In this document: positions 1 through 64,000 of the stretch, piece by piece
Layout of the letters: every line of letters starts with the position of its first letter
Numbering within the stretch: position 1 is the first letter of the stretch
Source: Lachnospiraceae bacterium
GTDB taxonomy: Bacteria > Bacillota > Clostridia > Lachnospirales > Lachnospiraceae
Length of the DNA: 64,000 bases
Direction of reading: 5' to 3'
Assembly: GCA_017456585.1 (NCBI GenBank)
Contig: JAFTJD010000051.1
Coordinates: 1 to 64,000 of the forward strand
Program-made: the position numbers and the translations under genes
The notes under the pieces: model-generated
The model's input: the letters and a program-made list of their open reading frames with translations, nothing else
Told to the model about the DNA's origin: nothing
Databases searched by the model: none

Positions 1-316
1 ATGGCAAAGTAAATTCCCTGACGGTCTGTGTTGCCTTCGCACATCATGAAATAAGCATCGACGGTTGATAAAAGTGCGTAGCAGACGTGTTCAATGAAGC
101 ATGGCAAAGTAAATTCCCTGACGGTCTGTGTTGCCTTCGCACATCATGTAATAAGCATCGACGGTTGATAAAAATGCGTAGCAGACGTGTTCAATGAAGC
201 ATGGCAAAGTAAATTTTCCTAATGGTCTGTGTTGTCTTCGCCAATCATATGATAAGTCCGAACGTTTGGCGAGTTTGCGGAGGAGGCGTGCCAATCAAAC
301 ATCGAAGCGGCAAAGT
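1..316. repeat. 100-bp tandem repeat, truncated by the window edge
   Basis: Positions 1-100 and 101-200 are the same 100-base unit, differing only at 49/149 (A/T) and 74/174 (G/A). A third, diverged copy runs from 201 to about 300, and the start of a fourth can be traced to about 316. The array enters from the left edge, so its full length is unknown. The unit is not a multiple of three, so any reading frame through it shifts between copies; I do not call a gene here. There are no spacers between the copies. Confidence 0.9.
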
Positions 317-349
317 GTGTAGTTCTACTTGGGAGCGTAGCGTTGCGAG

Positions 350-392
350 CGAAAACATATATTCCTAATTGCTTTGCTTTAATATGTTTTCG
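350..392. repeat. Inverted repeat (hairpin) after the tandem array
   Basis: An 11-bp perfect inverted repeat, CGAAAACATAT at 350-360 and ATATGTTTTCG at 382-392, encloses a 21-base loop. No T-tract follows, so it is not a standard terminator. The left arm overlaps a 14-mer, GTTGCGAGCGAAAA (342-355), whose reverse complement recurs at 55711-55724 in another intergenic hairpin region. Confidence 0.6.
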
Positions 393-473
393 GCATGCAA
401 TAAGCAAGATGAAATTTGTAGTATAGGTTCACAAATGTATGTTTAGATAAATTGGATAGGAGATACGGGTATA

Positions 474-1637
474 ATGACGGTTAAACTTTATGATATGGAT
501 GCATATATGACGAAGTTTTCTTCGAAGGTTATTTCGTGTTGCAAGAGAGAGAAGGACGACAATTATGAAGTTGTTCTGGAGGCGACTTTGTTTTTTCCGG
601 AAGAAGGCGGACAGACCCCGGATAAAGGTAAGCTCGGTGGGGCAGAGGTTCTTGATGTGCAGATTAAGAAGGACGAGATTATACATATCATTGATAAGCC
701 CCTTAAGGAAGGAGATACTGTTGAAGGAGAGATAGATTGGCAGCATAGATTCTATAATATGCAGCAACACAGCGGAGAACATCTTTTTTCGGGAATTACT
801 TATAAGAAGTATGGATATAGAAATGTCGGCTTTCATCTTAGCGACCAGACTGCAACCATGGATTTTGACGGAGTACTTACCATGGAGCAGGCAGAGGAGA
901 TAGAATGGGCAGTTAATGAGGCTATTGTAGCTAATGTTGAGGTTAAGGCAGGCTATCCTGATAAAGAGGAACTGGCCGGGATGGAATACCGTAGTAAGAT
1001 AGAGATAGATGGTCCTGTCCGTATAGTTGAAATACCGAGATATGATATATGCGCATGCTGTGCACCGCATGTAAAGAGAACCGGAGAGATAGGGATGCTG
1101 AGAATACAGTCACTGCAGAATTATAAGGGCGGTGTCAGAATAAGCTTTCTTTGCGGATTTCGTGCACTTATGGAATCCAGAAGAAAATCAAATGTTATAG
1201 GAGAACTTACAGGACTGCTTACAACAGGACAGGATAAGCTTGTTGAAAATGTCAGCAAATTAAAGATACAGCTTCAAAGTCTTAAGGGACAGTTAAACAG
1301 TGCATCCCAAGCATTGTTGGAGATTAAAGCAGATGCTGTTTCGGAAGATATGAATAACGTATTTCTCTTTGAAAGAGATCTTGAAGCTTCTGTTATGAGG
1401 TCGGTAGTCAATAAGCTTGTTAAGAAGCATGCCGGTATATGCGGAGTGTTCGGTGGTAGTGATAAAGAAGGATATACATTTATTATCGGAAGTGAGCATG
1501 AGGATTGCAGGGAGACCGTGGCGATTCTTAAGGACAAGCTTAATGCGAGAGGCGGCGGAAGCACACAGATGGTGCAAGGCTCCGTGGAAGCAGGCGTCAC
1601 CGCAGATGAGATTAGAGCGTTGCTTATGGGAGAATAG
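474..1637 (+). CDS. Alanyl-tRNA editing protein, AlaX-L type
   Basis: A free-standing trans-editing hydrolase of the AlaX family, which removes mischarged Ser or Gly from tRNA-Ala. The 387-residue protein resembles the C-terminal half of alanyl-tRNA synthetase. An N-terminal barrel (about 1-85) is followed by the zinc-binding editing core with H99-x3-H103 (motif HSGEH) and C195-x3-H199 (in CACCAPH), then TGEIG. A coiled coil (about 235-290) and a DHHA1-like C-terminal domain follow, with a GGGS motif near residue 360. The DHHA1 domain makes this the long form. The start is ATG at 474, ten bases after TAGGAGA (457-463). It stands alone between the repeat and the cobalamin riboswitch. Confidence 0.88.
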   Translation: MTVKLYDMDAYMTKFSSKVISCCKREKDDNYEVVLEATLFFPEEGGQTPDKGKLGGAEVLDVQIKKDEIIHIIDKPLKEGDTVEGEIDWQHRFYNMQQHSGEHLFSGITYKKYGYRNVGFHLSDQTATMDFDGVLTMEQAEEIEWAVNEAIVANVEVKAGYPDKEELAGMEYRSKIEIDGPVRIVEIPRYDICACCAPHVKRTGEIGMLRIQSLQNYKGGVRISFLCGFRALMESRRKSNVIGELTGLLTTGQDKLVENVSKLKIQLQSLKGQLNSASQALLEIKADAVSEDMNNVFLFERDLEASVMRSVVNKLVKKHAGICGVFGGSDKEGYTFIIGSEHEDCRETVAILKDKLNARGGGSTQMVQGSVEAGVTADEIRALLMGE

Positions 1638-1676
1638 ATAACATCTATACTAACAGAATAACGAAGATAAAGTGGA

Positions 1677-1704
1677 TTGCATTATAGAAAAAATGTGTTA
1701 TAAT
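1677..1704 (+). promoter_or_regulatory. Sigma-A-type promoter for the cobalamin-controlled operon
   Basis: The -35 box TTGCAT (1677-1682) and the -10 box TATAAT (1699-1704) are separated by 16 bases. TG at 1696-1697 gives an extended -10. Transcription would begin near 1711, just before the riboswitch. Confidence 0.7.
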
Positions 1705-1747
1705 CCATGAGTGAAAAGCAATTATTGTATATCAGTATGGGTGCAAA

Positions 1748-1945
1748 TACATTTTGTGCCCAACATGATATAGATGTGTGTTCGGGGAAACAGGTGAGAA
1801 TCCTGTACGAGCCCGTCGCCGTGAGGCATGCTTTGATGTTTGTCTTACCGAAGTGCCACAACTTCGGGACACACCATTGGGAATTAATCCTGAGAAGGGT
1901 GACAAACAGAATGCCGAGTCGAAATATCCGGACGCATATATCCTC
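1748..1945 (+). promoter_or_regulatory. Cobalamin (B12) riboswitch
   Basis: This roughly 200-base leader carries the hallmark core: GGGGAAACAGGTGAGAATCC starting at 1784, then TGTACGAGCCCGTCGCC to 1820. A B12-box-like segment, TGCCGAGTCGAAATATCC, starts at 1912. It lies between a good promoter and the DUF4430/ECF gene pair, which is where a cobalamin-repressed transport operon would have it. The boundaries are approximate. I see only a weak GC stem before the coding start (about 1953-1968), so control could act on translation. Confidence 0.85.
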
Positions 1946-2047
1946 ATTATTTTGCCGCGAGTGCCGGCTTTTAAGAGGAAATATACAGGCATTTGTGATA
2001 GAGCTTCACATATGCCCGGAAAATACATTTAAAAAGGAGAAAAGCAA

Positions 2048-2506
2048 ATGAAATTGAGACAAAAAATGAATTTTAAGTCAATACTCCTTTGCATGATGCT
2101 TATTGTGGCTATGGCATTTTGTGCATTTGGATGTAAGAAGGACGACGACAAAAACACAACAACACCGGTATCACAGGAGAGCAACGAGTCTTCTGATAAG
2201 ACTGTGCTTGGCGAAGGTGCAACACAGTTTGATTTTGTTGTTGTAGACAAGGATGGCAAAGAGACCAAGTTTGAGATTCATACCAATCAGACTGTTGTAG
2301 GTACTGCTTTGCAGGAGTTGGGCCTTATAGAAGGCGAGAATGGTGCATATGGACTTTATGTTAAGAAGGTTAATGGCATCACAGCTGATTATGATGTAGA
2401 TAAGACATATTGGGCATTCTACATAAATGGAGAGTATGCTATGAGCGGCGTTGATGTTACCAATATTACTGCAGGCGCGACCTATTCTTTTAAGGTAGAA
2501 AAATAA
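2048..2506 (+). CDS. DUF4430 lipoprotein, putative corrinoid-binding component
   Basis: A 152-residue secreted lipoprotein. A lysine/arginine start and hydrophobic segment lead to the lipobox AFGC (Cys29), followed by a charged Ser/Thr-rich linker. The rest (about 55-152) is a DUF4430 domain, which resembles the C-terminal domain of transcobalamin; the motifs TVVGTALQEL, YWAFYINGEYA and the closing YSFKVEK are visible. The cobalamin riboswitch upstream and the ECF S component immediately downstream (TAATG overlap at 2504-2508) suggest it captures corrinoids at the cell surface and passes them to the transporter. Family and location are seen in the sequence; substrate is inferred from the riboswitch. 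Confidence 0.8.
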   Translation: MKLRQKMNFKSILLCMMLIVAMAFCAFGCKKDDDKNTTTPVSQESNESSDKTVLGEGATQFDFVVVDKDGKETKFEIHTNQTVVGTALQELGLIEGENGAYGLYVKKVNGITADYDVDKTYWAFYINGEYAMSGVDVTNITAGATYSFKVEK

Positions 2507-3015
2507 TGAAACTAAAGACCAGAGAAATGGCAGTATTTGCAATGCTCGGAGCGCTTATGTATGTGTCGAAGATGATTATGGAAGTGGCTCCTAATATACA
2601 CCTTCTGGGTGTATTCACTATTGCTATTACTGTAGTGTATCGTAAGAAAGCTTTATATCCGATCTATATCTATGTCATTACTAATGGCATATTTGCCGGG
2701 TTTGCGACCTGGTGGATTCCGTATCTGTATATATGGACGATATTGTGGGCGGTTACCATGCTTTTGCCTAAGAAAATGCCAAAGGTAGTAAGACCTATAG
2801 TTTATATGGTTGTTAATGCACTTCATGGGTATGCATTTGGTATTCTCTATGCACCCGCACAGGCACTTCTCTTTGGTTTAAACTTTAAAGGAATGATAGC
2901 GTGGATAGTAGCCGGTTTTCCGTTTGATTTGATACATGGTACAAGCAACTTCTTTTGTGGTATACTAATCGTACCCATAATTACGGTTCTTAAGAAATTA
3001 GAAAGCTATTATTAG
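2506..3015 (+). CDS. ECF transporter S component, probably for cobalamin or a precursor
   Basis: A 169-residue integral membrane protein with about six hydrophobic helices. It opens with MKLKTREMAVFAMLGALMYV, the usual start of energy-coupling-factor substrate-binding subunits, and has a conserved HGTSNFFCGI near the last helix. It shares one base with the stop of the DUF4430 gene, so the two are translationally coupled. No EcfA or EcfT gene is nearby, so it should be a group II S component using a shared energising module encoded elsewhere. Corrinoid specificity is inferred from the B12 riboswitch, not from residues. Confidence 0.8.
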   Translation: MKLKTREMAVFAMLGALMYVSKMIMEVAPNIHLLGVFTIAITVVYRKKALYPIYIYVITNGIFAGFATWWIPYLYIWTILWAVTMLLPKKMPKVVRPIVYMVVNALHGYAFGILYAPAQALLFGLNFKGMIAWIVAGFPFDLIHGTSNFFCGILIVPIITVLKKLESYY

Positions 3016-3046
3016 AATTATTACTTGAAGAAAAGAGGGAAAATGC

Positions 3047-4360
3047 ATGGAACATGTTAAGTTGCAGATAGGCTGTCTTGTGATTTTGCTTTATATCGCA
3101 TTTATTTATTATAGAGAATGCAAAATATACCGTCAGAAAAAAAGACAGTCTATGTTTACGACCATGCTGTCGCTTGGCATATTATGTGTGCTGTTTGATG
3201 GAATAACAGCGTATATGGTAAATCAACTTGATGTTATACATCCGATGGTGAACATGGTATTCCATGCATTGTTTCTTCTTAGCATAGATGCGGTAATATT
3301 TGCATTGTGCATGTATATGTTAGTTGTTACAGGGGCATATGCAAAAGGAACCTTACACAGATGGGTTGTGTATGTGCCGTTTGTTTTGAATGTAATTGTT
3401 GTCATAGCTAACATAGGAACATTGGAATATAGAGAGGGTAATTTTACTAATTATTCAATGGGGATGTCGGCATATACCTGTTTTGCCATGGCTGCGGTAT
3501 ATGCTTTGGTTTCGATAGGTGTATTTTTAAAAAAATGGCACTATATAGAAAATCACAAGAGGATGAGCATATTTACATATCTCATGGTTCTGGCAGTGGT
3601 TACCGGTATTCAGATGGTATTTCCTGAGGTTTTGGCAACAAGTATTGGAGTAACGGTATTTATAGTGGGCATATATCTTAATCTGGAAAATCCGGCATAT
3701 AAGCAATTGTCATTGTATCATGAAGAGACGGTTATGGCATTTGCAAACATTATAGAAAATCGTGATGATAACACAGGTGGACATATAAAAAGGACAAGTA
3801 TTTATGTAAAACTTATAGCTGAAGAACTACGTAAGCGGGAAAAATATAAAGCTGTTTTGACTAAAGATTATATAGGTAATCTTGTTGAGGCGGCGCCTAT
3901 GCATGACATAGGTAAAATAGCGGTTCCGGATGCTGTTTTGCAGAAACCGGGTAGACTCACTGAAGAGGAATTTAGCCAGATGAAGCTTCATGCGTCAAAG
4001 GGAGGGGAGATTATTAAAGAGACCTTCCGTAATCTTGGAGGAGAAGACTATCGCAGGATGGCGTATGAGGTTGCGAGATACCACCATGAGAAATGGAATG
4101 GCAGAGGATATCCTGAGGGGTTAAAAGGAGAAAATATACCGCTGTGTGCAAGAATTATGGCAGTTGCGGATGTATTTGACGCGGTATCCGAGAAGAGGTG
4201 TTACAGAGATGCGATGCCGTTAGAAGAATGTTTTGATATCATAGCGAAAGGCAGTGGGCAGGATTTTGATCCTGTGATAGCAGAAGCTTTTCTTGGCATA
4301 AAGGATGAGGTAATACGTGTACATGGTGAGTTTGCCGAGAAAAATATGAATGTGGACTAG
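3047..4360 (+). CDS. Seven-TM HD-GYP domain protein, c-di-GMP phosphodiesterase
   Basis: The N-terminal half (1-225) has seven hydrophobic helices and probably senses a membrane or extracellular signal. The C-terminal half is an HD-GYP hydrolase: ENRDDNTGGHIKRT, the metal-binding HD pair H286-D287 in HDIGKIAVPD, HHEKWNGRGYP from residue 346 carrying the GYP signature, and AVADVFDA. These motifs are complete, so hydrolysis of cyclic di-GMP is likely. AGAGGGA lies six bases before the ATG. It is one of three cyclic-di-GMP-related proteins in the first 20 kb. Confidence 0.88.
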   Translation: MEHVKLQIGCLVILLYIAFIYYRECKIYRQKKRQSMFTTMLSLGILCVLFDGITAYMVNQLDVIHPMVNMVFHALFLLSIDAVIFALCMYMLVVTGAYAKGTLHRWVVYVPFVLNVIVVIANIGTLEYREGNFTNYSMGMSAYTCFAMAAVYALVSIGVFLKKWHYIENHKRMSIFTYLMVLAVVTGIQMVFPEVLATSIGVTVFIVGIYLNLENPAYKQLSLYHEETVMAFANIIENRDDNTGGHIKRTSIYVKLIAEELRKREKYKAVLTKDYIGNLVEAAPMHDIGKIAVPDAVLQKPGRLTEEEFSQMKLHASKGGEIIKETFRNLGGEDYRRMAYEVARYHHEKWNGRGYPEGLKGENIPLCARIMAVADVFDAVSEKRCYRDAMPLEECFDIIAKGSGQDFDPVIAEAFLGIKDEVIRVHGEFAEKNMNVD

Positions 4361-4370
4361 GGGAGAATGA

Positions 4371-5264
4371 ATGATGAGAAAGAGAATAACTTTAATGATC
4401 GGAGTGATTTGTTGTATGGGGATTTTGGGCGGATGTAAAGCGAATTTATTTGGAAAGATTAGTTGCAAATATGATAATTCGGATAAGTACACTATGGGCG
4501 GAGCTGCCCTTACAGGTACGGTTGAAAGCATAGAGATAGAATGGATAGATGGTAGTATCACGATTGCATCACATGATGATGATACGGTGGAGTTTGGGGA
4601 GAATTCTAAGAAGGATTTGGATTCGGACAGTACAATGTATTACTGGCTTGACGGGACTACGTTACATCTTAAGTATTGTCGTAGCGGTAATTGGAAATTT
4701 AATAATTTGGATAAGGAGCTTACGGTATATATACCTAAGGATTTAGTTAGTCTGAAGGATGTAGAGATAAATGGTGTTTCATCCGAGATAACAATGGAGT
4801 CTTTTGATACGGAGATTGATAATCTCGCGATTAATTCAGTGTCGGGAAAAGTAAGCGTTGAGGATATTGATATTACGGAAGCAGCAGAGATTAATACGAC
4901 TTCAGGGAAAGTAGATGTAGGATTTACAGGTTCTATGACTGAACTTAATATAAATACAGTATCGGGTGCAGTTGAGGTGTCGGTTGGTGAAACTGATGAT
5001 GCGGAGATAAATACTACAAGCGGAAAGGTTAAGTTCGTGACTGATAGTGTACCGGACACCCTTGAAATCAATACCATATCCGGAAAAGTTGAATTATATG
5101 TGTCTGAGAGTAGTGATTTTTCACTCGAATATAGTACTGTGAGCGGAAGCTTTAGTTCAGATATAGATTATTCAAGAAAAAATGATAAATATATCTATGG
5201 TGACGGAACTAATAAGGTTGAGGTAAATACAACCTCAGGCAGTGCGAAGGTTTATACAAAGTAA
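4371..5264 (+). CDS. DUF4097-family beta-repeat lipoprotein
   Basis: A 297-residue exported protein with lipobox LGGC near residue 22. The mature part is a run of short beta-strand repeats built around VSGKV/TSGKV (INSVSGKVSV, INTTSGKVDV, INTVSGAVEV, INTTSGKVKF, INTISGKVEL), typical of DUF4097, a right-handed beta-helix or roller fold. Function in the family is not settled; related proteins are linked to envelope stress or anti-sigma systems. Two adjacent ATG codons (4371, 4374) follow GGGGAG; either may be used. It begins ten bases after the HD-GYP stop, so the two are probably cotranscribed. Confidence 0.8.
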   Translation: MMRKRITLMIGVICCMGILGGCKANLFGKISCKYDNSDKYTMGGAALTGTVESIEIEWIDGSITIASHDDDTVEFGENSKKDLDSDSTMYYWLDGTTLHLKYCRSGNWKFNNLDKELTVYIPKDLVSLKDVEINGVSSEITMESFDTEIDNLAINSVSGKVSVEDIDITEAAEINTTSGKVDVGFTGSMTELNINTVSGAVEVSVGETDDAEINTTSGKVKFVTDSVPDTLEINTISGKVELYVSESSDFSLEYSTVSGSFSSDIDYSRKNDKYIYGDGTNKVEVNTTSGSAKVYTK

Positions 5265-5276
5265 TAAGGAGATTCT

Positions 5277-5972
5277 ATGCATAAATTATTGGTTTTTGAC
5301 CTTGACGGAACTTTGGCACCCGTAGCGAAGGGTACTTCTTATGATAATATAGGCAGATTAAAGAAGCTTGAGCAAATGGGGTATAGAATAGTTATATGCT
5401 CCGGTAAGCCGACTTTTTATCTGTGCGGTTTCGCTAGGCAGTTGGAGCTTGATAGTCCTATTCTTATTGGTGAAAATGGGGCAGTGGTTCAATATGGCGT
5501 GTCGCTTCCGCCTAAGAGATATGAAGTGTATCCTTGTACAGACCGGGCGAAAGAACAGCTGAAAGCGATGAAGGATAAGATAAGCAAGGCTTGCGGCGAT
5601 AGGATATGGTATCAGCCAAATGAGATAGAGCTTACACCTTTTACAGGGGAAGCAGAGGTGCTTGATATAATTCAGGAGATAGTGGACAATTCTAAGGATG
5701 AACTTGACGAGCTTTTGGTTTATCGCCATTGGAACTGCTTTGATTTTATTCCTAAGAATATCCATAAAGCTAATGGTATAGAAATGGTAGCTAAGTTAGA
5801 AGGCTTAGACAGGAAGGATACATTAGCATTAGGCGATGGAGTTAATGATGTTCCGATGTTTCAATATGCGGATATATCCATGCGTATAGGAAATGACCTT
5901 GATTATCCTACGGATTATTCTTTTGATGACATTTCTTCGGCACTTGATTATGTTATGGAGCAAAAACTGTAA
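5277..5972 (+). CDS. HAD-superfamily phosphatase, Cof/type IIB
   Basis: A 231-residue cytosolic hydrolase. Motif I is VFDLDGTLAP, with nucleophile D8 and acid D10; motif II lies in ICSGKP; motif IV is GDGVNDVPMFQYADISMRIGN. An insert of about 100 residues between motifs II and III is the type IIB cap. These enzymes dephosphorylate sugar phosphates or flavin/PLP-type substrates, and the substrate cannot be read from the sequence. AAGGAG precedes the ATG and the gene follows the DUF4097 gene by 12 bases. Confidence 0.85.
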   Translation: MHKLLVFDLDGTLAPVAKGTSYDNIGRLKKLEQMGYRIVICSGKPTFYLCGFARQLELDSPILIGENGAVVQYGVSLPPKRYEVYPCTDRAKEQLKAMKDKISKACGDRIWYQPNEIELTPFTGEAEVLDIIQEIVDNSKDELDELLVYRHWNCFDFIPKNIHKANGIEMVAKLEGLDRKDTLALGDGVNDVPMFQYADISMRIGNDLDYPTDYSFDDISSALDYVMEQKL

Positions 5973-6065
5973 ATATTGTGCAGTGTATATAGATAGATGT
6001 GCGGATAATAATGCTGAAAAAGGTAGGTTGCCGGGCGGGTTGGTACATAAGCGGAAGGATGATAA

Positions 6066-7277
6066 GTGGTGGAAAAGGTAATATTTCATGTAGATGTAAA
6101 TAATGCATTTCTTTCATGGGAAGCTATATATAGGCTCAACGTTCTGGGAGAAGAGTGCGACCTTAGAACGATACCTTCTGCCATAGGCGGAGACATGTCA
6201 AAAAGACATGGGGTTATTCTTGCCAAATCAACCATTGCTAAACAATACAATATCAAGACAGGTGAGCCGATTGTGGATGCTCTTAGGAAGTGCCCCGGGC
6301 TTGTGATTGTTAAACCTAATCACGATTTGTATGAGGAGCAGTCTGCCAAATTTCTTGAGATTTTAAACAAATATTCGCCGGTGGTCGAGCAGTATAGTAT
6401 AGATGAAGCATTCATTGATATGACCGGAATGGAAAGGCTTTTCGGTAAGCCGATAGAGGCCGCACATGCACTTAAAGATGAGGTATATAATACGCTTGGT
6501 TTTACCGTGAATGTCGGAATATCCTCTAACAAGCTTCTTGCGAAAATGGCAGGAGATTTTGAAAAACCCAATAAAGTACATACACTTTTTCCTGATGAAA
6601 TCGAGAAAAAGATGTGGCCGCTTCCTGTTGGGGACTTGCTTTTTGTGGGTAAGGCGTCAGAGAAGAGGCTTAATTCACTCGGAATAAGGACGATAGGAGA
6701 GCTTGCCAAGGCCGATATCGGAGTGCTTAGGGCAGTCATGAAGAAACAGGGAGAAACACTCTATAGATATGCGAACGGAATAGACGGCGATGAGCTTGAA
6801 ATAGAGCCTGAGGATAACAAGGGATATGGTAATTCTACGACGATATCCTTTGATGTGACAGATTCATATACGGCTAAAAGATATCTTTTACGCCTCTCTG
6901 AAAATGTATCTGCGAGACTTAGACAGGATAATGTAAGGGCAGGTGAGGTGTCTGTAACCATTAAATATTATGACCTTACAAAGGAATCGCATCAAGGTGC
7001 ATTGGAGACAAGTACCAATATTACTAAAGAAATATACGAAGCAGCATGCAGATTATTTGATGAACTCTGGGAAGGCATTCCGATAAGACTTCTTGGAGTA
7101 AGAGCGGGTAAAATATCACATGCCGGAAGCATGAGGCAGCTTTCACTTTTTGATAATACTGATTACGAGAAGCTAGAAAAGCTTGACAAGGCGGTTGATA
7201 AGATAAGAGGACGGTTTGGAAACGAGGCTATTAAGCCTGCATCCTTCCTTGAAAAAGATAAATTCGACAAAAAATAG
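6066..7277 (+). CDS. dinB: Y-family DNA polymerase, Pol IV/UmuC-like
   Basis: A translesion polymerase of 403 residues. The palm is intact: D10 in FHVDVNNAFLSWEA, and D113/E114 in YSIDEAFIDMT. The helix-hairpin-helix region (LLFVGKASEKRLNSLGIRTIGELA) and the little-finger domain follow. Near the C-terminus QLSLF (358-362) matches the sliding-clamp binding motif QLxLF, so replisome recruitment is likely. The usual FFASVE after the first Asp is FLSWEA, a variant found in Clostridia, so it may be a DinB-like subfamily. GTG at 6066 lies six bases after GGAAGGA; the adjacent GTG at 6069 is also possible. No SOS box is visible nearby. Confidence 0.88.
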   Translation: MVEKVIFHVDVNNAFLSWEAIYRLNVLGEECDLRTIPSAIGGDMSKRHGVILAKSTIAKQYNIKTGEPIVDALRKCPGLVIVKPNHDLYEEQSAKFLEILNKYSPVVEQYSIDEAFIDMTGMERLFGKPIEAAHALKDEVYNTLGFTVNVGISSNKLLAKMAGDFEKPNKVHTLFPDEIEKKMWPLPVGDLLFVGKASEKRLNSLGIRTIGELAKADIGVLRAVMKKQGETLYRYANGIDGDELEIEPEDNKGYGNSTTISFDVTDSYTAKRYLLRLSENVSARLRQDNVRAGEVSVTIKYYDLTKESHQGALETSTNITKEIYEAACRLFDELWEGIPIRLLGVRAGKISHAGSMRQLSLFDNTDYEKLEKLDKAVDKIRGRFGNEAIKPASFLEKDKFDKK

Positions 7278-7324
7278 CCTTTAATAGGTATAAAACAAAA
7301 GGAAAAATATGGATTTGATAACCC

Positions 7325-7371
7325 AAATAACGCAAATGGGAGTAAAGATTGCTCTATTGCGTTATTTTTTT
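7325..7371 (+). terminator. Rho-independent terminator after the Y-family polymerase
   Basis: AAATAACGCAA (7325-7335) pairs with TTGCGTTATTT (7357-7367) across a 21-base loop, running into a T-tract (7364-7371). Confidence 0.75.
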
Positions 7372-7511
7372 GTTAAGAATTATTATTTGTCAATATAATG
7401 GCTAATTATTTTGAAAAATATGGTAGTGGGTGATTGATTTCTGACAATAAAAGTGATAAAATACAGCTTGAGTAGGCAAAATATGTGAAACTTAATGGGG
7501 GAATAGAAGTT

Positions 7512-10487
7512 ATGAGCAATTCCACAAAAGAGATTATAGGTACATGGGATATGGCGGGTTTGTGTAACAAGGGTGATTTTTTCCAGAAAGTAACCGAATA
7601 TCTCAAAGATATAGAGGCAGAAGAGTATATGCTTGTGGCTATTGATATAGAACATTTTCGTTTCTTTAACAAGCTGTACGGTACTACAGAGGGTGACAAA
7701 CTTTTAGAGCATGTAGCGCGCTGCATTAAGGATACCGCTGATGCCAGTGGTGGTATAGGCGGATATCTTGGAACAGATAATTATGCAGTGCTTATGCCTA
7801 ATAAGAATAGCCTTTTATTATCGCTTAAGTCGGATATTGCCATAGGAGTGCGTAAGTTCAATAATGCTGCCGGTTTTCTTCCGGCATTTGGTGTTTGTGT
7901 TATAGATGATACATCAGTTGATGCAGTGACCATATATGATAGGGCGATGATGGCACTGGCACATATTTATGGTAATTATTCTAATCGCATATGCTATTTT
8001 GTGCCTGAGATGGTTAGTAAGATAGAGGAAGAGTTGATTCTTCTTGCGGAGGTTCAGGAAGCGTTTGATAAAGAAGAGTTTATATTCTTTATTCAGCCGC
8101 AGTGTGATATTTCTACCGGTAAGATAGTAGGCGGAGAATCTCTTGTTAGATGGAAACATAAGACAAGGGGGCTTATACCACCGGGAGTATTCATACCGAC
8201 TCTTGAGAAGAACGGATTTATTGCCGATCTTGATAAATATGTATGGGAAAGTGTATGTAAATGGCTTAGAAGCTGGATGGACAGGGGGTATAAACCGGTT
8301 CCTATATCTATTAACGTGTCAAGAATAGATATTTTTACAATGGATGTTGCGGCATATCTGAAGTCTTTGCTTGAGAAATATGATATACCTTCCAGATATA
8401 TTAAGGTAGAAGTAACAGAGAGCGCATATGCGGAGAGTGACGATAAGATTATCGGAACGGTTAAACAGCTTAGAGATGCAGATTTTCTTGTAATGATGGA
8501 CGATTTCGGAAGTGGATACTCTTCACTTAATATGCTTAAGAGTGTCGCAGTCGACGTGTTAAAGATAGACATGCGTTTCCTCGATATTAATGAGAATGAG
8601 GAAGAGAAGGGAATAAGTATTCTTGAGTCTGTTGTAAACATGGCTAGACAGCTTAAGATTCCGATTATTGTTGAAGGTGTTGAGACACAGAAGCAGGAGA
8701 TATTCCTTCAGAAACTTGGCTGTAAATATATGCAGGGCTACTATTATTATAAGCCTATGCCTGTTGATATGTTTGAGGCACTTATTTCAGACACCAGAAA
8801 TGTAGATTATGATGGTATATGGTGTAAGCAGGTTGAACAGATGCATGTAAGAGAGTTCCTTGATCAGAACCTCTTCAATGATACCATGATTAACAATATT
8901 ATTGGTGCAACTGCATTCTACGAGATGTACGATAATAAGATAGATATTACCAGAGTTAATGAAGAATATTTTAAGCTTGCCGGAATAGAGAAAGAATTTG
9001 AATCTGACAGTTATAAGAAATTCTGGAATCATGTACATGATGATGACAGAGTGGTGTTGTATTCCATATTTGAAGATGCATATCTTAATCCTGGCATCGG
9101 AGCGGAAGGCTATATCCACTATGTGACGACTAAAAACAAAATTCTATGGGTACATATGAAAGTATTCTTCCTTCGTGAAAAAGAAGGAAGAAAGATATTC
9201 TATAGTTCACTTAGGGACGTTTCATTCCTTGAACAGAAAAAGCATGAACCGGATACTATATTTGCTTCCGTAGAGGAACTTTCGGAAAAGCAGGTGAGTA
9301 GAATGGAGAAGTATTATGGTAATTTACCATGTGGCTTTTCTGTGGGTAAAGTAGTTCTTGACGAAAGTAGCAAGCCTTGTGATTATGATATTATATATGC
9401 TAACAGAATAATGGCTAGGATTGGCGCAGGAAATATGGAACGCCTCAGATACCTCGGACAAAGAGACTTTGCAGATTCTAAGGGAGATATGTTGGATAAG
9501 GCATATAGAGCGGCATATTTTGGAGAAACATCTGAAATATCCATATATAGTTCAATCCTTTGCAAATATCTCCAGTTTACTTTTTCGCAGTACGAATATG
9601 GTTATGTGTCTTGCATGATGAAGGATTTGACACATTCTCATATATATGGTAATGCCCTTAATAATGTATTGAGAGCTTACCAGATGGTTTATTATGTACA
9701 TCTACAGGATAATTACTGTCGTATGATTTATCCGGATGATAATCACCTTCTTGAAAGAGGTAATTATGAAGAGATGCTTAATCGCCATTTTGCAGTAGGA
9801 AAGATTGCTAAGTATGATGAAGAGAATGTTAGAAGATTCTTTTCTTTGGAACATCTTAAACGCCATCTTTCAACCAAGGACGTTGCGGAGTACAGATATA
9901 AGAGAAATGTCGAAGGCGTAGAAGAAGGTATGGGAGAGGAATGGTGTCAGGTTACCTTTACCATTAATGAAAGAGTTAACGGAGTGCCGATATCAGCTAT
10001 CTTTACTATACGAAGTATCGAGTCGATTATGCGTGAGAAGGAAGATAAAAAGCATCAGTTTCTTGCAGAGACTCTTACGGATATGACGGATGGATTCTTT
10101 ATATATAATGAAACAGGCAAGCAGAAGGTTCTCTATGTGAGTCCTCAGGTATTAAAGATATATGGGTGTAAAACTGTTGAGGAGTTTAGAGAGCTAACAG
10201 GAGGTACATTTACCGGAATGCTCCATCCGGAGGATGTTAAGAGAGTGGACTTTGAGATATCTGAACAGATAAAGGGTTCAGATCAGAAGCTTGACTATAT
10301 AAAATACCGTATCATAAGAAAAGACGGTGAGGTAAGATGGGTTGACGACTGTGGACATCTTGAGGATGGTTGCTTGGATGGAGATTGTAACCAGTTCTAT
10401 GTATTCATTGCAGATGTAACTGAGAGCATGGATGAGAAAGAAAAACAGATATTAATTGCACAGAGCAGACACTTTAATCAGGCGTGA
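7512..10487 (+). CDS. GGDEF-like/EAL/PAS multidomain protein, probable c-di-GMP phosphodiesterase
   Basis: A soluble protein of 991 residues. The N-terminal GGDEF-type domain (about 20-170) is degenerate: the active loop reads YLGTDNY, so no cyclase activity is expected. The EAL domain (about 185-425) keeps the catalytic set: ESL in place of EAL, NVSRID, VEVTES, MDDFGSGYSSL, VLKIDM and VEGVET, ending MQGYYYYKPMP. PAS-like modules follow; the clearest lie at about 456-570 and 859-973 (YVSPQVLKIYG, LHPEDVKR). ATG 7512 is preferred to an in-frame GTG at 7485 because GGGGGAA lies about ten bases before it. No membrane segment is seen. Confidence 0.85.
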   Translation: MSNSTKEIIGTWDMAGLCNKGDFFQKVTEYLKDIEAEEYMLVAIDIEHFRFFNKLYGTTEGDKLLEHVARCIKDTADASGGIGGYLGTDNYAVLMPNKNSLLLSLKSDIAIGVRKFNNAAGFLPAFGVCVIDDTSVDAVTIYDRAMMALAHIYGNYSNRICYFVPEMVSKIEEELILLAEVQEAFDKEEFIFFIQPQCDISTGKIVGGESLVRWKHKTRGLIPPGVFIPTLEKNGFIADLDKYVWESVCKWLRSWMDRGYKPVPISINVSRIDIFTMDVAAYLKSLLEKYDIPSRYIKVEVTESAYAESDDKIIGTVKQLRDADFLVMMDDFGSGYSSLNMLKSVAVDVLKIDMRFLDINENEEEKGISILESVVNMARQLKIPIIVEGVETQKQEIFLQKLGCKYMQGYYYYKPMPVDMFEALISDTRNVDYDGIWCKQVEQMHVREFLDQNLFNDTMINNIIGATAFYEMYDNKIDITRVNEEYFKLAGIEKEFESDSYKKFWNHVHDDDRVVLYSIFEDAYLNPGIGAEGYIHYVTTKNKILWVHMKVFFLREKEGRKIFYSSLRDVSFLEQKKHEPDTIFASVEELSEKQVSRMEKYYGNLPCGFSVGKVVLDESSKPCDYDIIYANRIMARIGAGNMERLRYLGQRDFADSKGDMLDKAYRAAYFGETSEISIYSSILCKYLQFTFSQYEYGYVSCMMKDLTHSHIYGNALNNVLRAYQMVYYVHLQDNYCRMIYPDDNHLLERGNYEEMLNRHFAVGKIAKYDEENVRRFFSLEHLKRHLSTKDVAEYRYKRNVEGVEEGMGEEWCQVTFTINERVNGVPISAIFTIRSIESIMREKEDKKHQFLAETLTDMTDGFFIYNETGKQKVLYVSPQVLKIYGCKTVEEFRELTGGTFTGMLHPEDVKRVDFEISEQIKGSDQKLDYIKYRIIRKDGEVRWVDDCGHLEDGCLDGDCNQFYVFIADVTESMDEKEKQILIAQSRHFNQA

Positions 10488-10503
10488 TACCACGCCTGAT
10501 TTT
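10476..10503 (+). terminator. Terminator overlapping the stop codon of the EAL gene
   Basis: AATCAGGCGTG (10476-10486) pairs perfectly with CACGCCTGATT (10491-10501) around loop ATAC, followed by only a short T-run. The TGA stop (10485-10487) lies within the hairpin. Confidence 0.65.
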
Positions 10504-10566
10504 GCTTGCAAGAAAATGGGATTTTTGATATTATTATCGAATAAAGAGTAGCTTGGTGAGGATTAT

Positions 10567-13218
10567 ATGAAGAAGCTTGTGGTTGGAATTCTGGCACATG
10601 TTGATGCCGGTAAGACTACACTGTCGGAGAGTCTTTTGTATACAAGTGGGGCTATACGAAAGCTTGGCAGGGTAGATAACAAAGATGCATATTTGGATAA
10701 TAATGACCTGGAGAGAGAAAGAGGAATAACTATATTCTCTAAACAGGCCTTTTTTGAATGGAAGAATATGAAGATTAATCTTCTTGATACACCGGGACAT
10801 GTTGATTTTTCGGCAGAAATGGAAAGAACATTACAGGTATTGGATTATGCCATTTTAGTGATAAGCGGAGCTGCCGGAGTGCAGGGGCATACATTGACTG
10901 TGTGGAGGCTTCTTAGAACATATGGAATTCCTACATTCATTTTTGTTAACAAGATGGATCAGAAGGGGACGGACAGGCGAAGACTTATGGAGGAGATAAA
11001 ACTTCGCGTAGACAGCAATTGTATTGATTTTAGCATGTATGATATGGATGCGTTCTATGATGAACTTGCCATGTGCGATGAGACGCTTATGGAAGAGTTC
11101 CTGGAAAATGGAACAATTAATGATGAACATATAATAAACAGCATACATGACAGAAAGGTATTTCCATGCTTTTTCGGTTCTGCACTTAAAATGGAAGGCG
11201 TTGAGAAATTCCTTGACGGATTTGTTAATTATACGAAACAGCCCGTGTATGGAGATGAGTTTGGCGCAAGGGTATTTAAGATAGCGAGAGACGAGCAGGA
11301 TACAAGACTTACCTATCTAAAGATTACCGGAGGCACACTTAAGGTAAAAATGCCGATAGAAGGAACCAATCCTAAAGGTGAAGAGTGGGATGAAAAGATA
11401 AATCAGATAAGGCTTTGCTCCGGTACCAAATTTCAGACAGTAGGCGAAATAGAAGCCGGAGAGATATGCGCTGTCACGGGACTTACCATGACATATCCCG
11501 GTGAAGGTCTTGGTAAGGAACAGGGAGAAGCTATGCCTTTGCTTGAACCGGTGTTGTCATACAGAATTATTCTTAAGCAGGGGGAAGATCCTAAGAAGGC
11601 TTTGGTTTTTCTTAAGAAACTTGAGGAAGAAGACCCCAAGCTACATATACTTTGGGATGAAACTCTTGGTGAGATTCAGGTAAGAATAATGGGTGAGGTT
11701 CAGTTAGAGGTTCTTAAAGAGGTTGCGTCAAGAAGGTTCGGGCTGGAGATGGATTTTGACCTTGGAAATATCCTTTACAAGGAAAGTATTAATGATGTTG
11801 TTATAGGAGTGGGACATTTTGAACCGCTTAGACATTACGCTGAGGTTCATCTTAAACTACAAGCGTTGCCGAGAGGAAGCGGGCTTGTATTTGACAGTGA
11901 ATGTGATGTTAATAGCTTAGAGCGCAACTGGCAGCGGCTTATTCTTACTCACCTTGAAGAGAAAGAACATAAAGGCGTGCTTATAGGAGCGCCTATTACA
12001 GATATGAAGATAACTGTTGTTGCAGGACGCGCACATAAGAAGCATACCGAGGGCGGAGATTTCAGAGAAGCTACCTACAGGGCGGTAAGACAAGGACTTA
12101 TGGAGGCTGAGAGTATTGTACTTGAGCCTTATTATGAGTTTAGACTTGAACTCCCTGAAAAGGCAGTCGGACGAGCTATGACAGATATTGAGAAGATGAA
12201 GGGAAGTTGTGAGATACAGGGAATAGAAGGGGAATACACAGTTATAACCGGAAAGGCTCCTGTATCTATGATGAGAAATTATCAGACTGAGGTAATAGCA
12301 TATACTAAAGGCATGGGACGTTTATTTCTTACTCTTGCCGGCTATGAGCGTTGTCATGATGAGGAGTCGGTTATTGAAAATAGTGGCTATGACGCCGAAA
12401 GAGATATAAGTAATCCTACCGGATCTGTCTTTTGCGCACATGGCGCAGGCTTTGTGGTGCCGTGGGAGCTTGTGAAAGAATATATGCATATAGAGAGCGG
12501 TCTTTCAACGGACGGTGATGTATATGAGGTGCAGAATGTAAGGCGAAGCAGTGCGACGGATGAATGGATAGGCACGGATGAGGTAGACGCCATAATAGCA
12601 AAAACCTTTTATGCCAATAAGAATGAAAAGCGTGGTTGGAAGAAGGCTTCGCTTCCGAGAAGAATGGAAAGTAATGAACCACCGAAGGTACGCGTATATG
12701 AGAAGAAGGAAGAGTATCTTCTAGTGGATGGTTACAATATAATATTTGCATGGCCTAAGCTTAAAGAACTAGCACAGATTAACGTAGATGCGGCGAGAAA
12801 CAGTCTGCAGGATACTTTGTGCAATTATCAGGCGATAAGAAAGTGTAATGTCATAGTTGTCTTTGATGCATATCGTCTTGAGGGACATCCTACGGAAATA
12901 TTCGATTATCACAATATTCATGTCGTATTCACGAAGGAGAAAGAAACTGCGGACCAGTATATTGAGAAATTTGTTCATACACATGTTAAAAATTATCATG
13001 TTACGGTAGCTACCTCGGACGGCCTTGAGCAGATTATTATACGAGGAGAGGGGGCAGCGCTTCTTTCTGCGAAAGATTTGTTGGAAGAAGTAGAAAGGGC
13101 AACTGCCGGTGCCATGCAAAGGTACACCGATAATAAATCAAGTGATAAGAATTATTTGCTCGATGGTTTTACGGAGCAGGAAATCTCAGAGATGATACAA
13201 AATGATAAAGATAAATAA
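10567..13218 (+). CDS. TetM/EF-G-like translation-factor GTPase fused to a C-terminal NYN (YacP/Rae1-like) RNase domain
   Basis: An 883-residue two-part protein. Residues 1-700 form a ribosomal-protection-type GTPase: G1 AHVDAGKTTLS (10-20), DTPGHVDF from D74, NKMD from N128, then EF-G-like domains II-V. Residues about 715-860 are a NYN domain of the YacP/Rae1 kind: LVDGYNIIFAW, VVFDAYRLEG, FTKEKETADQYIE and VATSDGLEQ, the acidic positions expected of a metal-dependent RNase. TetM binds the ribosomal A site, and Bacillus Rae1 cleaves mRNA there, so the fusion suggests a GTP-driven factor placing a nuclease on the ribosome. That role is inferred. I would not call it a tetracycline-resistance gene. 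Confidence 0.85.
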   Translation: MKKLVVGILAHVDAGKTTLSESLLYTSGAIRKLGRVDNKDAYLDNNDLERERGITIFSKQAFFEWKNMKINLLDTPGHVDFSAEMERTLQVLDYAILVISGAAGVQGHTLTVWRLLRTYGIPTFIFVNKMDQKGTDRRRLMEEIKLRVDSNCIDFSMYDMDAFYDELAMCDETLMEEFLENGTINDEHIINSIHDRKVFPCFFGSALKMEGVEKFLDGFVNYTKQPVYGDEFGARVFKIARDEQDTRLTYLKITGGTLKVKMPIEGTNPKGEEWDEKINQIRLCSGTKFQTVGEIEAGEICAVTGLTMTYPGEGLGKEQGEAMPLLEPVLSYRIILKQGEDPKKALVFLKKLEEEDPKLHILWDETLGEIQVRIMGEVQLEVLKEVASRRFGLEMDFDLGNILYKESINDVVIGVGHFEPLRHYAEVHLKLQALPRGSGLVFDSECDVNSLERNWQRLILTHLEEKEHKGVLIGAPITDMKITVVAGRAHKKHTEGGDFREATYRAVRQGLMEAESIVLEPYYEFRLELPEKAVGRAMTDIEKMKGSCEIQGIEGEYTVITGKAPVSMMRNYQTEVIAYTKGMGRLFLTLAGYERCHDEESVIENSGYDAERDISNPTGSVFCAHGAGFVVPWELVKEYMHIESGLSTDGDVYEVQNVRRSSATDEWIGTDEVDAIIAKTFYANKNEKRGWKKASLPRRMESNEPPKVRVYEKKEEYLLVDGYNIIFAWPKLKELAQINVDAARNSLQDTLCNYQAIRKCNVIVVFDAYRLEGHPTEIFDYHNIHVVFTKEKETADQYIEKFVHTHVKNYHVTVATSDGLEQIIIRGEGAALLSAKDLLEEVERATAGAMQRYTDNKSSDKNYLLDGFTEQEISEMIQNDKDK

Positions 13219-13235
13219 TTTATAAATTTTAAAGC

Positions 13236-13264
13236 TTGTAAATATAAATACTTTGTGATACAAT
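13236..13264 (+). promoter_or_regulatory. Promoter of the OFA-type transporter gene
   Basis: TTGTAA (13236-13241) and TACAAT (13259-13264) are 17 bases apart. TG at 13256-13257 makes the -10 box extended. A small CGGT/ACCG hairpin lies in the roughly 80-base leader. Confidence 0.6.
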
Positions 13265-13349
13265 GAACAATTGTGAAAAAACGTAACTGCTGTTCGGTGA
13301 AATAACCGGATGGCTGCTATAAATGATAATCAGAAAGGATACAAAAGTT

Positions 13350-14729
13350 ATGGGAAAGAACGAAAAAAAGTCCGGTGGCTGGCGTACTAACAAATGGGTT
13401 AGAGCTGCTATTCCGGCATTGCTTCTTCATTGTAGTATCGGTACAGTTTATTGTTGGTCAATTTTTAGTGACGAAATAGGAAAGTATATCGGACACACTA
13501 AGGGTGCTACCGAGTGGGCATTCAGTTTTGCAATCTTTTTCCTTGGAATGTCTGCTGCGTTTCTTGGTAATGTAGTAGAGAAGGATATTCATAAGTCATC
13601 ATTGATTGCAACTATCTGCTTCGCTGCAGGTATGGCAGGTACAGGCTTCTTCATCTGGTATGGCGGACAGAATAAGGGCAGTATGCTTGCACTTATCGGT
13701 ATTTATTTGTGCTATGGTTTGATTATGGGTATAGGTCTTGGAACGGGTTATCTTTCACCGGTTAAGACACTTATGCTTTGGTTTAATGATAAGAAAGGTC
13801 TTGCTACTGGTCTTGCGGTTGCAGGCTTTGGTGCGGCTAAGGCCATTGCGAGTCCTATTATGGAGGCTATGCTCGATAACCTTGGTGATGGCGGAATCTA
13901 TAAGATGTTCATTATTCTTGCAGGCGTATATTTCGTAATGATGTTCGTAGGACATCTTCTTCTTAAGAAGCCTGAGGGATGGCATGAGCCACAGACTAAG
14001 GAAGCTAGTAATAGCATCATGTCTGTTATTAAATCCAAGCCAATCCTTAACTATGTTGGTATATGGTTAATGTTCTACATTAACATTACATGTGGTTTAG
14101 CACTTATTTCACAGGAGAAGATGATCGTTAAGTGTATCGGTCTTGCAGGTTCTGTAGGTATAATTTCAACAGTATCAGCTATCTTTAATGCAGGCGGTCG
14201 TCTTGGATTCTCAGCGTGGGCTGATAAGATGAAGGATAGAAATACAATCTACAAGATGATTTTTATCATTTCAATTGTTTTAACAGGTGCTGTAATCTTT
14301 ACAGGCGGTATTGCTAATGGTGCAGGTAACGTACTTCTTGTAGTGCTTGTACTCGCTTTAATCTTCATGGTAAATGCAGGTTACGGCGGTGGATTCTCCA
14401 ATGTACCGACATTACTTTCAGACCATTATGGAATGAGTAACATTAGTGCTATTCATGGTATTACATTGTCAGCATGGGCATTCGCAGGACTCACAGGTAA
14501 CCAGCTTGCTACATGGATTGTAAATCACTTTGGTGAGTTTATTGACATGGATAAGTGGGTTAAGTCAGGTGAAAAGGTAGTTGTTGATACAGCTAATCTT
14601 CTTGAAGGTCAGGTTGCTATTAATCCTACAGGTTATCAGACAGTGCTTTATGTTACAATTGTACTTTACATAGTGTCACTTATTTTGAGCTTGGTATTTG
14701 TCAGACCAACTAAAACTGCTAAGAATTAA
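13350..14729 (+). CDS. Major facilitator transporter, oxalate/formate antiporter (OFA) family
   Basis: A polytopic membrane protein of 459 residues with about 12 helices. The start of helix 1, NKWVRAAIPALLLHCSIGTVYCWSIF, and the long loop with PEGWHEP after helix 6 are typical of OFA-family carriers, which exchange small carboxylates such as oxalate, formate or lactate. The substrate cannot be told from sequence. ATG 13350 is preferred to ATG 13323 because AAAGG lies 11-12 bases upstream and the shorter form matches the family. It has its own promoter and terminator, so it is monocistronic. Codon use is GTT/GGT-rich, suggesting good expression. Confidence 0.82.
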   Translation: MGKNEKKSGGWRTNKWVRAAIPALLLHCSIGTVYCWSIFSDEIGKYIGHTKGATEWAFSFAIFFLGMSAAFLGNVVEKDIHKSSLIATICFAAGMAGTGFFIWYGGQNKGSMLALIGIYLCYGLIMGIGLGTGYLSPVKTLMLWFNDKKGLATGLAVAGFGAAKAIASPIMEAMLDNLGDGGIYKMFIILAGVYFVMMFVGHLLLKKPEGWHEPQTKEASNSIMSVIKSKPILNYVGIWLMFYINITCGLALISQEKMIVKCIGLAGSVGIISTVSAIFNAGGRLGFSAWADKMKDRNTIYKMIFIISIVLTGAVIFTGGIANGAGNVLLVVLVLALIFMVNAGYGGGFSNVPTLLSDHYGMSNISAIHGITLSAWAFAGLTGNQLATWIVNHFGEFIDMDKWVKSGEKVVVDTANLLEGQVAINPTGYQTVLYVTIVLYIVSLILSLVFVRPTKTAKN

Positions 14730-14742
14730 TATGTTAATTAAT

Positions 14743-14780
14743 AAAGGCTGTTGCCGGTAGTTTCCGGTAGCAGCCTTTCT
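14743..14780 (+). terminator. Terminator after the OFA transporter
   Basis: AAAGGCTG (14743-14750) pairs with CAGCCTTT (14771-14778), with an inner CCGG-containing stem, ending in TTTCT. Confidence 0.7.
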
Positions 14781-14910
14781 GTATATACAAAATATTAAAA
14801 TGTCGAAAATTGTAGAAAAACAACTTGCGGTAAAAGAAAGTAAGGAGTATATTATAAGTAATAGGCATTATGTGATGAACAGATACGGAGAGAATATAGG
14901 AGGATTAGCT

Positions 14911-15267
14911 ATGGCCGGTATTAATAAAGAATTACTTGTAAGTGTTGGAATAGATGTAGATGAAGCGATGCATCGATTGCTTAATAATGAAGAACTCCTG
15001 ATTAGATTCTTGAAGAAATTCCCTACAGATGGTAATTATAAGTTACTTAAGGAGAGCCTTGAGAAGGGAGATGTGCAGGTTGCATTCAGGGCAGCACATA
15101 CAATTAAGGGATTATGTGGCAATCTGTCAATGAATGTTCTTAAATTAATTGTTTCCGAACAGGTTGAGTATCTGAGAGCAGGCAATCTTGAAGAGGCAAT
15201 TAGGGTAATGCCACGAGTTACAGCGGAGTACGAAGCTCTGGTAGAAGTTATTTCGACTATATCATAA
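14911..15267 (+). CDS. Hpt-domain histidine phosphotransfer protein
   Basis: A 118-residue all-helical protein with the Hpt signature AAHTIKGLCGNL, whose His is the predicted phosphorylated residue. Such proteins shuttle phosphate between hybrid kinases and response regulators. No kinase or regulator gene is adjacent, so its partners are encoded elsewhere. A longer reading from 14800 is possible, but the clear TAGGAGGA (14898-14905) just before ATG 14911 and the fit to the domain length support the short form. Confidence 0.8.
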   Translation: MAGINKELLVSVGIDVDEAMHRLLNNEELLIRFLKKFPTDGNYKLLKESLEKGDVQVAFRAAHTIKGLCGNLSMNVLKLIVSEQVEYLRAGNLEEAIRVMPRVTAEYEALVEVISTIS

Positions 15268-15313
15268 TATAAGTATTGCAGATAATTGGAACGAAAGCTG
15301 AATACATATAATA

Positions 15314-15366
15314 AGCCCGACAGATGAAGCTGTGTAATACAGACCTTCGTTTGCTGGGCTCTTTAT
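15314..15366. terminator. Hairpin between convergent Hpt and purine genes, possible bidirectional terminator
   Basis: AGCCCGACAGATGAAG (15314-15329) pairs over 16 positions with CTTCGTTTGCTGGGCT (15345-15360), using several G-U pairs, and CTTT follows on the plus strand. Confidence 0.55.
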
Positions 15367-15378
15367 GTTTGTAAGTTA

Positions 15379-16092
15379 TTATGAGTTTTTGTTTATAATC
15401 TTTGTTTCGTATTTGCCTGTTGCAAGGTCAATGTATCTTACGAATAAAGAAACCTTGTTATCAGCGTTTAAGCTGTTCCAGAGGAGGTCTGTGTATTCGT
15501 TGATATCGTCACATACATTTACAAGCTCAGGCTCGCCCTGGAAGCTTGGGAGTGGATTGCCGTCAGTCATATATGTATGAATGAAGCGACCCTTGCCTGC
15601 TATAGGATTTGAATATGCGAAGGTGTAGCGGTTGCAAGCAGCTGCATCACCATCGTCACTCTTTAAAATTGACATGGAGAAATCGAAATCACCATTTGCA
15701 AACTCGAGCATACCTGATATACGAGGTGTGTAGTTAGGGCCGTCAGGCTCGAACTCTCTTGTGCGAAGAGATTCTTCAAATGTCTTTCCTGCTTTGACAA
15801 GGTCATAAACAGTATCTGTCTGGTCGCCGTTTGTGACGATTAATTTGTTGTCAAGAACGCGAACCGGTGCATATATGATGAGGCTCGGATCTGTAAGCTT
15901 GCTAGGATCAAATGCCTGTGTGCGGATGCCTTCGCCGTCCTCTACGAATACACGATTACGGCTGTTCTCGCTTCTTCCCATAATGAAGTAAGCAACTACA
16001 GCTTTCGTAGAATCAGGAGTTCTTCCGATAATGATTCCACGACCCGGATAAGAGTTTTCTTTAAGTAATGTTTCTATATTTAACATCTTCAT
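15379..16092 (-). CDS. purO: IMP cyclohydrolase, PurO type
   Basis: A 237-residue enzyme of the PurO-like IMP cyclohydrolase family (known first from archaea), which closes FAICAR to IMP, the last step of de novo purine synthesis. Recognisable segments are NSYPGRGIIIGRTPD, YFIMGRSENSRNRVF, a GPNYTPRISGM motif and the N-terminal nucleophile-type fold. It lies 19 bases downstream of the AICAR transformylase gene, which lacks the usual MGS-like cyclohydrolase domain, so the two together replace bifunctional PurH. AAGGAG lies eight bases before ATG 16092. Confidence 0.88.
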   Translation of the reverse strand: MKMLNIETLLKENSYPGRGIIIGRTPDSTKAVVAYFIMGRSENSRNRVFVEDGEGIRTQAFDPSKLTDPSLIIYAPVRVLDNKLIVTNGDQTDTVYDLVKAGKTFEESLRTREFEPDGPNYTPRISGMLEFANGDFDFSMSILKSDDGDAAACNRYTFAYSNPIAGKGRFIHTYMTDGNPLPSFQGEPELVNVCDDINEYTDLLWNSLNADNKVSLFVRYIDLATGKYETKIINKNS

Positions 16093-16111
16093 GATTTAAT
16101 CTCCTTATAAA

Positions 16112-17284
16112 TTAGTGATGGAAAAGACGAACGCCTGTAAATGCCATAGCGATACCGTATTTGTTACATGTGTCGATAACATTGTCATCACGAACTGAAC
16201 CGCCTGCCTCGGCAATGTAGGATACACCGCTTCTCTTAGCGCGCTCGATATTATCACCGAATGGGAAGAATGCATCTGAACCAAGAGATACACCTGTCAT
16301 TGTAGCAAGCCAAGCTTTCTTTTCTTCTCTGGTGAAAACTTCAGGCTTCTCTGTGAAAATAGCTTCCCAAGCGCCGTCTGCAAGTACATCTTCGTAATCG
16401 TCGGAGATATATACATCGATAGCGTTATCACGGTCAGGACGACGAATTTCATCCTTGAACGGAAGGTTAAGAACCTTTGGATTCTGTCTTAAGAACCAGT
16501 TGTCAGCCTTGTTACCTGCAAGTCTTGTACAGTGAATACGTGACTGCTGGCCTGCACCGATACCGATTGCCTGTCCGTCCTTAACATAACATACAGAGTT
16601 AGACTGAGTATATTTTAATGTAATCATTGAAATCATAAGGTCGATGATAGCGTTATCAGGAATGTTCTTGTTCTCTGTTACAATGTTATTGAACATTTCC
16701 TTAGTTACTTCGTAGTTGTTTCTTCCCTGCTCGAAGGTTACGCCATAAACATCTTTAGTTTCTATTTCTTCAGGAACATATGAAGGGTCCATTTTGATTA
16801 CTACATATGTACCTTTTCTCTTGCTCTTAAGAATTTCAAGAGCTTTCTCTGAATAAGAAGGAGCGATGATACCGTCAGATACTTCTCTTGCGAGGAATGC
16901 AGCTGTCTGCTCATCACATTCATCTGAAAGAGCAACGAAATCGCCGTAAGAAGACATTCTGTCTGCACCACGTGCTCTGATATATGCTGTAGCCATAGGG
17001 GAAAGCTCGATACCTTCTACGAAGTATACCTTCTGTAATGTCTCGTCAAGCGGAACCGCAACAGCAGCACCGGCAGGGCTTACATGCTTGAAGGATGCAG
17101 CTGCAGGAAGACCTGTTGCTTCTTTTAATTCCTTAACAAGCTGCCAGCTGTTAAATGCATCAAGAAGGTTGATGTAACCCGGACGTCCATTCAGGATTTC
17201 GATAGGAAGTTCGCCATTCTTCATGTAAATTCTTGCAGGTTTCTGGTTGGGATTACAACCATACTTAAGTTCAAATTCTTTCAT
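16112..17284 (-). CDS. purH: AICAR transformylase (monofunctional PurH-type)
   Basis: Converts AICAR (ZMP) and 10-formyl-THF to FAICAR. The 390-residue protein matches only the transformylase part of PurH: it starts directly with MKEFELKYGCNPNQKPARIY, has the catalytic Lys-His pair K66-H67 in SFKHVSPAGAA, and later RTKDAN-like and AICARFT segments. There is no N-terminal cyclohydrolase domain; PurO downstream supplies it. The start at 17284 is preferred to a longer frame from 17353 because GGAGA lies just upstream and the family starts here. A ZTP riboswitch in the leader fits, since ZMP is this enzyme's substrate. Confidence 0.9.
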   Translation of the reverse strand: MKEFELKYGCNPNQKPARIYMKNGELPIEILNGRPGYINLLDAFNSWQLVKELKEATGLPAAASFKHVSPAGAAVAVPLDETLQKVYFVEGIELSPMATAYIRARGADRMSSYGDFVALSDECDEQTAAFLAREVSDGIIAPSYSEKALEILKSKRKGTYVVIKMDPSYVPEEIETKDVYGVTFEQGRNNYEVTKEMFNNIVTENKNIPDNAIIDLMISMITLKYTQSNSVCYVKDGQAIGIGAGQQSRIHCTRLAGNKADNWFLRQNPKVLNLPFKDEIRRPDRDNAIDVYISDDYEDVLADGAWEAIFTEKPEVFTREEKKAWLATMTGVSLGSDAFFPFGDNIERAKRSGVSYIAEAGGSVRDDNVIDTCNKYGIAMAFTGVRLFHH

Positions 17285-17419
17285 TTGTTCATTCTCCTTT
17301 TTTAATTTATAACAGTTCATGGCTGAGCTGTTTTTAATAATCAGGATTGGCAAGCATCTTTTCCCCTTGATTTGTAAAATGCTCCAAAGACAAGAAAAGA
17401 GCCTGTTCCCGGACTATGG

Positions 17420-17487
17420 TGCCCAGACGGTCGGCTCAACAAAGTTATACTCCCTGTGGTCAATTCCACTTCCGTCAGTCGTACAAC
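17420..17487 (-). promoter_or_regulatory. ZTP (pfl) riboswitch in the purH leader
   Basis: Read on the minus strand, the leader shows the pfl/ZTP consensus: GACTGACGGAAGTGG, then CCACAGGGAGT, then CCGACCGTCTGGGCA. The position upstream of the AICAR transformylase and right at the predicted transcription start fits sensing of ZMP/ZTP. A competing stem GAGCC/GGCTC (17433-17437 with 17399-17403), followed by TTTT on the transcript (17398-17395), could be the expression platform, but it is short. Confidence 0.85.
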
Positions 17488-17494
17488 CAAGTTT

Positions 17495-17523
17495 ATATTA
17501 ACATTAATTTTTGACTTAATCAA
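17495..17523 (-). promoter_or_regulatory. Promoter for the ZTP riboswitch-purH-purO transcript
   Basis: On the minus strand TTGATT (17523-17518) and TAATAT (17500-17495) are 17 bases apart. Transcription would begin near 17488, at the first base of the riboswitch. Confidence 0.6.
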
Positions 17524-17617
17524 GAGGAAAATAAAATATTATCATAAATGATAAGGCGGATACATAAGATTAAAAAGCCAAATCTTGGAAAAGCTAAATA
17601 ATATAGGGGAGGGCATC

Positions 17618-18604
17618 ATGGGAGAAAAAGATTTGATGGTTTTGGAAGAATACGATGTAGAAGTATTGAGAACCGGAAAAGGCAGAGAATCGATATACTG
17701 TGAGACAGCTGATAAAGGCTTGATGCTGTTAAAGGAGTATGAAGGAAGCGAAGGAAAGGCAGGGGCAGAAAATGCAGTTCTAAAGGAGCTTCTTAAAAAT
17801 CGGACTGTAGATGTGTACATGGAAAATAAAGAAGGAAAATGTATTTCAGTTATGCCTGATGGCAGAAAATATATTTTGAAAAAAGGAGTCGAAGGAAGAG
17901 AGATTGACTTAAAATCGGCTGAGGAAATGTATTTTGCCGTACGTGCTCTTGCAAATTTACATAATGAACTTGCAGAGATTACGGACAGGATAGGGGAAGA
18001 AATTACTATTCTTGATAGAAAGAGAAGCTTTGATGAAGATATATTGCGTCATCATAAAGAACTTAAGCGAGTAAAGAACTATATACGAAACCAACGAAGA
18101 AAAAATGATTTTGAACTTAAGGTTATGGAATGCTTTGATATTTTCTACGAGCAGGATAATTATGTAATCGAATATGCGGAGGCTATTTCTGGTGAGATTG
18201 CCGAAGATGCCAAGAGACTCCTTTGCCATGGTAATTTTAATCAGCATAATGCACTTTTGTCAGGAAAGGAAGTTAATATTATTAATTTTGACAAAATGAA
18301 TATTTTCTACCAGATTACAGATTTGTATTTTTTTATGAGAAAATGTATGGAAAAACAGAATTTCGATGTGGGATTGGGACTTAGAATCATTGAAGAATAC
18401 GAAGCCGAAAAAAGGCTTGCCGCAGTGGAGAAAAAGATGCTTTATGTCATGTTTTCGTATCCGGAAAAGTTTTGGAAGGTGCTTAATCATTATTATAATG
18501 CGAACAAGGCGTGGATTTCGCAAAAAAGTATTGATAAATTGGAAGTATTGATTAAACAGGAGGCACTGAGACAGGGATTTCTTAGGGAATTATGTAGGTT
18601 GTAA
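17618..18604 (+). CDS. CotS/YutH-like protein with a degenerate kinase fold
   Basis: A 328-residue protein of the CotS family, which shares the aminoglycoside phosphotransferase/choline kinase fold. The catalytic loop that should read HGDxxxxN is HGNFNQHN, and the metal-binding DFD is replaced by INFDK, so the catalytic Asp is gone and phosphotransfer is doubtful. CotS relatives are spore-coat components in Bacillus, but no other sporulation gene is in the window. ATG 17618 follows AGGGGAGGG by about five bases and is better than a TTG at 17585. Confidence 0.7.
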   Translation: MGEKDLMVLEEYDVEVLRTGKGRESIYCETADKGLMLLKEYEGSEGKAGAENAVLKELLKNRTVDVYMENKEGKCISVMPDGRKYILKKGVEGREIDLKSAEEMYFAVRALANLHNELAEITDRIGEEITILDRKRSFDEDILRHHKELKRVKNYIRNQRRKNDFELKVMECFDIFYEQDNYVIEYAEAISGEIAEDAKRLLCHGNFNQHNALLSGKEVNIINFDKMNIFYQITDLYFFMRKCMEKQNFDVGLGLRIIEEYEAEKRLAAVEKKMLYVMFSYPEKFWKVLNHYYNANKAWISQKSIDKLEVLIKQEALRQGFLRELCRL

Positions 18605-18676
18605 TTTTGTGCCTGATTTGGTATAATATTAAAAGGAATATCTTTTAGAAACATAAGAAACGGAAGGTGACTGCAT

Positions 18677-19942
18677 ATGATTGATAATGTTACGGGTTTG
18701 TTGGATTCTAAGGAGTTTAATGAGAGAGCGGAAGAGATTCTTAATAATGCTGCTGATAGCGAAAAGTTCGCATTTGTGAGCATGGACTTTAAGAATTTTA
18801 ACTATATCAATAATGTGTATGGTTATGCCATGGGTGACAGGATACTTAAGGCCACAGCAGATGAATTTATTGCTGCAGAAGGTTTCGTTTGCGGAAGCAG
18901 ATTGTATTCGGATCATTTTGTTGTTATCTTCAAATATAATGATGCGGATGCTTGGCTTGATGGACTTATGCAAAGATATGCTGTGTTTCGCCAGAAGTAT
19001 CAGGGAAGGCTTTCTTCTGTTTTCTTTAGTGCTTCCTTTGGAGTATATTACTGGGAGAAGGGCGTGACGGTCAATAAGTCTATCGACAGGGCGGGCGTTG
19101 CCAGAAAGAGCATTAAGGACAAATACAGAAGTTTTTTCAGCGTGTATTCTGATGAACATGAGACCAGATATAATAAGGTGGCAGAGGTGGTTTCTATTTT
19201 TAGAAAAGCCCTTGCAAGTGATAATATTGTGATTGTTCTTCAGCCGAAGATATCTCTTGAAACAGGAGAGGTTATAGGCGCAGAGGCACTTGCCAGAATT
19301 AGAAATGAAGATGGCTCATTATGCGTTCCTATGAGCTTTGTGCCTACTCTTGAAGATATTGGATATGTTACTACACTTGATAACAGAGTACTTCAGAAGG
19401 TGCTTGAGCTTATCAGAAGCTGGATGGATCAGGGGATTGAGCCTATTCCGATTTCGGTTAACTGGTCATATATGCATTTTATACATGACACACTTGCGGA
19501 CGATATTGCCAAGCTTGTAAAGAGCTATGGGGTTGATCCTAAGTATATAGAGTTCGAGATAGTAGAAAGAGTATTTCTTGAGGATGCTGAAAAGGTATAC
19601 AGAATCCTTGCTAAGTTTAGAGAATATGGTTTTAAGGTTAGCTTGGACGACTTTGGCTCAGGATATTCCTCACTGGGTATTATGGGTAATATACCGGTAG
19701 ATGTGATTAAGCTTGATAAGGTACTTCTTGATACCTGTGACTATAATGATCGAGGAGTCGATGTTATTAAGGGAATTATTGATATCGTGAAGAAGATTAA
19801 TCTTGAGGTTCTATGCGAGGGCGTTGAAAGAGCGGACCAGGCGAATATGCTTAAGGATTTTGGATGCCTTAATGTACAAGGATATCTGTATGATAAGCCA
19901 CTCATGGTATCTGATTTTGAAAAGAAGTACGTTGGTAAATAA
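18677..19942 (+). CDS. GGDEF-like/EAL protein, probable c-di-GMP phosphodiesterase
   Basis: A 421-residue soluble protein with two domains. The GGDEF-like part (about 1-160) has SRLYSDHF at the active loop, so it is a non-catalytic, perhaps regulatory domain. The EAL part (about 170-420) retains EAL in GAEALARI, the metal-site Asn in SVNWSY, Glu in EIVER, LDDFGSGYSSLG, VIKLDK and CEGVER, ending NVQGYLYDKP. It lacks PAS domains, unlike the similar protein at 7.5 kb. It is followed after ten bases by cvfB, so coexpression is likely. Confidence 0.85.
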   Translation: MIDNVTGLLDSKEFNERAEEILNNAADSEKFAFVSMDFKNFNYINNVYGYAMGDRILKATADEFIAAEGFVCGSRLYSDHFVVIFKYNDADAWLDGLMQRYAVFRQKYQGRLSSVFFSASFGVYYWEKGVTVNKSIDRAGVARKSIKDKYRSFFSVYSDEHETRYNKVAEVVSIFRKALASDNIVIVLQPKISLETGEVIGAEALARIRNEDGSLCVPMSFVPTLEDIGYVTTLDNRVLQKVLELIRSWMDQGIEPIPISVNWSYMHFIHDTLADDIAKLVKSYGVDPKYIEFEIVERVFLEDAEKVYRILAKFREYGFKVSLDDFGSGYSSLGIMGNIPVDVIKLDKVLLDTCDYNDRGVDVIKGIIDIVKKINLEVLCEGVERADQANMLKDFGCLNVQGYLYDKPLMVSDFEKKYVGK

Positions 19943-19952
19943 CGGAGGCATA

Positions 19953-20780
19953 ATGATTAAGTTAGGCGAAAAGCAGATTTTAAAAATAGTAAAGCAGACC
20001 GATTTTGGTGTATATCTGTCAGCGGGAGATGAGGATAAGGTTTTGCTTCCGATAAAGCAGCTTCCACAGGGTGCAGAGTTGGGCGATGAGGTTGAGGTAT
20101 TCGTATACCGTGATTCTATGGACAGGCTCATTGCAACCACTAATAAACCGCTTGCGATGGTAGGAGAGATAGCTAATCTTAAGGTTAAAGAGGTTACCGG
20201 TATAGGGGCATTTCTTGACTGGGGACTTGAAAGAGATTTGCTTCTTCCGTATAAGGAACAGACGGTGCCCATAAAGGCAGGAGATAGTTGCCCGGTATAT
20301 ATATATGTAGATAAGAGTAACCGACTTTGTGCAACTATGAAGATATATGGTAAACTGTCTGCGGATACACCTTATTCTAAAGACGATGTGGTAAAAGGTG
20401 TTGTTTATGATATTAAGAAAGATTATGGAGTTTTTGTTGCGGTAGACAACAGATATTTCGGACTGGTTCCGCCACCTGAAGTCCTTAAGAGATATAACAT
20501 CGGTGATGAAGTGGAAGGAAGAGTCTTAAGTGTTAGAGATGATGGTAAATTAAATCTTAGTCTGCGAAAGAAAGCTTACGAGCAGATGGATGATGATGCT
20601 GATGTTATATGGAAGGCACTGATTAGAGAAGGCGGAAGGCTCGGCTTTAATGATAAATCTGATGCACAGAAGATAAAAGAGACCTTCGGGATGAGTAAGA
20701 ATGCCTTTAAGAGGGCAGTGGGGAGACTGCTGAAAGAAGGTAAGATAGAACTTACAGGCGAAGAAATAATTAAAAAATAA
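19953..20780 (+). CDS. cvfB: CvfB-family S1-like RNA-binding protein
   Basis: A 275-residue protein with two S1-like beta-barrels at the N-terminus (DFGVYLSAG, TGIGAFLDWGLERDLLLPY), a canonical S1 domain in the middle (KDYGVFVAVDNRYFGLVPPPE) and a C-terminal winged helix (FGMSKNAFKRAVGRLLKEGKI). This is the CvfB/YitL layout. CvfB influences virulence gene expression in Staphylococcus; the general role is RNA binding. ATG 19953 lies directly after CGGAGG; the longer frame upstream only reads through the preceding EAL gene. Confidence 0.85.
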   Translation: MIKLGEKQILKIVKQTDFGVYLSAGDEDKVLLPIKQLPQGAELGDEVEVFVYRDSMDRLIATTNKPLAMVGEIANLKVKEVTGIGAFLDWGLERDLLLPYKEQTVPIKAGDSCPVYIYVDKSNRLCATMKIYGKLSADTPYSKDDVVKGVVYDIKKDYGVFVAVDNRYFGLVPPPEVLKRYNIGDEVEGRVLSVRDDGKLNLSLRKKAYEQMDDDADVIWKALIREGGRLGFNDKSDAQKIKETFGMSKNAFKRAVGRLLKEGKIELTGEEIIKK

Positions 20781-20795
20781 GGGGTAAATAATGAT

Positions 20796-21869
20796 ATGAA
20801 CAGTATGAGAAGAGCAAATTGGTGTTTCCTTTTGGCAGTAGTTTCATATATAGGAGGGTCTTTGCTGTTAGGAAGAATAGCGAGACATGTTGAACTACCA
20901 TATTTTCTTAGTATTATGAGTGGACAGATATTGATAGCTTTATCTTTGGTGATATCCGCTTTGATTTTTAAGGGTAAAGCATTTGGAGTAATCAGAAGAG
21001 AAAGACTGGGGATTGTCGATATTCTTCTTATTATATGCATTATGTTTTTGTGTTTGCCTTTGGTTTATTTTATTAATGCAATTTCAATGCTTTTTACAGA
21101 GAATGCCATGGCAGGTACTATGGTCGAGATGATGGATATGCCATATCTGCTTAATTTATTTATGGTAGCTGTATCACCCGCAGTCGTTGAAGAGCTTTTG
21201 TGCAGAGGTGTTCTTCATCATAACTACAGAACCAAGAATGTGTTGTTTGGTGTAATACTTAACTCAGTAATTTTCGGATTATTACATCTTAATATTAATC
21301 AGATGTTGTATGCAATGGCGCTTGGTATTATTTTCAGCCTTGTGGTTGAGGCGACGGGAAGCATATATTCTTCCATGATTATGCATTTTATTATGAATTC
21401 CATATCAGTGACATTAGTTGAACTTATGAAGATTATTGCTAATGTAGAGATATATGCCGAGGAGTTGGCTACAACAGCAGTAGCTGCGGAAGGTGCAGCG
21501 ACAACAACTGATATGGCAGCTGCTACGGAAGCGGCAGAGGCAATGGTTATGGAGATTCCGGCAGGACTTAGCGTTATTCTGTATGTAATAGGCTTCCTGA
21601 TTGCATTTGCATCAACAACATGTGCGATTGCTTTGATTTTTAAGCTCGCTAAGAGAAGAGGGCACTATGAAGAATTCAAGGCTATATTCAGAATTAAGAA
21701 AAAAGCGGCTGTTGTTGATTCCGGTGAAGATGAGAAAGAGAATGTTGAAGGTGTAGTGGATAAGGATGTTGCCGAAAAGAGAAATTTCATGTACTATGTA
21801 AAGGACTATGCAGCATTGGTTGTAGCTGCCGGAATATGTATTACATTTATGGTTTTGATAATGCTCTAA
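20796..21869 (+). CDS. CPBP-family intramembrane metalloprotease
   Basis: A 357-residue polytopic membrane protein of the CAAX/ABI protease family. The signature residues are present: EELLCRG (EExxxR motif) and FGLLHLNIN, with a further MHFIMNS. After the catalytic helices comes an Ala/Thr-rich stretch (about 230-255), another helix, a charged cytosolic segment and a last helix. The substrate is unknown; bacterial members act in membrane-protein processing or bacteriocin self-immunity. It starts 16 bases after cvfB, probably in the same operon. Confidence 0.82.
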   Translation: MNSMRRANWCFLLAVVSYIGGSLLLGRIARHVELPYFLSIMSGQILIALSLVISALIFKGKAFGVIRRERLGIVDILLIICIMFLCLPLVYFINAISMLFTENAMAGTMVEMMDMPYLLNLFMVAVSPAVVEELLCRGVLHHNYRTKNVLFGVILNSVIFGLLHLNINQMLYAMALGIIFSLVVEATGSIYSSMIMHFIMNSISVTLVELMKIIANVEIYAEELATTAVAAEGAATTTDMAAATEAAEAMVMEIPAGLSVILYVIGFLIAFASTTCAIALIFKLAKRRGHYEEFKAIFRIKKKAAVVDSGEDEKENVEGVVDKDVAEKRNFMYYVKDYAALVVAAGICITFMVLIML

Positions 21870-21927
21870 AGTTTTGACGGAGTATGTACGATATATATTA
21901 TGAACAACAGATAAGGAGGGATTCTAT

Positions 21928-22104
21928 ATGGATATTGCAGCACTCTCTACTTCGATGAGTATGAGTAGCCTGGCTACAGACATAGGAGTGGCTCTTTGTG
22001 AAATGGCACTTGACGATATGGAAGTCAATGCTGAAGGGCTTCGAAAGATTATGGAGCAATCCGTTAATCCCTATGTTGGTCAGAATTTCGATGTAACTGT
22101 ATAA
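21928..22104 (+). CDS. YjfB-family small protein
   Basis: A 58-residue protein beginning MDIAALSTSMSMSSL, with the short helical pattern VGVALCEMALDD-like followed by a C-terminal NPYVGQNFDVTV. This matches the YjfB family, small proteins often listed as putative motility proteins in Clostridia and Bacilli. AAGGAGGG lies eight bases before the ATG and a strong hairpin follows the stop, so it is a real, separately terminated gene. Function is unproven. Confidence 0.75.
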   Translation: MDIAALSTSMSMSSLATDIGVALCEMALDDMEVNAEGLRKIMEQSVNPYVGQNFDVTV

Positions 22105-22172
22105 AAATAAGCTGTCGTAAAACATTACCGAAGAGTTTAACTCGTAAGTATATTTTGCGACAGCTTATTTTT
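22103..22172. terminator. Bidirectional terminator between yjfB and cyuA
   Basis: AAAAATAAGCTGTCG (22103-22117) is perfectly complementary to CGACAGCTTATTTTT (22158-22172). A/T runs on both sides suit both convergent genes. Confidence 0.8.
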
Positions 22173-23517
22173 ATTGCTCTAACATAATCTTTAGAATTTC
22201 TTTGTCGGTCTCTTTCATTCCTTCTCGCCCGAGGTGACCTATGTTTCTGATGGTGTTTTCCACACCTTTTGTTACTATTCCGTCACCGCCTCTAAATTGG
22301 TTGCCGTTCTCGTACATATGGTATCCGAGTATCCCGGCGTCAACTGCTGCTGCAATCTTACCGGCACATGACGCTTTGGCACCGTCACATACTATTCCGG
22401 AGACAATCGCAAGTGAATTAACTACCGTGTGTGCGATGGTTTTGAAATCGCCACCGTGTAGATACGCGATTCCGGCACCTGCCCCACAGCCTGCACTCAC
22501 TGCACCGCAATATGCTGAAAGTCTGCCGATGCCTGTTTTGAGATGTATGGTTATGAGGTTGGAAACGAGAAGTGCGCGATAAAGCTTCTCTTCAGAAACT
22601 TCCAATTCTCTTGCATATTCTATGACAGGGACAGAAGCGGTTATTCCCTGATTACCACTTCCGGAATTAATTACAACGGGAAGCTCGCAGCCATTCATTC
22701 TTGCATCAGATGCGGCAGCTGCTTTTGCTCTTGCACGAATCTTGATATCGTTTCCATATGAATTAAGAAGCACGCGACCTACATTGGCTCCGAAGTTGCC
22801 GTTTAGACCTGCTTCGGCAATAGCCATATTATATTCAATCTGCTGACTAAGTATCGCTTCAACTCGTGTGAGTTCGACGTTATCGGCAAAATCAATAATC
22901 GCTTCTACATTAAGGATGCTTCTGTCGGAAAGCTCGTTGTTATCATCAGAATTATTTGGGCTGACGGAACATGCGTCCGGTATGACAGCTGAATCGGTTA
23001 TCGGGGAAGCCGGAGAGTGAATTTCGCTTCTTTTGTCGAGTATAACAGTTCCGTTTTTTTCTATATATACAACATTTGTATGATAGTCCGTTATTCTTGC
23101 AATGGAATAATCATCACCTGCTTGTAGCTCGATGAGGATGTCAAATATTGAACCATCTTCAAGGAGTTTGACATCACATGGAATTGTTGAAAGGGCATCT
23201 GCCATTTCCTTTTTCTGGGTATCGTTAACAGAGGAGATAACCTCCAACATGCGGTTAGAATCGCCTGCGATGATACCGGCGAATGCGGCGGCAGGAATAC
23301 CCTTTAATCCGTTTGTGTTAGGGACAATTACACTTTTTACATTTTTAATAATATTGCCACTGGCGAAAACGGAAACCTTGGTTGGCATTTTGCTAAGGTG
23401 TTTTCGCGCAATTGAAGCGCAATATGCTATCGCGATAGGCTCAGTACAGCCCATTGCGGGAATTAGTTCTTCCTTTAAGATGTCTATGTACTTATTATAT
23501 AGTAATTCCTTATTCAT
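22171..23517 (-). CDS. cyuA: L-cysteine desulfidase family protein (CyuA/UPF0597)
   Basis: A 448-residue enzyme of the family that converts L-cysteine to pyruvate, sulfide and ammonia with a labile [4Fe-4S] cluster. Seen motifs include AMGCTEPIAIAY with the likely cluster Cys24, VNSGSGNQGITAS-like, YCGAVSAGCGAG and IVCDGAKASCAGK, which supply the other conserved cysteines, and the closing RNIGHLGREGMKETD. The family resembles the alpha subunit of iron-sulfur L-serine dehydratase. AAAGGAG precedes ATG 23517. It is monocistronic and divergent from the ATPase gene. Confidence 0.85.
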   Translation of the reverse strand: MNKELLYNKYIDILKEELIPAMGCTEPIAIAYCASIARKHLSKMPTKVSVFASGNIIKNVKSVIVPNTNGLKGIPAAAFAGIIAGDSNRMLEVISSVNDTQKKEMADALSTIPCDVKLLEDGSIFDILIELQAGDDYSIARITDYHTNVVYIEKNGTVILDKRSEIHSPASPITDSAVIPDACSVSPNNSDDNNELSDRSILNVEAIIDFADNVELTRVEAILSQQIEYNMAIAEAGLNGNFGANVGRVLLNSYGNDIKIRARAKAAAASDARMNGCELPVVINSGSGNQGITASVPVIEYARELEVSEEKLYRALLVSNLITIHLKTGIGRLSAYCGAVSAGCGAGAGIAYLHGGDFKTIAHTVVNSLAIVSGIVCDGAKASCAGKIAAAVDAGILGYHMYENGNQFRGGDGIVTKGVENTIRNIGHLGREGMKETDKEILKIMLEQ

Positions 23518-23557
23518 AGGGCCACTCCTTTGTGTGGATTTTCTTAAATATAACTAA

Positions 23558-23586
23558 ATTATAATGTGGAATATATAGAGGGTCAA
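23558..23586 (-). promoter_or_regulatory. Promoter of the cysteine desulfidase gene
   Basis: On the minus strand TTGACC (23586-23581) and TATAAT (23563-23558) are 17 bases apart, 40 bases before the start codon. Confidence 0.7.
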
Positions 23587-23649
23587 CCGAAAAAACAGTC
23601 AAAAATGGGCAAAAACGCACAAAATAACACCAAAAATGTGGACAGAGTA

Positions 23650-23678
23650 TTGATTTTTTGGTTGATTTTGTGTAGAAT
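23650..23678 (+). promoter_or_regulatory. Candidate promoter of the sugar-importer ATPase gene
   Basis: TTGATT (23650-23655) and TAGAAT (23673-23678) are 17 bases apart. The remaining roughly 175 bases up to the start codon are AT-rich leader in which I see no clear riboswitch or operator. The 23518-23857 gap thus holds two divergent promoters and little else. Confidence 0.5.
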
Positions 23679-23857
23679 TATATGTAAAAATAGGAGCAAT
23701 TGCGACTTACATAAGAAATATCCTTATACAAAATGCCTAAAACACCAAAATAGAATTTGGTTATTTGGTATATGGTTTTTTGAGACCTTTTAGTGTATCA
23801 TAGTAATAGTCTTATTGAGCAATTGAGCTATTGAACTATATTAGGAGGAGAAATATA

Positions 23858-24970
23858 ATGGCAAGTTTATCACTCAAAAACATTACTAAGGTATATCCTA
23901 ACGGATTCGTAGCTGTTAAGGAATTTAACCTTGAAGTAGCAGACAAAGAATTTATCATTTTCGTAGGACCTTCAGGATGTGGTAAATCAACAACACTTCG
24001 TATGATCGCAGGTTTGGAGGAGATTAGCTCCGGTGAACTTTGGATCGGCGACAAATTAATGAATGACGTAGAACCTAAGGACAGAGATATCGCGATGGTA
24101 TTCCAGAACTATGCGTTGTATCCTCATATGTCAGTTTATGACAACATGGCATTTGGTCTTAAGTTAAGAAAGACTCCGAAGGATCAGATTGATAAATTAG
24201 TACATGAAGCAGCTAAGATTCTTGATATCGAGCACTTATTAGATCGTAAGCCTAAGGCTTTATCAGGTGGTCAGAGACAGCGTGTTGCCATGGGTCGTGC
24301 AATCGTTCGTGATCCTAAGGTGTTCCTTATGGATGAGCCTCTTTCAAACCTCGATGCTAAGCTCCGTGTACAGATGCGTATTGAGATTTCTAAGTTACAT
24401 CAGAGACTTGAGTCTACAATCATTTACGTAACACATGACCAGACAGAGGCTATGACACTTGGTACAAGAATCGTAGTTATGAAGGATGGTTTAATTCAGC
24501 AGGTAGATTCACCTCAGAACTTATATGACAAACCACAGAACCTCTTCGTTGCACAGTTCATCGGTTCACCACAGATGAACACAATTGATGCAGAGGTTGA
24601 GAAGGTTGGTTCAGATGTTGTTCTTAACTTCGGTGGCAACTCAATCAAGCTTACAGAAGCAAAGGCTAAGAAGCTTGTTGATGGCGGATATGTTGGCAAG
24701 ACAGTTGTTCTTGGTATTCGTCCTGAGGATGTACATGATGATGAGATGTTCATCTCTTCTTCACCAGACAGCGTAATCGAGGCTACAATTCGTGTATACG
24801 AGTTACTTGGTGCAGAAGTTTACTTATACTTTGATATCGAGCAGTTTAACTGGACAGCACGTGTTAACCCTCGTACAACAGCTAGACCTGGCGATACAAT
24901 CAAGATGGCTCTTGATTTATCAAAGGTTCATGTATACGATAAGGAAACACAGCAGGTTATTACTAACTAG
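23858..24970 (+). CDS. ugpC: ABC sugar-importer ATPase, MsmX/UgpC type
   Basis: A 370-residue cytosolic ATPase of the CUT1 carbohydrate importer family. Walker A is GPSGCGKSTT, the signature LSGGQRQRVAMGRA, Walker B FLMDEPLSNLDAKLR, the switch His lies in VTHDQTEAMT, and a TOBE-type regulatory domain occupies about 240-370. ATG 23858 lies seven bases after AGGAGG. It is monocistronic with its own terminator, and no permease or binding protein is nearby. Such orphan ATPases (MsmX, MsmK) energise several sugar importers, so it may serve the ATPase-less operon at 42-55.6 kb; that link is inferred. Its codon use suggests strong expression. Confidence 0.9.
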   Translation: MASLSLKNITKVYPNGFVAVKEFNLEVADKEFIIFVGPSGCGKSTTLRMIAGLEEISSGELWIGDKLMNDVEPKDRDIAMVFQNYALYPHMSVYDNMAFGLKLRKTPKDQIDKLVHEAAKILDIEHLLDRKPKALSGGQRQRVAMGRAIVRDPKVFLMDEPLSNLDAKLRVQMRIEISKLHQRLESTIIYVTHDQTEAMTLGTRIVVMKDGLIQQVDSPQNLYDKPQNLFVAQFIGSPQMNTIDAEVEKVGSDVVLNFGGNSIKLTEAKAKKLVDGGYVGKTVVLGIRPEDVHDDEMFISSSPDSVIEATIRVYELLGAEVYLYFDIEQFNWTARVNPRTTARPGDTIKMALDLSKVHVYDKETQQVITN

Positions 24971-24995
24971 TATGTGATTTTTTAGTGAAAAATAG

Positions 24996-25030
24996 AGAGG
25001 AAATGCATAAAATAATGTATTTCCTCTTTT
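24996..25030 (+). terminator. Terminator after the ATPase gene
   Basis: AGAGGAAATGCAT (24996-25008) pairs with ATGTATTTCCTCT (25015-25027), one G-U pair, loop of six, then a T-tract. Confidence 0.8.
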
Positions 25031-25098
25031 ATTTTTTTTCATTTTAGTTTAATATATACTATAGGAAACTATATTTTATGAACAGGGGAATGGTGACC

Positions 25099-26187
25099 AT
25101 GATTTCTAATCAGATATTACAAAATACAATAGAAGGAGTAAAATCAATATCACGCTTTGATTTGTGCGTTATTGATGCAGAAGGCATTACTCTTGCGACG
25201 ACTTTTGACGGAGTGGAGAAATATAATTCAATAGTTGGTGATTTCGCTAACTCTACCGCAGAGAATCAAGAGGTACAGGGATGCAGATTATTCAAGATAT
25301 ATGATGAGAACAGGCTCGAATATATCTTGCTTGTTAATGCGGCAGGAGAAGATGCTTATATGGTCGGTAAGATGGCGGCATTTCAGATAAGTAGCTTGCT
25401 TACGGCGTATAAAGAGAGATTTGACAAGGATAACTTTATTAAGAATCTTTTGCTCGATAATCTTTTGCTTATTGATATCTACAACAGAGCGAAGAAGTTA
25501 CATGTGGAGACTAATGTACGTCGAGCTGTATTTATTATTGAAACTAAGCATGCCAAGGATATGGATGCTTTAGAAACTGTTAGAAGTCTGTGCATCGGGG
25601 AAGCGAAGGATTTCGTTACAGCAGTTGATGAGAAGAACATAATTATAGTTAAGGCGCTTAAGCCAAACGAAGGATATGAGAAGCTTGAGAAGGTGGCTCA
25701 TACAATGGTGGATATGCTCAATACTGAGGCGATGACTAAGGTGTATGCAGCCTATGGAACGATAGTAAATGACTTGAAGGAAGTGTCACGTTCTTATAAA
25801 GAGGCTAAGATGGCACTTGATGTAGGTAAGATATTCTACAGTACCAAGACAGTAGTTGCTTACAATAATCTTGGCATCGGAAGACTTATTTATCAGTTGC
25901 CGATGTCCTTGTGTAAGATGTTCATCAAAGAGATATTTGACGGACGTTCGCCGGATGATTTTGATGAAGAGGCATTGTCTACAATCAATAAGTTCTTTGA
26001 GAACAGCCTTAATGTATCTGAGACATCCAGACAGCTTTATATACATAGAAATACACTTGTATATAGACTTGATAAGATACAGAAGATGACCAACCTTGAT
26101 CTTAGAGTGTTTGAAGATGCTATTACCTTTAAGATTGCATTGATGGTTGTTAAATATATGAAATACATGGAGACACTGGATTATTAG
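25099..26187 (+). CDS. CdaR/PucR-type transcriptional regulator
   Basis: A DNA-binding regulator of 362 residues. The N-terminal part (about 1-110) resembles a sugar-diacid/PAS-like sensor, the middle a GGDEF-like degenerate fold seen in CdaR proteins (YAAYGTIVNDLKEVSRSYKEA), and the C-terminus a PucR-type helix-turn-helix (NVSETSRQLYIHRNTLVYRLDKI). ATG 25099 is ten bases after AGGGGA; ATG 25078 lies close to a likely -10 box (TATACT 25055-25060) and is less plausible. It precedes ftsE by 23 bases, so read-through into the division genes is possible. The ligand is unknown. Confidence 0.75.
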   Translation: MISNQILQNTIEGVKSISRFDLCVIDAEGITLATTFDGVEKYNSIVGDFANSTAENQEVQGCRLFKIYDENRLEYILLVNAAGEDAYMVGKMAAFQISSLLTAYKERFDKDNFIKNLLLDNLLLIDIYNRAKKLHVETNVRRAVFIIETKHAKDMDALETVRSLCIGEAKDFVTAVDEKNIIIVKALKPNEGYEKLEKVAHTMVDMLNTEAMTKVYAAYGTIVNDLKEVSRSYKEAKMALDVGKIFYSTKTVVAYNNLGIGRLIYQLPMSLCKMFIKEIFDGRSPDDFDEEALSTINKFFENSLNVSETSRQLYIHRNTLVYRLDKIQKMTNLDLRVFEDAITFKIALMVVKYMKYMETLDY

Positions 26188-26210
26188 GCATTATAAACGG
26201 AGAGAATTAC

Positions 26211-26888
26211 ATGATAATATTTGATAATGTAACAAAGATGTATGAAACAGGTACACCGGCTCTTAACGGAGTCAGTTTTAAGATAAATAGTGGCGAATTT
26301 GTTTTTATCGTGGGCAATAGTGGTTCCGGTAAGTCGACGATTATTAAGCTTCTTACCAGAGAACTTAATTCTACAAGTGGACGAGTTGTGGTTAATAATA
26401 AGATACTCGGCAAGCTTCGGCGTAAGAATATAGCGAAATACAGAAGAGGAATAGGTGTTATATTTCAGGATTTCCGTCTTTTGAATGACAGGAATGTTTA
26501 CGAGAATGTTGCTTTTGCCCAAAGAGTGACGGGGGTTGCTATGAGCAGAATTCGAAGACAGGTTCCTGCGGTGCTTTCAGTTGTAGGACTTGCTGAGAAG
26601 TATAAAGCTAATCCTAAGCATCTTTCGGGTGGAGAACAGCAACGTGTGGCAATAGCCAGGGCACTTGTTAATAATCCATCTATTTTGCTTGCGGACGAGC
26701 CGACAGGTAATCTGGACCCGAAGAATACAAAGGAGATAATGTCTCTTTTGGAGGAGATTAACAAGAAGGGTACGACGGTTATAGTAGTTACACATAACAG
26801 GGAAGTAGTAGATTCCATGAAGAAAAGGGTAATTACGGTTCATAAAGGTACAATAGTAGGCGATGAAAGAAGAGGCGGGTATAAATAA
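26211..26888 (+). CDS. ftsE: Cell division ATP-binding protein FtsE
   Basis: A 225-residue ABC ATPase that works with FtsX to switch on peptidoglycan hydrolases at the septum or lateral wall. Walker A GNSGSGKSTI, signature LSGGEQQRVAIARAL and Walker B LLADEPTGNLD are intact, and IIFDNVTKMYETGTPALNGV at the start is typical of FtsE. Its stop overlaps the ftsX start (TAATG). Order ftsE-ftsX-M23-S41 is conserved in Firmicutes. Confidence 0.93.
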   Translation: MIIFDNVTKMYETGTPALNGVSFKINSGEFVFIVGNSGSGKSTIIKLLTRELNSTSGRVVVNNKILGKLRRKNIAKYRRGIGVIFQDFRLLNDRNVYENVAFAQRVTGVAMSRIRRQVPAVLSVVGLAEKYKANPKHLSGGEQQRVAIARALVNNPSILLADEPTGNLDPKNTKEIMSLLEEINKKGTTVIVVTHNREVVDSMKKRVITVHKGTIVGDERRGGYK

Positions 26889-27802
26889 TGAGAATAAGCA
26901 CATTTTTTTATTGTTTCCGTCAGGGAATTAAGAACATATTTAAGAACAAATTATTTTCTCTCGCATCTGTATGTACAATGTCGGCATGTATTTTCTTGTT
27001 TGGCTTGTTTATGGCTATATTGTTTAATGTCCAGAAGATGATAAAAGACGCAAGTGAGAATGTGTGTATTACCGTGTTTTTTGATGAGAATCTGTCAGAG
27101 GATGAGATTATTACAATAGGTGAGGGTATCAGAACGCTTGATGCGGTAGATAAGGACAAAACCAAGTTTGTATCTGCAGCTGAAGCGTGGGAGAATTTTA
27201 AACAGGATTATTTTGAAGGCCATGAGGAGGCACTTGATGCGTTCGGAGATGATAACCCATTGCTGGGTTCAGCGTCATATGTCATCTATCTTAAGGATAT
27301 TACTCTTCAGAGTGACATGGTTATGTATCTGCAGAGTCTGGAAGGTGTAAGAACGGTTAATCAGTCTGAACAGCTTGCGGACAGCTTCTCGGGCTTCGGT
27401 AAGCTTGCGGCGTATGTTTCGGCTGCAATTATCGCCGTACTTTTTGCAGTATCCATATTCCTTATAAGTAATACGGTTACAGTTGGTATTACTGTCCGTA
27501 AGGAAGAGATATATATTATGAAGATGATAGGAGCAACCGACTTTTTCGTACGTTTTCCGTTCGTTGTAGAAGGTGTTGTTATAGGTCTTTTGGGTGCAAT
27601 TATTCCGCTTGCGATTATTTATAAAGTGTATAATTACCTTGTTGAGTATGTAGTCGGCACTTTTGGGGTATTATCAAGTACCATGAAATTTATGCCGATT
27701 AATGAAATATTCAAATACTTGTTGCCGGTTGGTTTAGTTCTTGGTATTGGCATAGGTTTTTTGGCAAGTACTATTACTGTCAGGAAGCATGTCAAGATGT
27801 AG
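26888..27802 (+). CDS. ftsX: Cell division permease-like protein FtsX
   Basis: A 304-residue membrane protein with helix 1 at about 20-45, a large extracellular domain (50-175) and three C-terminal helices. The N-terminal RQGIKNIFKNKLFSLASV and the MIGATDFFVRFPFVVEG segment are FtsX hallmarks. The outer loop normally binds the coiled coil of a hydrolase such as CwlO, PcsB or EnvC, and the next gene encodes exactly such a protein. Confidence 0.93.
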   Translation: MRISTFFYCFRQGIKNIFKNKLFSLASVCTMSACIFLFGLFMAILFNVQKMIKDASENVCITVFFDENLSEDEIITIGEGIRTLDAVDKDKTKFVSAAEAWENFKQDYFEGHEEALDAFGDDNPLLGSASYVIYLKDITLQSDMVMYLQSLEGVRTVNQSEQLADSFSGFGKLAAYVSAAIIAVLFAVSIFLISNTVTVGITVRKEEIYIMKMIGATDFFVRFPFVVEGVVIGLLGAIIPLAIIYKVYNYLVEYVVGTFGVLSSTMKFMPINEIFKYLLPVGLVLGIGIGFLASTITVRKHVKM

Positions 27803-27814
27803 GGAGGTTTTTAG

Positions 27815-29047
27815 ATGCGTAATAGGTTGAAAAAAGGGCTTGGGCGTGTATTGATTATGATGCTTGTATTTTCTTTTATTTTACCTGTATACGGAGCGTC
27901 TACAAAGGATAAAATTAAAGATAAAGAGGCACAGATGGAGAAGCTTGAGAAGGAACAGAAAGAACTTGCTGAGAAGCTTGAGCAGCTTAAGTCGGAACAG
28001 AGTGATTTGCTTCAATACATAGGGCTTCTTGATGTTGAGCTTGACCGCTTGACTGATAATTTATTGGACCTTGAACAACAGAAAATTGATAAAGAAGCGC
28101 AGATAGAGCAGACTAAAGCGGATATTGTCGTAGCTAAGGCAAAAGAAGCCGAGCAGTATGCTTCTATGAAATTGCGCATAAAATACATGTATGAGCAGGG
28201 CGATGAGAATTTACTTGAATTGCTTCTTGGCTCAGATGATTTACAGGATTTCCTTAATAAAGGTGAATATGTTAAGAAGATTACGGAATATGACAGAGAG
28301 AAACTGACAGAGTTTGTTGAGACAAGAAAAAGTATAGAAGCGTACGAGCTTAAGCTTGAAGAAGAACTTTTTGACCTTGAGATGCTTATTCTGGCGGCTG
28401 AGGCGGAAGTTTCCAATATGGAAATGCTCGTTGCAGAAAAAGAAGTTGAAATGAAGAAGTACTCTGACAGTATTCTTGAGAATGAAGGACTTCAGAATGA
28501 GCTTGAAGCAGACTGGGATAAGATGGAGGCAGAGCTTGAAGCTCTTGAAGAGAAGCTTCGAAAAGAGGAAGAGGAAGCCAAGAGAAAAGCAGAAGAAGCT
28601 GCAAGGATAGCGCGAGAACAGGCGGCATTAAAGGCTGCCCTTAACAGCGGTAAATTTAAGTGGCCATTGGATAACTATTTCAAGGTTACTTCACCATATG
28701 GATATAGAATTCATCCGATTTATAAGACATGGAGGCTTCATAACGGAATAGATATTGGAGCACCTACAGGCACACCGATAAAGGCAGTTTATGATGGAAC
28801 TATTACAACTATGTCTTATACGGCTTCAGCAGGATACTATGTAATGATTAATCACGGTGGCGGAATATATTCTGTGTATATGCATTGCTCTAAGTTCGTT
28901 GGCTCTGTGGGACAGAAGGTTAAGACAGGTGATGTAGTTGCACTTGTAGGCTCGACAGGAAGCTCTACGGCGCCGCATTTGCATTTTAGTATTAGACTTA
29001 ATGGTAGTTACGTGAATCCGGGACCATACGTTGGATATAACGGATAG
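27815..29047 (+). CDS. Coiled-coil M23 peptidase, FtsEX-controlled murein hydrolase
   Basis: A 410-residue exported protein with a signal peptide (about 1-30), a long Glu/Lys-rich coiled coil (about 32-265) and a C-terminal LytM/M23 domain (about 280-405). The zinc site is present: H in RLHNGIDIGAP with its Asp, and HLHFSI for the HxH motif. The layout equals EnvC/CwlO-type partners of FtsX. Because the metal ligands are intact it should be a real endopeptidase rather than an EnvC-like activator. GGGAGG precedes ATG 27815, 12 bases after ftsX. Confidence 0.88.
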   Translation: MRNRLKKGLGRVLIMMLVFSFILPVYGASTKDKIKDKEAQMEKLEKEQKELAEKLEQLKSEQSDLLQYIGLLDVELDRLTDNLLDLEQQKIDKEAQIEQTKADIVVAKAKEAEQYASMKLRIKYMYEQGDENLLELLLGSDDLQDFLNKGEYVKKITEYDREKLTEFVETRKSIEAYELKLEEELFDLEMLILAAEAEVSNMEMLVAEKEVEMKKYSDSILENEGLQNELEADWDKMEAELEALEEKLRKEEEEAKRKAEEAARIAREQAALKAALNSGKFKWPLDNYFKVTSPYGYRIHPIYKTWRLHNGIDIGAPTGTPIKAVYDGTITTMSYTASAGYYVMINHGGGIYSVYMHCSKFVGSVGQKVKTGDVVALVGSTGSSTAPHLHFSIRLNGSYVNPGPYVGYNG

Positions 29048-29077
29048 TGGACGGATAAACGAAAAGAGGAGATAGTA

Positions 29078-30349
29078 ATGAAAGAAGATAATAAAGGCTT
29101 TGGCAGAGGTCTGCTTACAGGAATTATAGGCGGAGCAGTTGCTATGTTTATCGTGGCGGCTATAGTCATAATTGTTGTTGTTAATTTGATTGGCAATGAT
29201 AATCAAACTTACAAGATTGCAGAAAGCACCAACATTGGACCGAATGGTGGAGTGATGTATGAGCTTAGTAATTCTGAGACATATATAATCGAAAAGATGC
29301 GAGCTGTTTCGGGACTTGTAAATGACTATTTTTTGTATGCATATGATGAACAGGCTATGATGGACGGAATTTATGAGGGTATGCTAGCGTCCTTAGATGA
29401 CGTGTATTCTGAATACCTTGATCCGGAAGAATATGCTGAAATAACGGAAACCACAAGTGGCAAATATTATGGAATAGGTATATATGTTACACAGAATACT
29501 GAAACTAAGGAGATAATTGTTACGGAGGTATTTCCGGGAGCACCATCAGAAGAAGCGGGGATGAAAGAGGGAGATATCATTATTGCGGTAGGCCCACAGG
29601 ATGTTACTGCAATGACTACTGATGAGGTGGTTGAGCTTATCAAGAGTGATGTCGAAGGTTCTAAGATACAGATTACCGTTGCCAGAGGTGAAGAAAATGT
29701 CGATTTGATGGTAGAAAGAAGAAGTGTTGATTATCCTACAATCAGATATGAGATGATAGAAGACGAGATTGGCTATATGTCTATAGAGAGATTTGACAAT
29801 GGTGCTGTGGATGATTTTAAGACTGATATATTAGATATGAAGAGCAAGGGCATGAAAGGCCTTATTATTGATATTCGTGGTAATGGCGGCGGAACACTTG
29901 ATTCTGTTGTGGCAATGCTTGATATGCTTTTGGGAGAATGTGATCTTATATATACCAGAAGCAGAAATGGTGTTATTGATGATCTTAGAATATCTGATGA
30001 AGATAAAATTATTGATGTTCCGATAGTTGTGCTTGTGAATGGAGGCAGTGCAAGTGCTTCTGAGGTATTCGCAGGAGATCTTCAGGATGAAGGCGTAGCT
30101 ACATTGGTTGGAACAACGACATTCGGCAAGGGTGTAGTTCAGAATATATGGAATATGGGAGACGGAACAGCGGTTAAGCTTACGATATCTGAATATTATA
30201 CCAGCGGAGACCGTAATATCCATGGAGTCGGTATAGAGCCTGATATATTCCTCGAGTTTGACTTGGATAGCTATGTTGCTACAGGCGAGGATAATCAGCT
30301 TAACAAAGCTATAGAAGTGATTAAAGGTAAAATATACGGGGAGGAATAA
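29078..30349 (+). CDS. S41 C-terminal processing peptidase (CtpA/CtpB)
   Basis: A 423-residue membrane-anchored serine protease. One helix (about 15-40) is followed by an N-terminal helical domain, a PDZ domain (about 115-195: YYGIGIYVTQN, VFPGAPSEEAGMKEGDIIIAV) and the S41 catalytic domain with Ser in NGGSASASEVFAG and Lys in TFGKGVVQ. In Firmicutes such peptidases cleave envelope or sporulation proteins, and next to FtsEX they often process the murein hydrolase. It starts 30 bases after the M23 gene. Confidence 0.9.
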   Translation: MKEDNKGFGRGLLTGIIGGAVAMFIVAAIVIIVVVNLIGNDNQTYKIAESTNIGPNGGVMYELSNSETYIIEKMRAVSGLVNDYFLYAYDEQAMMDGIYEGMLASLDDVYSEYLDPEEYAEITETTSGKYYGIGIYVTQNTETKEIIVTEVFPGAPSEEAGMKEGDIIIAVGPQDVTAMTTDEVVELIKSDVEGSKIQITVARGEENVDLMVERRSVDYPTIRYEMIEDEIGYMSIERFDNGAVDDFKTDILDMKSKGMKGLIIDIRGNGGGTLDSVVAMLDMLLGECDLIYTRSRNGVIDDLRISDEDKIIDVPIVVLVNGGSASASEVFAGDLQDEGVATLVGTTTFGKGVVQNIWNMGDGTAVKLTISEYYTSGDRNIHGVGIEPDIFLEFDLDSYVATGEDNQLNKAIEVIKGKIYGEE

Positions 30350-30352
30350 GCA

Positions 30353-31735
30353 TTGAAGAAACTAAGGTTTTACCTGGCTGTTTTTGTCGGTAAAATGATA
30401 TACACAATCGAAAAGCTCTTAGGGAAAAATGCATCTGTTTTTCCCGGAAGCATGGCAATAAGAATATGTCCGGATGTGCTGGGGCAGCTTAAGAAACCTG
30501 AGCTTATCATAGGGATTACAGGTACCAATGGCAAAACCACTGTGACCAATATGCTTATCGATTTTTATCGCAGGAAGGGGTATGATGTAATTAATAATAG
30601 CCTTGGTTCTAATGTTGCGGGCGGTATAGTGACTGCTTTCCTGATAAACAGTACATTTAGCGGTAAATGCAAGAAGAACATAGCGATATTGGAGATAGAT
30701 GAAAAAAGTACAAGACTTGTTTGTCCGTATATGCAACCTGATTGGCTTATATGTACTAATCTTTTCCGTGATTCTATTAAACGTAATGCGCATACAGAAT
30801 ATATAGCTGGTATTTTGGATAAATATATTCCGAAGAAGACCAAATTAGTTGTTAATGCAGATGACCTTATAAGCTCGAGACTTGCAGAAGGCAATGAAAG
30901 GGTATATTTTGGAATCGAAAGACAGGAATATGAGCTTGAAAGTGCCAATAATCTGGCTAAGGATATAACGATATGTCCTAACTGTGATAATAAGCTGGTG
31001 TTTGATTATGCAAGATATCACCATATAGGAAGGGCGCATTGCCCTAACTGTGATTTTGCATCCCCGAATGCTGATTATCTTGTTAAAAAGATTGATAAAG
31101 AAGCAGATGAGGTTGTTATAACTAATCCTGTTGGAGAAGTATGGACATTTACAATGCTTTCCGAAAATATTGTAAATATATACAATCAGGTGGCGTGCGT
31201 TGCATTGCTTACGGAACTTGGTTTTGACACCGAAGATATTAGAACACATCTTACTAAAGATAGTATAGTTGCATCACGTTTTTCTGTTGTGGAAGCCGGT
31301 GGAACTAAGATTATGACTCAGCTTTCTAAAGGTAAGAATTCCATAGCCTGCTCAAGAGCACTTGATTATATTAATCATTATAAGGCAGAATCTAAGTGTG
31401 TTCTTGTTATGGTAGATGATTTGTATGAGGAAAAAGAAGGTTCTGAGAATACCTGCTGGTTGTATGATGCGGATTTTGAGTATCTTGCAACACCGGAAGT
31501 GAAAAGAGTAGTGGTTGCGGGTGCGAGAGCACTTGACCACAAAGTCAGACTTCTTATGGCGGGTATACCTGAGGAGAAGATTGTTACTGTTGAGGCTGAA
31601 CTTGATGCAGTGGACAAGCTTGCCGAGATAAAAGGTGTGGAAGCAATATTTATTCTTCACGAAGTATTTGGATATGGTCGTGCCAGCGAGGTAAGAAATC
31701 GTTTAAAGGAAAGGCTGGTGGGTGAACATGCTTAG
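30353..31735 (+). CDS. murT: MurT-like Mur ligase, lipid II isoglutaminyl synthase subunit
   Basis: A 460-residue ligase of the MurT family, which with GatD amidates D-Glu of lipid II. Seen are the ATP site GITGTNGKTTVTNML, the zinc ribbon CPNC...HCPNC (about 206-230) and the C-terminal DUF1727 domain. There the usual NDNxADGRDxSW motif is replaced by VDDLYEEKEGSENTCW, although the following LYDADFE keeps the acidic residues. TTG at 30353 is the likely start, with GGAGG eight bases upstream. It overlaps gatD, which itself lacks catalytic residues, so the pair may do something other than Gln-dependent amidation. Confidence 0.85.
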   Translation: MKKLRFYLAVFVGKMIYTIEKLLGKNASVFPGSMAIRICPDVLGQLKKPELIIGITGTNGKTTVTNMLIDFYRRKGYDVINNSLGSNVAGGIVTAFLINSTFSGKCKKNIAILEIDEKSTRLVCPYMQPDWLICTNLFRDSIKRNAHTEYIAGILDKYIPKKTKLVVNADDLISSRLAEGNERVYFGIERQEYELESANNLAKDITICPNCDNKLVFDYARYHHIGRAHCPNCDFASPNADYLVKKIDKEADEVVITNPVGEVWTFTMLSENIVNIYNQVACVALLTELGFDTEDIRTHLTKDSIVASRFSVVEAGGTKIMTQLSKGKNSIACSRALDYINHYKAESKCVLVMVDDLYEEKEGSENTCWLYDADFEYLATPEVKRVVVAGARALDHKVRLLMAGIPEEKIVTVEAELDAVDKLAEIKGVEAIFILHEVFGYGRASEVRNRLKERLVGEHA

Positions 31736-32435
31736 AATAGAGATATTGTATCCTGAGGTGTGCAATCTTTATGGAGATATGGGCAATGTGCAGTATCTTA
31801 AGTTCTGCTATCCTGATGCAACGTTTATAGAGACTGCACTGACAGACAGACCGGCCTTTGCGGATAGCGATGTAGATATGATATATATGGGTTCTATGAC
31901 TGAACGCATTCAGGAAAAGGTTGTTGACCGTCTTAAAGAATACAAAGAACAATTACAGGCTTGCATAGACAAAGGAACGGTGATTCTTTTTACAGGTAAT
32001 GCCTACGAACTTATGGGACAGTATATAGAAGATGAGGGAAGAAGAATAGATTGTCTTGGATTTTTCCCGTATTATGCTAAACGCGAGATGATGAAACGCC
32101 ATTTTAGCGTTATTCTTGCAGAGTTTGAAGGCATGGATGTAGTTGGATTTAAGGACCAGTTTACTATGGCATATGACCATGATGATGCTAAAGCCTTTAT
32201 GAAGATTATTAAAGGCGAAGGGCACCATGAAGGAGCTATGTTTGAAGGTGTGAGATATAATAATTTCTTTGGAACATATCTTCTTGGACCGTTCCTTATT
32301 ATGAATCCTAGGTTTATGAAATATCTTATGGGACTTCTTGGGACTGAAGAATGTAAGCTTGCTTACGAGGATGCGGTAATGGCTGCGTATGAAAAGAGAT
32401 GTCACGAATTTAGGACGAAGTCAGTTATTAAGTAG
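31728..32435 (+). CDS. GatD-like class I glutamine amidotransferase, catalytic dyad missing
   Basis: A 235-residue partner of MurT with the CobB/CobQ-type glutaminase fold (EILYPEVCNLYGDMGNVQYL). In known GatD the nucleophile lies in CGGYQLLG and the catalytic His in YLHGPLL. Here these read TGNAYELMG, with Asn91 at the Cys position, and YLLGPFL, with Leu186 at the His position. No other cysteine sits near the active site. So glutaminase activity is unlikely. ATG 31728 overlaps murT by eight bases; an in-frame GTG at 31722 is the alternative start. The gene ends before a strong bidirectional terminator. Confidence 0.8.
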   Translation: MLRIEILYPEVCNLYGDMGNVQYLKFCYPDATFIETALTDRPAFADSDVDMIYMGSMTERIQEKVVDRLKEYKEQLQACIDKGTVILFTGNAYELMGQYIEDEGRRIDCLGFFPYYAKREMMKRHFSVILAEFEGMDVVGFKDQFTMAYDHDDAKAFMKIIKGEGHHEGAMFEGVRYNNFFGTYLLGPFLIMNPRFMKYLMGLLGTEECKLAYEDAVMAAYEKRCHEFRTKSVIK

Positions 32436-32470
32436 GCATGAAATTAATAAAAAGAATAAACTACAATATA

Positions 32471-32503
32471 AAAATTCCGATGCAATATCTGCATCGGAAT
32501 TTT
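32471..32503. terminator. Bidirectional terminator between gatD and the bactofilin gene
   Basis: AAAATTCCGATGCA (32471-32484) is perfectly complementary to TGCATCGGAATTTT (32490-32503) with a five-base loop; runs of A before and T after suit both strands. Confidence 0.85.
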
Positions 32504-32526
32504 GTATTATAAGATATATACTAATT

Positions 32527-32904
32527 CTAATCTAAATATTCGAAAGCATTTGCATCAAGCTGTCGCATTGTGCAAGAACCATTAAGTACAGCGCCTTCGT
32601 CAGTAATAATGTTAGCGCATACAACTGAACCTGAAACATTACCGCTGTGAGCTATCTGAATAGTCTGAGATACTTCTATGTTTCCTTCTACAACGCCACA
32701 TATGTAAGCAAACTCGGCCTTGATATTGCCGATAACACAACCTGTCTCGGATACAACTACACTTGATGATGATTCGATGTCACCGGTGTATTTACCGATA
32801 ATTTTGAGTGATTCGCTACACTTGAGTAAAGATGCTGAAAGATCTGTGTTCTCGCCGATTATTGTAGCAGGTCTGTCAAAAGCTGGTGCTTTCATTTTCT
32901 TCAT
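32527..32904 (-). CDS. Bactofilin (polymer-forming cytoskeletal protein)
   Basis: A 125-residue bactofilin. A short N-terminal tail (MKKMKAPAFDRPATIIGENT) precedes a right-handed beta-helix of short repeats (LKIIGKYTGDIESSSSVVV, CVIGNIKAEFAYICGVVEGNIEV, NVSGSVVCANIITDEGAVLNGS). Bactofilins self-assemble into membrane-bound filaments that place cell-wall enzymes. It lies 17 bases downstream of an M23 peptidase gene, the partner arrangement known for curvature and stalk-shape systems. Confidence 0.88.
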   Translation of the reverse strand: MKKMKAPAFDRPATIIGENTDLSASLLKCSESLKIIGKYTGDIESSSSVVVSETGCVIGNIKAEFAYICGVVEGNIEVSQTIQIAHSGNVSGSVVCANIITDEGAVLNGSCTMRQLDANAFEYLD

Positions 32905-32921
32905 TATAAATCGCCTCCGTG

Positions 32922-34064
32922 TTATTTCAAGAAATTAGTCGGGTCAAGGCGTTCGCCATTTAAATGTACTTCATAGTGCAAGTGTACGGCGGTACTTTTT
33001 CCTGTGCTACCTGCACCGGCAATCAAATCACCACGTTCTACCGTAGCACCCTTTTTGACATATAACTTACTAAGGTGGGCATATCTTGTACGATATCCAT
33101 AGCCGTGATCGATTATGATGTTGTAGCCGTAATCTGTACTATATCCGGAAAAAACTACTGTTCCGGGAGCTGTTGAATATATAGGTTGTCTGTATGCGGC
33201 AGCAAAATCAACTCCGTAATGGAATGAATTCTTCTTGCCGGTAACAGGATCTGTTCTAAAACCAAAATAACTTGTTATATGTGAATTCTTAATCGGATAT
33301 CCGGAAGGAATGGAATTCGCATAAGGGATATATGCCTCGGTCATAGTTGACAATTCACTAAGGTCGGCATAGGTTGATTCTATAGAGCTTGTAATCTCTG
33401 AGAATTTAGCCACTAAATCTTCGTACTGTGTAACAAAGTTCTTGTATGTGTTACCATTAGAATCCGCAGATGAACCGGTACTGTCAAGAGATGCCATGGA
33501 TACATATACATCATGCGGTACAATACCTGCTGCATCAGAAGTGGAAACATCTGATGATACATCAATGGTGCCGGGTTCTGTAGCGTCCTGTGCAGATTCG
33601 TTATCGTACTCCGGAGTAAAGATATCGCCGGGAGCAGTACTCAATTTCTCATAAATAGAATCCTTTATAGCCTCTAGGCTCTCTAATTGTGCATAAATCT
33701 CAAGAGCTTGTGACTCGAGAGCATTAAGTTGTTCTTCTTTTTCTTCAATAGATACAAGTAAATCTGATATAATCGTTTCCTTCTGAAGAAGAATAGCTTC
33801 AGTATCTGCTTTGGCCTCTTCCAGGTTAATCTTCTCATTCTTAGCTGTCTGAAGAGAAAGGTTAAGTGTTTCGAAACGATTGTAAACGGTAGCGATTACA
33901 AATCCTACACCTACTAACAGGAACGCGAGAAGCGGAAATACGCACTTGCGGATTCTTATGAATCGTCCTGATTTAGCTGTGTTAGACGTAATCATGAGAG
34001 ATATATACTTATCAGAATTTACTGAGTGTATCTGTTGCTGTCGCTTACGCAATTTAATACACAC
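32922..34064 (-). CDS. Membrane-anchored M23 peptidase, bactofilin partner
   Basis: A protein of about 380 residues with one transmembrane helix (about 37-58), a coiled coil (about 65-140), a Ser/Thr-rich linker and a C-terminal M23 domain (about 260-378). The zinc ligands are intact: HYGVDFAA and HLHYEV, with NSHITSYFGFRTDP before them. As bactofilin operon partner it likely cuts peptidoglycan where the filament sits. The reading frame opens at GTG 34064, but that lies too close to GAAAGG; TTG 34052 has better spacing, so the first few residues are uncertain. Confidence 0.85.
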   Translation of the reverse strand: MCIKLRKRQQQIHSVNSDKYISLMITSNTAKSGRFIRIRKCVFPLLAFLLVGVGFVIATVYNRFETLNLSLQTAKNEKINLEEAKADTEAILLQKETIISDLLVSIEEKEEQLNALESQALEIYAQLESLEAIKDSIYEKLSTAPGDIFTPEYDNESAQDATEPGTIDVSSDVSTSDAAGIVPHDVYVSMASLDSTGSSADSNGNTYKNFVTQYEDLVAKFSEITSSIESTYADLSELSTMTEAYIPYANSIPSGYPIKNSHITSYFGFRTDPVTGKKNSFHYGVDFAAAYRQPIYSTAPGTVVFSGYSTDYGYNIIIDHGYGYRTRYAHLSKLYVKKGATVERGDLIAGAGSTGKSTAVHLHYEVHLNGERLDPTNFLK

Positions 34065-34105
34065 CTTTCGAAATAGTATTTCTTCTGTGACGATAGTCCT
34101 AGATT

Positions 34106-34134
34106 ATTATACACGAAAAGCCCTTTTATTTCAA
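34106..34134 (-). promoter_or_regulatory. Promoter of the M23-bactofilin operon
   Basis: On the minus strand TTGAAA (34134-34129) and TATAAT (34111-34106) are 17 bases apart, about 40 bases before the coding start. Confidence 0.7.
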
Positions 34135-34277
34135 GAGCAATGTTGCATATTTGCACAAAAAATGTATAAAAAATGTAATCTAGATGTATAAAATTAACAG
34201 TGTTAACCTGATTTGGAAGATGAGAGGAAAAGTAAACGACAGACGAATCTTAAATAATATTTGAATTGCACAAACAA

Positions 34278-34305
34278 TTGACAAAGAATATTTAAAGAGT
34301 ATAAT
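34278..34305 (+). promoter_or_regulatory. Orphan consensus promoter, TTGACA-N16-TATAAT
   Basis: Both boxes match the sigma-A consensus exactly: TTGACA 34278-34283 and TATAAT 34300-34305, 16 bases apart. No gene of usual size follows within 300 bases; uvrB has its own promoter further on. Confidence 0.75.
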
Positions 34306-34311
34306 TTTATA

Positions 34312-34560
34312 TTGTAATGATTCTGTCGATGAGTTTACTTAAACACGAAGAATTATAAAAATATGGGATAGAATGCAATGCGTATAAGATAGAAATGCGT
34401 TTTGTTGTTCGAAGGATGATGTTTTTGAATCATATGAAGAAGGATATTTTGATTACGAAATGATTGGTTATAAGTTGTGGATGTATAGCTGATAGTAGCT
34501 GATAGTATATGAAAATGCTTAGGGTTAAGGGTGGTCTTGCAAAAGAAGGATCACCCTTAA
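34312..34560 (+). ncRNA. Candidate small RNA or short-peptide transcript
   Basis: A region of about 250 bases lies between the consensus promoter and a 9-bp hairpin, TTAAGGGTG (34525-34533) with CACCCTTAA (34552-34560). The hairpin has no T-tract. A tandem 10-mer (AGCTGATAGT twice) lies at about 34488-34508, and a 14-codon frame starting MFLNHMKKDI follows GAAGGA near 34415. Neither is convincing as a gene; the promoter is the main evidence. Confidence 0.35.
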
Positions 34561-34581
34561 ATTATTACACGGAATAAAATT

Positions 34582-34595
34582 CGAACTTTTGTTCT
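34582..34595 (+). promoter_or_regulatory. LexA/DinR (SOS) box of uvrB
   Basis: CGAACTTTTGTTCT matches the Gram-positive LexA site CGAAC-N4-GTTCG at all but the last base. It abuts the -35 region of the uvrB promoter, where bound LexA would block transcription. Confidence 0.75.
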
Positions 34596-34623
34596 GTACA
34601 AATTTGAATATATGTGGTATGAT
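34595..34623 (+). promoter_or_regulatory. uvrB promoter
   Basis: TGTACA (34595-34600) and TATGAT (34618-34623) are 17 bases apart. TG at 34615-34616 makes it an extended -10, compensating for a weak -35. Confidence 0.6.
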
Positions 34624-34657
34624 ATATACGCGTAATGAAGTTTTGGAGGTGACAGTG

Positions 34658-36664
34658 GTGCAGGACGTTCAGGAACGTTTTATATTACACTCAGAATATA
34701 AGCCTACCGGTGACCAACCGCAGGCTATAGAAGCTCTGGTTAAAGGTTTTGAGGAAGGTAATCAGTTTCAGACCTTGCTTGGTGTTACGGGCTCGGGAAA
34801 GACATTTACGATGGCGAATGTTATTGAGAGACTTAATAAGCCGACTTTGGTTATAGCGCATAATAAGACTCTGGCAGCACAGCTTTATAGTGAGTTTAAG
34901 GAGTTTTTTCCGGAGAATGCTGTGGAATATTTTGTGTCATATTACGACTACTATCAACCTGAGGCATATGTTCCCTCGAGTGATACTTATATTGAGAAAG
35001 ATTCTTCTATTAATGACGAGATAGATAAGCTTAGACATTCGGCTACGGCTGCACTTGCAGAACGCAAGGATGTTATTGTAGTTGCCAGCGTGTCGTGTAT
35101 ATATGGTATAGGTAGCCCTGAATATTATAAGAGCATGACCCTGTCGTTGAGACCCGGAATGATACGAGATCGCAATGAGATTATGATTAAACTTATTGAG
35201 ATGCAATATGAACGTAATGATATGGATTTTAAGAGAGGTTCATTCAGGGCTCACGGAGATGTGCTTGAGATATATATGGCATCTGCTACAGATACAGCGG
35301 TGCGTGTGGAGTTTTTTGGAGATGAGATAGACAGGATTACAGAGATAGATGTGCTTACCGGTACGGCGAAATGCATTCTTGAGCACGCACATATCTACCC
35401 GGCTTCACATTATGTTGTTGAGCCGGATATGCTGGAGAAATCACTCAAGGCTATATCTGAGGAGCTGGAGGAGCGAGTTGAATACTTCAAGTCGGAAGAT
35501 AAGCTTCTTGAGGCGCAGAGAATATCTGAGAGAACGAATTACGATATAGAGATGCTTAGAGAGACGGGTTTTTGCTCCGGAGTTGAGAATTATTCGAGAC
35601 ATCTTACGGGCTTGGCACCGGGAGAAGCACCTAACTGTCTTATAGACTTTTTTCCGGAAGAGTTTCTTATAATCGTAGATGAGTCGCATATCACTATTCC
35701 GCAGGTAAGAGGAATGTATGCGGGCGACCGCTCGCGTAAGACGACGCTTGTGGATTATGGATTCAGGCTCCCGTCTGCACTGGATAACAGACCGTTGAAT
35801 TTTGGCGAGTTCGAAAGTAAGATAGACCAGATGCTGTTTGTGTCTGCTACACCATCCGTTTACGAGGATGAGCATGAGATGTTTAGAACTGAGCAGATTA
35901 TAAGACCTACGGGGCTTTTGGACCCGTTGGTTGATGTAAGACCTGTAGAGGGACAGATTGATGACCTTATAGCAGAGATATTTAAGGAGACAGCTAAGAA
36001 GAATAAGGTGCTTGTGACAACTCTTACTAAGAGGATGGCAGAAGACCTTACAGATTATATGAAAGAGTTGGGGATAAGGGTAAAATATCTCCATTCCGAT
36101 ATAGATACGCTTGAACGATCTGAGATAATCAGGGATATGCGTATGGATATGTTTGATGTTCTGGTAGGCATTAATCTTCTTAGAGAGGGACTTGATATTC
36201 CGGAGATATCGCTTGTTGCGATTCTTGATGCGGATAAGGAAGGCTTCCTGCGATCAGAGACTTCGTTGGTCCAGACCATAGGCCGAGCCGCCCGTAATTC
36301 TGAGGGACATGTTATAATGTATGCGGATAATATGACAGATTCCATGAAGAGTGCCATATCTGAAACAGAACGAAGACGTAAGATACAGACGGAATATAAT
36401 GAGGCGCATGGAATTACGCCTACGACCATTAAGAAGGCGGTAAGAGATCTTATTAGTATAAGTAAGGCTGTGGATACACCTAAGGATGATGATAAAGAAC
36501 TTGAATCGATGTCTCTTAAAGAGCTCGAGCGCCTTACTAAGGAGCTTACAAAGAAGATGCATCAGGCTGCCGCAGAGCTTAATTTCGAAGAAGCGGCCAG
36601 ACTTAGGGATAAGATGATTGAGGTTAAGAAGATGATATATGAGTCAACCGGTGAGGATAAATAA
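34658..36664 (+). CDS. uvrB: Excinuclease ABC subunit B
   Basis: The damage-verifying helicase-like subunit of nucleotide excision repair, 668 residues from GTG 34658. Walker [11 protein letters not shown], the beta-hairpin region [16 protein letters not shown] in [12 protein letters not shown], the SF2 motif [14 protein letters not shown], and a C-terminal UVR motif ([13 protein letters not shown]) that binds UvrC or UvrA are all present. GGAGG lies eight bases before this GTG; GTG 34655 is possible. A longer frame from 34589 begins inside the LexA box and is rejected. uvrA follows 113 bases later. Confidence 0.95.
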
Positions 36665-36777
36665 GCTTGGGGCAATTTACATTGCAGTATGATAAAGAAC
36701 TGTATCACAGGATGTGATAGTGTGAGCTGAAACTATATGCCGGATGACACTTTAGAATGATTGAAAGAGAGAATGTT

Positions 36778-39603
36778 ATGGAGAAGAATAAACAGTATAT
36801 CAGGATAAGAGGCGCATGTGAGCATAATCTTAAGAATATTGATATTGATATACCGAGAGATGAATTTGTAGTTCTTACCGGACTTAGTGGTTCGGGTAAA
36901 TCTTCACTTGCTTTTGATACGATTTATGCAGAGGGACAGAGAAGATATATGGAATCTTTGTCTTCTTATGCCAGACAGTTTTTGGGACAGATGGAGAAAC
37001 CACTTGTGGAGAGTATAGAAGGTCTTTCACCTGCTATTTCTATTGATCAGAAGTCGACTAACCGTAACCCGCGTTCGACGGTTGGTACGGTTACGGAGAT
37101 ATATGACTATCTTAGATTGTTGTACGCAAGAATAGGTGTGGTACATTGCCCTAAGTGCGGCAAGGAGATTAAGAAGCAGTCTGTAGATCAGATGGTGGAT
37201 CAGATTATGGAACTTCCTGAACGAAGCAGGATACAGATTATGGCACCGGTTGTAAGAGGGCGCAAGGGTGAGCATGTTAAGCTTCTTGACAGTGCTAAGA
37301 AGAGTGGATATGTGCGTGTGCGTATAGATGGGAATATCTATGAGCTTAGCGAAGAGATTAAGCTTGAGAAGAACATTAAGCATAATATTGAGATTATAAT
37401 AGACAGACTTATTGTTAAAGAAGGAATAGAAGGACGACTTACAGAGTCCTTGGAGAATGCTCTTTCTTTGGCGGAAGGCTTGGCGGTTGTTGATGTTGTT
37501 GACGGTGAACAGATTAATTTTAGTCAGAGTTTTGCCTGTCCTGATTGTGAGATTAGCATAGAAGAGGTTGAACCAAGAAGCTTTTCTTTTAATAATCCGT
37601 TTGGTGCGTGTCCGGTCTGCTTCGGACTTGGTTATAAGATGGAATTTGCTCCTGAGTTATTGATACCGGATAGAAGTCTTAGCATTTCTGAAGGGGCTAT
37701 TTCGTGTATGGGATGGCAGTCATGTACTGATAAGGGCAGTTTTACGGGCGCAATTCTTACCGCATTATCAAAGGAATATGGATTTTCATTGGATACTCCG
37801 TTTCGAGATTTGCCGGTACACGTTCAGGATATGCTTATATATGGTGTTGGCTCCAGACCTGTTAAGGTGTATTATAAAGGGCAACGTGGAGAAGGCATAT
37901 ACGATATTGAATTCGAAGGCCTTATTAAGAATATGGAACGCAGATATCGTGAGACGGCATCAGAGCTTATGAAGGCTGAATATGAGGCCTATATGAATAT
38001 AACTCCTTGTAAGGAATGCGGAGGCAGAAGGCTTAAGAAGAGTTCTTTGGCAGTAACTGTTTCGGATTATAATATTCATGAGATGACCTCTTTGTCCATT
38101 GGTGAGCTTAGGACTTTTATGGATGGAGAAATGAAGCTTACCGATAGACAGAAGCTTATAGGTGAACAGATTCTTAAAGAGATTAAAGCCAGGGTTGGTT
38201 TTCTTGCGGATGTCGGTCTTAATTATCTTACGTTGGCGAGAAGCACGGGAAGCCTTTCGGGAGGAGAAGCACAGAGAATAAGGCTTGCTACTCAGATTGG
38301 TTCCGGACTGGTAGGGGTTGCTTACATTCTCGACGAACCTAGCATTGGTCTGCATCAGAGGGACAATGATAAGCTTCTTAAGACGCTATTTCATCTTAGA
38401 GACCTTGGTAATACCCTTATAGTTGTAGAACATGACGAAGATACTATGCTTGCAGCAGACCATATAGTGGATATAGGACCCGGTGCGGGAGAGCATGGAG
38501 GAGAAGTTATAGCACAGGGTACGGCACAGGAGATTATGGCTTGTGAGAAGTCAATTACCGGTGCATATCTTAGTAAACGACTTATGGTGCCGGTACCTAA
38601 GACAAGGCGTGAACCACAGGGGTGGATTAAGGTTAAGGGTGCGAGACAGAATAATCTTAAGAATATCGATGTGGATATACCGGTTGGAGTATTTACTTGT
38701 GTGACAGGAGTATCTGGTTCAGGAAAGAGCTCGCTTGTTAATGAGATTCTTTATAAGAGACTGGCGAGAGAGCTTAACAGAGCAAGAATTATCCCCGGAG
38801 AGCACGATTCTATCGAGGGAATCGAGCAGCTTGATAAGGTTATAGATATTGACCAATCACCTATCGGAAGGACACCTCGTTCTAATCCTGCCACTTATAC
38901 AGGAGTCTTTGATATGATAAGAGATTTGTTTGCAGAGACTCAGGACGCTAAGGTGAGAGGGTATAAGAAGGGACGCTTTAGCTTTAATGTTAAAGGTGGT
39001 CGCTGCGAAGCCTGCTCCGGCGATGGAATTATTAAGATTGAGATGCATTTCCTTTCAGATGTATATGTTCCTTGTGAAGTATGCGGCGGAAAGAGATATA
39101 ACCGTGAGACGCTTGAAGTGAAATATAAAGGTAAGAGTATATATGATGTACTTGATATGACAGTTGAAGAGGCTTTGAAGTTCTTTGAGAATGTTCCGAA
39201 CATCAGAAGAAAGATAGAGACCTTGTATGATGTTGGACTTTCGTATATTCGATTAGGACAACCTTCGACAACTTTGTCCGGTGGTGAAGCACAGCGTATT
39301 AAGCTTGCGACAGAGCTAAGCCGTAGAAGTACAGGAAAGACTATATATATCCTTGACGAACCTACGACAGGTCTTCATTTTGCAGATGTGCATAAGCTTG
39401 TTGAGATATTACAACGACTTGCGGATGGCGGAAATACAGTTGTTGTTATAGAACATAATCTGGATGTGATAAAGACTGCTGATTATATAATAGATATAGG
39501 CCCAGAAGGCGGTAGTGGCGGTGGAACTGTTGTAGCTAAAGGCACACCTGAAGATATTGTTAGGTGTGAAAAGTCATATACAGGCAAATATCTGAAACTT
39601 TAG
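36778..39603 (+). CDS. uvrA: Excinuclease ABC subunit A
   Basis: The damage-recognition ATPase of excision repair, 941 residues with two ABC modules. Module I has [10 protein letters not shown] and [16 protein letters not shown]; module II has [10 protein letters not shown] and [16 protein letters not shown]. Zinc modules are seen as CPDC/CPVC (near 253-285) and CEAC/CEVC (near 740-770). ATG 36778 is preferred to ATG 36757 because it matches family starts ([19 protein letters not shown]) and follows GAGAG. Probably cotranscribed with uvrB. It ends before a strong bidirectional terminator. Confidence 0.95.
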
Positions 39604-39627
39604 TAGATAATATTGTTTGATAAATAG

Positions 39628-39691
39628 AAGAACCGTTATAAATCATAATGTGAAGTATAGAAGTTTCACACTATGAGTTATAACGGTTCTT
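39628..39691. terminator. Long bidirectional terminator between uvrA and the AraC gene
   Basis: AAGAACCGTTATAA (39628-39641) pairs perfectly with TTATAACGGTTCTT (39678-39691). The inner arms TCATAATGTGAA and TTTCACACTATGA extend the stem to about 26 bp with one mismatch. T-runs follow on both strands. Confidence 0.85.
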
Positions 39692-39709
39692 TTCTATGTG
39701 GTTTATAGG

Positions 39710-41905
39710 CTAATTATCGTTAAGATGCTCCTTGCGGTATGCAGCAGGAGTTGTATTGTAGTGCTCTTTGAATTTTCGCGAAAAGTATGCAGGTGTATTA
39801 TAACCAAGGTTTCTGGCTATATCGCTTATCGGCATATCCTTCTCGTTAGCCAGTAACCAGGCGGCTTTTTGCAATTTCTTATCTGCTACATAGTCCGAGA
39901 AGTTAATTCCTGTATGCTCTTTGAACACTCGGCTTAAATGGGCGGCACTTATGTTGAAGTATTCGGCGGTCATGCTAAGAGATATAATTAATATATTTTC
40001 GTCGATATATTCAGTTATTTGGTCAATGTAGCGTTTACTTGGGGCGTTATCGTGTGCATTTTTGAGTTCCTCTATATGAGATGCAAGTAAAGCAATTTCT
40101 TCACATAGAAATGTGCTGCATTCGTCGATGGAATCGAACTGACCGATAATATCTGAAAGAGGCATATCCTTGTAGCGATAATCCTTCTGGTTAGCTTTGC
40201 AATATGAATGTATAACCGCAAAAATAGTAAGATAATGATCCTTTATACGTATATAAGAAAAACCACGCTGACGCATTATATTCGGTAATGTGCGAATATA
40301 TTGTTGGAGGTCATCGAAAAGCTCGTTGTTAAGGAAATCCTGTAATTTGTTTGTCAAACCTGAATCTATCAATGCATTATTAGTTTCTAACTGTTCCAAC
40401 GTGTCCTGTGTAAGGAGATTGTTGTATTTGTATATATATGAATATTTCTGTCCGCTGATAATTATGTTGTAATTACGGGAAATATCATCAAGCGATACTG
40501 CGGGTATAGTACAGAAAACATTGAATTTGCAATCGTATACCCCGCTTAGATGTTCAAGGATATTTAGTGCAAGATTCTCGGGCATAAAGTTGTTGGAATT
40601 GATAATACAAGTGAGCTGATTGTTGGGATAAGGCATTAATGTATAGAAAATATCAGCAGTATTATCTAAGTGCATTTTAAGTGACTCTGTGATGCCTTCC
40701 GCAAAATCGTGTCTTTGATCCAATGGCATTTTCAAGATAGTCAAAGGCTCAGGTTCCACAACTATACATGAGGTATATTTGTAAAGTGTATTTGATTTTA
40801 TGATATGATGCAAGGCTTCATCAAGAGTGTTAAAGCCGGAGATACCATATAATAAGTCATAAGTATTCTTGAAAAGATAGCTTTCGTCGCTATTGTGTGT
40901 TTTTTCGGTTGTTGACTTAGAATGACTACGTTTTATGTGTGTAATTATAAAAAACAGAACGGCAGTAGCTATTACTGCGATACAGCATAACCAGTACATT
41001 ATTGTTGATGGATTATCCAGATCGAGTAATAGGTCTTTGGTTGAAGAAACCGGTTCATAGTAGAGATAAGTCAGGTCGCTTTCGTTCGATTTGGATATAT
41101 AAAAAGCATATTCGGTAGAAAATAATGTCTGATAAAGCTGGTTAGAGTTGCTTGCGGCGGACTCACTGATAATGTTCAGTATAGCTTCGTTAGAAAGAAT
41201 GTTTTTGCCGCTTGCGTATATTATGTTATCACCATCAATAATCAATGTAGTTCCGTTGCTTTGCATCTCGAGTGAATCTACATGAAAGAAAGTATCTTCA
41301 TCAAGCCATATTGCAAAAAATCCCGCATAAGAATCCTGATAAATATCGATCTGTCTGTGGACAGGATAAAAGTAATAAAGACGTGAATTCTCAGTAAGAT
41401 AGAACATGGGGATTGATTGTGACGGAAGCGAAATCAGTTCGTGTAAGTCTGCATAATTGCTGTTGTTGCTTTGAAGATATACTTCGTTTAGGCTGTATCC
41501 CGCGCGGGCAGCAGATACGAAGGAATCGTCGTATGTTCTATATAAGATTACATCATTAAACATTGTTTCAATTAATAGATGATTGAAAAGATCAAGACGT
41601 ATATCATAAGGAGTAATAGAATCAGATGTAGGGTCTTCGAAAAAAGCTGCAGGTTTATTTAGTAATGAAACTGAACGTGACAAAGCACCATGAGAATAAT
41701 CATGGAGCTCTATGTCGATCTTTCTGTCGGTAATCTGTGAGTAATTATTGATAAAACTTGTACGGTCGTTGGAAATTTCCTCTTGTGAAGTGTGATAAAA
41801 GCATAGTGTGATAGCAGATAAAATAGCAAATGTGACAAAAAAGCAGACCAATAAGTTGAGTATGCCTGTTGTGCGTTTTGGTAAATTTGTATAATTTGGC
41901 TTCAT
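39710..41905 (-). CDS. Membrane-anchored AraC-family regulator with extracellular sensor domain
   Basis: A 731-residue one-component regulator. Helix 1 (about 14-36), an extracellular Cache-like sensor (about 40-300) and helix 2 (about 303-325, IMYWLCCIAVIATAVLFFII) are followed by a cytosolic middle region and a C-terminal AraC DNA-binding domain with both helix-turn-helix units (LSMTAEYFNISAAHLSRVF and ISDIARNLGYNTPAYFSRKF). Regulators of this build usually control an adjacent glycan importer. It is divergent from the large sugar-transport operon, 277 bases away. AAGGAG lies just before ATG 41905. Confidence 0.87.
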   Translation of the reverse strand: MKPNYTNLPKRTTGILNLLVCFFVTFAILSAITLCFYHTSQEEISNDRTSFINNYSQITDRKIDIELHDYSHGALSRSVSLLNKPAAFFEDPTSDSITPYDIRLDLFNHLLIETMFNDVILYRTYDDSFVSAARAGYSLNEVYLQSNNSNYADLHELISLPSQSIPMFYLTENSRLYYFYPVHRQIDIYQDSYAGFFAIWLDEDTFFHVDSLEMQSNGTTLIIDGDNIIYASGKNILSNEAILNIISESAASNSNQLYQTLFSTEYAFYISKSNESDLTYLYYEPVSSTKDLLLDLDNPSTIMYWLCCIAVIATAVLFFIITHIKRSHSKSTTEKTHNSDESYLFKNTYDLLYGISGFNTLDEALHHIIKSNTLYKYTSCIVVEPEPLTILKMPLDQRHDFAEGITESLKMHLDNTADIFYTLMPYPNNQLTCIINSNNFMPENLALNILEHLSGVYDCKFNVFCTIPAVSLDDISRNYNIIISGQKYSYIYKYNNLLTQDTLEQLETNNALIDSGLTNKLQDFLNNELFDDLQQYIRTLPNIMRQRGFSYIRIKDHYLTIFAVIHSYCKANQKDYRYKDMPLSDIIGQFDSIDECSTFLCEEIALLASHIEELKNAHDNAPSKRYIDQITEYIDENILIISLSMTAEYFNISAAHLSRVFKEHTGINFSDYVADKKLQKAAWLLANEKDMPISDIARNLGYNTPAYFSRKFKEHYNTTPAAYRKEHLNDN

Positions 41906-41949
41906 GTTAACTCCTTGAAAAAACGAGAAAATAAAATTTGTATTAAATC

Positions 41950-42061
41950 AAAAAAATGATAGTCATATCAAAAAAGTGATAATTCAAAAAATGGTAATTC
42001 ATGATAAAAAAGTCGAAAAATGACAAAAATATCAAAAAAGTAACATCTATATCAAAAAAAA
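41950..42061. promoter_or_regulatory. Helically phased A-tracts in the divergent promoter region
   Basis: Eight A-tracts of five to eight A start at 41950, 41970, 41986, 42006, 42016, 42025, 42034 and 42054. Most intervals are near one or two helical turns, so the DNA should be strongly bent. Several tracts are framed by TATCA...TGATA half-sites (for example 41966-41980), which may be binding sites. Confidence 0.65.
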
Positions 42062-42099
42062 GTGGTTGAAACTTTGTTTCTATTATGATAAATTCTATA

Positions 42100-42126
42100 T
42101 TGACATTTTTACTAAAAAAAGTCAAG
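42100..42126. promoter_or_regulatory. Palindrome containing a consensus -35 box
   Basis: TTGACATTTTT (42100-42110) and AAAAAAGTCAA (42115-42125) form a near-perfect inverted repeat. The left arm is a consensus -35 element for the plus-strand operon, but no good -10 box is found at normal spacing, so activator dependence is plausible. The right arm reads TTGACT on the minus strand. Confidence 0.45.
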
Positions 42127-42182
42127 TAAATCTTATGCGAATTGTTTAATAATGCATGGAAACAAGGAGGGTGCAGCGAGAA

Positions 42183-45100
42183 ATGAGTATTAAGACGCAC
42201 AAACGTGGCAAAGTGAAGTCAATTATATCTGTCTTTTTGGCATTCACGATGCTCGGAAGTTTCGCTCTCACGTCATTTGCTTCAGGTGAGGTTCTTACCA
42301 CCACAAGCGCGCCGGTGACTAATGAGACCGAAGAAACAACAACAGATTCGGGAAAAGGAGGATTACCTCTCAATGAGAAGTATACATCTGATTACGGTAC
42401 TGTAATCGAGGGTGATTACTTGGATTTGGAATCAATTCCCAATTATTCAACTGTTCTCAAAGAATATGAGAATGTTAATGATGCAACAGAAGAGATTAAT
42501 GTTACATTAACAAGCGCGAAGACAGTTTATACCTATATACAATGTGATTCGTGCGGACATAAGTTTGGAGCAGGTAGAGAGAGTAAGAATGCTTTAGGAT
42601 TCTATACTTGTCCTGAGTGTGGAAGCTCATGTACAGACGATGACGTTCATACAAAGAATCAGAAAGTTGCTTTAGAAGACTATGAAGGCAAGAAGGCATT
42701 CGTATGGACAGCTGATTATGATTACATTGAGTTTCAGGTTTATTCAAAGCAGGATGCTATCTATCAGATTGAGATGGACTACTTCCTTGCATCAGGTAAT
42801 TCAAGTAACGGACAGAGAGAATTGTATATCGATGGTACATATCCATATGTAGAAGCCGGAGATTTGACATTCTATCGTTACTTTAAAGATTCAAGTGAAC
42901 CTGTTATTAACAGTATCGGTGATGAAACAAGACCTTCACAGGAAGTTATTCCGGGTTGGAGAACACAGAAATTCATCGACGGAGCAGGTTTGGCTGTGGA
43001 GCCTTTGAGAGTATATCTTACAAAGGGTATCCATACAATCAAGTTAGTATACAATAAGACAGACATGGCGATTGCCGGAATCAGATTTGTTGCTCCGGAT
43101 GCCGTTCCTACATATAATGAAGTATATGCTCAGTACATGGCTAACGGATACAAAGATGTAGCTGTTAAGACTTTAGAATTCCAGGCTGAGACAGAGACAA
43201 TCGAGAAGAACGATCCTACACTTCGTCGTGAAACAAGTACTAACCCTACTGTAAGACCTAGAGCTCTTGCTTGTCGTCTTCTTAATATTATGGGTGGCTC
43301 ACGTTGGAGATATGGTAATCAGGCTATCACATGGGAATTTGAAGTTGCTGAGAGCGGTCTTTACAAGATTGGCGTACGTTATATGCAGAACTGGAACGAT
43401 GGTTTGTCAGCATATAGACAGATTGCAATTGACGGAGAAGTTCCTTATCAGGAGTTCTGGGAGTATGAATTCCCTTATACAGGTTCTTCATTTACACTTG
43501 AGACACTTTCAGATGCTAAGGGTAATCCTTATGTTGTTTATCTTGAAGAAGGTAAGCATACGATGACAATGACAGTTAAGTTCGGAGCATTGGCAGATAT
43601 CGTTGAGTCTCTTGAGCAGGATATATCTACACTTTCAGATGTAGTTCTTAATATTACACTTGTAGCAGGTAGTGATCCTGACCCTAACTATGACTATCGT
43701 TTCTTTAAGACAATTCCTAACTTAAAGAATCAACTTCAGTCATTAGTTGACAGTATGCAGTGGAAATATGATTATCTTGTTGCAACAAGTGACAAGACTC
43801 CTGCTATAGCTAACCAATTCCTTTCTATTAAGGAGCAGCTTCAGGAACTCTTAGACGATCCGTTCATTATTGCTAAGCGTTTTAATGATTTGGGTACAGC
43901 ACAGGAGAACTTAAGTAATTATTACCAGACATTACAGGAAGGTAGAATGGCTATCGATTACTTCTACGTAGGACCTAAGACAGAAGAGTGGGAGAATGAG
44001 AAGTCAAATATTTTCCAAAGTATGTACACTATGTGGTGTGACTTTACAGCTTCATTCACTAAAGACTATGATAATGTCGGCGGTGTAATGGATGATGACG
44101 TTGTAATCAACGAGACAATCACTGTATGGGTAGCGAGAGGTACTGAGTGGGCAGAGCTTATCAAGGAACTTGCAGATGAAAGCTTTACACCATATACAGG
44201 TATCGCAATCGACGTTAACGTCGTACCTGCTAACCAGTTATCAGCAGGTAGCGTAAATGCGCTCATGCTTGCTATCACATCAAATAAGGCACCGGACGTA
44301 GCTATGGGTGTTGATACATCTTCACCTGGTGAGTTTGCTATCCGTGATGCTGTTTATGATTTATCACAGTTCGAGGGATGGACAATTGAGTCTCCTAGCG
44401 GACGTGGAACTTATGAAGTAAAAGGTTTTGAAGAAATTAAAGACAGATTCGTAGAAGAAATCTTTGACGTATATACATATAATGGTGGAATTTATGCTCT
44501 TCCTGAGACAATGGAAGTTAACGTATTATTCTATAGAAAAGATGTTTTATCATCACTTGGTATCAACGTTCCGGATACAAGACAGGAGTTATATGATTAC
44601 GTAATGCCTGTTCTTTATCAGAATGGTTTGGAATTCTATTTCGCGAGAGACTTTACTCAGATATTATTCCAGCATGGCGGTTCATATTATACCGAAGATG
44701 GTATGTCAACAGCATTTGATACTCCTGAGGCATATACAGCATTCAAAGAGTACACAGAGTTGTTTACACACTATGATGTAGATGAAACAGCTAACTTCTA
44801 CAACCGTTTCAGAGATGGTGTAATGCCAATCGGTGTAGGTTCATTCGCAACTTACTTACAGCTTTGTGTAGCAGCTCCTGAGCTTGCTGGTAAGTGGGGA
44901 ATCGCTTTACTTCCTGGTGTAGAGAAGACAGGAGTAGACGAGAATGGTGAAGAATACACATATGTTGATAGAACAGCAGGTGCACTTGCACAGACTTGTG
45001 ATATCATCTTAAAGCAGAGTGATCAGCCTGAAGCAAGCTGGGCATTCATTGAGTGGTGGACCAGTGAAGAGGTTCAGACACTTTATGCTTCTGAGGTTGA

Positions 45101-45392
45101 GGCACTTCAGGGTGCATCAGCACGTTGGAATACAGCTAACAAAGAGGCTTTCTTAAGTCTTGACTGGGATAAGGACGATATCGAAATTATTCAGCAGAGC
45201 TGGGATTGGGCACAGGAAGTTCCTTTCGTACTCGGTGGACAGTATGTTGCTCGTCACTTAACAAATGCATGGACATCAGTTGTTGTAAGTGGTGGCGATG
45301 TCAGAGAAGCATTGGAAGAGGCAGTTAAGCAGATCAACCGAGAGCTTCGTATGAAGCAGGAAGAATACGGATTTGCCGTACCTGAACAATAA
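42183..45392 (+). CDS. Large multidomain extracellular solute-binding protein
   Basis: A 1069-residue exported protein, about twice the usual size of a sugar-binding protein. A signal peptide (to about residue 35, no lipobox) is followed by a zinc ribbon C121-x2-C124-x18-C143-x2-C146, two beta-sandwich modules like CBM6/CBM35 (about 150-310 and 325-500), a helical linker and a family 1 binding-protein domain (about 630-1020). It is first in an operon with permeases. The extra modules suggest binding of a polymeric glycan before import; the ligand is unknown. ATG 42183 gives a normal signal peptide; GGAGG lies 12 bases upstream. Confidence 0.82.
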   Translation: MSIKTHKRGKVKSIISVFLAFTMLGSFALTSFASGEVLTTTSAPVTNETEETTTDSGKGGLPLNEKYTSDYGTVIEGDYLDLESIPNYSTVLKEYENVNDATEEINVTLTSAKTVYTYIQCDSCGHKFGAGRESKNALGFYTCPECGSSCTDDDVHTKNQKVALEDYEGKKAFVWTADYDYIEFQVYSKQDAIYQIEMDYFLASGNSSNGQRELYIDGTYPYVEAGDLTFYRYFKDSSEPVINSIGDETRPSQEVIPGWRTQKFIDGAGLAVEPLRVYLTKGIHTIKLVYNKTDMAIAGIRFVAPDAVPTYNEVYAQYMANGYKDVAVKTLEFQAETETIEKNDPTLRRETSTNPTVRPRALACRLLNIMGGSRWRYGNQAITWEFEVAESGLYKIGVRYMQNWNDGLSAYRQIAIDGEVPYQEFWEYEFPYTGSSFTLETLSDAKGNPYVVYLEEGKHTMTMTVKFGALADIVESLEQDISTLSDVVLNITLVAGSDPDPNYDYRFFKTIPNLKNQLQSLVDSMQWKYDYLVATSDKTPAIANQFLSIKEQLQELLDDPFIIAKRFNDLGTAQENLSNYYQTLQEGRMAIDYFYVGPKTEEWENEKSNIFQSMYTMWCDFTASFTKDYDNVGGVMDDDVVINETITVWVARGTEWAELIKELADESFTPYTGIAIDVNVVPANQLSAGSVNALMLAITSNKAPDVAMGVDTSSPGEFAIRDAVYDLSQFEGWTIESPSGRGTYEVKGFEEIKDRFVEEIFDVYTYNGGIYALPETMEVNVLFYRKDVLSSLGINVPDTRQELYDYVMPVLYQNGLEFYFARDFTQILFQHGGSYYTEDGMSTAFDTPEAYTAFKEYTELFTHYDVDETANFYNRFRDGVMPIGVGSFATYLQLCVAAPELAGKWGIALLPGVEKTGVDENGEEYTYVDRTAGALAQTCDIILKQSDQPEASWAFIEWWTSEEVQTLYASEVEALQGASARWNTANKEAFLSLDWDKDDIEIIQQSWDWAQEVPFVLGGQYVARHLTNAWTSVVVSGGDVREALEEAVKQINRELRMKQEEYGFAVPEQ

Positions 45393-45402
45393 GAATAGTA
45401 CA

Positions 45403-45430
45403 CGGTGTCGTCGTTTGGGCGACGACACCG
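45403..45430 (+). other. Intercistronic GC-rich hairpin
   Basis: CGGTGTCGTCG (45403-45413) pairs perfectly with CGACGACACCG (45420-45430), loop TTTGGG. No T-tract follows, so it more likely protects the mRNA 3' end of the binding-protein gene or attenuates transcription than terminates it. Confidence 0.65.
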
Positions 45431-45460
45431 GAGAACACTATAAAGTTGAGAATCTTGGGG

Positions 45461-45501
45461 AAAGGAGCGCGTAAGCATTTTTACAGCTTGCGGACAAAAT
45501 T
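45461..45501 (+). other. Distant Shine-Dalgarno bridged by a hairpin
   Basis: AAAGGAG (45461-45467) lies 34 bases before ATG 45502, with no other start codon in frame after the TAA at 45472. CGTAAGC-like 45470-45476 pairs with 45486-45492 (seven pairs, one G-T), which would loop out and leave an effective spacing of about 11 bases. Confidence 0.5.
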
Positions 45502-46452
45502 ATGAGTAAAGAGTTAACATTCGACTCGGCCGTAGCTAAAAAGTATAAGAAAAGTTTCAAAGAACGTTTCGTTATCTTCATTAAGAAGAATTGGATTGGA
45601 TATTTGTTCTTGGCACCATTCCTTATCCTTTTTACAATATTTACCGTTATCCCGGTAATATATGCGCTTGGTTTAAGTTTTACGAACTATAACATGTTGC
45701 AGGCAGCAACATGGGCAGGTGTTGATAACTACAGACTTCTCTTTTTGGATGACTCTGTATTTATGACAGCTATCAGTAATACCCTTACCTTCTCTATCAT
45801 AGTAGGACCTACAGGTTACCTTATGTCCTTCTTTGCAGCGTGGGTAATTAATCAGTTGAAGGCTAAGAGAGCATTCGCATTAGCTTTCTATGCACCATCC
45901 ATCACAAGTGGTATCGCCATGAGTACAGTTTGGTTGGTTGCATTCTCATCAGACAGACAGGGTTATATCAATAACTTCCTTATTAACTTAGGTTTTATTG
46001 ATCAGCCTATTTTGTGGAATACCGACCCTAACTACATTATGACAGTTATTATTATCATTCAGTTGTGGATGAGTATGGGTACAGGTTTCCTCGTATTCCT
46101 TGCAGGTTTACAGAACGTTGATCGTTCATTATATGAAGCAGGTGCGATTGATGGTGTTAAGAATAAACTTCAGGAGTTATTCTATATTACACTTCCGTCA
46201 ATGAAGCCACAGCTTTTGTTCGGTGCGATTAACTCTATCACAGGTTCATTTGGTGTATTCGAGATTGCAACACAGGTTGCTGGTATGCCAAGTCCACAGT
46301 ATGCGGGACATACAATCGTTGCCCATCTTTATGACTATGCGTTCATGCGTTTCCAGATGGGTTATGCTTCGGCGGTAGCGGTAGTACTTTTTGTTATGAC
46401 ATTCGTTTTAGGAAAAGTAGTTATGAAGTTGCTTTCCTCAAAGGATGAATAG
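45502..46452 (+). CDS. Sugar ABC transporter permease (first pair, MalF-like)
   Basis: A 316-residue inner-membrane permease of the binding-protein-dependent CUT1 family with six main helices. The EAA loop near the C-terminal third, YEAGAIDGVKNKLQELFYITLP, docks the ATPase. Together with the next gene it forms the translocation pore for the binding protein encoded upstream. A 109-base gap with a strong hairpin separates it from the binding-protein gene, and its ribosome binding site is unusually far away. Confidence 0.88.
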   Translation: MSKELTFDSAVAKKYKKSFKERFVIFIKKNWIGYLFLAPFLILFTIFTVIPVIYALGLSFTNYNMLQAATWAGVDNYRLLFLDDSVFMTAISNTLTFSIIVGPTGYLMSFFAAWVINQLKAKRAFALAFYAPSITSGIAMSTVWLVAFSSDRQGYINNFLINLGFIDQPILWNTDPNYIMTVIIIIQLWMSMGTGFLVFLAGLQNVDRSLYEAGAIDGVKNKLQELFYITLPSMKPQLLFGAINSITGSFGVFEIATQVAGMPSPQYAGHTIVAHLYDYAFMRFQMGYASAVAVVLFVMTFVLGKVVMKLLSSKDE

Positions 46453-46476
46453 AAGGCGAAGGAGGGAATCTAGAAA

Positions 46477-47358
46477 ATGATTAAAATTAAATGGTTTAAA
46501 GGTCAGTGGATTCATATTACATTCGCCAATATTGCGTTGTATACAATAATGGGCTTGCTTGTGTGCTTTACAGCATTGCCTCTTGTATATCTTGTAAGTA
46601 CAGCGTTTAAGCCTTTGGATGAATTGTTTCTCTATCCACCGCAGTTTATCGTTAGAAAGCCAACCACACAGAACTTTACAGACCTTTTTATGTCTCTTAA
46701 CAGTTCTTCGGTTCCGTTCATACGATTTACATTTAACAGTGTTATTATTACAGTAGGAATCGTTGCGGCAACAGTTGTTGTATCATCAATTGGTGCATAT
46801 TCATTGGTTAAGTTCAAGCCTCCGGGCGGAAAGAGAATATTCGACCTCGTACTTATGGCTCTTATGTTCTCACCACACGTAACAAAGATTCCTAGTTATA
46901 TGGTAGTTAACAAGTTGGGTTTGATTGATACATATTGGGCATTGCTTTTGCCTAGTATAGCCGTCGCCTACAACTTCTTCCTCATGAAGCAGTTCTGTGA
47001 GCAGTATCCTGATGAGCTTATTGAGGCAGCGAGAATTGATGGTTCGGGCGAGCTTAGAATTTTCCTTAAGCTTGTAATGCCTGCTCTTGGACCTGCATGG
47101 TCAACACTTATTGTATTCTCGTTTGTAAGTAACTGGAATGATTATTTCTCACCTTTGATTTATATTACAAGCCAGGCTATGAAGACATTGCCGCTTGCAC
47201 TTCAGACAATTGCCGGTGGTGCTGCTACAGCTTCTATCGGTAGAGCGGGTGCGGTTGCGGCTTCCGGCTTACTTATGACATTGCCTACAATCGTTATCTT
47301 CACATTGATGCAGAGTAAGGTTATGGAGACAATGACATATTCAGGTATTAAAGGTTAA
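46477..47358 (+). CDS. Sugar ABC transporter permease (first pair, MalG-like)
   Basis: A 293-residue CUT1 permease with six helices. The EAA loop reads IEAARIDGSGELRIFLKLVMPAL, and the long loop between the first two helices (AFKPLDELFLYPPQF) is typical of MalG-type subunits. GGAGGG lies about 11 bases before ATG 46477, 24 bases after the first permease. A C-terminal SGIKG ending matches the family. Confidence 0.88.
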   Translation: MIKIKWFKGQWIHITFANIALYTIMGLLVCFTALPLVYLVSTAFKPLDELFLYPPQFIVRKPTTQNFTDLFMSLNSSSVPFIRFTFNSVIITVGIVAATVVVSSIGAYSLVKFKPPGGKRIFDLVLMALMFSPHVTKIPSYMVVNKLGLIDTYWALLLPSIAVAYNFFLMKQFCEQYPDELIEAARIDGSGELRIFLKLVMPALGPAWSTLIVFSFVSNWNDYFSPLIYITSQAMKTLPLALQTIAGGAATASIGRAGAVAASGLLMTLPTIVIFTLMQSKVMETMTYSGIKG

Positions 47359-47395
47359 TTTTGAATTATACAAAAAAATTAAGGGAGGAATAGCG

Positions 47396-49582
47396 TTGAC
47401 TGGTTTAAAAATTAAAGGTCGTTTGAAGAAGCTTTTTGTTACAGCAATGGCAACAATGATGCTTTTACAGACTATGACCGGTACGGCTTTTGCCGCTACA
47501 GCAGACGGAACAGATTATGTAACAGTTAACTCTAACGAACGTAATCCTATTCCTAAGGCTTATGTGGTAGCCGACGAAATTAATAATCTTGGAACTTTTG
47601 CAAAAAATAGTAAAAACTATTTCAAGAATCCGCAGGATATAGACATTGATAGAAATAACAACCTCTATATTGCGGATACAGGTAACAATCGTATTGTAGT
47701 ATTAGATACAAACTATGATGTTATCGTAGTAATTACCGAAGCTGATGGCTTGCCATTTGAAGCTCCGGAAGGCGTATTCGTTGATGATTCAGGCGATATT
47801 TATGTAGCTGATACAGGTAACAGAAGAATTGTTCATCTTGCTAATGACGGAACATATATCGAAACTTTTGTTAACCCTACAGATGAGCTTGTAGCAAACG
47901 ATGCATTTAACCCATCAAAACTCGTTGTAAGTGAGACAGGTCTTATCTACGTAGTTCGTGGTGAGAATATCATGGCTATCGATGGTAACAACGGATTTAG
48001 AGGACTTTTTGGTCAGACAGATATCGGATATAATCTTGTAGAAGTATTGATTCGTATGTTTGCATCTGATGAGCAGAAGAAATTCGTTACAAGAAGAACT
48101 GCTTCTGCATATGTTAATGTTGATTTAGGTGATGACGGACTTATCTATGCTACCAGTGTGGAGCGTACAGAGGGTGAAATCAAGGTACTTAACTCAATCG
48201 GTAATAATATCTACCGTAAGTACACAAACGTAGGTGATTCATTCGTTAATCCTATTACATCATTTATTAACAATAAGCTTTTAAAGGCAGTAGTTGCAGG
48301 TACATCATTCAAATTCGGTGAGTATTTCGATGATGAGGGTAACTATATTGAGCCTAACTTCGTAGACATTACAGTTGATAGCAATGGTATCGTTACTGTA
48401 GCTGAACAGGATGGCGGAAAGATATACCAGTATGATCAGAATGGTAACATGCTTTGTGCATTCGGTGGTCTCGGTGAGTCTAAGGGTACATTCTCAAGAC
48501 CATCATCTATTGCTGTTAACAGTAACGGAATCATATATGTAGTAGACCGTTTGAGTAATAATATTCAGATTTTCGAACCTACAGATTTCATTAAGACTGT
48601 TCATGCAGCTACAACAGCTTATGAGAACGGTTCTTATGATGAGGCATTTGATTTGTGGAATGAAGTTCTTAGTATGGATGAGAACTACACACTTGCACAT
48701 GCCGGTATCGCAAATGCTTATTTCAAGATGGGCGAGTATGAGCTTGCTATGGAATCAGCGATGAATGCAAATGATAGAGATATCTATACAAAGGCATTCG
48801 ATGAATATAAGTACGAAGTAATGCAGAAGCATTTCTTCCTTATAATCGTTATTGTTATAGTAGTAATCGTATTGGTGTACTTATTCCTTAAATATTCATT
48901 CAGGGCTGCTAAGAAAGCAACTTGGAATTATATTTCGGATAAGACCAAGAAGATGTCAATTGGCCAGGGTATTCTTTTTGCATATAATGTATTATTCCAT
49001 CCGGTAGACTGTATGGAAGCAATCCGTTATAACAAGAAGAGAATCAATATGGCAATACCATTCATAATCTTTATCACAGCTTATGTTGTACGTATTGCAT
49101 ATATCTATATTGTTCATTATCCGTTGGCGTCAATTGATTTGACAGATGCGAATGTTATATTTGAAGGTGTTAAATTATTCATTGTACCGGTGACATGGAT
49201 ACCTGCTTCTTTCATGGTAACAAGTATTTCTGATGGTGAAACAAAGATGAAGGATATATTCTTTGCTACATCACTCAGCTTGGTTCCTTATATAGTAATC
49301 AACGTTCCTTTGATGTTTATTTCTAATATATTATCAAAGAGCCAGGCATCATGGTATGGTGTATTCTCCGCAGCTTGCTTTATATGGATGTTCATAATTC
49401 TGTTCTTGAGCTTATGGATACTTAATGGTTATTCATTTGGAAAAACAATTAAATCAGTCATAATCATTGCATTCGTAATGCTATTGATTTGGGTAGTAGT
49501 TCTTCTCTGCTATGTACTTGTTGGAAGATTATTCCAGTTCATTGGCGGAGTATATGACGAATTTATGATGAGTATATTGTGA
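47396..49582 (+). CDS. NHL-repeat, TPR and Yip1-domain membrane protein
   Basis: A 728-residue protein of unusual composition. A signal peptide (about 1-34) is followed by NHL-type beta-propeller repeats (NPQDIDIDRNNNLYIADTG, APEGVFVDDSGDIYVADTG, RPSSIAVNSNGIIYVVDRL; to about 400), one or two TPR units (about 410-465, AHAGIANAYFKMGEYELAME), a transmembrane helix (about 480-500) and a Yip1-type domain of five helices (about 530-725). The propeller would face outside. TTG 47396 is the likely start, seven bases after GGGAGG. Role unknown; position between two permease pairs suggests a scaffold or sensor for the importer. Confidence 0.8.
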   Translation: MTGLKIKGRLKKLFVTAMATMMLLQTMTGTAFAATADGTDYVTVNSNERNPIPKAYVVADEINNLGTFAKNSKNYFKNPQDIDIDRNNNLYIADTGNNRIVVLDTNYDVIVVITEADGLPFEAPEGVFVDDSGDIYVADTGNRRIVHLANDGTYIETFVNPTDELVANDAFNPSKLVVSETGLIYVVRGENIMAIDGNNGFRGLFGQTDIGYNLVEVLIRMFASDEQKKFVTRRTASAYVNVDLGDDGLIYATSVERTEGEIKVLNSIGNNIYRKYTNVGDSFVNPITSFINNKLLKAVVAGTSFKFGEYFDDEGNYIEPNFVDITVDSNGIVTVAEQDGGKIYQYDQNGNMLCAFGGLGESKGTFSRPSSIAVNSNGIIYVVDRLSNNIQIFEPTDFIKTVHAATTAYENGSYDEAFDLWNEVLSMDENYTLAHAGIANAYFKMGEYELAMESAMNANDRDIYTKAFDEYKYEVMQKHFFLIIVIVIVVIVLVYLFLKYSFRAAKKATWNYISDKTKKMSIGQGILFAYNVLFHPVDCMEAIRYNKKRINMAIPFIIFITAYVVRIAYIYIVHYPLASIDLTDANVIFEGVKLFIVPVTWIPASFMVTSISDGETKMKDIFFATSLSLVPYIVINVPLMFISNILSKSQASWYGVFSAACFIWMFIILFLSLWILNGYSFGKTIKSVIIIAFVMLLIWVVVLLCYVLVGRLFQFIGGVYDEFMMSIL

Positions 49583-49623
49583 TGATTTGAACATGAATAT
49601 GTATTCTACAGAAAGGAGCTATT

Positions 49624-52005
49624 ATGTTAGGAGGAATTAAAGATTTCTTTAGTAAGAACAATTTCATATTAAAGAAAATTAAAAGAACCTTTACTAAAGA
49701 TAATATGAAAAGATGGTTGAGAGACAATCGCGCGACACTTATCTTTATGGCAATAGTTGCAATCTTCGTAACATGGGGTATCATCAGTGTTAAGATTGCA
49801 ATGGCTAATGCAGTAGTAGTAAGCTATGAAGATTATGTTCCTCGTGAAGTGACACATGATCCTGCGGTAGTCTTTGCAGAACCATATAATTATGAAAAAA
49901 TAGCCGGAGATGAGAACCTTGAGTTGTATTTTGATAAAGTTCATGGAACAATTCAGGTTAAGGATTTGAAGTCCGGTAATACATGGAAGAGTATTGTAGA
50001 CGGAGAGGTTTACGAGAACTTCAGAAAGTCTAACCAGAAATGGAAACAGAAGATGAGTTCTTCTATTATAGTCAGCTACAATGACCTTGAGGCACGTGAT
50101 GGTAGAGCTGCAGAGCTTACACATGCCGGCGAATGTGACTATATGGAGTCAAAGCTTATTGAAAACGGTGTGGAAGTTTTATATGGTTTCACCGTTAAGG
50201 GTATTTATGTAACGGTTCAGTACCTTATTGAAGGCGGAGAACTTGTAGTTAAAGTTCCGATTGACGGTATAACAGAAGAAACAAGATACATCGTTAATAC
50301 AGTAATTGTGCTTCCGTACTTCGGTGCAGCTGATATGTATCAGGATGGATATATGTTCTATCCGGACGGCTGTGGAGCTATCACATTATTTAATAATGCT
50401 GAGAACCGTGTACAGAGTGTTAAGGAAGCATTCTTAAAGACTTATACAACTAATAAAATTTCTCTTGATTACTGGTTAATGTCAGATGATTATGAGAGAT
50501 ACAATGCAGCAATGCCGATATTCGGTATTAAGAACAATGATAACGCATTCCTTGCAGTAGTGACAGGCGGTGACGAGAACTCAGGAATAACTGTTGCACC
50601 TGCAGGACGTGTAGTTGATGTTAACAGAATCTACTTTGAGCTTTACATTAGAAATCAGTTCGATATTACAGCTGCTAACGTAACAAATACCGATGGTACA
50701 GTTACAACAGGACGTGAGATTACACGTATCGATAGAAATAAGCTTGCTGTTGACAGAGAAGTAAGATATTTCTTCCTCCACGATGAGAAGGCGAATTATG
50801 CCGGCATGGCTGATGCATACAGAACATATCTTATGGAAAATGGTCAGCTTAATGATGCTATAGCAGATACAGATGAGTATCCGCTTGCACTTAGTTTCCT
50901 TATGGGAACAACAGAGAGACAGCTTGTAGCAGATAAATACATTACTATGACAAGCTTCAAGAATCTTGAGGATATCTTCGAGGATCTTAGGGCAGAAGGT
51001 ATTGACGATGCTAAGGTTGTTGTTAATCACTGGCTCAAGGATGATGAAGATTTCCCTTCATATTGGCCGGTAGCAAGCCAGATTGGTGGTAAGAGCGGTA
51101 TGGCTGATTTGAACAGCTATCTTGCAGCTAACACGGGCTTGGATGTATATTTTGCAAATAACTTTATCTTTGCAACAAATGATGAAAGTGGATTCTCTCC
51201 TATTAAGGATGTAGTTTATAGTGGTATCGGTACTCCTATTTCTACAGAGACAATTAATCAGGAAGAATACTTCATCTTAGGACCGGATGTAGTTCTTGAA
51301 CATGTAAGAGATTATCTCAGTAAGACAAAGGATTACGCAAATATCGGAGTATGCTTTACTAATATGGGTAATGTTGTATATGACGATTACAATGAGGATA
51401 ATCCTGCATCAAGAAGAGATGTAATCAATACATGGCAGACAGTTCTTAAAGAAACACAGGCAGAAGGAAAGAAGACTGCTGTAGAAGGCGCTAACCAGTA
51501 TTCATACGGAAATGTTGATTACTTATATTCAATTCCGGTTAGTACATACGGACTTTCTATTACAGATTATGCAGTTCCGTTCGTTCAGATGGTAGTGTCA
51601 GGTTTAATCCCATATTCATCAGGAATATATGAGACAGGTAACCTTACATACGATCTTGACATTCAGAAGCTTGAGTGGATTGAGTTCGGAGCACTTCCGT
51701 ACTTCTATCTCACATATGAAAATGCTTTGGAATTAAAGGATACAGAACTTAACTTCCTTTTCACATCTACATATTCATTCTGGAGAGACCGTGTTATCGA
51801 AACATATAAAGAGTTCGAAGCTAACTTCGGAGATACATATGGCGAGCAGATGGTTGCACATGAAGTTCTTGGTGAGGATGTAAGAAGAGTAGAGTATTCT
51901 AACGGTAAAGTGATTTATATTAACTACGCAGAGACAGAGAATACAGAGTTTGGTATTACAATTCCGGCAAAAGGTTACACAATAGTAGAAAAGGAGGCTA
52001 ACTAA
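49624..52005 (+). CDS. DUF5696 membrane-anchored extracellular protein
   Basis: A 793-residue protein with a basic cytosolic start, one transmembrane helix (about 38-62) and a large outside part. The first extracellular half is beta-rich (GTIQVKDLKSGNTWKSI; YPDGCGAITLFNN), the second looks alpha/beta-barrel-like (VVNHWLKDDEDFPSYWPV; YLAANTGLDVYFANNF). This matches DUF5696, found with sugar importers in Firmicutes. The layout recalls GH-type enzymes with an N-terminal beta-sandwich, so a glycan-acting enzyme or binder is possible but unproven. AAAGGAG precedes ATG 49624; the stop overlaps the next gene by one base. Confidence 0.72.
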   Translation: MLGGIKDFFSKNNFILKKIKRTFTKDNMKRWLRDNRATLIFMAIVAIFVTWGIISVKIAMANAVVVSYEDYVPREVTHDPAVVFAEPYNYEKIAGDENLELYFDKVHGTIQVKDLKSGNTWKSIVDGEVYENFRKSNQKWKQKMSSSIIVSYNDLEARDGRAAELTHAGECDYMESKLIENGVEVLYGFTVKGIYVTVQYLIEGGELVVKVPIDGITEETRYIVNTVIVLPYFGAADMYQDGYMFYPDGCGAITLFNNAENRVQSVKEAFLKTYTTNKISLDYWLMSDDYERYNAAMPIFGIKNNDNAFLAVVTGGDENSGITVAPAGRVVDVNRIYFELYIRNQFDITAANVTNTDGTVTTGREITRIDRNKLAVDREVRYFFLHDEKANYAGMADAYRTYLMENGQLNDAIADTDEYPLALSFLMGTTERQLVADKYITMTSFKNLEDIFEDLRAEGIDDAKVVVNHWLKDDEDFPSYWPVASQIGGKSGMADLNSYLAANTGLDVYFANNFIFATNDESGFSPIKDVVYSGIGTPISTETINQEEYFILGPDVVLEHVRDYLSKTKDYANIGVCFTNMGNVVYDDYNEDNPASRRDVINTWQTVLKETQAEGKKTAVEGANQYSYGNVDYLYSIPVSTYGLSITDYAVPFVQMVVSGLIPYSSGIYETGNLTYDLDIQKLEWIEFGALPYFYLTYENALELKDTELNFLFTSTYSFWRDRVIETYKEFEANFGDTYGEQMVAHEVLGEDVRRVEYSNGKVIYINYAETENTEFGITIPAKGYTIVEKEAN

Positions 52006-52967
52006 TGGAAAAGCAGATTAAGCGTAAGAAAAAACATCTTACACTGCGCCAGAAAGACCAGTTAAAAGGTTTGTTCTTCGTAGCACCTTTTATAATTGGT
52101 ATAGCATTATTCTTTGCATATCCGATTGGCTTGTCTATAAGATTAGCTTTCGGTAAAGTAGAGAACATCGTTGGTTTCCAGGTCGCATTTGTAGGTATCG
52201 AGAACTTTAAGAGAGCCTTCCTTGTAGATACAAACTTTATACCTTTGTTTTTACAGACGGTAGGTAATACACTTCTTAAGTTCCCGTTGACAGTAGTATT
52301 TTCACTTATCATAGCTATTATGCTTAACAGAAAGATTGTATGTAGAGGTTTATTCCGTGTTATCTTCTTCATACCATTCCTTCTCGGAGCCGGTGTAGTT
52401 ATGAACCAGTTAAGAGCATTGGGTGTAGACAGAGAAGTATTGTCTATTATGGATGGTAAGATTATTCCATACAATATTCTTAACTATTTCGGTGGTGATA
52501 TCGTAACAGCCGTACAGAAAGTATTCGGTATTATCGTACAGGTATTATGGGATAGTGGTGTTCAGATTCTCTTGTTCTTGTCAGGTCTTCAGAGTATTTC
52601 TCCTGCTTTGTATGAAGCAGCGAAGATTGACGGTGCAACAGAATGGGAGATTTTCTGGAAGATTACAATTCCTATGATTTCTCCGATGATGTTACTTAAT
52701 ATTATCTATACATTAGTTAATACATTCGTAGACTATGATAACCAGATGCTTGGTTACATTGATACATGGGGCTTTGGTAATGCAGAGTTCGGCTATGGCG
52801 CAGCACTTGGTTGGATATACTTTGCATTCGTAGGCTTACTTATGGCAATTGTATTTGGTGTTATGAAGGGTTACATGCATACAAACGAAGTTGAGGAGGT
52901 GAAGAAGCGTGGCCGCAAGAGCAGAAAAGTCTTTACAATCGAAAGAACCAAAAAACGTAGCTACTAA
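52005..52967 (+). CDS. Sugar ABC transporter permease (second pair, MalF/LplB-like)
   Basis: A 320-residue CUT1 permease with six helices and EAA loop YEAAKIDGATEWEIFWKITIPMI. It starts within the stop of the DUF5696 gene (TAATG) and its last 59 bases overlap the next permease in another frame. An in-gene GGAGG at 52885-52899 serves that next gene. It is a second, independent translocator half in the same operon. Confidence 0.87.
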   Translation: MEKQIKRKKKHLTLRQKDQLKGLFFVAPFIIGIALFFAYPIGLSIRLAFGKVENIVGFQVAFVGIENFKRAFLVDTNFIPLFLQTVGNTLLKFPLTVVFSLIIAIMLNRKIVCRGLFRVIFFIPFLLGAGVVMNQLRALGVDREVLSIMDGKIIPYNILNYFGGDIVTAVQKVFGIIVQVLWDSGVQILLFLSGLQSISPALYEAAKIDGATEWEIFWKITIPMISPMMLLNIIYTLVNTFVDYDNQMLGYIDTWGFGNAEFGYGAALGWIYFAFVGLLMAIVFGVMKGYMHTNEVEEVKKRGRKSRKVFTIERTKKRSY

Positions 52968-53934
52968 TGAGCAGGAATTCAGCAAATTTAAGTACTATTT
53001 GAAGCGTGCACGTCAGTACTTCACTTCAGCATCAAGAATCAAACAGTTGATTCTTAAGATAGCAATGTATGTGTTCCTCATTGGTTTAGCATTTGTATTC
53101 GTTTATCCGTTCCTTTTCATGATTATCACATCTTTGAAGAGCAATGCCGACCTTGGTAACTATGCGGTTAAGTGGATACCGACAAGACTCCAGTTCGAGA
53201 ACTATTCAATCGCACTTGAGTTTATGAAATATGGCCAGTACTTTAAGAATACTATGATAGTAACAGTACTTGCTACATTAGGACACGTGGTAGCTTGTTC
53301 GTTTATCGGATATGGCTTTGCAAGATTTAATTTCCCATTCAAGAAATTATTATTCGGATGCGTAATGCTTGCATTTATCGTTCCTATTCAGACATTAATC
53401 GTTCCTATGTATCTTACATATGCAAAGTTTGGTTGGAGAAACACATACCTTCCTTTGATTGTACCTACATTTTTTGGATTCGGTTTAAGAGGTGGTTTGT
53501 TCATATTCTTGTTCAGACAGTTTTACCTCACACTTCCGAGAGATTTGGAGAATGCAGCACGTATTGACGGTTGTGGTTTCCTTCAGACATATCTTAGAAT
53601 AGTGTTCCCTCTCGGACAGTCAACAATGGTAGTTGCCACTGTATTGTCAGTAGTATGGCACTTTAATGATGATTATGAGCCAAGTATGTACATTGACAAG
53701 GCGCAGATGGGCTTCCTTCCGCCGCGTATCGGTTATATCGTAGGTTTGGCTAATTCACCGCCAGAAGTACTCTACGAGACAATGGAAATGCTCGGACTTG
53801 ATGATGATACTCTTAACGATGCGGTAATTATGGCATCCGCAGCACTTATCTGTGCTCCGGTTATCCTTTTCTTCGCATTTGCACAGAGACTCTTCATGGA
53901 AGGTATTGAAAGATCCGGTATTACGGGTGAGTAA
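52909..53934 (+). CDS. Sugar ABC transporter permease (second pair, MalG-like)
   Basis: A 341-residue CUT1 permease with a long charged N-terminal tail (about 1-45) before helix 1 (YVFLIGLAFVFVYPFLFMI). The EAA loop is ENAARIDGCGFLQTYLRIVFPLG. GTG 52909 is the start, with GAGGAGG nine bases upstream, giving a 59-base overlap with the preceding gene. A later start near residue 17 would avoid most of the overlap but lacks a ribosome binding site. C-terminal SGITG matches MalG-type ends. Confidence 0.85.
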   Translation: MAARAEKSLQSKEPKNVATNEQEFSKFKYYLKRARQYFTSASRIKQLILKIAMYVFLIGLAFVFVYPFLFMIITSLKSNADLGNYAVKWIPTRLQFENYSIALEFMKYGQYFKNTMIVTVLATLGHVVACSFIGYGFARFNFPFKKLLFGCVMLAFIVPIQTLIVPMYLTYAKFGWRNTYLPLIVPTFFGFGLRGGLFIFLFRQFYLTLPRDLENAARIDGCGFLQTYLRIVFPLGQSTMVVATVLSVVWHFNDDYEPSMYIDKAQMGFLPPRIGYIVGLANSPPEVLYETMEMLGLDDDTLNDAVIMASAALICAPVILFFAFAQRLFMEGIERSGITGE

Positions 53935-53987
53935 GGTGTTACAAGGAGCAATCCTTTGTTATATAATGCACATTAGGAGGAGAAAAA

Positions 53988-55616
53988 ATGAAAAAGAGTA
54001 AGAAAGTTTTAGCATTAGCTCTTGCAGCAATGATGACTGTATCAGCTTTTGCAGGTTGCGGCGGCGATGATCCTGCTGAGACAACAGCAGCTACAACACC
54101 TGTTGCAACAACACAGGGTTCAAACACAGATTCAACAACAGCTGGAACAACAGCAGCTCCAACAGCAGCTCCAACAGAGTTAAGTATCATGGTACCTTAT
54201 GGTGATCATGCATATGATGAGCTCCCGGAGACAATTGAGTGGAGAAACAAATTAGAGACATACACAAACACAAAGATCACATGGGAGTTATATGATTCAG
54301 GTGCTTACTACGAGAAGCTTACACTTAAGTATGCTTCAGGTGAGTTAACAACAATCATGGTAACAGACCAGAACGCAGACTTTATGTCAGCATGTAAGTA
54401 CAACACATTCTGGGATATCACAAACTACGTTGATTTATTCGACAACTTAACAACAATCCCAGCAGCAACAAGAGCAAACGCATCTAACAATGGTAAGCTC
54501 TACGGTGTTCCTCGTTCAAGAGATCTCGGACGTAACGCTTGTGCATTCCGTCAGGACTGGGCAGATAACTTAGGACTTGGATTCCCTGAGACAATCGAAG
54601 ATTTATATGACATGGCAGTAGCATTCACAATCGACGATCCAGATGGAAACGGTAAGAATGATACATACGGATTTGGTCTTGACTCATGGGCAGGACAGTG
54701 GGATATTATGTTCCCATGGTTCGGATGCCACAACGTATGGGGCTTTGATGCAAACGGTAACCTTGAGTACTATGCAACACAGCCAGAGTTTAAGACAGCT
54801 CTTAAGGCATTCCGTCAGTGGAATTCAGAAGGCTTAATCAACGAAGGATGGCAGGATTTAGGCGCAGGTGCAGCTGAGAAGTCAATCTTCAGAACAAACA
54901 TGGCTGGTATTTCAGTTCAGGTTGCTGACTGTCCTAGAAAGTCACAGGTAGCTATGAATGGTACAGCAGATAAGCCAGGTAACTATCCAGAGGCAGCATT
55001 TACATACTTCGGTTCAGTAGATGCAGGTTACGGCGCTAGAGTACTTCCTACAGCAGGATACGCTGGATACGTAGCAGTAACAAAGGCACTTGCTCCTACA
55101 GAGGATGACCTCATGGGCGCACTTCAGTTCTTAAATGATATCAATGACGCAGAGATGAGAAACCTTATCGACTGGGGTCTTGAAGGAAAGAACTACTACA
55201 TCGATGAGAATGGTTACGGTGTAAGATATACAACAGAAGAGAAAGAGGCTATGGGTGTTTCAACAGCTTCTTACACAACAGGATACAACCAGATGTGTCC
55301 ATACTTCTCAAATGCAGAAGAGTCAGCTAAGCTTGTAGCAGGTGAAGTTACAGAGCCTATCAGACTTGCAGAGGCAGCAATCAAGGTTGAGAACATTCAG
55401 TACTGTGTACCTAATGTAGGTGCAGGTTATACATCAGCTACATATGTAGATGTTGGATCAGATCTTGATGCACATATTGAGAAGCTTATCCTTGACTTCA
55501 TCTTAGGTGACATTGATGAGACAGCACTTGATGCAGGTCTTGAGCAGTGGTATGAGATGGGTGGCCAGGCATACATCGATGAGATGAATGCAGCTTACAA
55601 GGCAGCTAACTCATAA
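53988..55616 (+). CDS. Sugar-binding lipoprotein of the second importer
   Basis: A 542-residue extracellular solute-binding protein. Its signal peptide ends in lipobox FAGC (Cys24), and a Thr/Ala-rich linker (about 28-63) tethers the binding domain. The size and pattern (ELPETIEWRNKLE, VDLFDNLTTIPAATRANASNNGKLYGVPR, YGFGLDSWAGQWD) match LplA/LipO-like binding proteins of oligosaccharide importers. AGGAGG lies before ATG 53988. Codon use is strongly biased (ACA, GCA, CTT), suggesting very high expression. A perfect terminator follows, closing the operon. Confidence 0.88.
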   Translation: MKKSKKVLALALAAMMTVSAFAGCGGDDPAETTAATTPVATTQGSNTDSTTAGTTAAPTAAPTELSIMVPYGDHAYDELPETIEWRNKLETYTNTKITWELYDSGAYYEKLTLKYASGELTTIMVTDQNADFMSACKYNTFWDITNYVDLFDNLTTIPAATRANASNNGKLYGVPRSRDLGRNACAFRQDWADNLGLGFPETIEDLYDMAVAFTIDDPDGNGKNDTYGFGLDSWAGQWDIMFPWFGCHNVWGFDANGNLEYYATQPEFKTALKAFRQWNSEGLINEGWQDLGAGAAEKSIFRTNMAGISVQVADCPRKSQVAMNGTADKPGNYPEAAFTYFGSVDAGYGARVLPTAGYAGYVAVTKALAPTEDDLMGALQFLNDINDAEMRNLIDWGLEGKNYYIDENGYGVRYTTEEKEAMGVSTASYTTGYNQMCPYFSNAEESAKLVAGEVTEPIRLAEAAIKVENIQYCVPNVGAGYTSATYVDVGSDLDAHIEKLILDFILGDIDETALDAGLEQWYEMGGQAYIDEMNAAYKAANS

Positions 55617-55637
55617 TTAGTTAATAATATGATTATT

Positions 55638-55668
55638 AGTCCCTCCGGGTAACCGGAGGGACTTTTTT
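55638..55668 (+). terminator. Terminator of the dual-importer operon
   Basis: AGTCCCTCCGG (55638-55648) and CCGGAGGGACT (55653-55663) form a perfect 11-bp stem with loop GTAA, followed by TTTTTT. Confidence 0.93.
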
Positions 55669-55695
55669 GCGTGCAAAACGAGAATTAAGCTCAAA

Positions 55696-55840
55696 TCCGC
55701 CTGCGGCTACTTTTCGCTCGCAACATTCGCCAAATGAAAGCGCTTGCACGCTTTCATTCACACCTAGGAAGAAATAGTCCTGTAAGCAAGCTTACGTCCT
55801 GTTTCTTCCTAGGTGTTAGAAATCGCTTCGCGATTTCGCC
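55696..55840. repeat. Cluster of inverted repeats, intergenic element
   Basis: Three perfect inverted repeats follow one another: AATGAAAGCG/CGCTTTCATT (55733-55742/55749-55758), ACACCTAGGAAGAAA with its complement (55760-55774/55802-55816, enclosing a smaller GTAAG/CTTAC hairpin), and GAAATCG/CGATTTC (55819-55825/55831-55837). A 14-mer (55711-55724) is the reverse complement of 342-355, which marks it as a repeated element. The rest of the 55617-55943 gap holds the operon terminator and an AT-rich promoter region. Confidence 0.7.
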
Positions 55841-55906
55841 TGGCTCATTGTTATGCGAAAAATAAAAAATTAACAAGAAAAAGTACTATAAATTAATAAG
55901 TGAGTA

Positions 55907-55915
55907 TGCTATAAT
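55907..55915 (+). promoter_or_regulatory. Candidate extended -10 promoter for the cdaA region
   Basis: TGCTATAAT contains a consensus extended -10 (TATAAT 55910-55915); no good -35 is seen. The start codon is 29 bases downstream. Confidence 0.45.
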
Positions 55916-55943
55916 GTAATGTGGGATAGAAAATGGAGGCACT

Positions 55944-56387
55944 ATGTTTAATAAGAAGAAATTAATGATTATGACCAAGCTGGCGATGTATGAGAAGTTA
56001 GAATCAGAGCATCTTGCCAGAGCGACTAAATACTTCCGTGGAGATTATATAGGGTGGAATATAATAAAGACTATCTGTGCAATTACGATAGTGTACTTTC
56101 TGTGTGCCGGAATGTGGTTCTTGTACAATTCGGAGATGCTGTTACAGAATATAACATCGCTTAATTATATTGCAATTATTCGTTATGCAATCATATTGTA
56201 TGTGACTTTGTTAGTGGCATATTTTGTTATAGCTTATATGGTGTATTCTGTGAAATACCATAAAGCGACTAAGGCGTTGAAGAAATATGAGAAGGGTCTT
56301 AAACAATTAGCTAAGATATATGTTGAAGAAGCTTCGGAAGATGGCAGTGAAACTCCGGAGGATGCTGACATAGAGGTGGAGGATTAG
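55944..56387 (+). CDS. Unknown two-helix membrane protein
   Basis: A 147-residue protein I do not recognise. A basic N-terminal stretch is followed by two transmembrane helices (about 42-65 and 80-108), a Lys-rich helix and an acidic tail (SEDGSETPEDADIEVED). Both ends are predicted in the cytosol. It lies six bases before another membrane protein gene and upstream of cdaA, so it may be part of the same envelope operon. GGAGG precedes ATG 55944. Confidence 0.65.
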   Translation: MFNKKKLMIMTKLAMYEKLESEHLARATKYFRGDYIGWNIIKTICAITIVYFLCAGMWFLYNSEMLLQNITSLNYIAIIRYAIILYVTLLVAYFVIAYMVYSVKYHKATKALKKYEKGLKQLAKIYVEEASEDGSETPEDADIEVED

Positions 56388-56392
56388 AAAAA

Positions 56393-57829
56393 ATGCAGAT
56401 TATATATGAACTCAGAGAATATATTAAAGCTCTGTATGCTAAGTTAGATGTTTATATAGTGTCATTGGCAAAGTTTCTTGTAGCATACAATATTCTTTCG
56501 ATGATTAATTCAGAGATTGGATTCTTTGAAAAAATAAACAGTAAAGCGATTGTATTGTTAGTATCATTAGTGTGTACATTATTACCATGGGGCGTATCGG
56601 TTTTTGTTACAGCGGCATTTGTGATAGTGCATTTCTATGGATTGTCTTTGGAACTTGCAGGAATAGCAGCAGTATTATTTATAATAATGTTTTGCTTGTA
56701 TTTGCGTTTCGGGACCAAAGATAGTGTATTTATGCTTGTTACGTTGCTTTTGTTTTCTTTTAAATTGCCTTATTTGGCACCGATATTTGCAGGAGCGATT
56801 GCATCATCGGCGACAGTAGCAATTCCGGTAGCATTCGGAACTATTATTTATTATTTTATAGGTTTTGCAACACAAAACGTTGAGATGCTTTCCACAGGCG
56901 GAACTGCGGAGATGCTTACCAGATTTAAGTTTATAATTGATGAGATGATTCAGAACAGGGAAATGATTCTTGTTATGATTACTTTCCTTGTTGTTGCTAT
57001 ATTAGTATATACAATCAAAAAGCTCGCTATAGATTATGCATGGGCTATTGCGATAGCTGCAGGCGCGATTGTGAATATAGTGCTGATATTTATTGGTAAT
57101 ATGATGCTTGGCATCAATATGGAAACAGGTTCTATTATACTTGGAACTATTTTGGCAGTAATTATAATGTGTGTATTGCATATTTTCATATTTGCAGTTG
57201 ATTATAAGAGTAAAGTTAATGTGCAGTTTGAAGATGACGAATATGTGTATTATGTTAAGGCAGTGCCTAAGATATCGGCAGACGTAAGCATTAACGGTAA
57301 TGGAATTATACCGACTTTTATAAGAAAAACATTTGGCATAGGCGAGAAGAAGGCTAAGAAGAATAACAGACCTTCAGAGGAGCATAGACAATCGAAGCCT
57401 ATGAATGGAAGTGTCGGAGCAAGAAACATAAATGCTAGAAATGAGAAGGCAAGAAGTGAAGCGGGAACATCGAGAGCACCAAGAGCGGCTAAAGTTGAGT
57501 CAGATATGACAAGACAAGCGGTAGCAGGTGCAACGAGAGCACCAAGACCTGCAAGAACTGAATCAGAGGCAGTTGGAACAACAAGAGCACCAAGACCCGC
57601 GAGAACTGAATCAGAGGCAGTTGGAACAACAAGAGCACCAAGACTTGCGAGAACTGAATCAGAGACGGCAGGAGCAACAAGAATGCCAAGACCTGTGAGA
57701 CCGGTGTCAGAGATGACAAGGGAGAATACAGAAACTCCAAGAGCACCAAGGCCGGTAAAATCTGACGCGGAATCAGTAAGACCGACAGAGAGTGTGACAG
57801 AAAAGTCGAGAACGACAAACATAGAGTAA
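56393..57829 (+). CDS. Unknown polytopic membrane protein with repetitive basic tail
   Basis: A 478-residue protein I do not recognise by family. Residues about 15-280 hold nine or ten hydrophobic helices. The rest is a hydrophilic, Arg/Pro/Ala/Glu-rich tail with imperfect 16-residue repeats (core TRAPRPARTESE), expected to be disordered and positively charged. The ribosome binding site GGAGG lies within the end of the preceding gene. Position 24 bases upstream of cdaA suggests a link with c-di-AMP or envelope control, but no function is known. Confidence 0.7.
   Translation: MQIIYELREYIKALYAKLDVYIVSLAKFLVAYNILSMINSEIGFFEKINSKAIVLLVSLVCTLLPWGVSVFVTAAFVIVHFYGLSLELAGIAAVLFIIMFCLYLRFGTKDSVFMLVTLLLFSFKLPYLAPIFAGAIASSATVAIPVAFGTIIYYFIGFATQNVEMLSTGGTAEMLTRFKFIIDEMIQNREMILVMITFLVVAILVYTIKKLAIDYAWAIAIAAGAIVNIVLIFIGNMMLGINMETGSIILGTILAVIIMCVLHIFIFAVDYKSKVNVQFEDDEYVYYVKAVPKISADVSINGNGIIPTFIRKTFGIGEKKAKKNNRPSEEHRQSKPMNGSVGARNINARNEKARSEAGTSRAPRAAKVESDMTRQAVAGATRAPRPARTESEAVGTTRAPRPARTESEAVGTTRAPRLARTESETAGATRMPRPVRPVSEMTRENTETPRAPRPVKSDAESVRPTESVTEKSRTTNIE
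57527..57718 (+). repeat. 48-bp coding tandem repeat, four copies
   Basis: Units at 57527-57574, 57575-57622, 57623-57670 and 57671-57718 keep the reading frame (16 codons). The second and third are nearly identical, the fourth diverged. This suggests recent expansion by slippage. Confidence 0.8.
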
Positions 57830-57853
57830 AATATAGCAGAAAGGAAAAGAATA

Positions 57854-58738
57854 ATGCAGGATTTTTTGGAAATCATTAGGACCTTTGCGAATGAATCGGT
57901 AAAACTTCCTAAGATTGATATAACTGACATTGTTGAAATAATTATTATTTCATATTTGTTCTATCATATAATGGTTTGGATAAAGAACACGAGAGCATGG
58001 ACACTGATAAAAGGTCTTGCAATTCTTTTAATTTTTACGTTGTTTGCTCTTGTTTTTGAACTTAATACAATTATATGGATTGCGGAGAATACGCTGGGAA
58101 TTGGAGTTATAGCGATAGTCGTTATGTTCCAGCCTGAGCTAAGAAAAGCTCTTGAGCAATTAGGAAGAAAGAATATCCTGAAAGGATTTATTCCTTTTGA
58201 CGATACTAAGAATACCAAAGAGAGATTTACGGACAATACTGTATTAGAACTTGTCAGGGCTGTTTTTGCACTTGCAAAGACAAAAACAGGTGCACTTATT
58301 GTAATAGAACAGGATTCTGTTCTTAGTGAGTACGTGAATACGGGTATTTCAATAGATGCGATAATAAGCAGCCAGTTGCTGATTAACATATTTGAGCATA
58401 ATACACCTTTGCATGATGGTGCGGTTATTATACGAGGTGACAGAGTGGTTGCGGCTACATGTTATCTGCCTTTGTCGGATAACATGGAGATTAGTAAGGA
58501 ACTGGGTACAAGACATAGAGCCGGTTTGGGAGTTAGCGAATTAACAGATTCACTCACTCTTATTGTTTCAGAAGAAACGGGAAAGGTATCTATAGCTTTT
58601 GCCGGTCAGCTGTTTAGGAATATTGATAGCGAGAATCTTAGAAATAAACTTATAAGGTTGCAGAATAAGACGATTGATGCCAAGAGATTTAGAATCTGGA
58701 AAGGTAAGAGTAAGAATGAAAAAGAAGTTAACCAATAA
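57854..58738 (+). CDS. cdaA: Diadenylate cyclase CdaA
   Basis: Synthesises c-di-AMP, an essential second messenger for potassium and wall homeostasis. The 294-residue protein has three N-terminal helices (about 20-95) and a DisA-N catalytic domain with the motifs DGAVII (in NTPLHDGAVII) and GTRHRAGLG, both intact. It overlaps the next gene, cdaR, by 23 bases, and glmM lies a little downstream: the conserved cdaA-cdaR-glmM module. Confidence 0.94.
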   Translation: MQDFLEIIRTFANESVKLPKIDITDIVEIIIISYLFYHIMVWIKNTRAWTLIKGLAILLIFTLFALVFELNTIIWIAENTLGIGVIAIVVMFQPELRKALEQLGRKNILKGFIPFDDTKNTKERFTDNTVLELVRAVFALAKTKTGALIVIEQDSVLSEYVNTGISIDAIISSQLLINIFEHNTPLHDGAVIIRGDRVVAATCYLPLSDNMEISKELGTRHRAGLGVSELTDSLTLIVSEETGKVSIAFAGQLFRNIDSENLRNKLIRLQNKTIDAKRFRIWKGKSKNEKEVNQ

Positions 58739-60041
58739 TTTGTTCTTAAAAATATTATCAGTTCTTTTCGCAATAATGTTCTGGCTCGTAGTTGCTATTG
58801 TGGCAGATCCTTACAAGACGGTTACGATTTCCGGAGTGCCGATTACGATTCTTAATGAAGAGGAGATAACAGAACAGGGATTGGGGCAGCTGTATTCAGT
58901 TGTTTCACCACAGGATAGTACTGTTTCCATAAAGGTATATGGTCAACGTTCAAAGGTAGACAGACTGAAAGCCAGTGATATAACAGCTACGGTTAACTTT
59001 GGTGAGATATCATCAGTAGGTGCCGTGTATATTCAGATTAAGGATATCGAAGGTGTGACAGTTCTTAGCAAGTCGTCTGACATGATGAAGATTGATATTG
59101 AACCTATTGTCGAAAAAGAGTTTCCTGTTGAACTAAAAGTAGTGGGTGAAGCAGGCACGGGATATATGATTAATTCATATAATGTATCACCGGAGGTTAT
59201 TAAGGTAACAGCACCGGAGTCGATTATGGCTAAGCTTGCACGTGCACAGGTATTGGTAGATGTAAGCGATACTACAACTGATATAGATACTACCGCAAAG
59301 GTTGCATTGTATGATGCTTCCGGTAAATTACTTGACTATGAGCGTGAAGCACATATGAAGTTATCTGAAAAGATGGCGGGGATTAAGGTTGATACTTTGA
59401 TGACTAAAGAAGTGGAGATTGTACTTGGAGTATCGGGAACACCTGCTGAGGACTACAAGTTTACCGGAGCAACGGCGAGTGCGGAAACGATTCTTTTGAA
59501 GGGCAAGGAAGAGATTCTTTCGGAGATTAATAACATAACGATATCGAAGGAGTCGGGGGCACTTAGTCTGACCGGATTGTCCGATACAAGAGAAGTGATA
59601 GTAGATATGACAGAGTTTTTACCTGAAGGTGTTACATTTGTTAATGACAATGATAAGATGGTCACGGTAAAGCTCATGATAGAGCCTATACTTGAAAGAA
59701 CGCTTACAGTAACATATGAGCAGATGCAGAAGCTTAACCTTGCAGAAGGTTTAGAAATAGTTACTGATGAAGAAACGGGTATGGTAAGTATTGATATTAC
59801 AATTAGAGGGCTTGAAAAGAATGTCACCGGAGTGACGGTGGAGACTTTGAAGCCTTACATAAATCTTAATGGATGCAGCGTAGGAGAGAGCTCGTTAAGA
59901 GTATATCTGACTATGCCGGCAGGTGTTGAACTGGTAGGAACTCCGAGAATTACAGTTTTGATACAGGAACATATTGAGGAACCTGTGGAAGAACCTATAG
60001 AGGATGTTACCAGCGAGAACACTCAAGAAAATACGCAATAG
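58716..60041 (+). CDS. cdaR: CdaR (YbbR-domain) regulator of CdaA
   Basis: A 441-residue protein with one N-terminal transmembrane helix (about 8-30) and about four extracellular YbbR repeats, each around 80 residues (for example YKTVTISGVPITI, EVEIVLGVSGTPAEDYK). It ends in an acidic tail (EEPVEEPIEDV). YbbR proteins bind CdaA and modulate c-di-AMP synthesis. ATG 58716 overlaps cdaA; a longer frame from 58674 reads within cdaA and is less likely. Confidence 0.9.
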   Translation: MKKKLTNNLFLKILSVLFAIMFWLVVAIVADPYKTVTISGVPITILNEEEITEQGLGQLYSVVSPQDSTVSIKVYGQRSKVDRLKASDITATVNFGEISSVGAVYIQIKDIEGVTVLSKSSDMMKIDIEPIVEKEFPVELKVVGEAGTGYMINSYNVSPEVIKVTAPESIMAKLARAQVLVDVSDTTTDIDTTAKVALYDASGKLLDYEREAHMKLSEKMAGIKVDTLMTKEVEIVLGVSGTPAEDYKFTGATASAETILLKGKEEILSEINNITISKESGALSLTGLSDTREVIVDMTEFLPEGVTFVNDNDKMVTVKLMIEPILERTLTVTYEQMQKLNLAEGLEIVTDEETGMVSIDITIRGLEKNVTGVTVETLKPYINLNGCSVGESSLRVYLTMPAGVELVGTPRITVLIQEHIEEPVEEPIEDVTSENTQENTQ

Positions 60042-60070
60042 AAAGTTCTTAATAATGAGGAGGATTAGTA

Positions 60071-60334
60071 ATGGTTTCACAGAAAGTAACGGTACAGAAT
60101 CCTTCCGGATTGCATTTGCGTCCGGCCGGAATTCTGTGCAATGAGGCTGTGAAGTATAAGGCCCATACATCGTTTGTATTTAGAGGAAATACTACAAACG
60201 TAAAGAGTGTATTAAGTGTGTTAGGTGCATGTATTAAATTCGGTGATGAGCTTGAATTTATATGCGAAGGTGAGGATGAAGAAGAAGCCTTGGAGGCACT
60301 TATTAAATGTGTTAATGACAGATTAGGTGAATAG
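60071..60334 (+). CDS. HPr-family phosphocarrier
   Basis: An 87-residue HPr. The phosphorylatable His15 lies in SGLHLRPAG and the regulatory Ser46 in NVKSVLSVLGA, so both PTS transfer and HPr-kinase-dependent catabolite repression are possible. It is unusual to find HPr inside the cdaA-cdaR-glmM module. No Enzyme I or other PTS gene is near, so it may be the main HPr or a second copy. GGAGGA lies eight bases before the ATG. Confidence 0.9.
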   Translation: MVSQKVTVQNPSGLHLRPAGILCNEAVKYKAHTSFVFRGNTTNVKSVLSVLGACIKFGDELEFICEGEDEEEALEALIKCVNDRLGE

Positions 60335-60354
60335 ATAATTTGGAGGAGTGGCAG

Positions 60355-61698
60355 ATGGGTAAGTATTTTGGTACTGATGGATTCAGAGGCGAAGCTAATG
60401 TTGATTTAACATCGCTTCATGCCTACAAAGTCGGACGATTCCTGGGATGGTACTATGGACAGGAACACAAATGCAGAATTGTCATCGGTAAAGATACCAG
60501 AAGAAGCAGCTACATGTTCGAGTACGCACTTGTAGCAGGACTTACAGCAGCGGGCGCTGATGCCTATCTTTTACATGTAACTACCACACCGAGCGTTGCT
60601 TACGTGGTAAGGACAGAAGGTTTTGATTGTGGAATTATGATTTCAGCAAGCCACAATCCCTTCTACGATAACGGAATAAAGATTATTAAAGCTAACGGAC
60701 AGAAAATAGACGCATCTGTAGAAGAGAAAATTGAGAACTACATAGATGGAGATATAGAAGATGTACCTGTAGCGACAAAGGAGAATATAGGTTGTGCTAT
60801 CGATTATGCAATCGGAAGAAACAGATATATAGCTTCGCTTATTTCGATAGCAACACGTTCTTTTAAGGATAAGAAGGTGGGACTCGACTGTTCTAACGGA
60901 AGCGCATCTTCGATTGCCAAGAATGTATTCGATACACTCGGAGCAAAGACTTACGTGATTAACAATGAGCCTGACGGAACCAATATAAATGCTAATGCGG
61001 GTTCAACGCATATAGAGGTATTGCAGAAGTTCGTTAAGGAGAACGGACTTGATGTTGGTTTCGCATATGATGGTGATGCAGACCGATGTATAGCTGTTGA
61101 TGAAAAGGGCGAGGTTATTAACGGAGACCTTATTATGTACATTTGCGGTAACTACCTCAAAGAATGCGGACAGTTAAAGGATAATACGGTTGTAACAACT
61201 GTTATGTCTAATCTTGGCCTTTATAAAGCACTTGAAAAAGCAGGTATGCGTTACGAAAAAACTGCCGTAGGTGATAAATATGTTTGCGAAAATATGATGG
61301 AGAATGGATATGGACTCGGAGGAGAAGAGTCGGGACATATTATTTTTAGCAAATATTCTACAACGGGTGATGGTATACTAACATCACTTCAGATTATGGA
61401 AGTGATGCTTGAGAAGAAACAAACACTTTCGGCATTGGCAAGCCCGGTTGTTATTTTCCCACAGAAACTTGTCAATGTACGTGTTAAAGATAAAAACATC
61501 GTTCTTAACGATGAAGATGTTAACAATGCAGTCAAAGCGGTTGCGGATGAGCTCGGTGATGATGGCAGAATATTGGTTCGTCCGAGCGGAACAGAGCCTC
61601 TTATAAGAGTTATGGTTGAGGCTAAGACAGAAGAAGATTGCGCAAACTATGTTAACAGAGTTATAGATGTTATTAAAGCAAAGGGATACGAAGCTTAA
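60355..61698 (+). CDS. glmM: Phosphoglucosamine mutase GlmM
   Basis: Converts glucosamine 6-phosphate to glucosamine 1-phosphate for UDP-GlcNAc and peptidoglycan. The 447-residue enzyme starts GKYFGTDGFRGEAN, carries the phosphoserine loop ISASHNPFYDNGIK, the metal site DGDADRC and the phosphate-binding RPSGTEPLIRV. GlmM contacts CdaA in other Firmicutes and inhibits it, so the linkage is meaningful. ATG 60355 follows GGAGGAG; its stop overlaps the next start (TAATG). Confidence 0.95.
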   Translation: MGKYFGTDGFRGEANVDLTSLHAYKVGRFLGWYYGQEHKCRIVIGKDTRRSSYMFEYALVAGLTAAGADAYLLHVTTTPSVAYVVRTEGFDCGIMISASHNPFYDNGIKIIKANGQKIDASVEEKIENYIDGDIEDVPVATKENIGCAIDYAIGRNRYIASLISIATRSFKDKKVGLDCSNGSASSIAKNVFDTLGAKTYVINNEPDGTNINANAGSTHIEVLQKFVKENGLDVGFAYDGDADRCIAVDEKGEVINGDLIMYICGNYLKECGQLKDNTVVTTVMSNLGLYKALEKAGMRYEKTAVGDKYVCENMMENGYGLGGEESGHIIFSKYSTTGDGILTSLQIMEVMLEKKQTLSALASPVVIFPQKLVNVRVKDKNIVLNDEDVNNAVKAVADELGDDGRILVRPSGTEPLIRVMVEAKTEEDCANYVNRVIDVIKAKGYEA

Positions 61699-62663
61699 TG
61701 TTTAGAACAGTTGAAGTTATTATTCCAACATACAAACCCGATATGAGGTTAAGACTGCTTCTTAGGGGATTAAAGACGCAGTCTTACCCGGTATCACGGG
61801 TGCATATTATTAATACCGAGCAAGAATACTGGCAGGAAGATATACTCCCCGATATGGGCAATATTCAGGTTAAAGTAACTCATATATCAACAGAGCAATT
61901 TGACCATGGAGCGACCAGGCATAGAGGGGCAGTAGAAGCCTTGGCAGATTTTTTGCTGTTTATGACACAGGATGCTGTCCCGGCAGATGACGAGCTTGTC
62001 ACGAGACTTGTTAAAGTCATGGAGGGACACATTGCCAATGCGACTGAACAGATTGCGGTGGCTTATGCAAGACAGCTTCCCGTAACAAGAGAAGTGTTTG
62101 AAAAATATTACAACGACTGCGACAATACAGTTGGCAGAGTATCTTCGAAAGAAGTGGTGGTTGATGAGATAGAAATATATACCAGAAGCTTCAACTATCC
62201 TCCCGAATCATGGGTTAAGACGAAAGCAGATATTGAGAATATGGGAATAAAAGCATTTTTCTCATCGGATGTCTGCGCTATGTATGATAAAGCAAGTTAT
62301 GAAAAGATAGGCGGTTTTGTAAGTCCTACTGTGTTCAATGAAGATATGATATTTGCCGCGGACGCGATTAGAAAGAACTATGCCGTGGCGTATGTAGCAG
62401 ATGCGAAGGTATATCATTCGCATAATTATAGCCTTAAAGCACTTTACAGAAGAAACTTCGATATGGGTATATCACAGATGCAATATGCAGACAGGTTCGA
62501 AGGCATAAGCTCTGAGAAAGAAGGAGTGAGGTTGGTTACAACTACAGCTAAGCACCTTGCAAAGAGCGGCCGCATATACCTGATACCTAAATTAGTATTA
62601 ACAAGTGCGGCGAAGTATCTTGGATACAGAGCAGGAAAGAAATGCTGGACAAAAAATAAATAA
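61698..62663 (+). CDS. Family 2 glycosyltransferase, rhamnosyltransferase-like
   Basis: A 321-residue GT-A enzyme. VEVIIPTYKPDMRLRLLLRG starts the nucleotide-sugar domain, MTQDAVPADD supplies the DxD-like acid pair, and FSSDVCAMYDKASYEKIGGF followed by FNEDMIFAADAI resembles rhamnosyltransferases of cell-wall polysaccharides. With rmlD downstream, dTDP-rhamnose as donor is likely. It shares a base with the glmM stop. Confidence 0.85.
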   Translation: MFRTVEVIIPTYKPDMRLRLLLRGLKTQSYPVSRVHIINTEQEYWQEDILPDMGNIQVKVTHISTEQFDHGATRHRGAVEALADFLLFMTQDAVPADDELVTRLVKVMEGHIANATEQIAVAYARQLPVTREVFEKYYNDCDNTVGRVSSKEVVVDEIEIYTRSFNYPPESWVKTKADIENMGIKAFFSSDVCAMYDKASYEKIGGFVSPTVFNEDMIFAADAIRKNYAVAYVADAKVYHSHNYSLKALYRRNFDMGISQMQYADRFEGISSEKEGVRLVTTTAKHLAKSGRIYLIPKLVLTSAAKYLGYRAGKKCWTKNK

Positions 62664-62700
62664 TAACGTTATGTCAAATAGAAAGGATATGGAAACAGAT

Positions 62701-63564
62701 ATGTATAAGCTTTTAATAACAGGAAGCAACGGACAGCTCGGACGAGCTATAACAAATATGTATGCTGCTAACGAAGAGATAGAATTAATCAGAACTGACG
62801 TGGCAGGAGAAGATATTATTAAGCTTGATATTATTAATATTGATGAGGTTATGGAGCTTGTAAAGAAAGAACAGCCATATGCGATTATTAACTGTGCAGC
62901 TCATACAGCAGTAGATGCGTGTGAAACAGATGTGGATAATGCATATAAGATTAATGCGATTGGTCCCCGTAACCTTTCTATAGCAGCTAAGGCTGTGGGT
63001 GCCAAGATGGTGCAGATATCAACGGATTATGTTTTTGCAGGAGATGCAGACAAGCCTTATACTGAATTTGACGAGCCAAATCCACAGGGAGTGTATGGTA
63101 AGACTAAGCTTGAGGGCGAGAATTTTGTTAAGCAGTTCGCAGACAGATTCTTTATTATAAGAACTGCATGGCTTTACGGAGACGGCAAGAATTTTGTAAA
63201 GACTATGCTTAGACTCTCAGAGACTAATGATAAGGTAAGAGTAGTAAGTGACCAGTATGGTTCACCTACAAGTACAGTGGAACTTGCCAAGATTATAGAC
63301 AAATTACTCTGGACAGATAATTACGGTGTATTCCACGGAACCTGTGAAGGAAGCTGCAGTTGGGCAGATTTTACAAAAGAAATCTTTAGACTCGCAGGTA
63401 AATCTACGGAGGTAGAATACATCACTACTGCTGAGTATCCGACCCCTGCAAAGAGACCGGCATATTCAGTACTTGATAAATACATGTTAAGACTTACATG
63501 CGGATATGTTCCGGCAGATTGGAAGATAGCAATTAAGGAATATATGGAATCCGGACTTGTTTAG
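62701..63564 (+). CDS. rmlD: dTDP-4-dehydrorhamnose reductase
   Basis: The last enzyme of dTDP-L-rhamnose synthesis, 287 residues. GSNGQLGRAI is the NADPH-binding glycine motif, STDYVFAGDADKPY and YGKTKLEGE give the YxxxK active site, and EYPTPAKRPAYSVLDK is the family end motif. The likely start is ATG 62701, 13 bases after GAAAGGA; ATG 62671 or 62689 in the same frame are possible. RmlA, B and C are not in the window. Confidence 0.9.
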   Translation: MYKLLITGSNGQLGRAITNMYAANEEIELIRTDVAGEDIIKLDIINIDEVMELVKKEQPYAIINCAAHTAVDACETDVDNAYKINAIGPRNLSIAAKAVGAKMVQISTDYVFAGDADKPYTEFDEPNPQGVYGKTKLEGENFVKQFADRFFIIRTAWLYGDGKNFVKTMLRLSETNDKVRVVSDQYGSPTSTVELAKIIDKLLWTDNYGVFHGTCEGSCSWADFTKEIFRLAGKSTEVEYITTAEYPTPAKRPAYSVLDKYMLRLTCGYVPADWKIAIKEYMESGLV

Positions 63565-63573
63565 GAGGAAGAC

Positions 63574-64000
63574 ATGCTTTCGAAAGATAAGAAAGAGCTT
63601 TTGTTGGAATACGGGCGCAGATATGGAATAATGCTTGCGTTTATATGCATCATGTTAGTTGTATATTGCAAAGCAGTAAAGGATGTTATAGTTGCGAATA
63701 CAGGACTTACGGTGGTATTGGTTTTACTTGGTGTACTGATAACTGCATTGTGTGTAATAAGCATGGTAATATTTGAAAAACAACTTCATAAGTTCTATAT
63801 TATAGTTTTTGCATTACTTGGCGGGATATATTTTTTCATTTATCCTATAGGAACTGTGCCGGATGAACAGGCACATTTTTACAGAGCATACGAAATATCA
63901 GAGGGCCATATGGTTTCTGATATTCAGGACGGATATGGCGGAAGAATGCTTCCGGATAACCTGGGGCTTGGTATTAACGCACTTAACACAAGCATTAAAG
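63574..64000 (+). CDS. DUF2142 family membrane protein (partial, runs off the window)
   Basis: The first 142 residues of a polytopic membrane protein: helices at about 20-33, 43-63 and 70-92, followed by PDEQAHFYRAYEISEG, the DUF2142 signature that resembles the acidic loop of GT-C glycosyltransferases. Such proteins sit in surface-polysaccharide loci, as here after rmlD. TAGGAGGA lies seven bases before ATG 63574. The C-terminus lies beyond position 64000. Confidence 0.75.
   Translation, partial: MLSKDKKELLLEYGRRYGIMLAFICIMLVVYCKAVKDVIVANTGLTVVLVLLGVLITALCVISMVIFEKQLHKFYIIVFALLGGIYFFIYPIGTVPDEQAHFYRAYEISEGHMVSDIQDGYGGRMLPDNLGLGINALNTSIK

Follow-up and report, generated by a model that had tools for sequence, protein, structure and literature searches.

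Among described systems, the locus studied here comes closest to the CUT1 importers that share an MsmX/MalK ATPase. In these importers, the EAA loops of the permeases contact the ATPase, and one MsmX-type ATPase is often common to several CUT1 importers. The locus resembles them in having a solute-binding protein (SBP), two BPD_transp_1 permeases with EAA loops, an operon free of ATPase genes, and AraC regulation. It differs in possessing two permease pairs, joined by an NHL-Yip1 and a DUF5696 protein, and in the two CBM-like modules of its first SBP. The aldouronate cluster of Paenibacillus (lplA-lplB-ytcP together with GH67, GH10, and GH43) is built around a single importer and, as usually described, is like several sister loci of ours in that a CUT1 importer lies beside xylan-degradation genes; it is not known to contain NHL-Yip1 or DUF5696. 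The SusCD systems of Bacteroidota are, as an analogy only, like the module proposed below in tying surface glycan capture to import and to hydrolase genes, but the module involves no outer membrane, no TonB, and different proteins throughout. Finally, DUF5696 shares overall fold and domain order with the glycosidases of families GH129 (NagBb, 5wzn; ZgGH129, 5opq/8rzk) and GH101; unlike these enzymes, it is membrane anchored, adjoins importer genes in nearly all loci, and does not conserve the catalytic Asp/Glu pair or two further Asp residues that are invariant in GH129.

The permeases, SBPs, and ATPase are of known kinds. The operon as a whole had been called undescribed-looking, and no account of it as a unit was found in the open literature. 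DUF5696 is not mentioned in the open literature searched, and neither the conserved composite nor the GH129 kinship of DUF5696 appears there; subscription papers, which lay outside the search, may hold an earlier account.

Architecture of the locus

The operon occupies positions 42183–55616 of the window (the whole stretch of 64,000 nucleotides analyzed, from contig JAFTJD010000051.1 of a Lachnospiraceae bacterium) and encodes, in this order and on the forward strand, SBP1, P1, P2, NHL-TPR-Yip1, DUF5696, P3, P4, and SBP2. A domain search recovered every gene of the original prediction, where it had placed them and with the domains it had assigned. The start of SBP1 at 42183 agrees with the reading frame and with an AAGGAGG ribosome site just 5′ of it. 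Intergenic gaps from SBP1 to SBP2 range between −59 and +110 bp, and the operon is closed, as anticipated, by one strong intrinsic terminator (55638–55663, + strand; 11-pair stem followed by TTTTT). Because of the tight spacing and the terminator, the genes are presumably co-transcribed. An AraC-type regulator (39710–41905, − strand; HTH_18 E 4e-23) is encoded divergently from the operon. It had been described as membrane-spanning, and its hydropathy peaks (residues ∼11–38 and ∼299–326) indeed predict two TM segments, with an extracellular sensor loop of ∼260 residues between them. This copy of the block lies among housekeeping genes.

SBP1 (42183–45392, + strand) consists of an N-terminal signal/TM segment, two CBM35/6-like modules, a helical linker, and a C-terminal CUT1-type solute-binding domain (SBP_bac_1 E 5e-19, residues 667–974); the window copy contains a CxxC..CxxC insert. 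Its N-terminal part matched the CBM35 region of CITase (5x7g) by profile (E 2e-9), and its AlphaFold model (pLDDT 81) resembles CBM35 and CBM6 structures, with TM(target) values of 0.65–0.69 against CBM35 2w1w. Profile match and superposition both place the modules in the CBM35/6 beta-sandwich fold; they are, judged by the model, CBM35/6-like, with putative carbohydrate binding. The solute-binding part is a sugar SBP domain, with Lin1841 (5ysb) as the best match (E 1e-35). SBP2 (53988–55616, + strand) is a lipoprotein-type solute-binding protein with the lipobox FAGC, and its domain match is weak (SBP_bac_8 E 3e-6; 27.6 bits versus a cut-off of 27).

Between the two permease pairs, NHL-TPR-Yip1 (47396–49582, + strand; NHL E 8.6e-20, TPR E 7e-6, Yip1 E 8e-7, the latter at 29.5 bits versus a cut-off of 28.6) begins with a signal peptide, and hydropathy predicts that the NHL propeller and the TPR are secreted and are followed by a single TM segment and a 5-TM Yip1 domain. 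Two arrangements occur: the fusion seen in the window and, in most relatives, adjacent separate genes for NHL and Yip1.

All four permeases gave BPD_transp_1 matches and are kin of UgpA/UgpE and GlcT/GlcU. P1 (45502–46452, + strand; UgpA/MalF type) carries the EAA loop EAGAIDGVKNKLQELFYITLP, P2 (46477–47358, + strand; UgpE/MalG type) an intact EAA loop, P3 (52005–52967, + strand) the EAA loop EAAKIDGATEWEIFWKITIP, and P4 (52909–53934, + strand) an EAA-like loop that is legible in the translation (ENAARIDGCGFLQTYLRIVFP). The GTG start assigned to P4 by the ORF finder overlaps P3, and the real start may be slightly later. EAA loops, recognized in P1–P3 of the window, are also present in most of the sampled permeases, so that the idea of P3-P4 as uncoupled permeases found no support. 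The locus has the make-up of a CUT1 importer, in that an SBP adjoins a pair of EAA-loop-bearing BPD_transp_1 permeases and a MalK-type ATPase is available in the same genome.

The original prediction had noted that there is no ATPase, which is correct for the operon but not for the window: 17 kb upstream of the operon, a MalK/MsmX-type ATPase is encoded (23831–24970, + strand; ABC_tran E 9e-31, OB_MalK E 5e-15, TOBE). The assembly yielded one further OB_MalK protein, on contig C44. Since such an ATPase is at hand and CUT1 importers often share one, its absence from the operon is ordinary, and the protein encoded at 23831–24970 is likely the shared motor of the operon's permeases. In the Paenibacillus plasmid copy, a UgpC gene lies directly in front of the block.

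A GH129-like fold with an apparently degraded active site

DUF5696 (49624–52005, + strand; PF18952 E 8e-146) consists of an N-terminal TM anchor, a beta-rich N-domain, and a GH129-like barrel. A profile of 37 sequences matched ZgGH129 (E 2e-15) and NagBb (E 1e-8), and the AlphaFold model of the window protein (pLDDT 84.5) retrieved the same enzymes with Foldseek (5opq, E 6e-34; 5wzn, E 3e-30); GH129 structures were the best matches, followed by GH101, GH36, and GH31. Overall fold and domain order are those of GH129, with TM(target) values of 0.72–0.76. The earlier statement that the locus contains no recognized hydrolase has therefore to be revised, as DUF5696 sits beside GH129 both by sequence and by a confident AlphaFold model.

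To read the catalytic sites, GH129 relatives and 63 DUF5696 proteins were aligned jointly. We take the catalytic pair of NagBb to be Asp435 (nucleophile) and Glu478 (acid/base), roles that agree with the mutants named in the titles of GH129 and GH101 PDB entries (8rzk, D486N; 5a58, D764N; 5a59, E796Q); an earlier assignment of the LHLDGW Asp as the nucleophile was dropped. The pair is invariant in 11 GH129 relatives, and GH129 enzymes from related genomes keep all four acids (the pair and the LHLDGW and GYDN Asp residues) without exception. In DUF5696, none of the 63 proteins retains all four, and neither the catalytic Asp and Glu nor the LHLDGW and GYDN Asp residues are conserved: the nucleophile site is Asp in 28, the acid/base site is Glu in 8 and either Glu or Asp in 18, the GYDN-site Asp is kept in 11, and the LHLDGW Asp is replaced in every one. 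The exact Asp and Glu pair occurs in three proteins, and acids at both sites in eight, so that an initial view of both catalytic residues as absent throughout DUF5696 had to be discarded. The window protein has Asn580 at the nucleophile site and Glu621 at the acid/base site. DUF5696 thus apparently has a GH129-like fold that is catalytically degraded in most members. As far as the alignment tells, the family has not conserved the means for GH129-type hydrolysis, and glycan binding would be a simpler role than cutting. Because three of the 63 proteins keep the GH129 Asp and Glu, enzymatic activity is possible in a subset.

These data bear directly on the alternative that DUF5696 represents a new family of catalytically active glycosidases or transglycosylases at the cell surface, which use a shifted or different catalytic pair to trim glycans ahead of two ordinary importers. 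The GH129/GH101-like fold and the predicted export and anchoring of the protein fit that idea, as do the Asp retained at the nucleophile site in 28 proteins and the acidic residue at the acid/base site in 18, including that of the window. However, no catalytic acid is family-wide, the complete pair and even two acidic sites are rare (3 and 8 of 63), the two further GH129 Asp residues are lost throughout (LHLDGW) or mostly (GYDN, kept in 11 of 63), and in the window protein the would-be nucleophile is Asn. We regard this alternative as rather unlikely.

The block is conserved across Bacillota

Co-occurrence was assessed in 196 genomes of the order of the source organism (Lachnospirales). The DUF5696 cut-off was passed in 44 of them, with strong matches to DUF5696 proper in 35; the remaining ones are mostly GH129 enzymes that match in part. 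The Yip1 subfamily of the locus was present in all 35 genomes with strong DUF5696 matches (36 genomes in total), and so was the CBM-bearing N-terminal domain of SBP1 (38 in total). The corresponding Fisher p values, 6e-38 for the Yip1 subfamily and 1e-35 for the SBP1 N-domain, ignore shared ancestry and are not strict probabilities. Of 69 Yip1-subfamily matches, 67 had a DUF5696 match no more than 2 kb away. Four genomes had a part of the block without DUF5696. Three were inspected: G091 and G100 represent contig ends and G148 a decayed copy. The fourth, G076, was left out; its Yip1 match is a 68-residue fragment. In G040, parts of the block lie on two separate contigs. In the phylum sample, DUF5696 was found in 37 of 398 genomes; some genomes contain five or six copies.

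Sixty-three loci were compared for gene order; they came from the order itself, the phylum at large, and two annotated plasmids. DUF5696 has Yip1 or NHL-Yip1 directly 5′ of it in 59 loci and is followed by P3-P4 in 57, and SBP1-P1-P2 lies upstream in 50. In 47 loci the block is intact from end to end, with a median gap of 4 bp and 95% of gaps below 50 bp. A single-sequence pattern search of genome contigs for DUF5696 gave no match because the family is too divergent; the Yip1 profile succeeded instead, and among the loci in named genomes found independently with it, 77 of 80 contained DUF5696. Carriers include Lachnospiraceae, Butyrivibrio, Paenibacillus, Thermobacillus, Mahella, Halanaerobiales, and Limnochordia, and the identical gene order is annotated on Paenibacillus and Butyrivibrio plasmids. 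Recurring in dozens of other genera, the gene order of the operon is far beyond chance. The co-occurrence that the original prediction had proposed as a check was borne out, and the genes form the single conserved unit it had envisaged. Such linkage across genomes supports a functional connection of the parts, which need not amount to a physical complex.

In a few loci, SBP1-P1-P2 follows P4 or is absent from the vicinity, which indicates a bipartite block, with SBP1-P1-P2 as one unit and NHL-Yip1-DUF5696-P3-P4 as the other. This is also what would be expected if two unrelated importers were merely co-transcribed, with NHL-Yip1 and DUF5696 serving P3-P4 only. Against such independence, SBP1-P1-P2 remains adjacent even when reordered (L093, L099, L165, and L183), and the SBP1 N-domain and DUF5696 share genomes, in the order, almost without exception; we consider two separate importers unlikely.

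Cargo and proposed mechanism

Hydrolase genes neighbor many sister loci, acting on xylan (GH10, GH43, GH3, GH67, and GDSL esterases), pectin (GH28 and pectate lyase), or mannan (GH26); others encode GH27/36, GH35, and often another SBP. Because of these neighbors, the cargo would appear to be plant polysaccharides, varying by copy. No glycosidase gene adjoins the window operon. The window genome contains about ten GH43 genes, and GH10, sought as a test of xylan specificity, was not found in its 76% complete assembly. That the module instead serves to sense or remodel glycans of the cell envelope itself, in place of nutrient import, is very improbable: NHL, TPR, and Yip1 are unusual as importer parts and the window copy lies among housekeeping genes, but polysaccharide hydrolase genes flank many copies, and a scattered occurrence (in the order, 44 of 196 genomes; in the phylum, 37 of 398) together with as many as six copies in one genome is in keeping with catabolism.

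Glycan capture and import, as originally suggested, remains the best reading given the CUT1 permeases, the CBM35/6-like modules of SBP1, and the polysaccharide-degradation neighbors. We consider it reasonably probable that the block is a surface glycan capture-and-import module with a mostly non-catalytic DUF5696. For this reading we infer the glycan cargo, DUF5696 as a binder, NHL-Yip1 as a scaffold, a shared ATPase, and joint action of the parts. In such a module, dedicated to large-glycan uptake by Gram-positive bacteria, a polysaccharide or long oligosaccharide would be held at the surface by SBP1, which bears the pair of CBM35/6-like modules, and by the barrel of DUF5696, anchored in the membrane. 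NHL-TPR-Yip1 would provide a scaffold of several TM segments that carries the secreted propeller and TPR. From there, fragments would pass to the two CUT1 pairs, to P1-P2 with SBP1 and to P3-P4 with DUF5696 and/or SBP2, both pairs being driven by one MalK/MsmX-type ATPase encoded elsewhere. A bolder version is tentatively conceivable, in which DUF5696 is a retired glycosidase turned substrate receptor of an ABC importer and, together with NHL-TPR-Yip1, hands glycan straight to P3-P4. All proteins of the block would then belong to a single supercomplex in the membrane, equipped with two import channels and comparable, for Gram-positive bacteria, to SusCD-like capture.

Implications

The block is common among Bacillota that degrade plant fiber in gut, rumen, and soil, and a genome often holds several copies, yet it has been annotated gene by gene. 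Its analysis ties a domain of unknown function, DUF5696, to a known enzyme fold, with probable loss of catalysis. For the question of how large plant glycans are captured and taken up by Gram-positive bacteria, the block provides a coherent, testable unit.

Directly 3′ of the operon terminator, window positions 55680–55860 hold a clover arrangement of three near-perfect hairpins (z = −7.1, DNA fold), the central arm of which occurs only once in the genome. When this element was compared with Rfam, all families remained below threshold.

Within the operon, the solute-binding protein SBP1 carries a zinc-ribbon-like insert (CDSCGHKF...CPECGSSC; residues ∼130–158, window ∼42540–42630), which is located in the first CBM-like region and is absent from the majority consensus of SBP1 relatives. 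In all 10 loci compared, the EAA loop of the CUT1 permease P1 (window 45502–46452) is one residue longer and contains a recurring KNRxQELxYITLP-like motif; the other permeases, P2–P4, differ from P1 in both respects.

Downstream of the block at locus L031, on a plasmid of Paenibacillus cellulosilyticus, lie genes for several luciferase-like flavin monooxygenases and for further solute-binding proteins, which are unusual surroundings for a glycan importer.

The DUF5696 proteins of L084, L085, and L096 retain both the nucleophile-type Asp and the acid/base-type Glu of GH129 and are good candidates for residual enzyme activity. The GH129-type enzymes of related genomes (L103–L114; ∼620 aa) score above the Pfam cut-off for DUF5696 but mostly below that for GH129; Pfam-based annotation can therefore assign the wrong label to enzymes of this kind.
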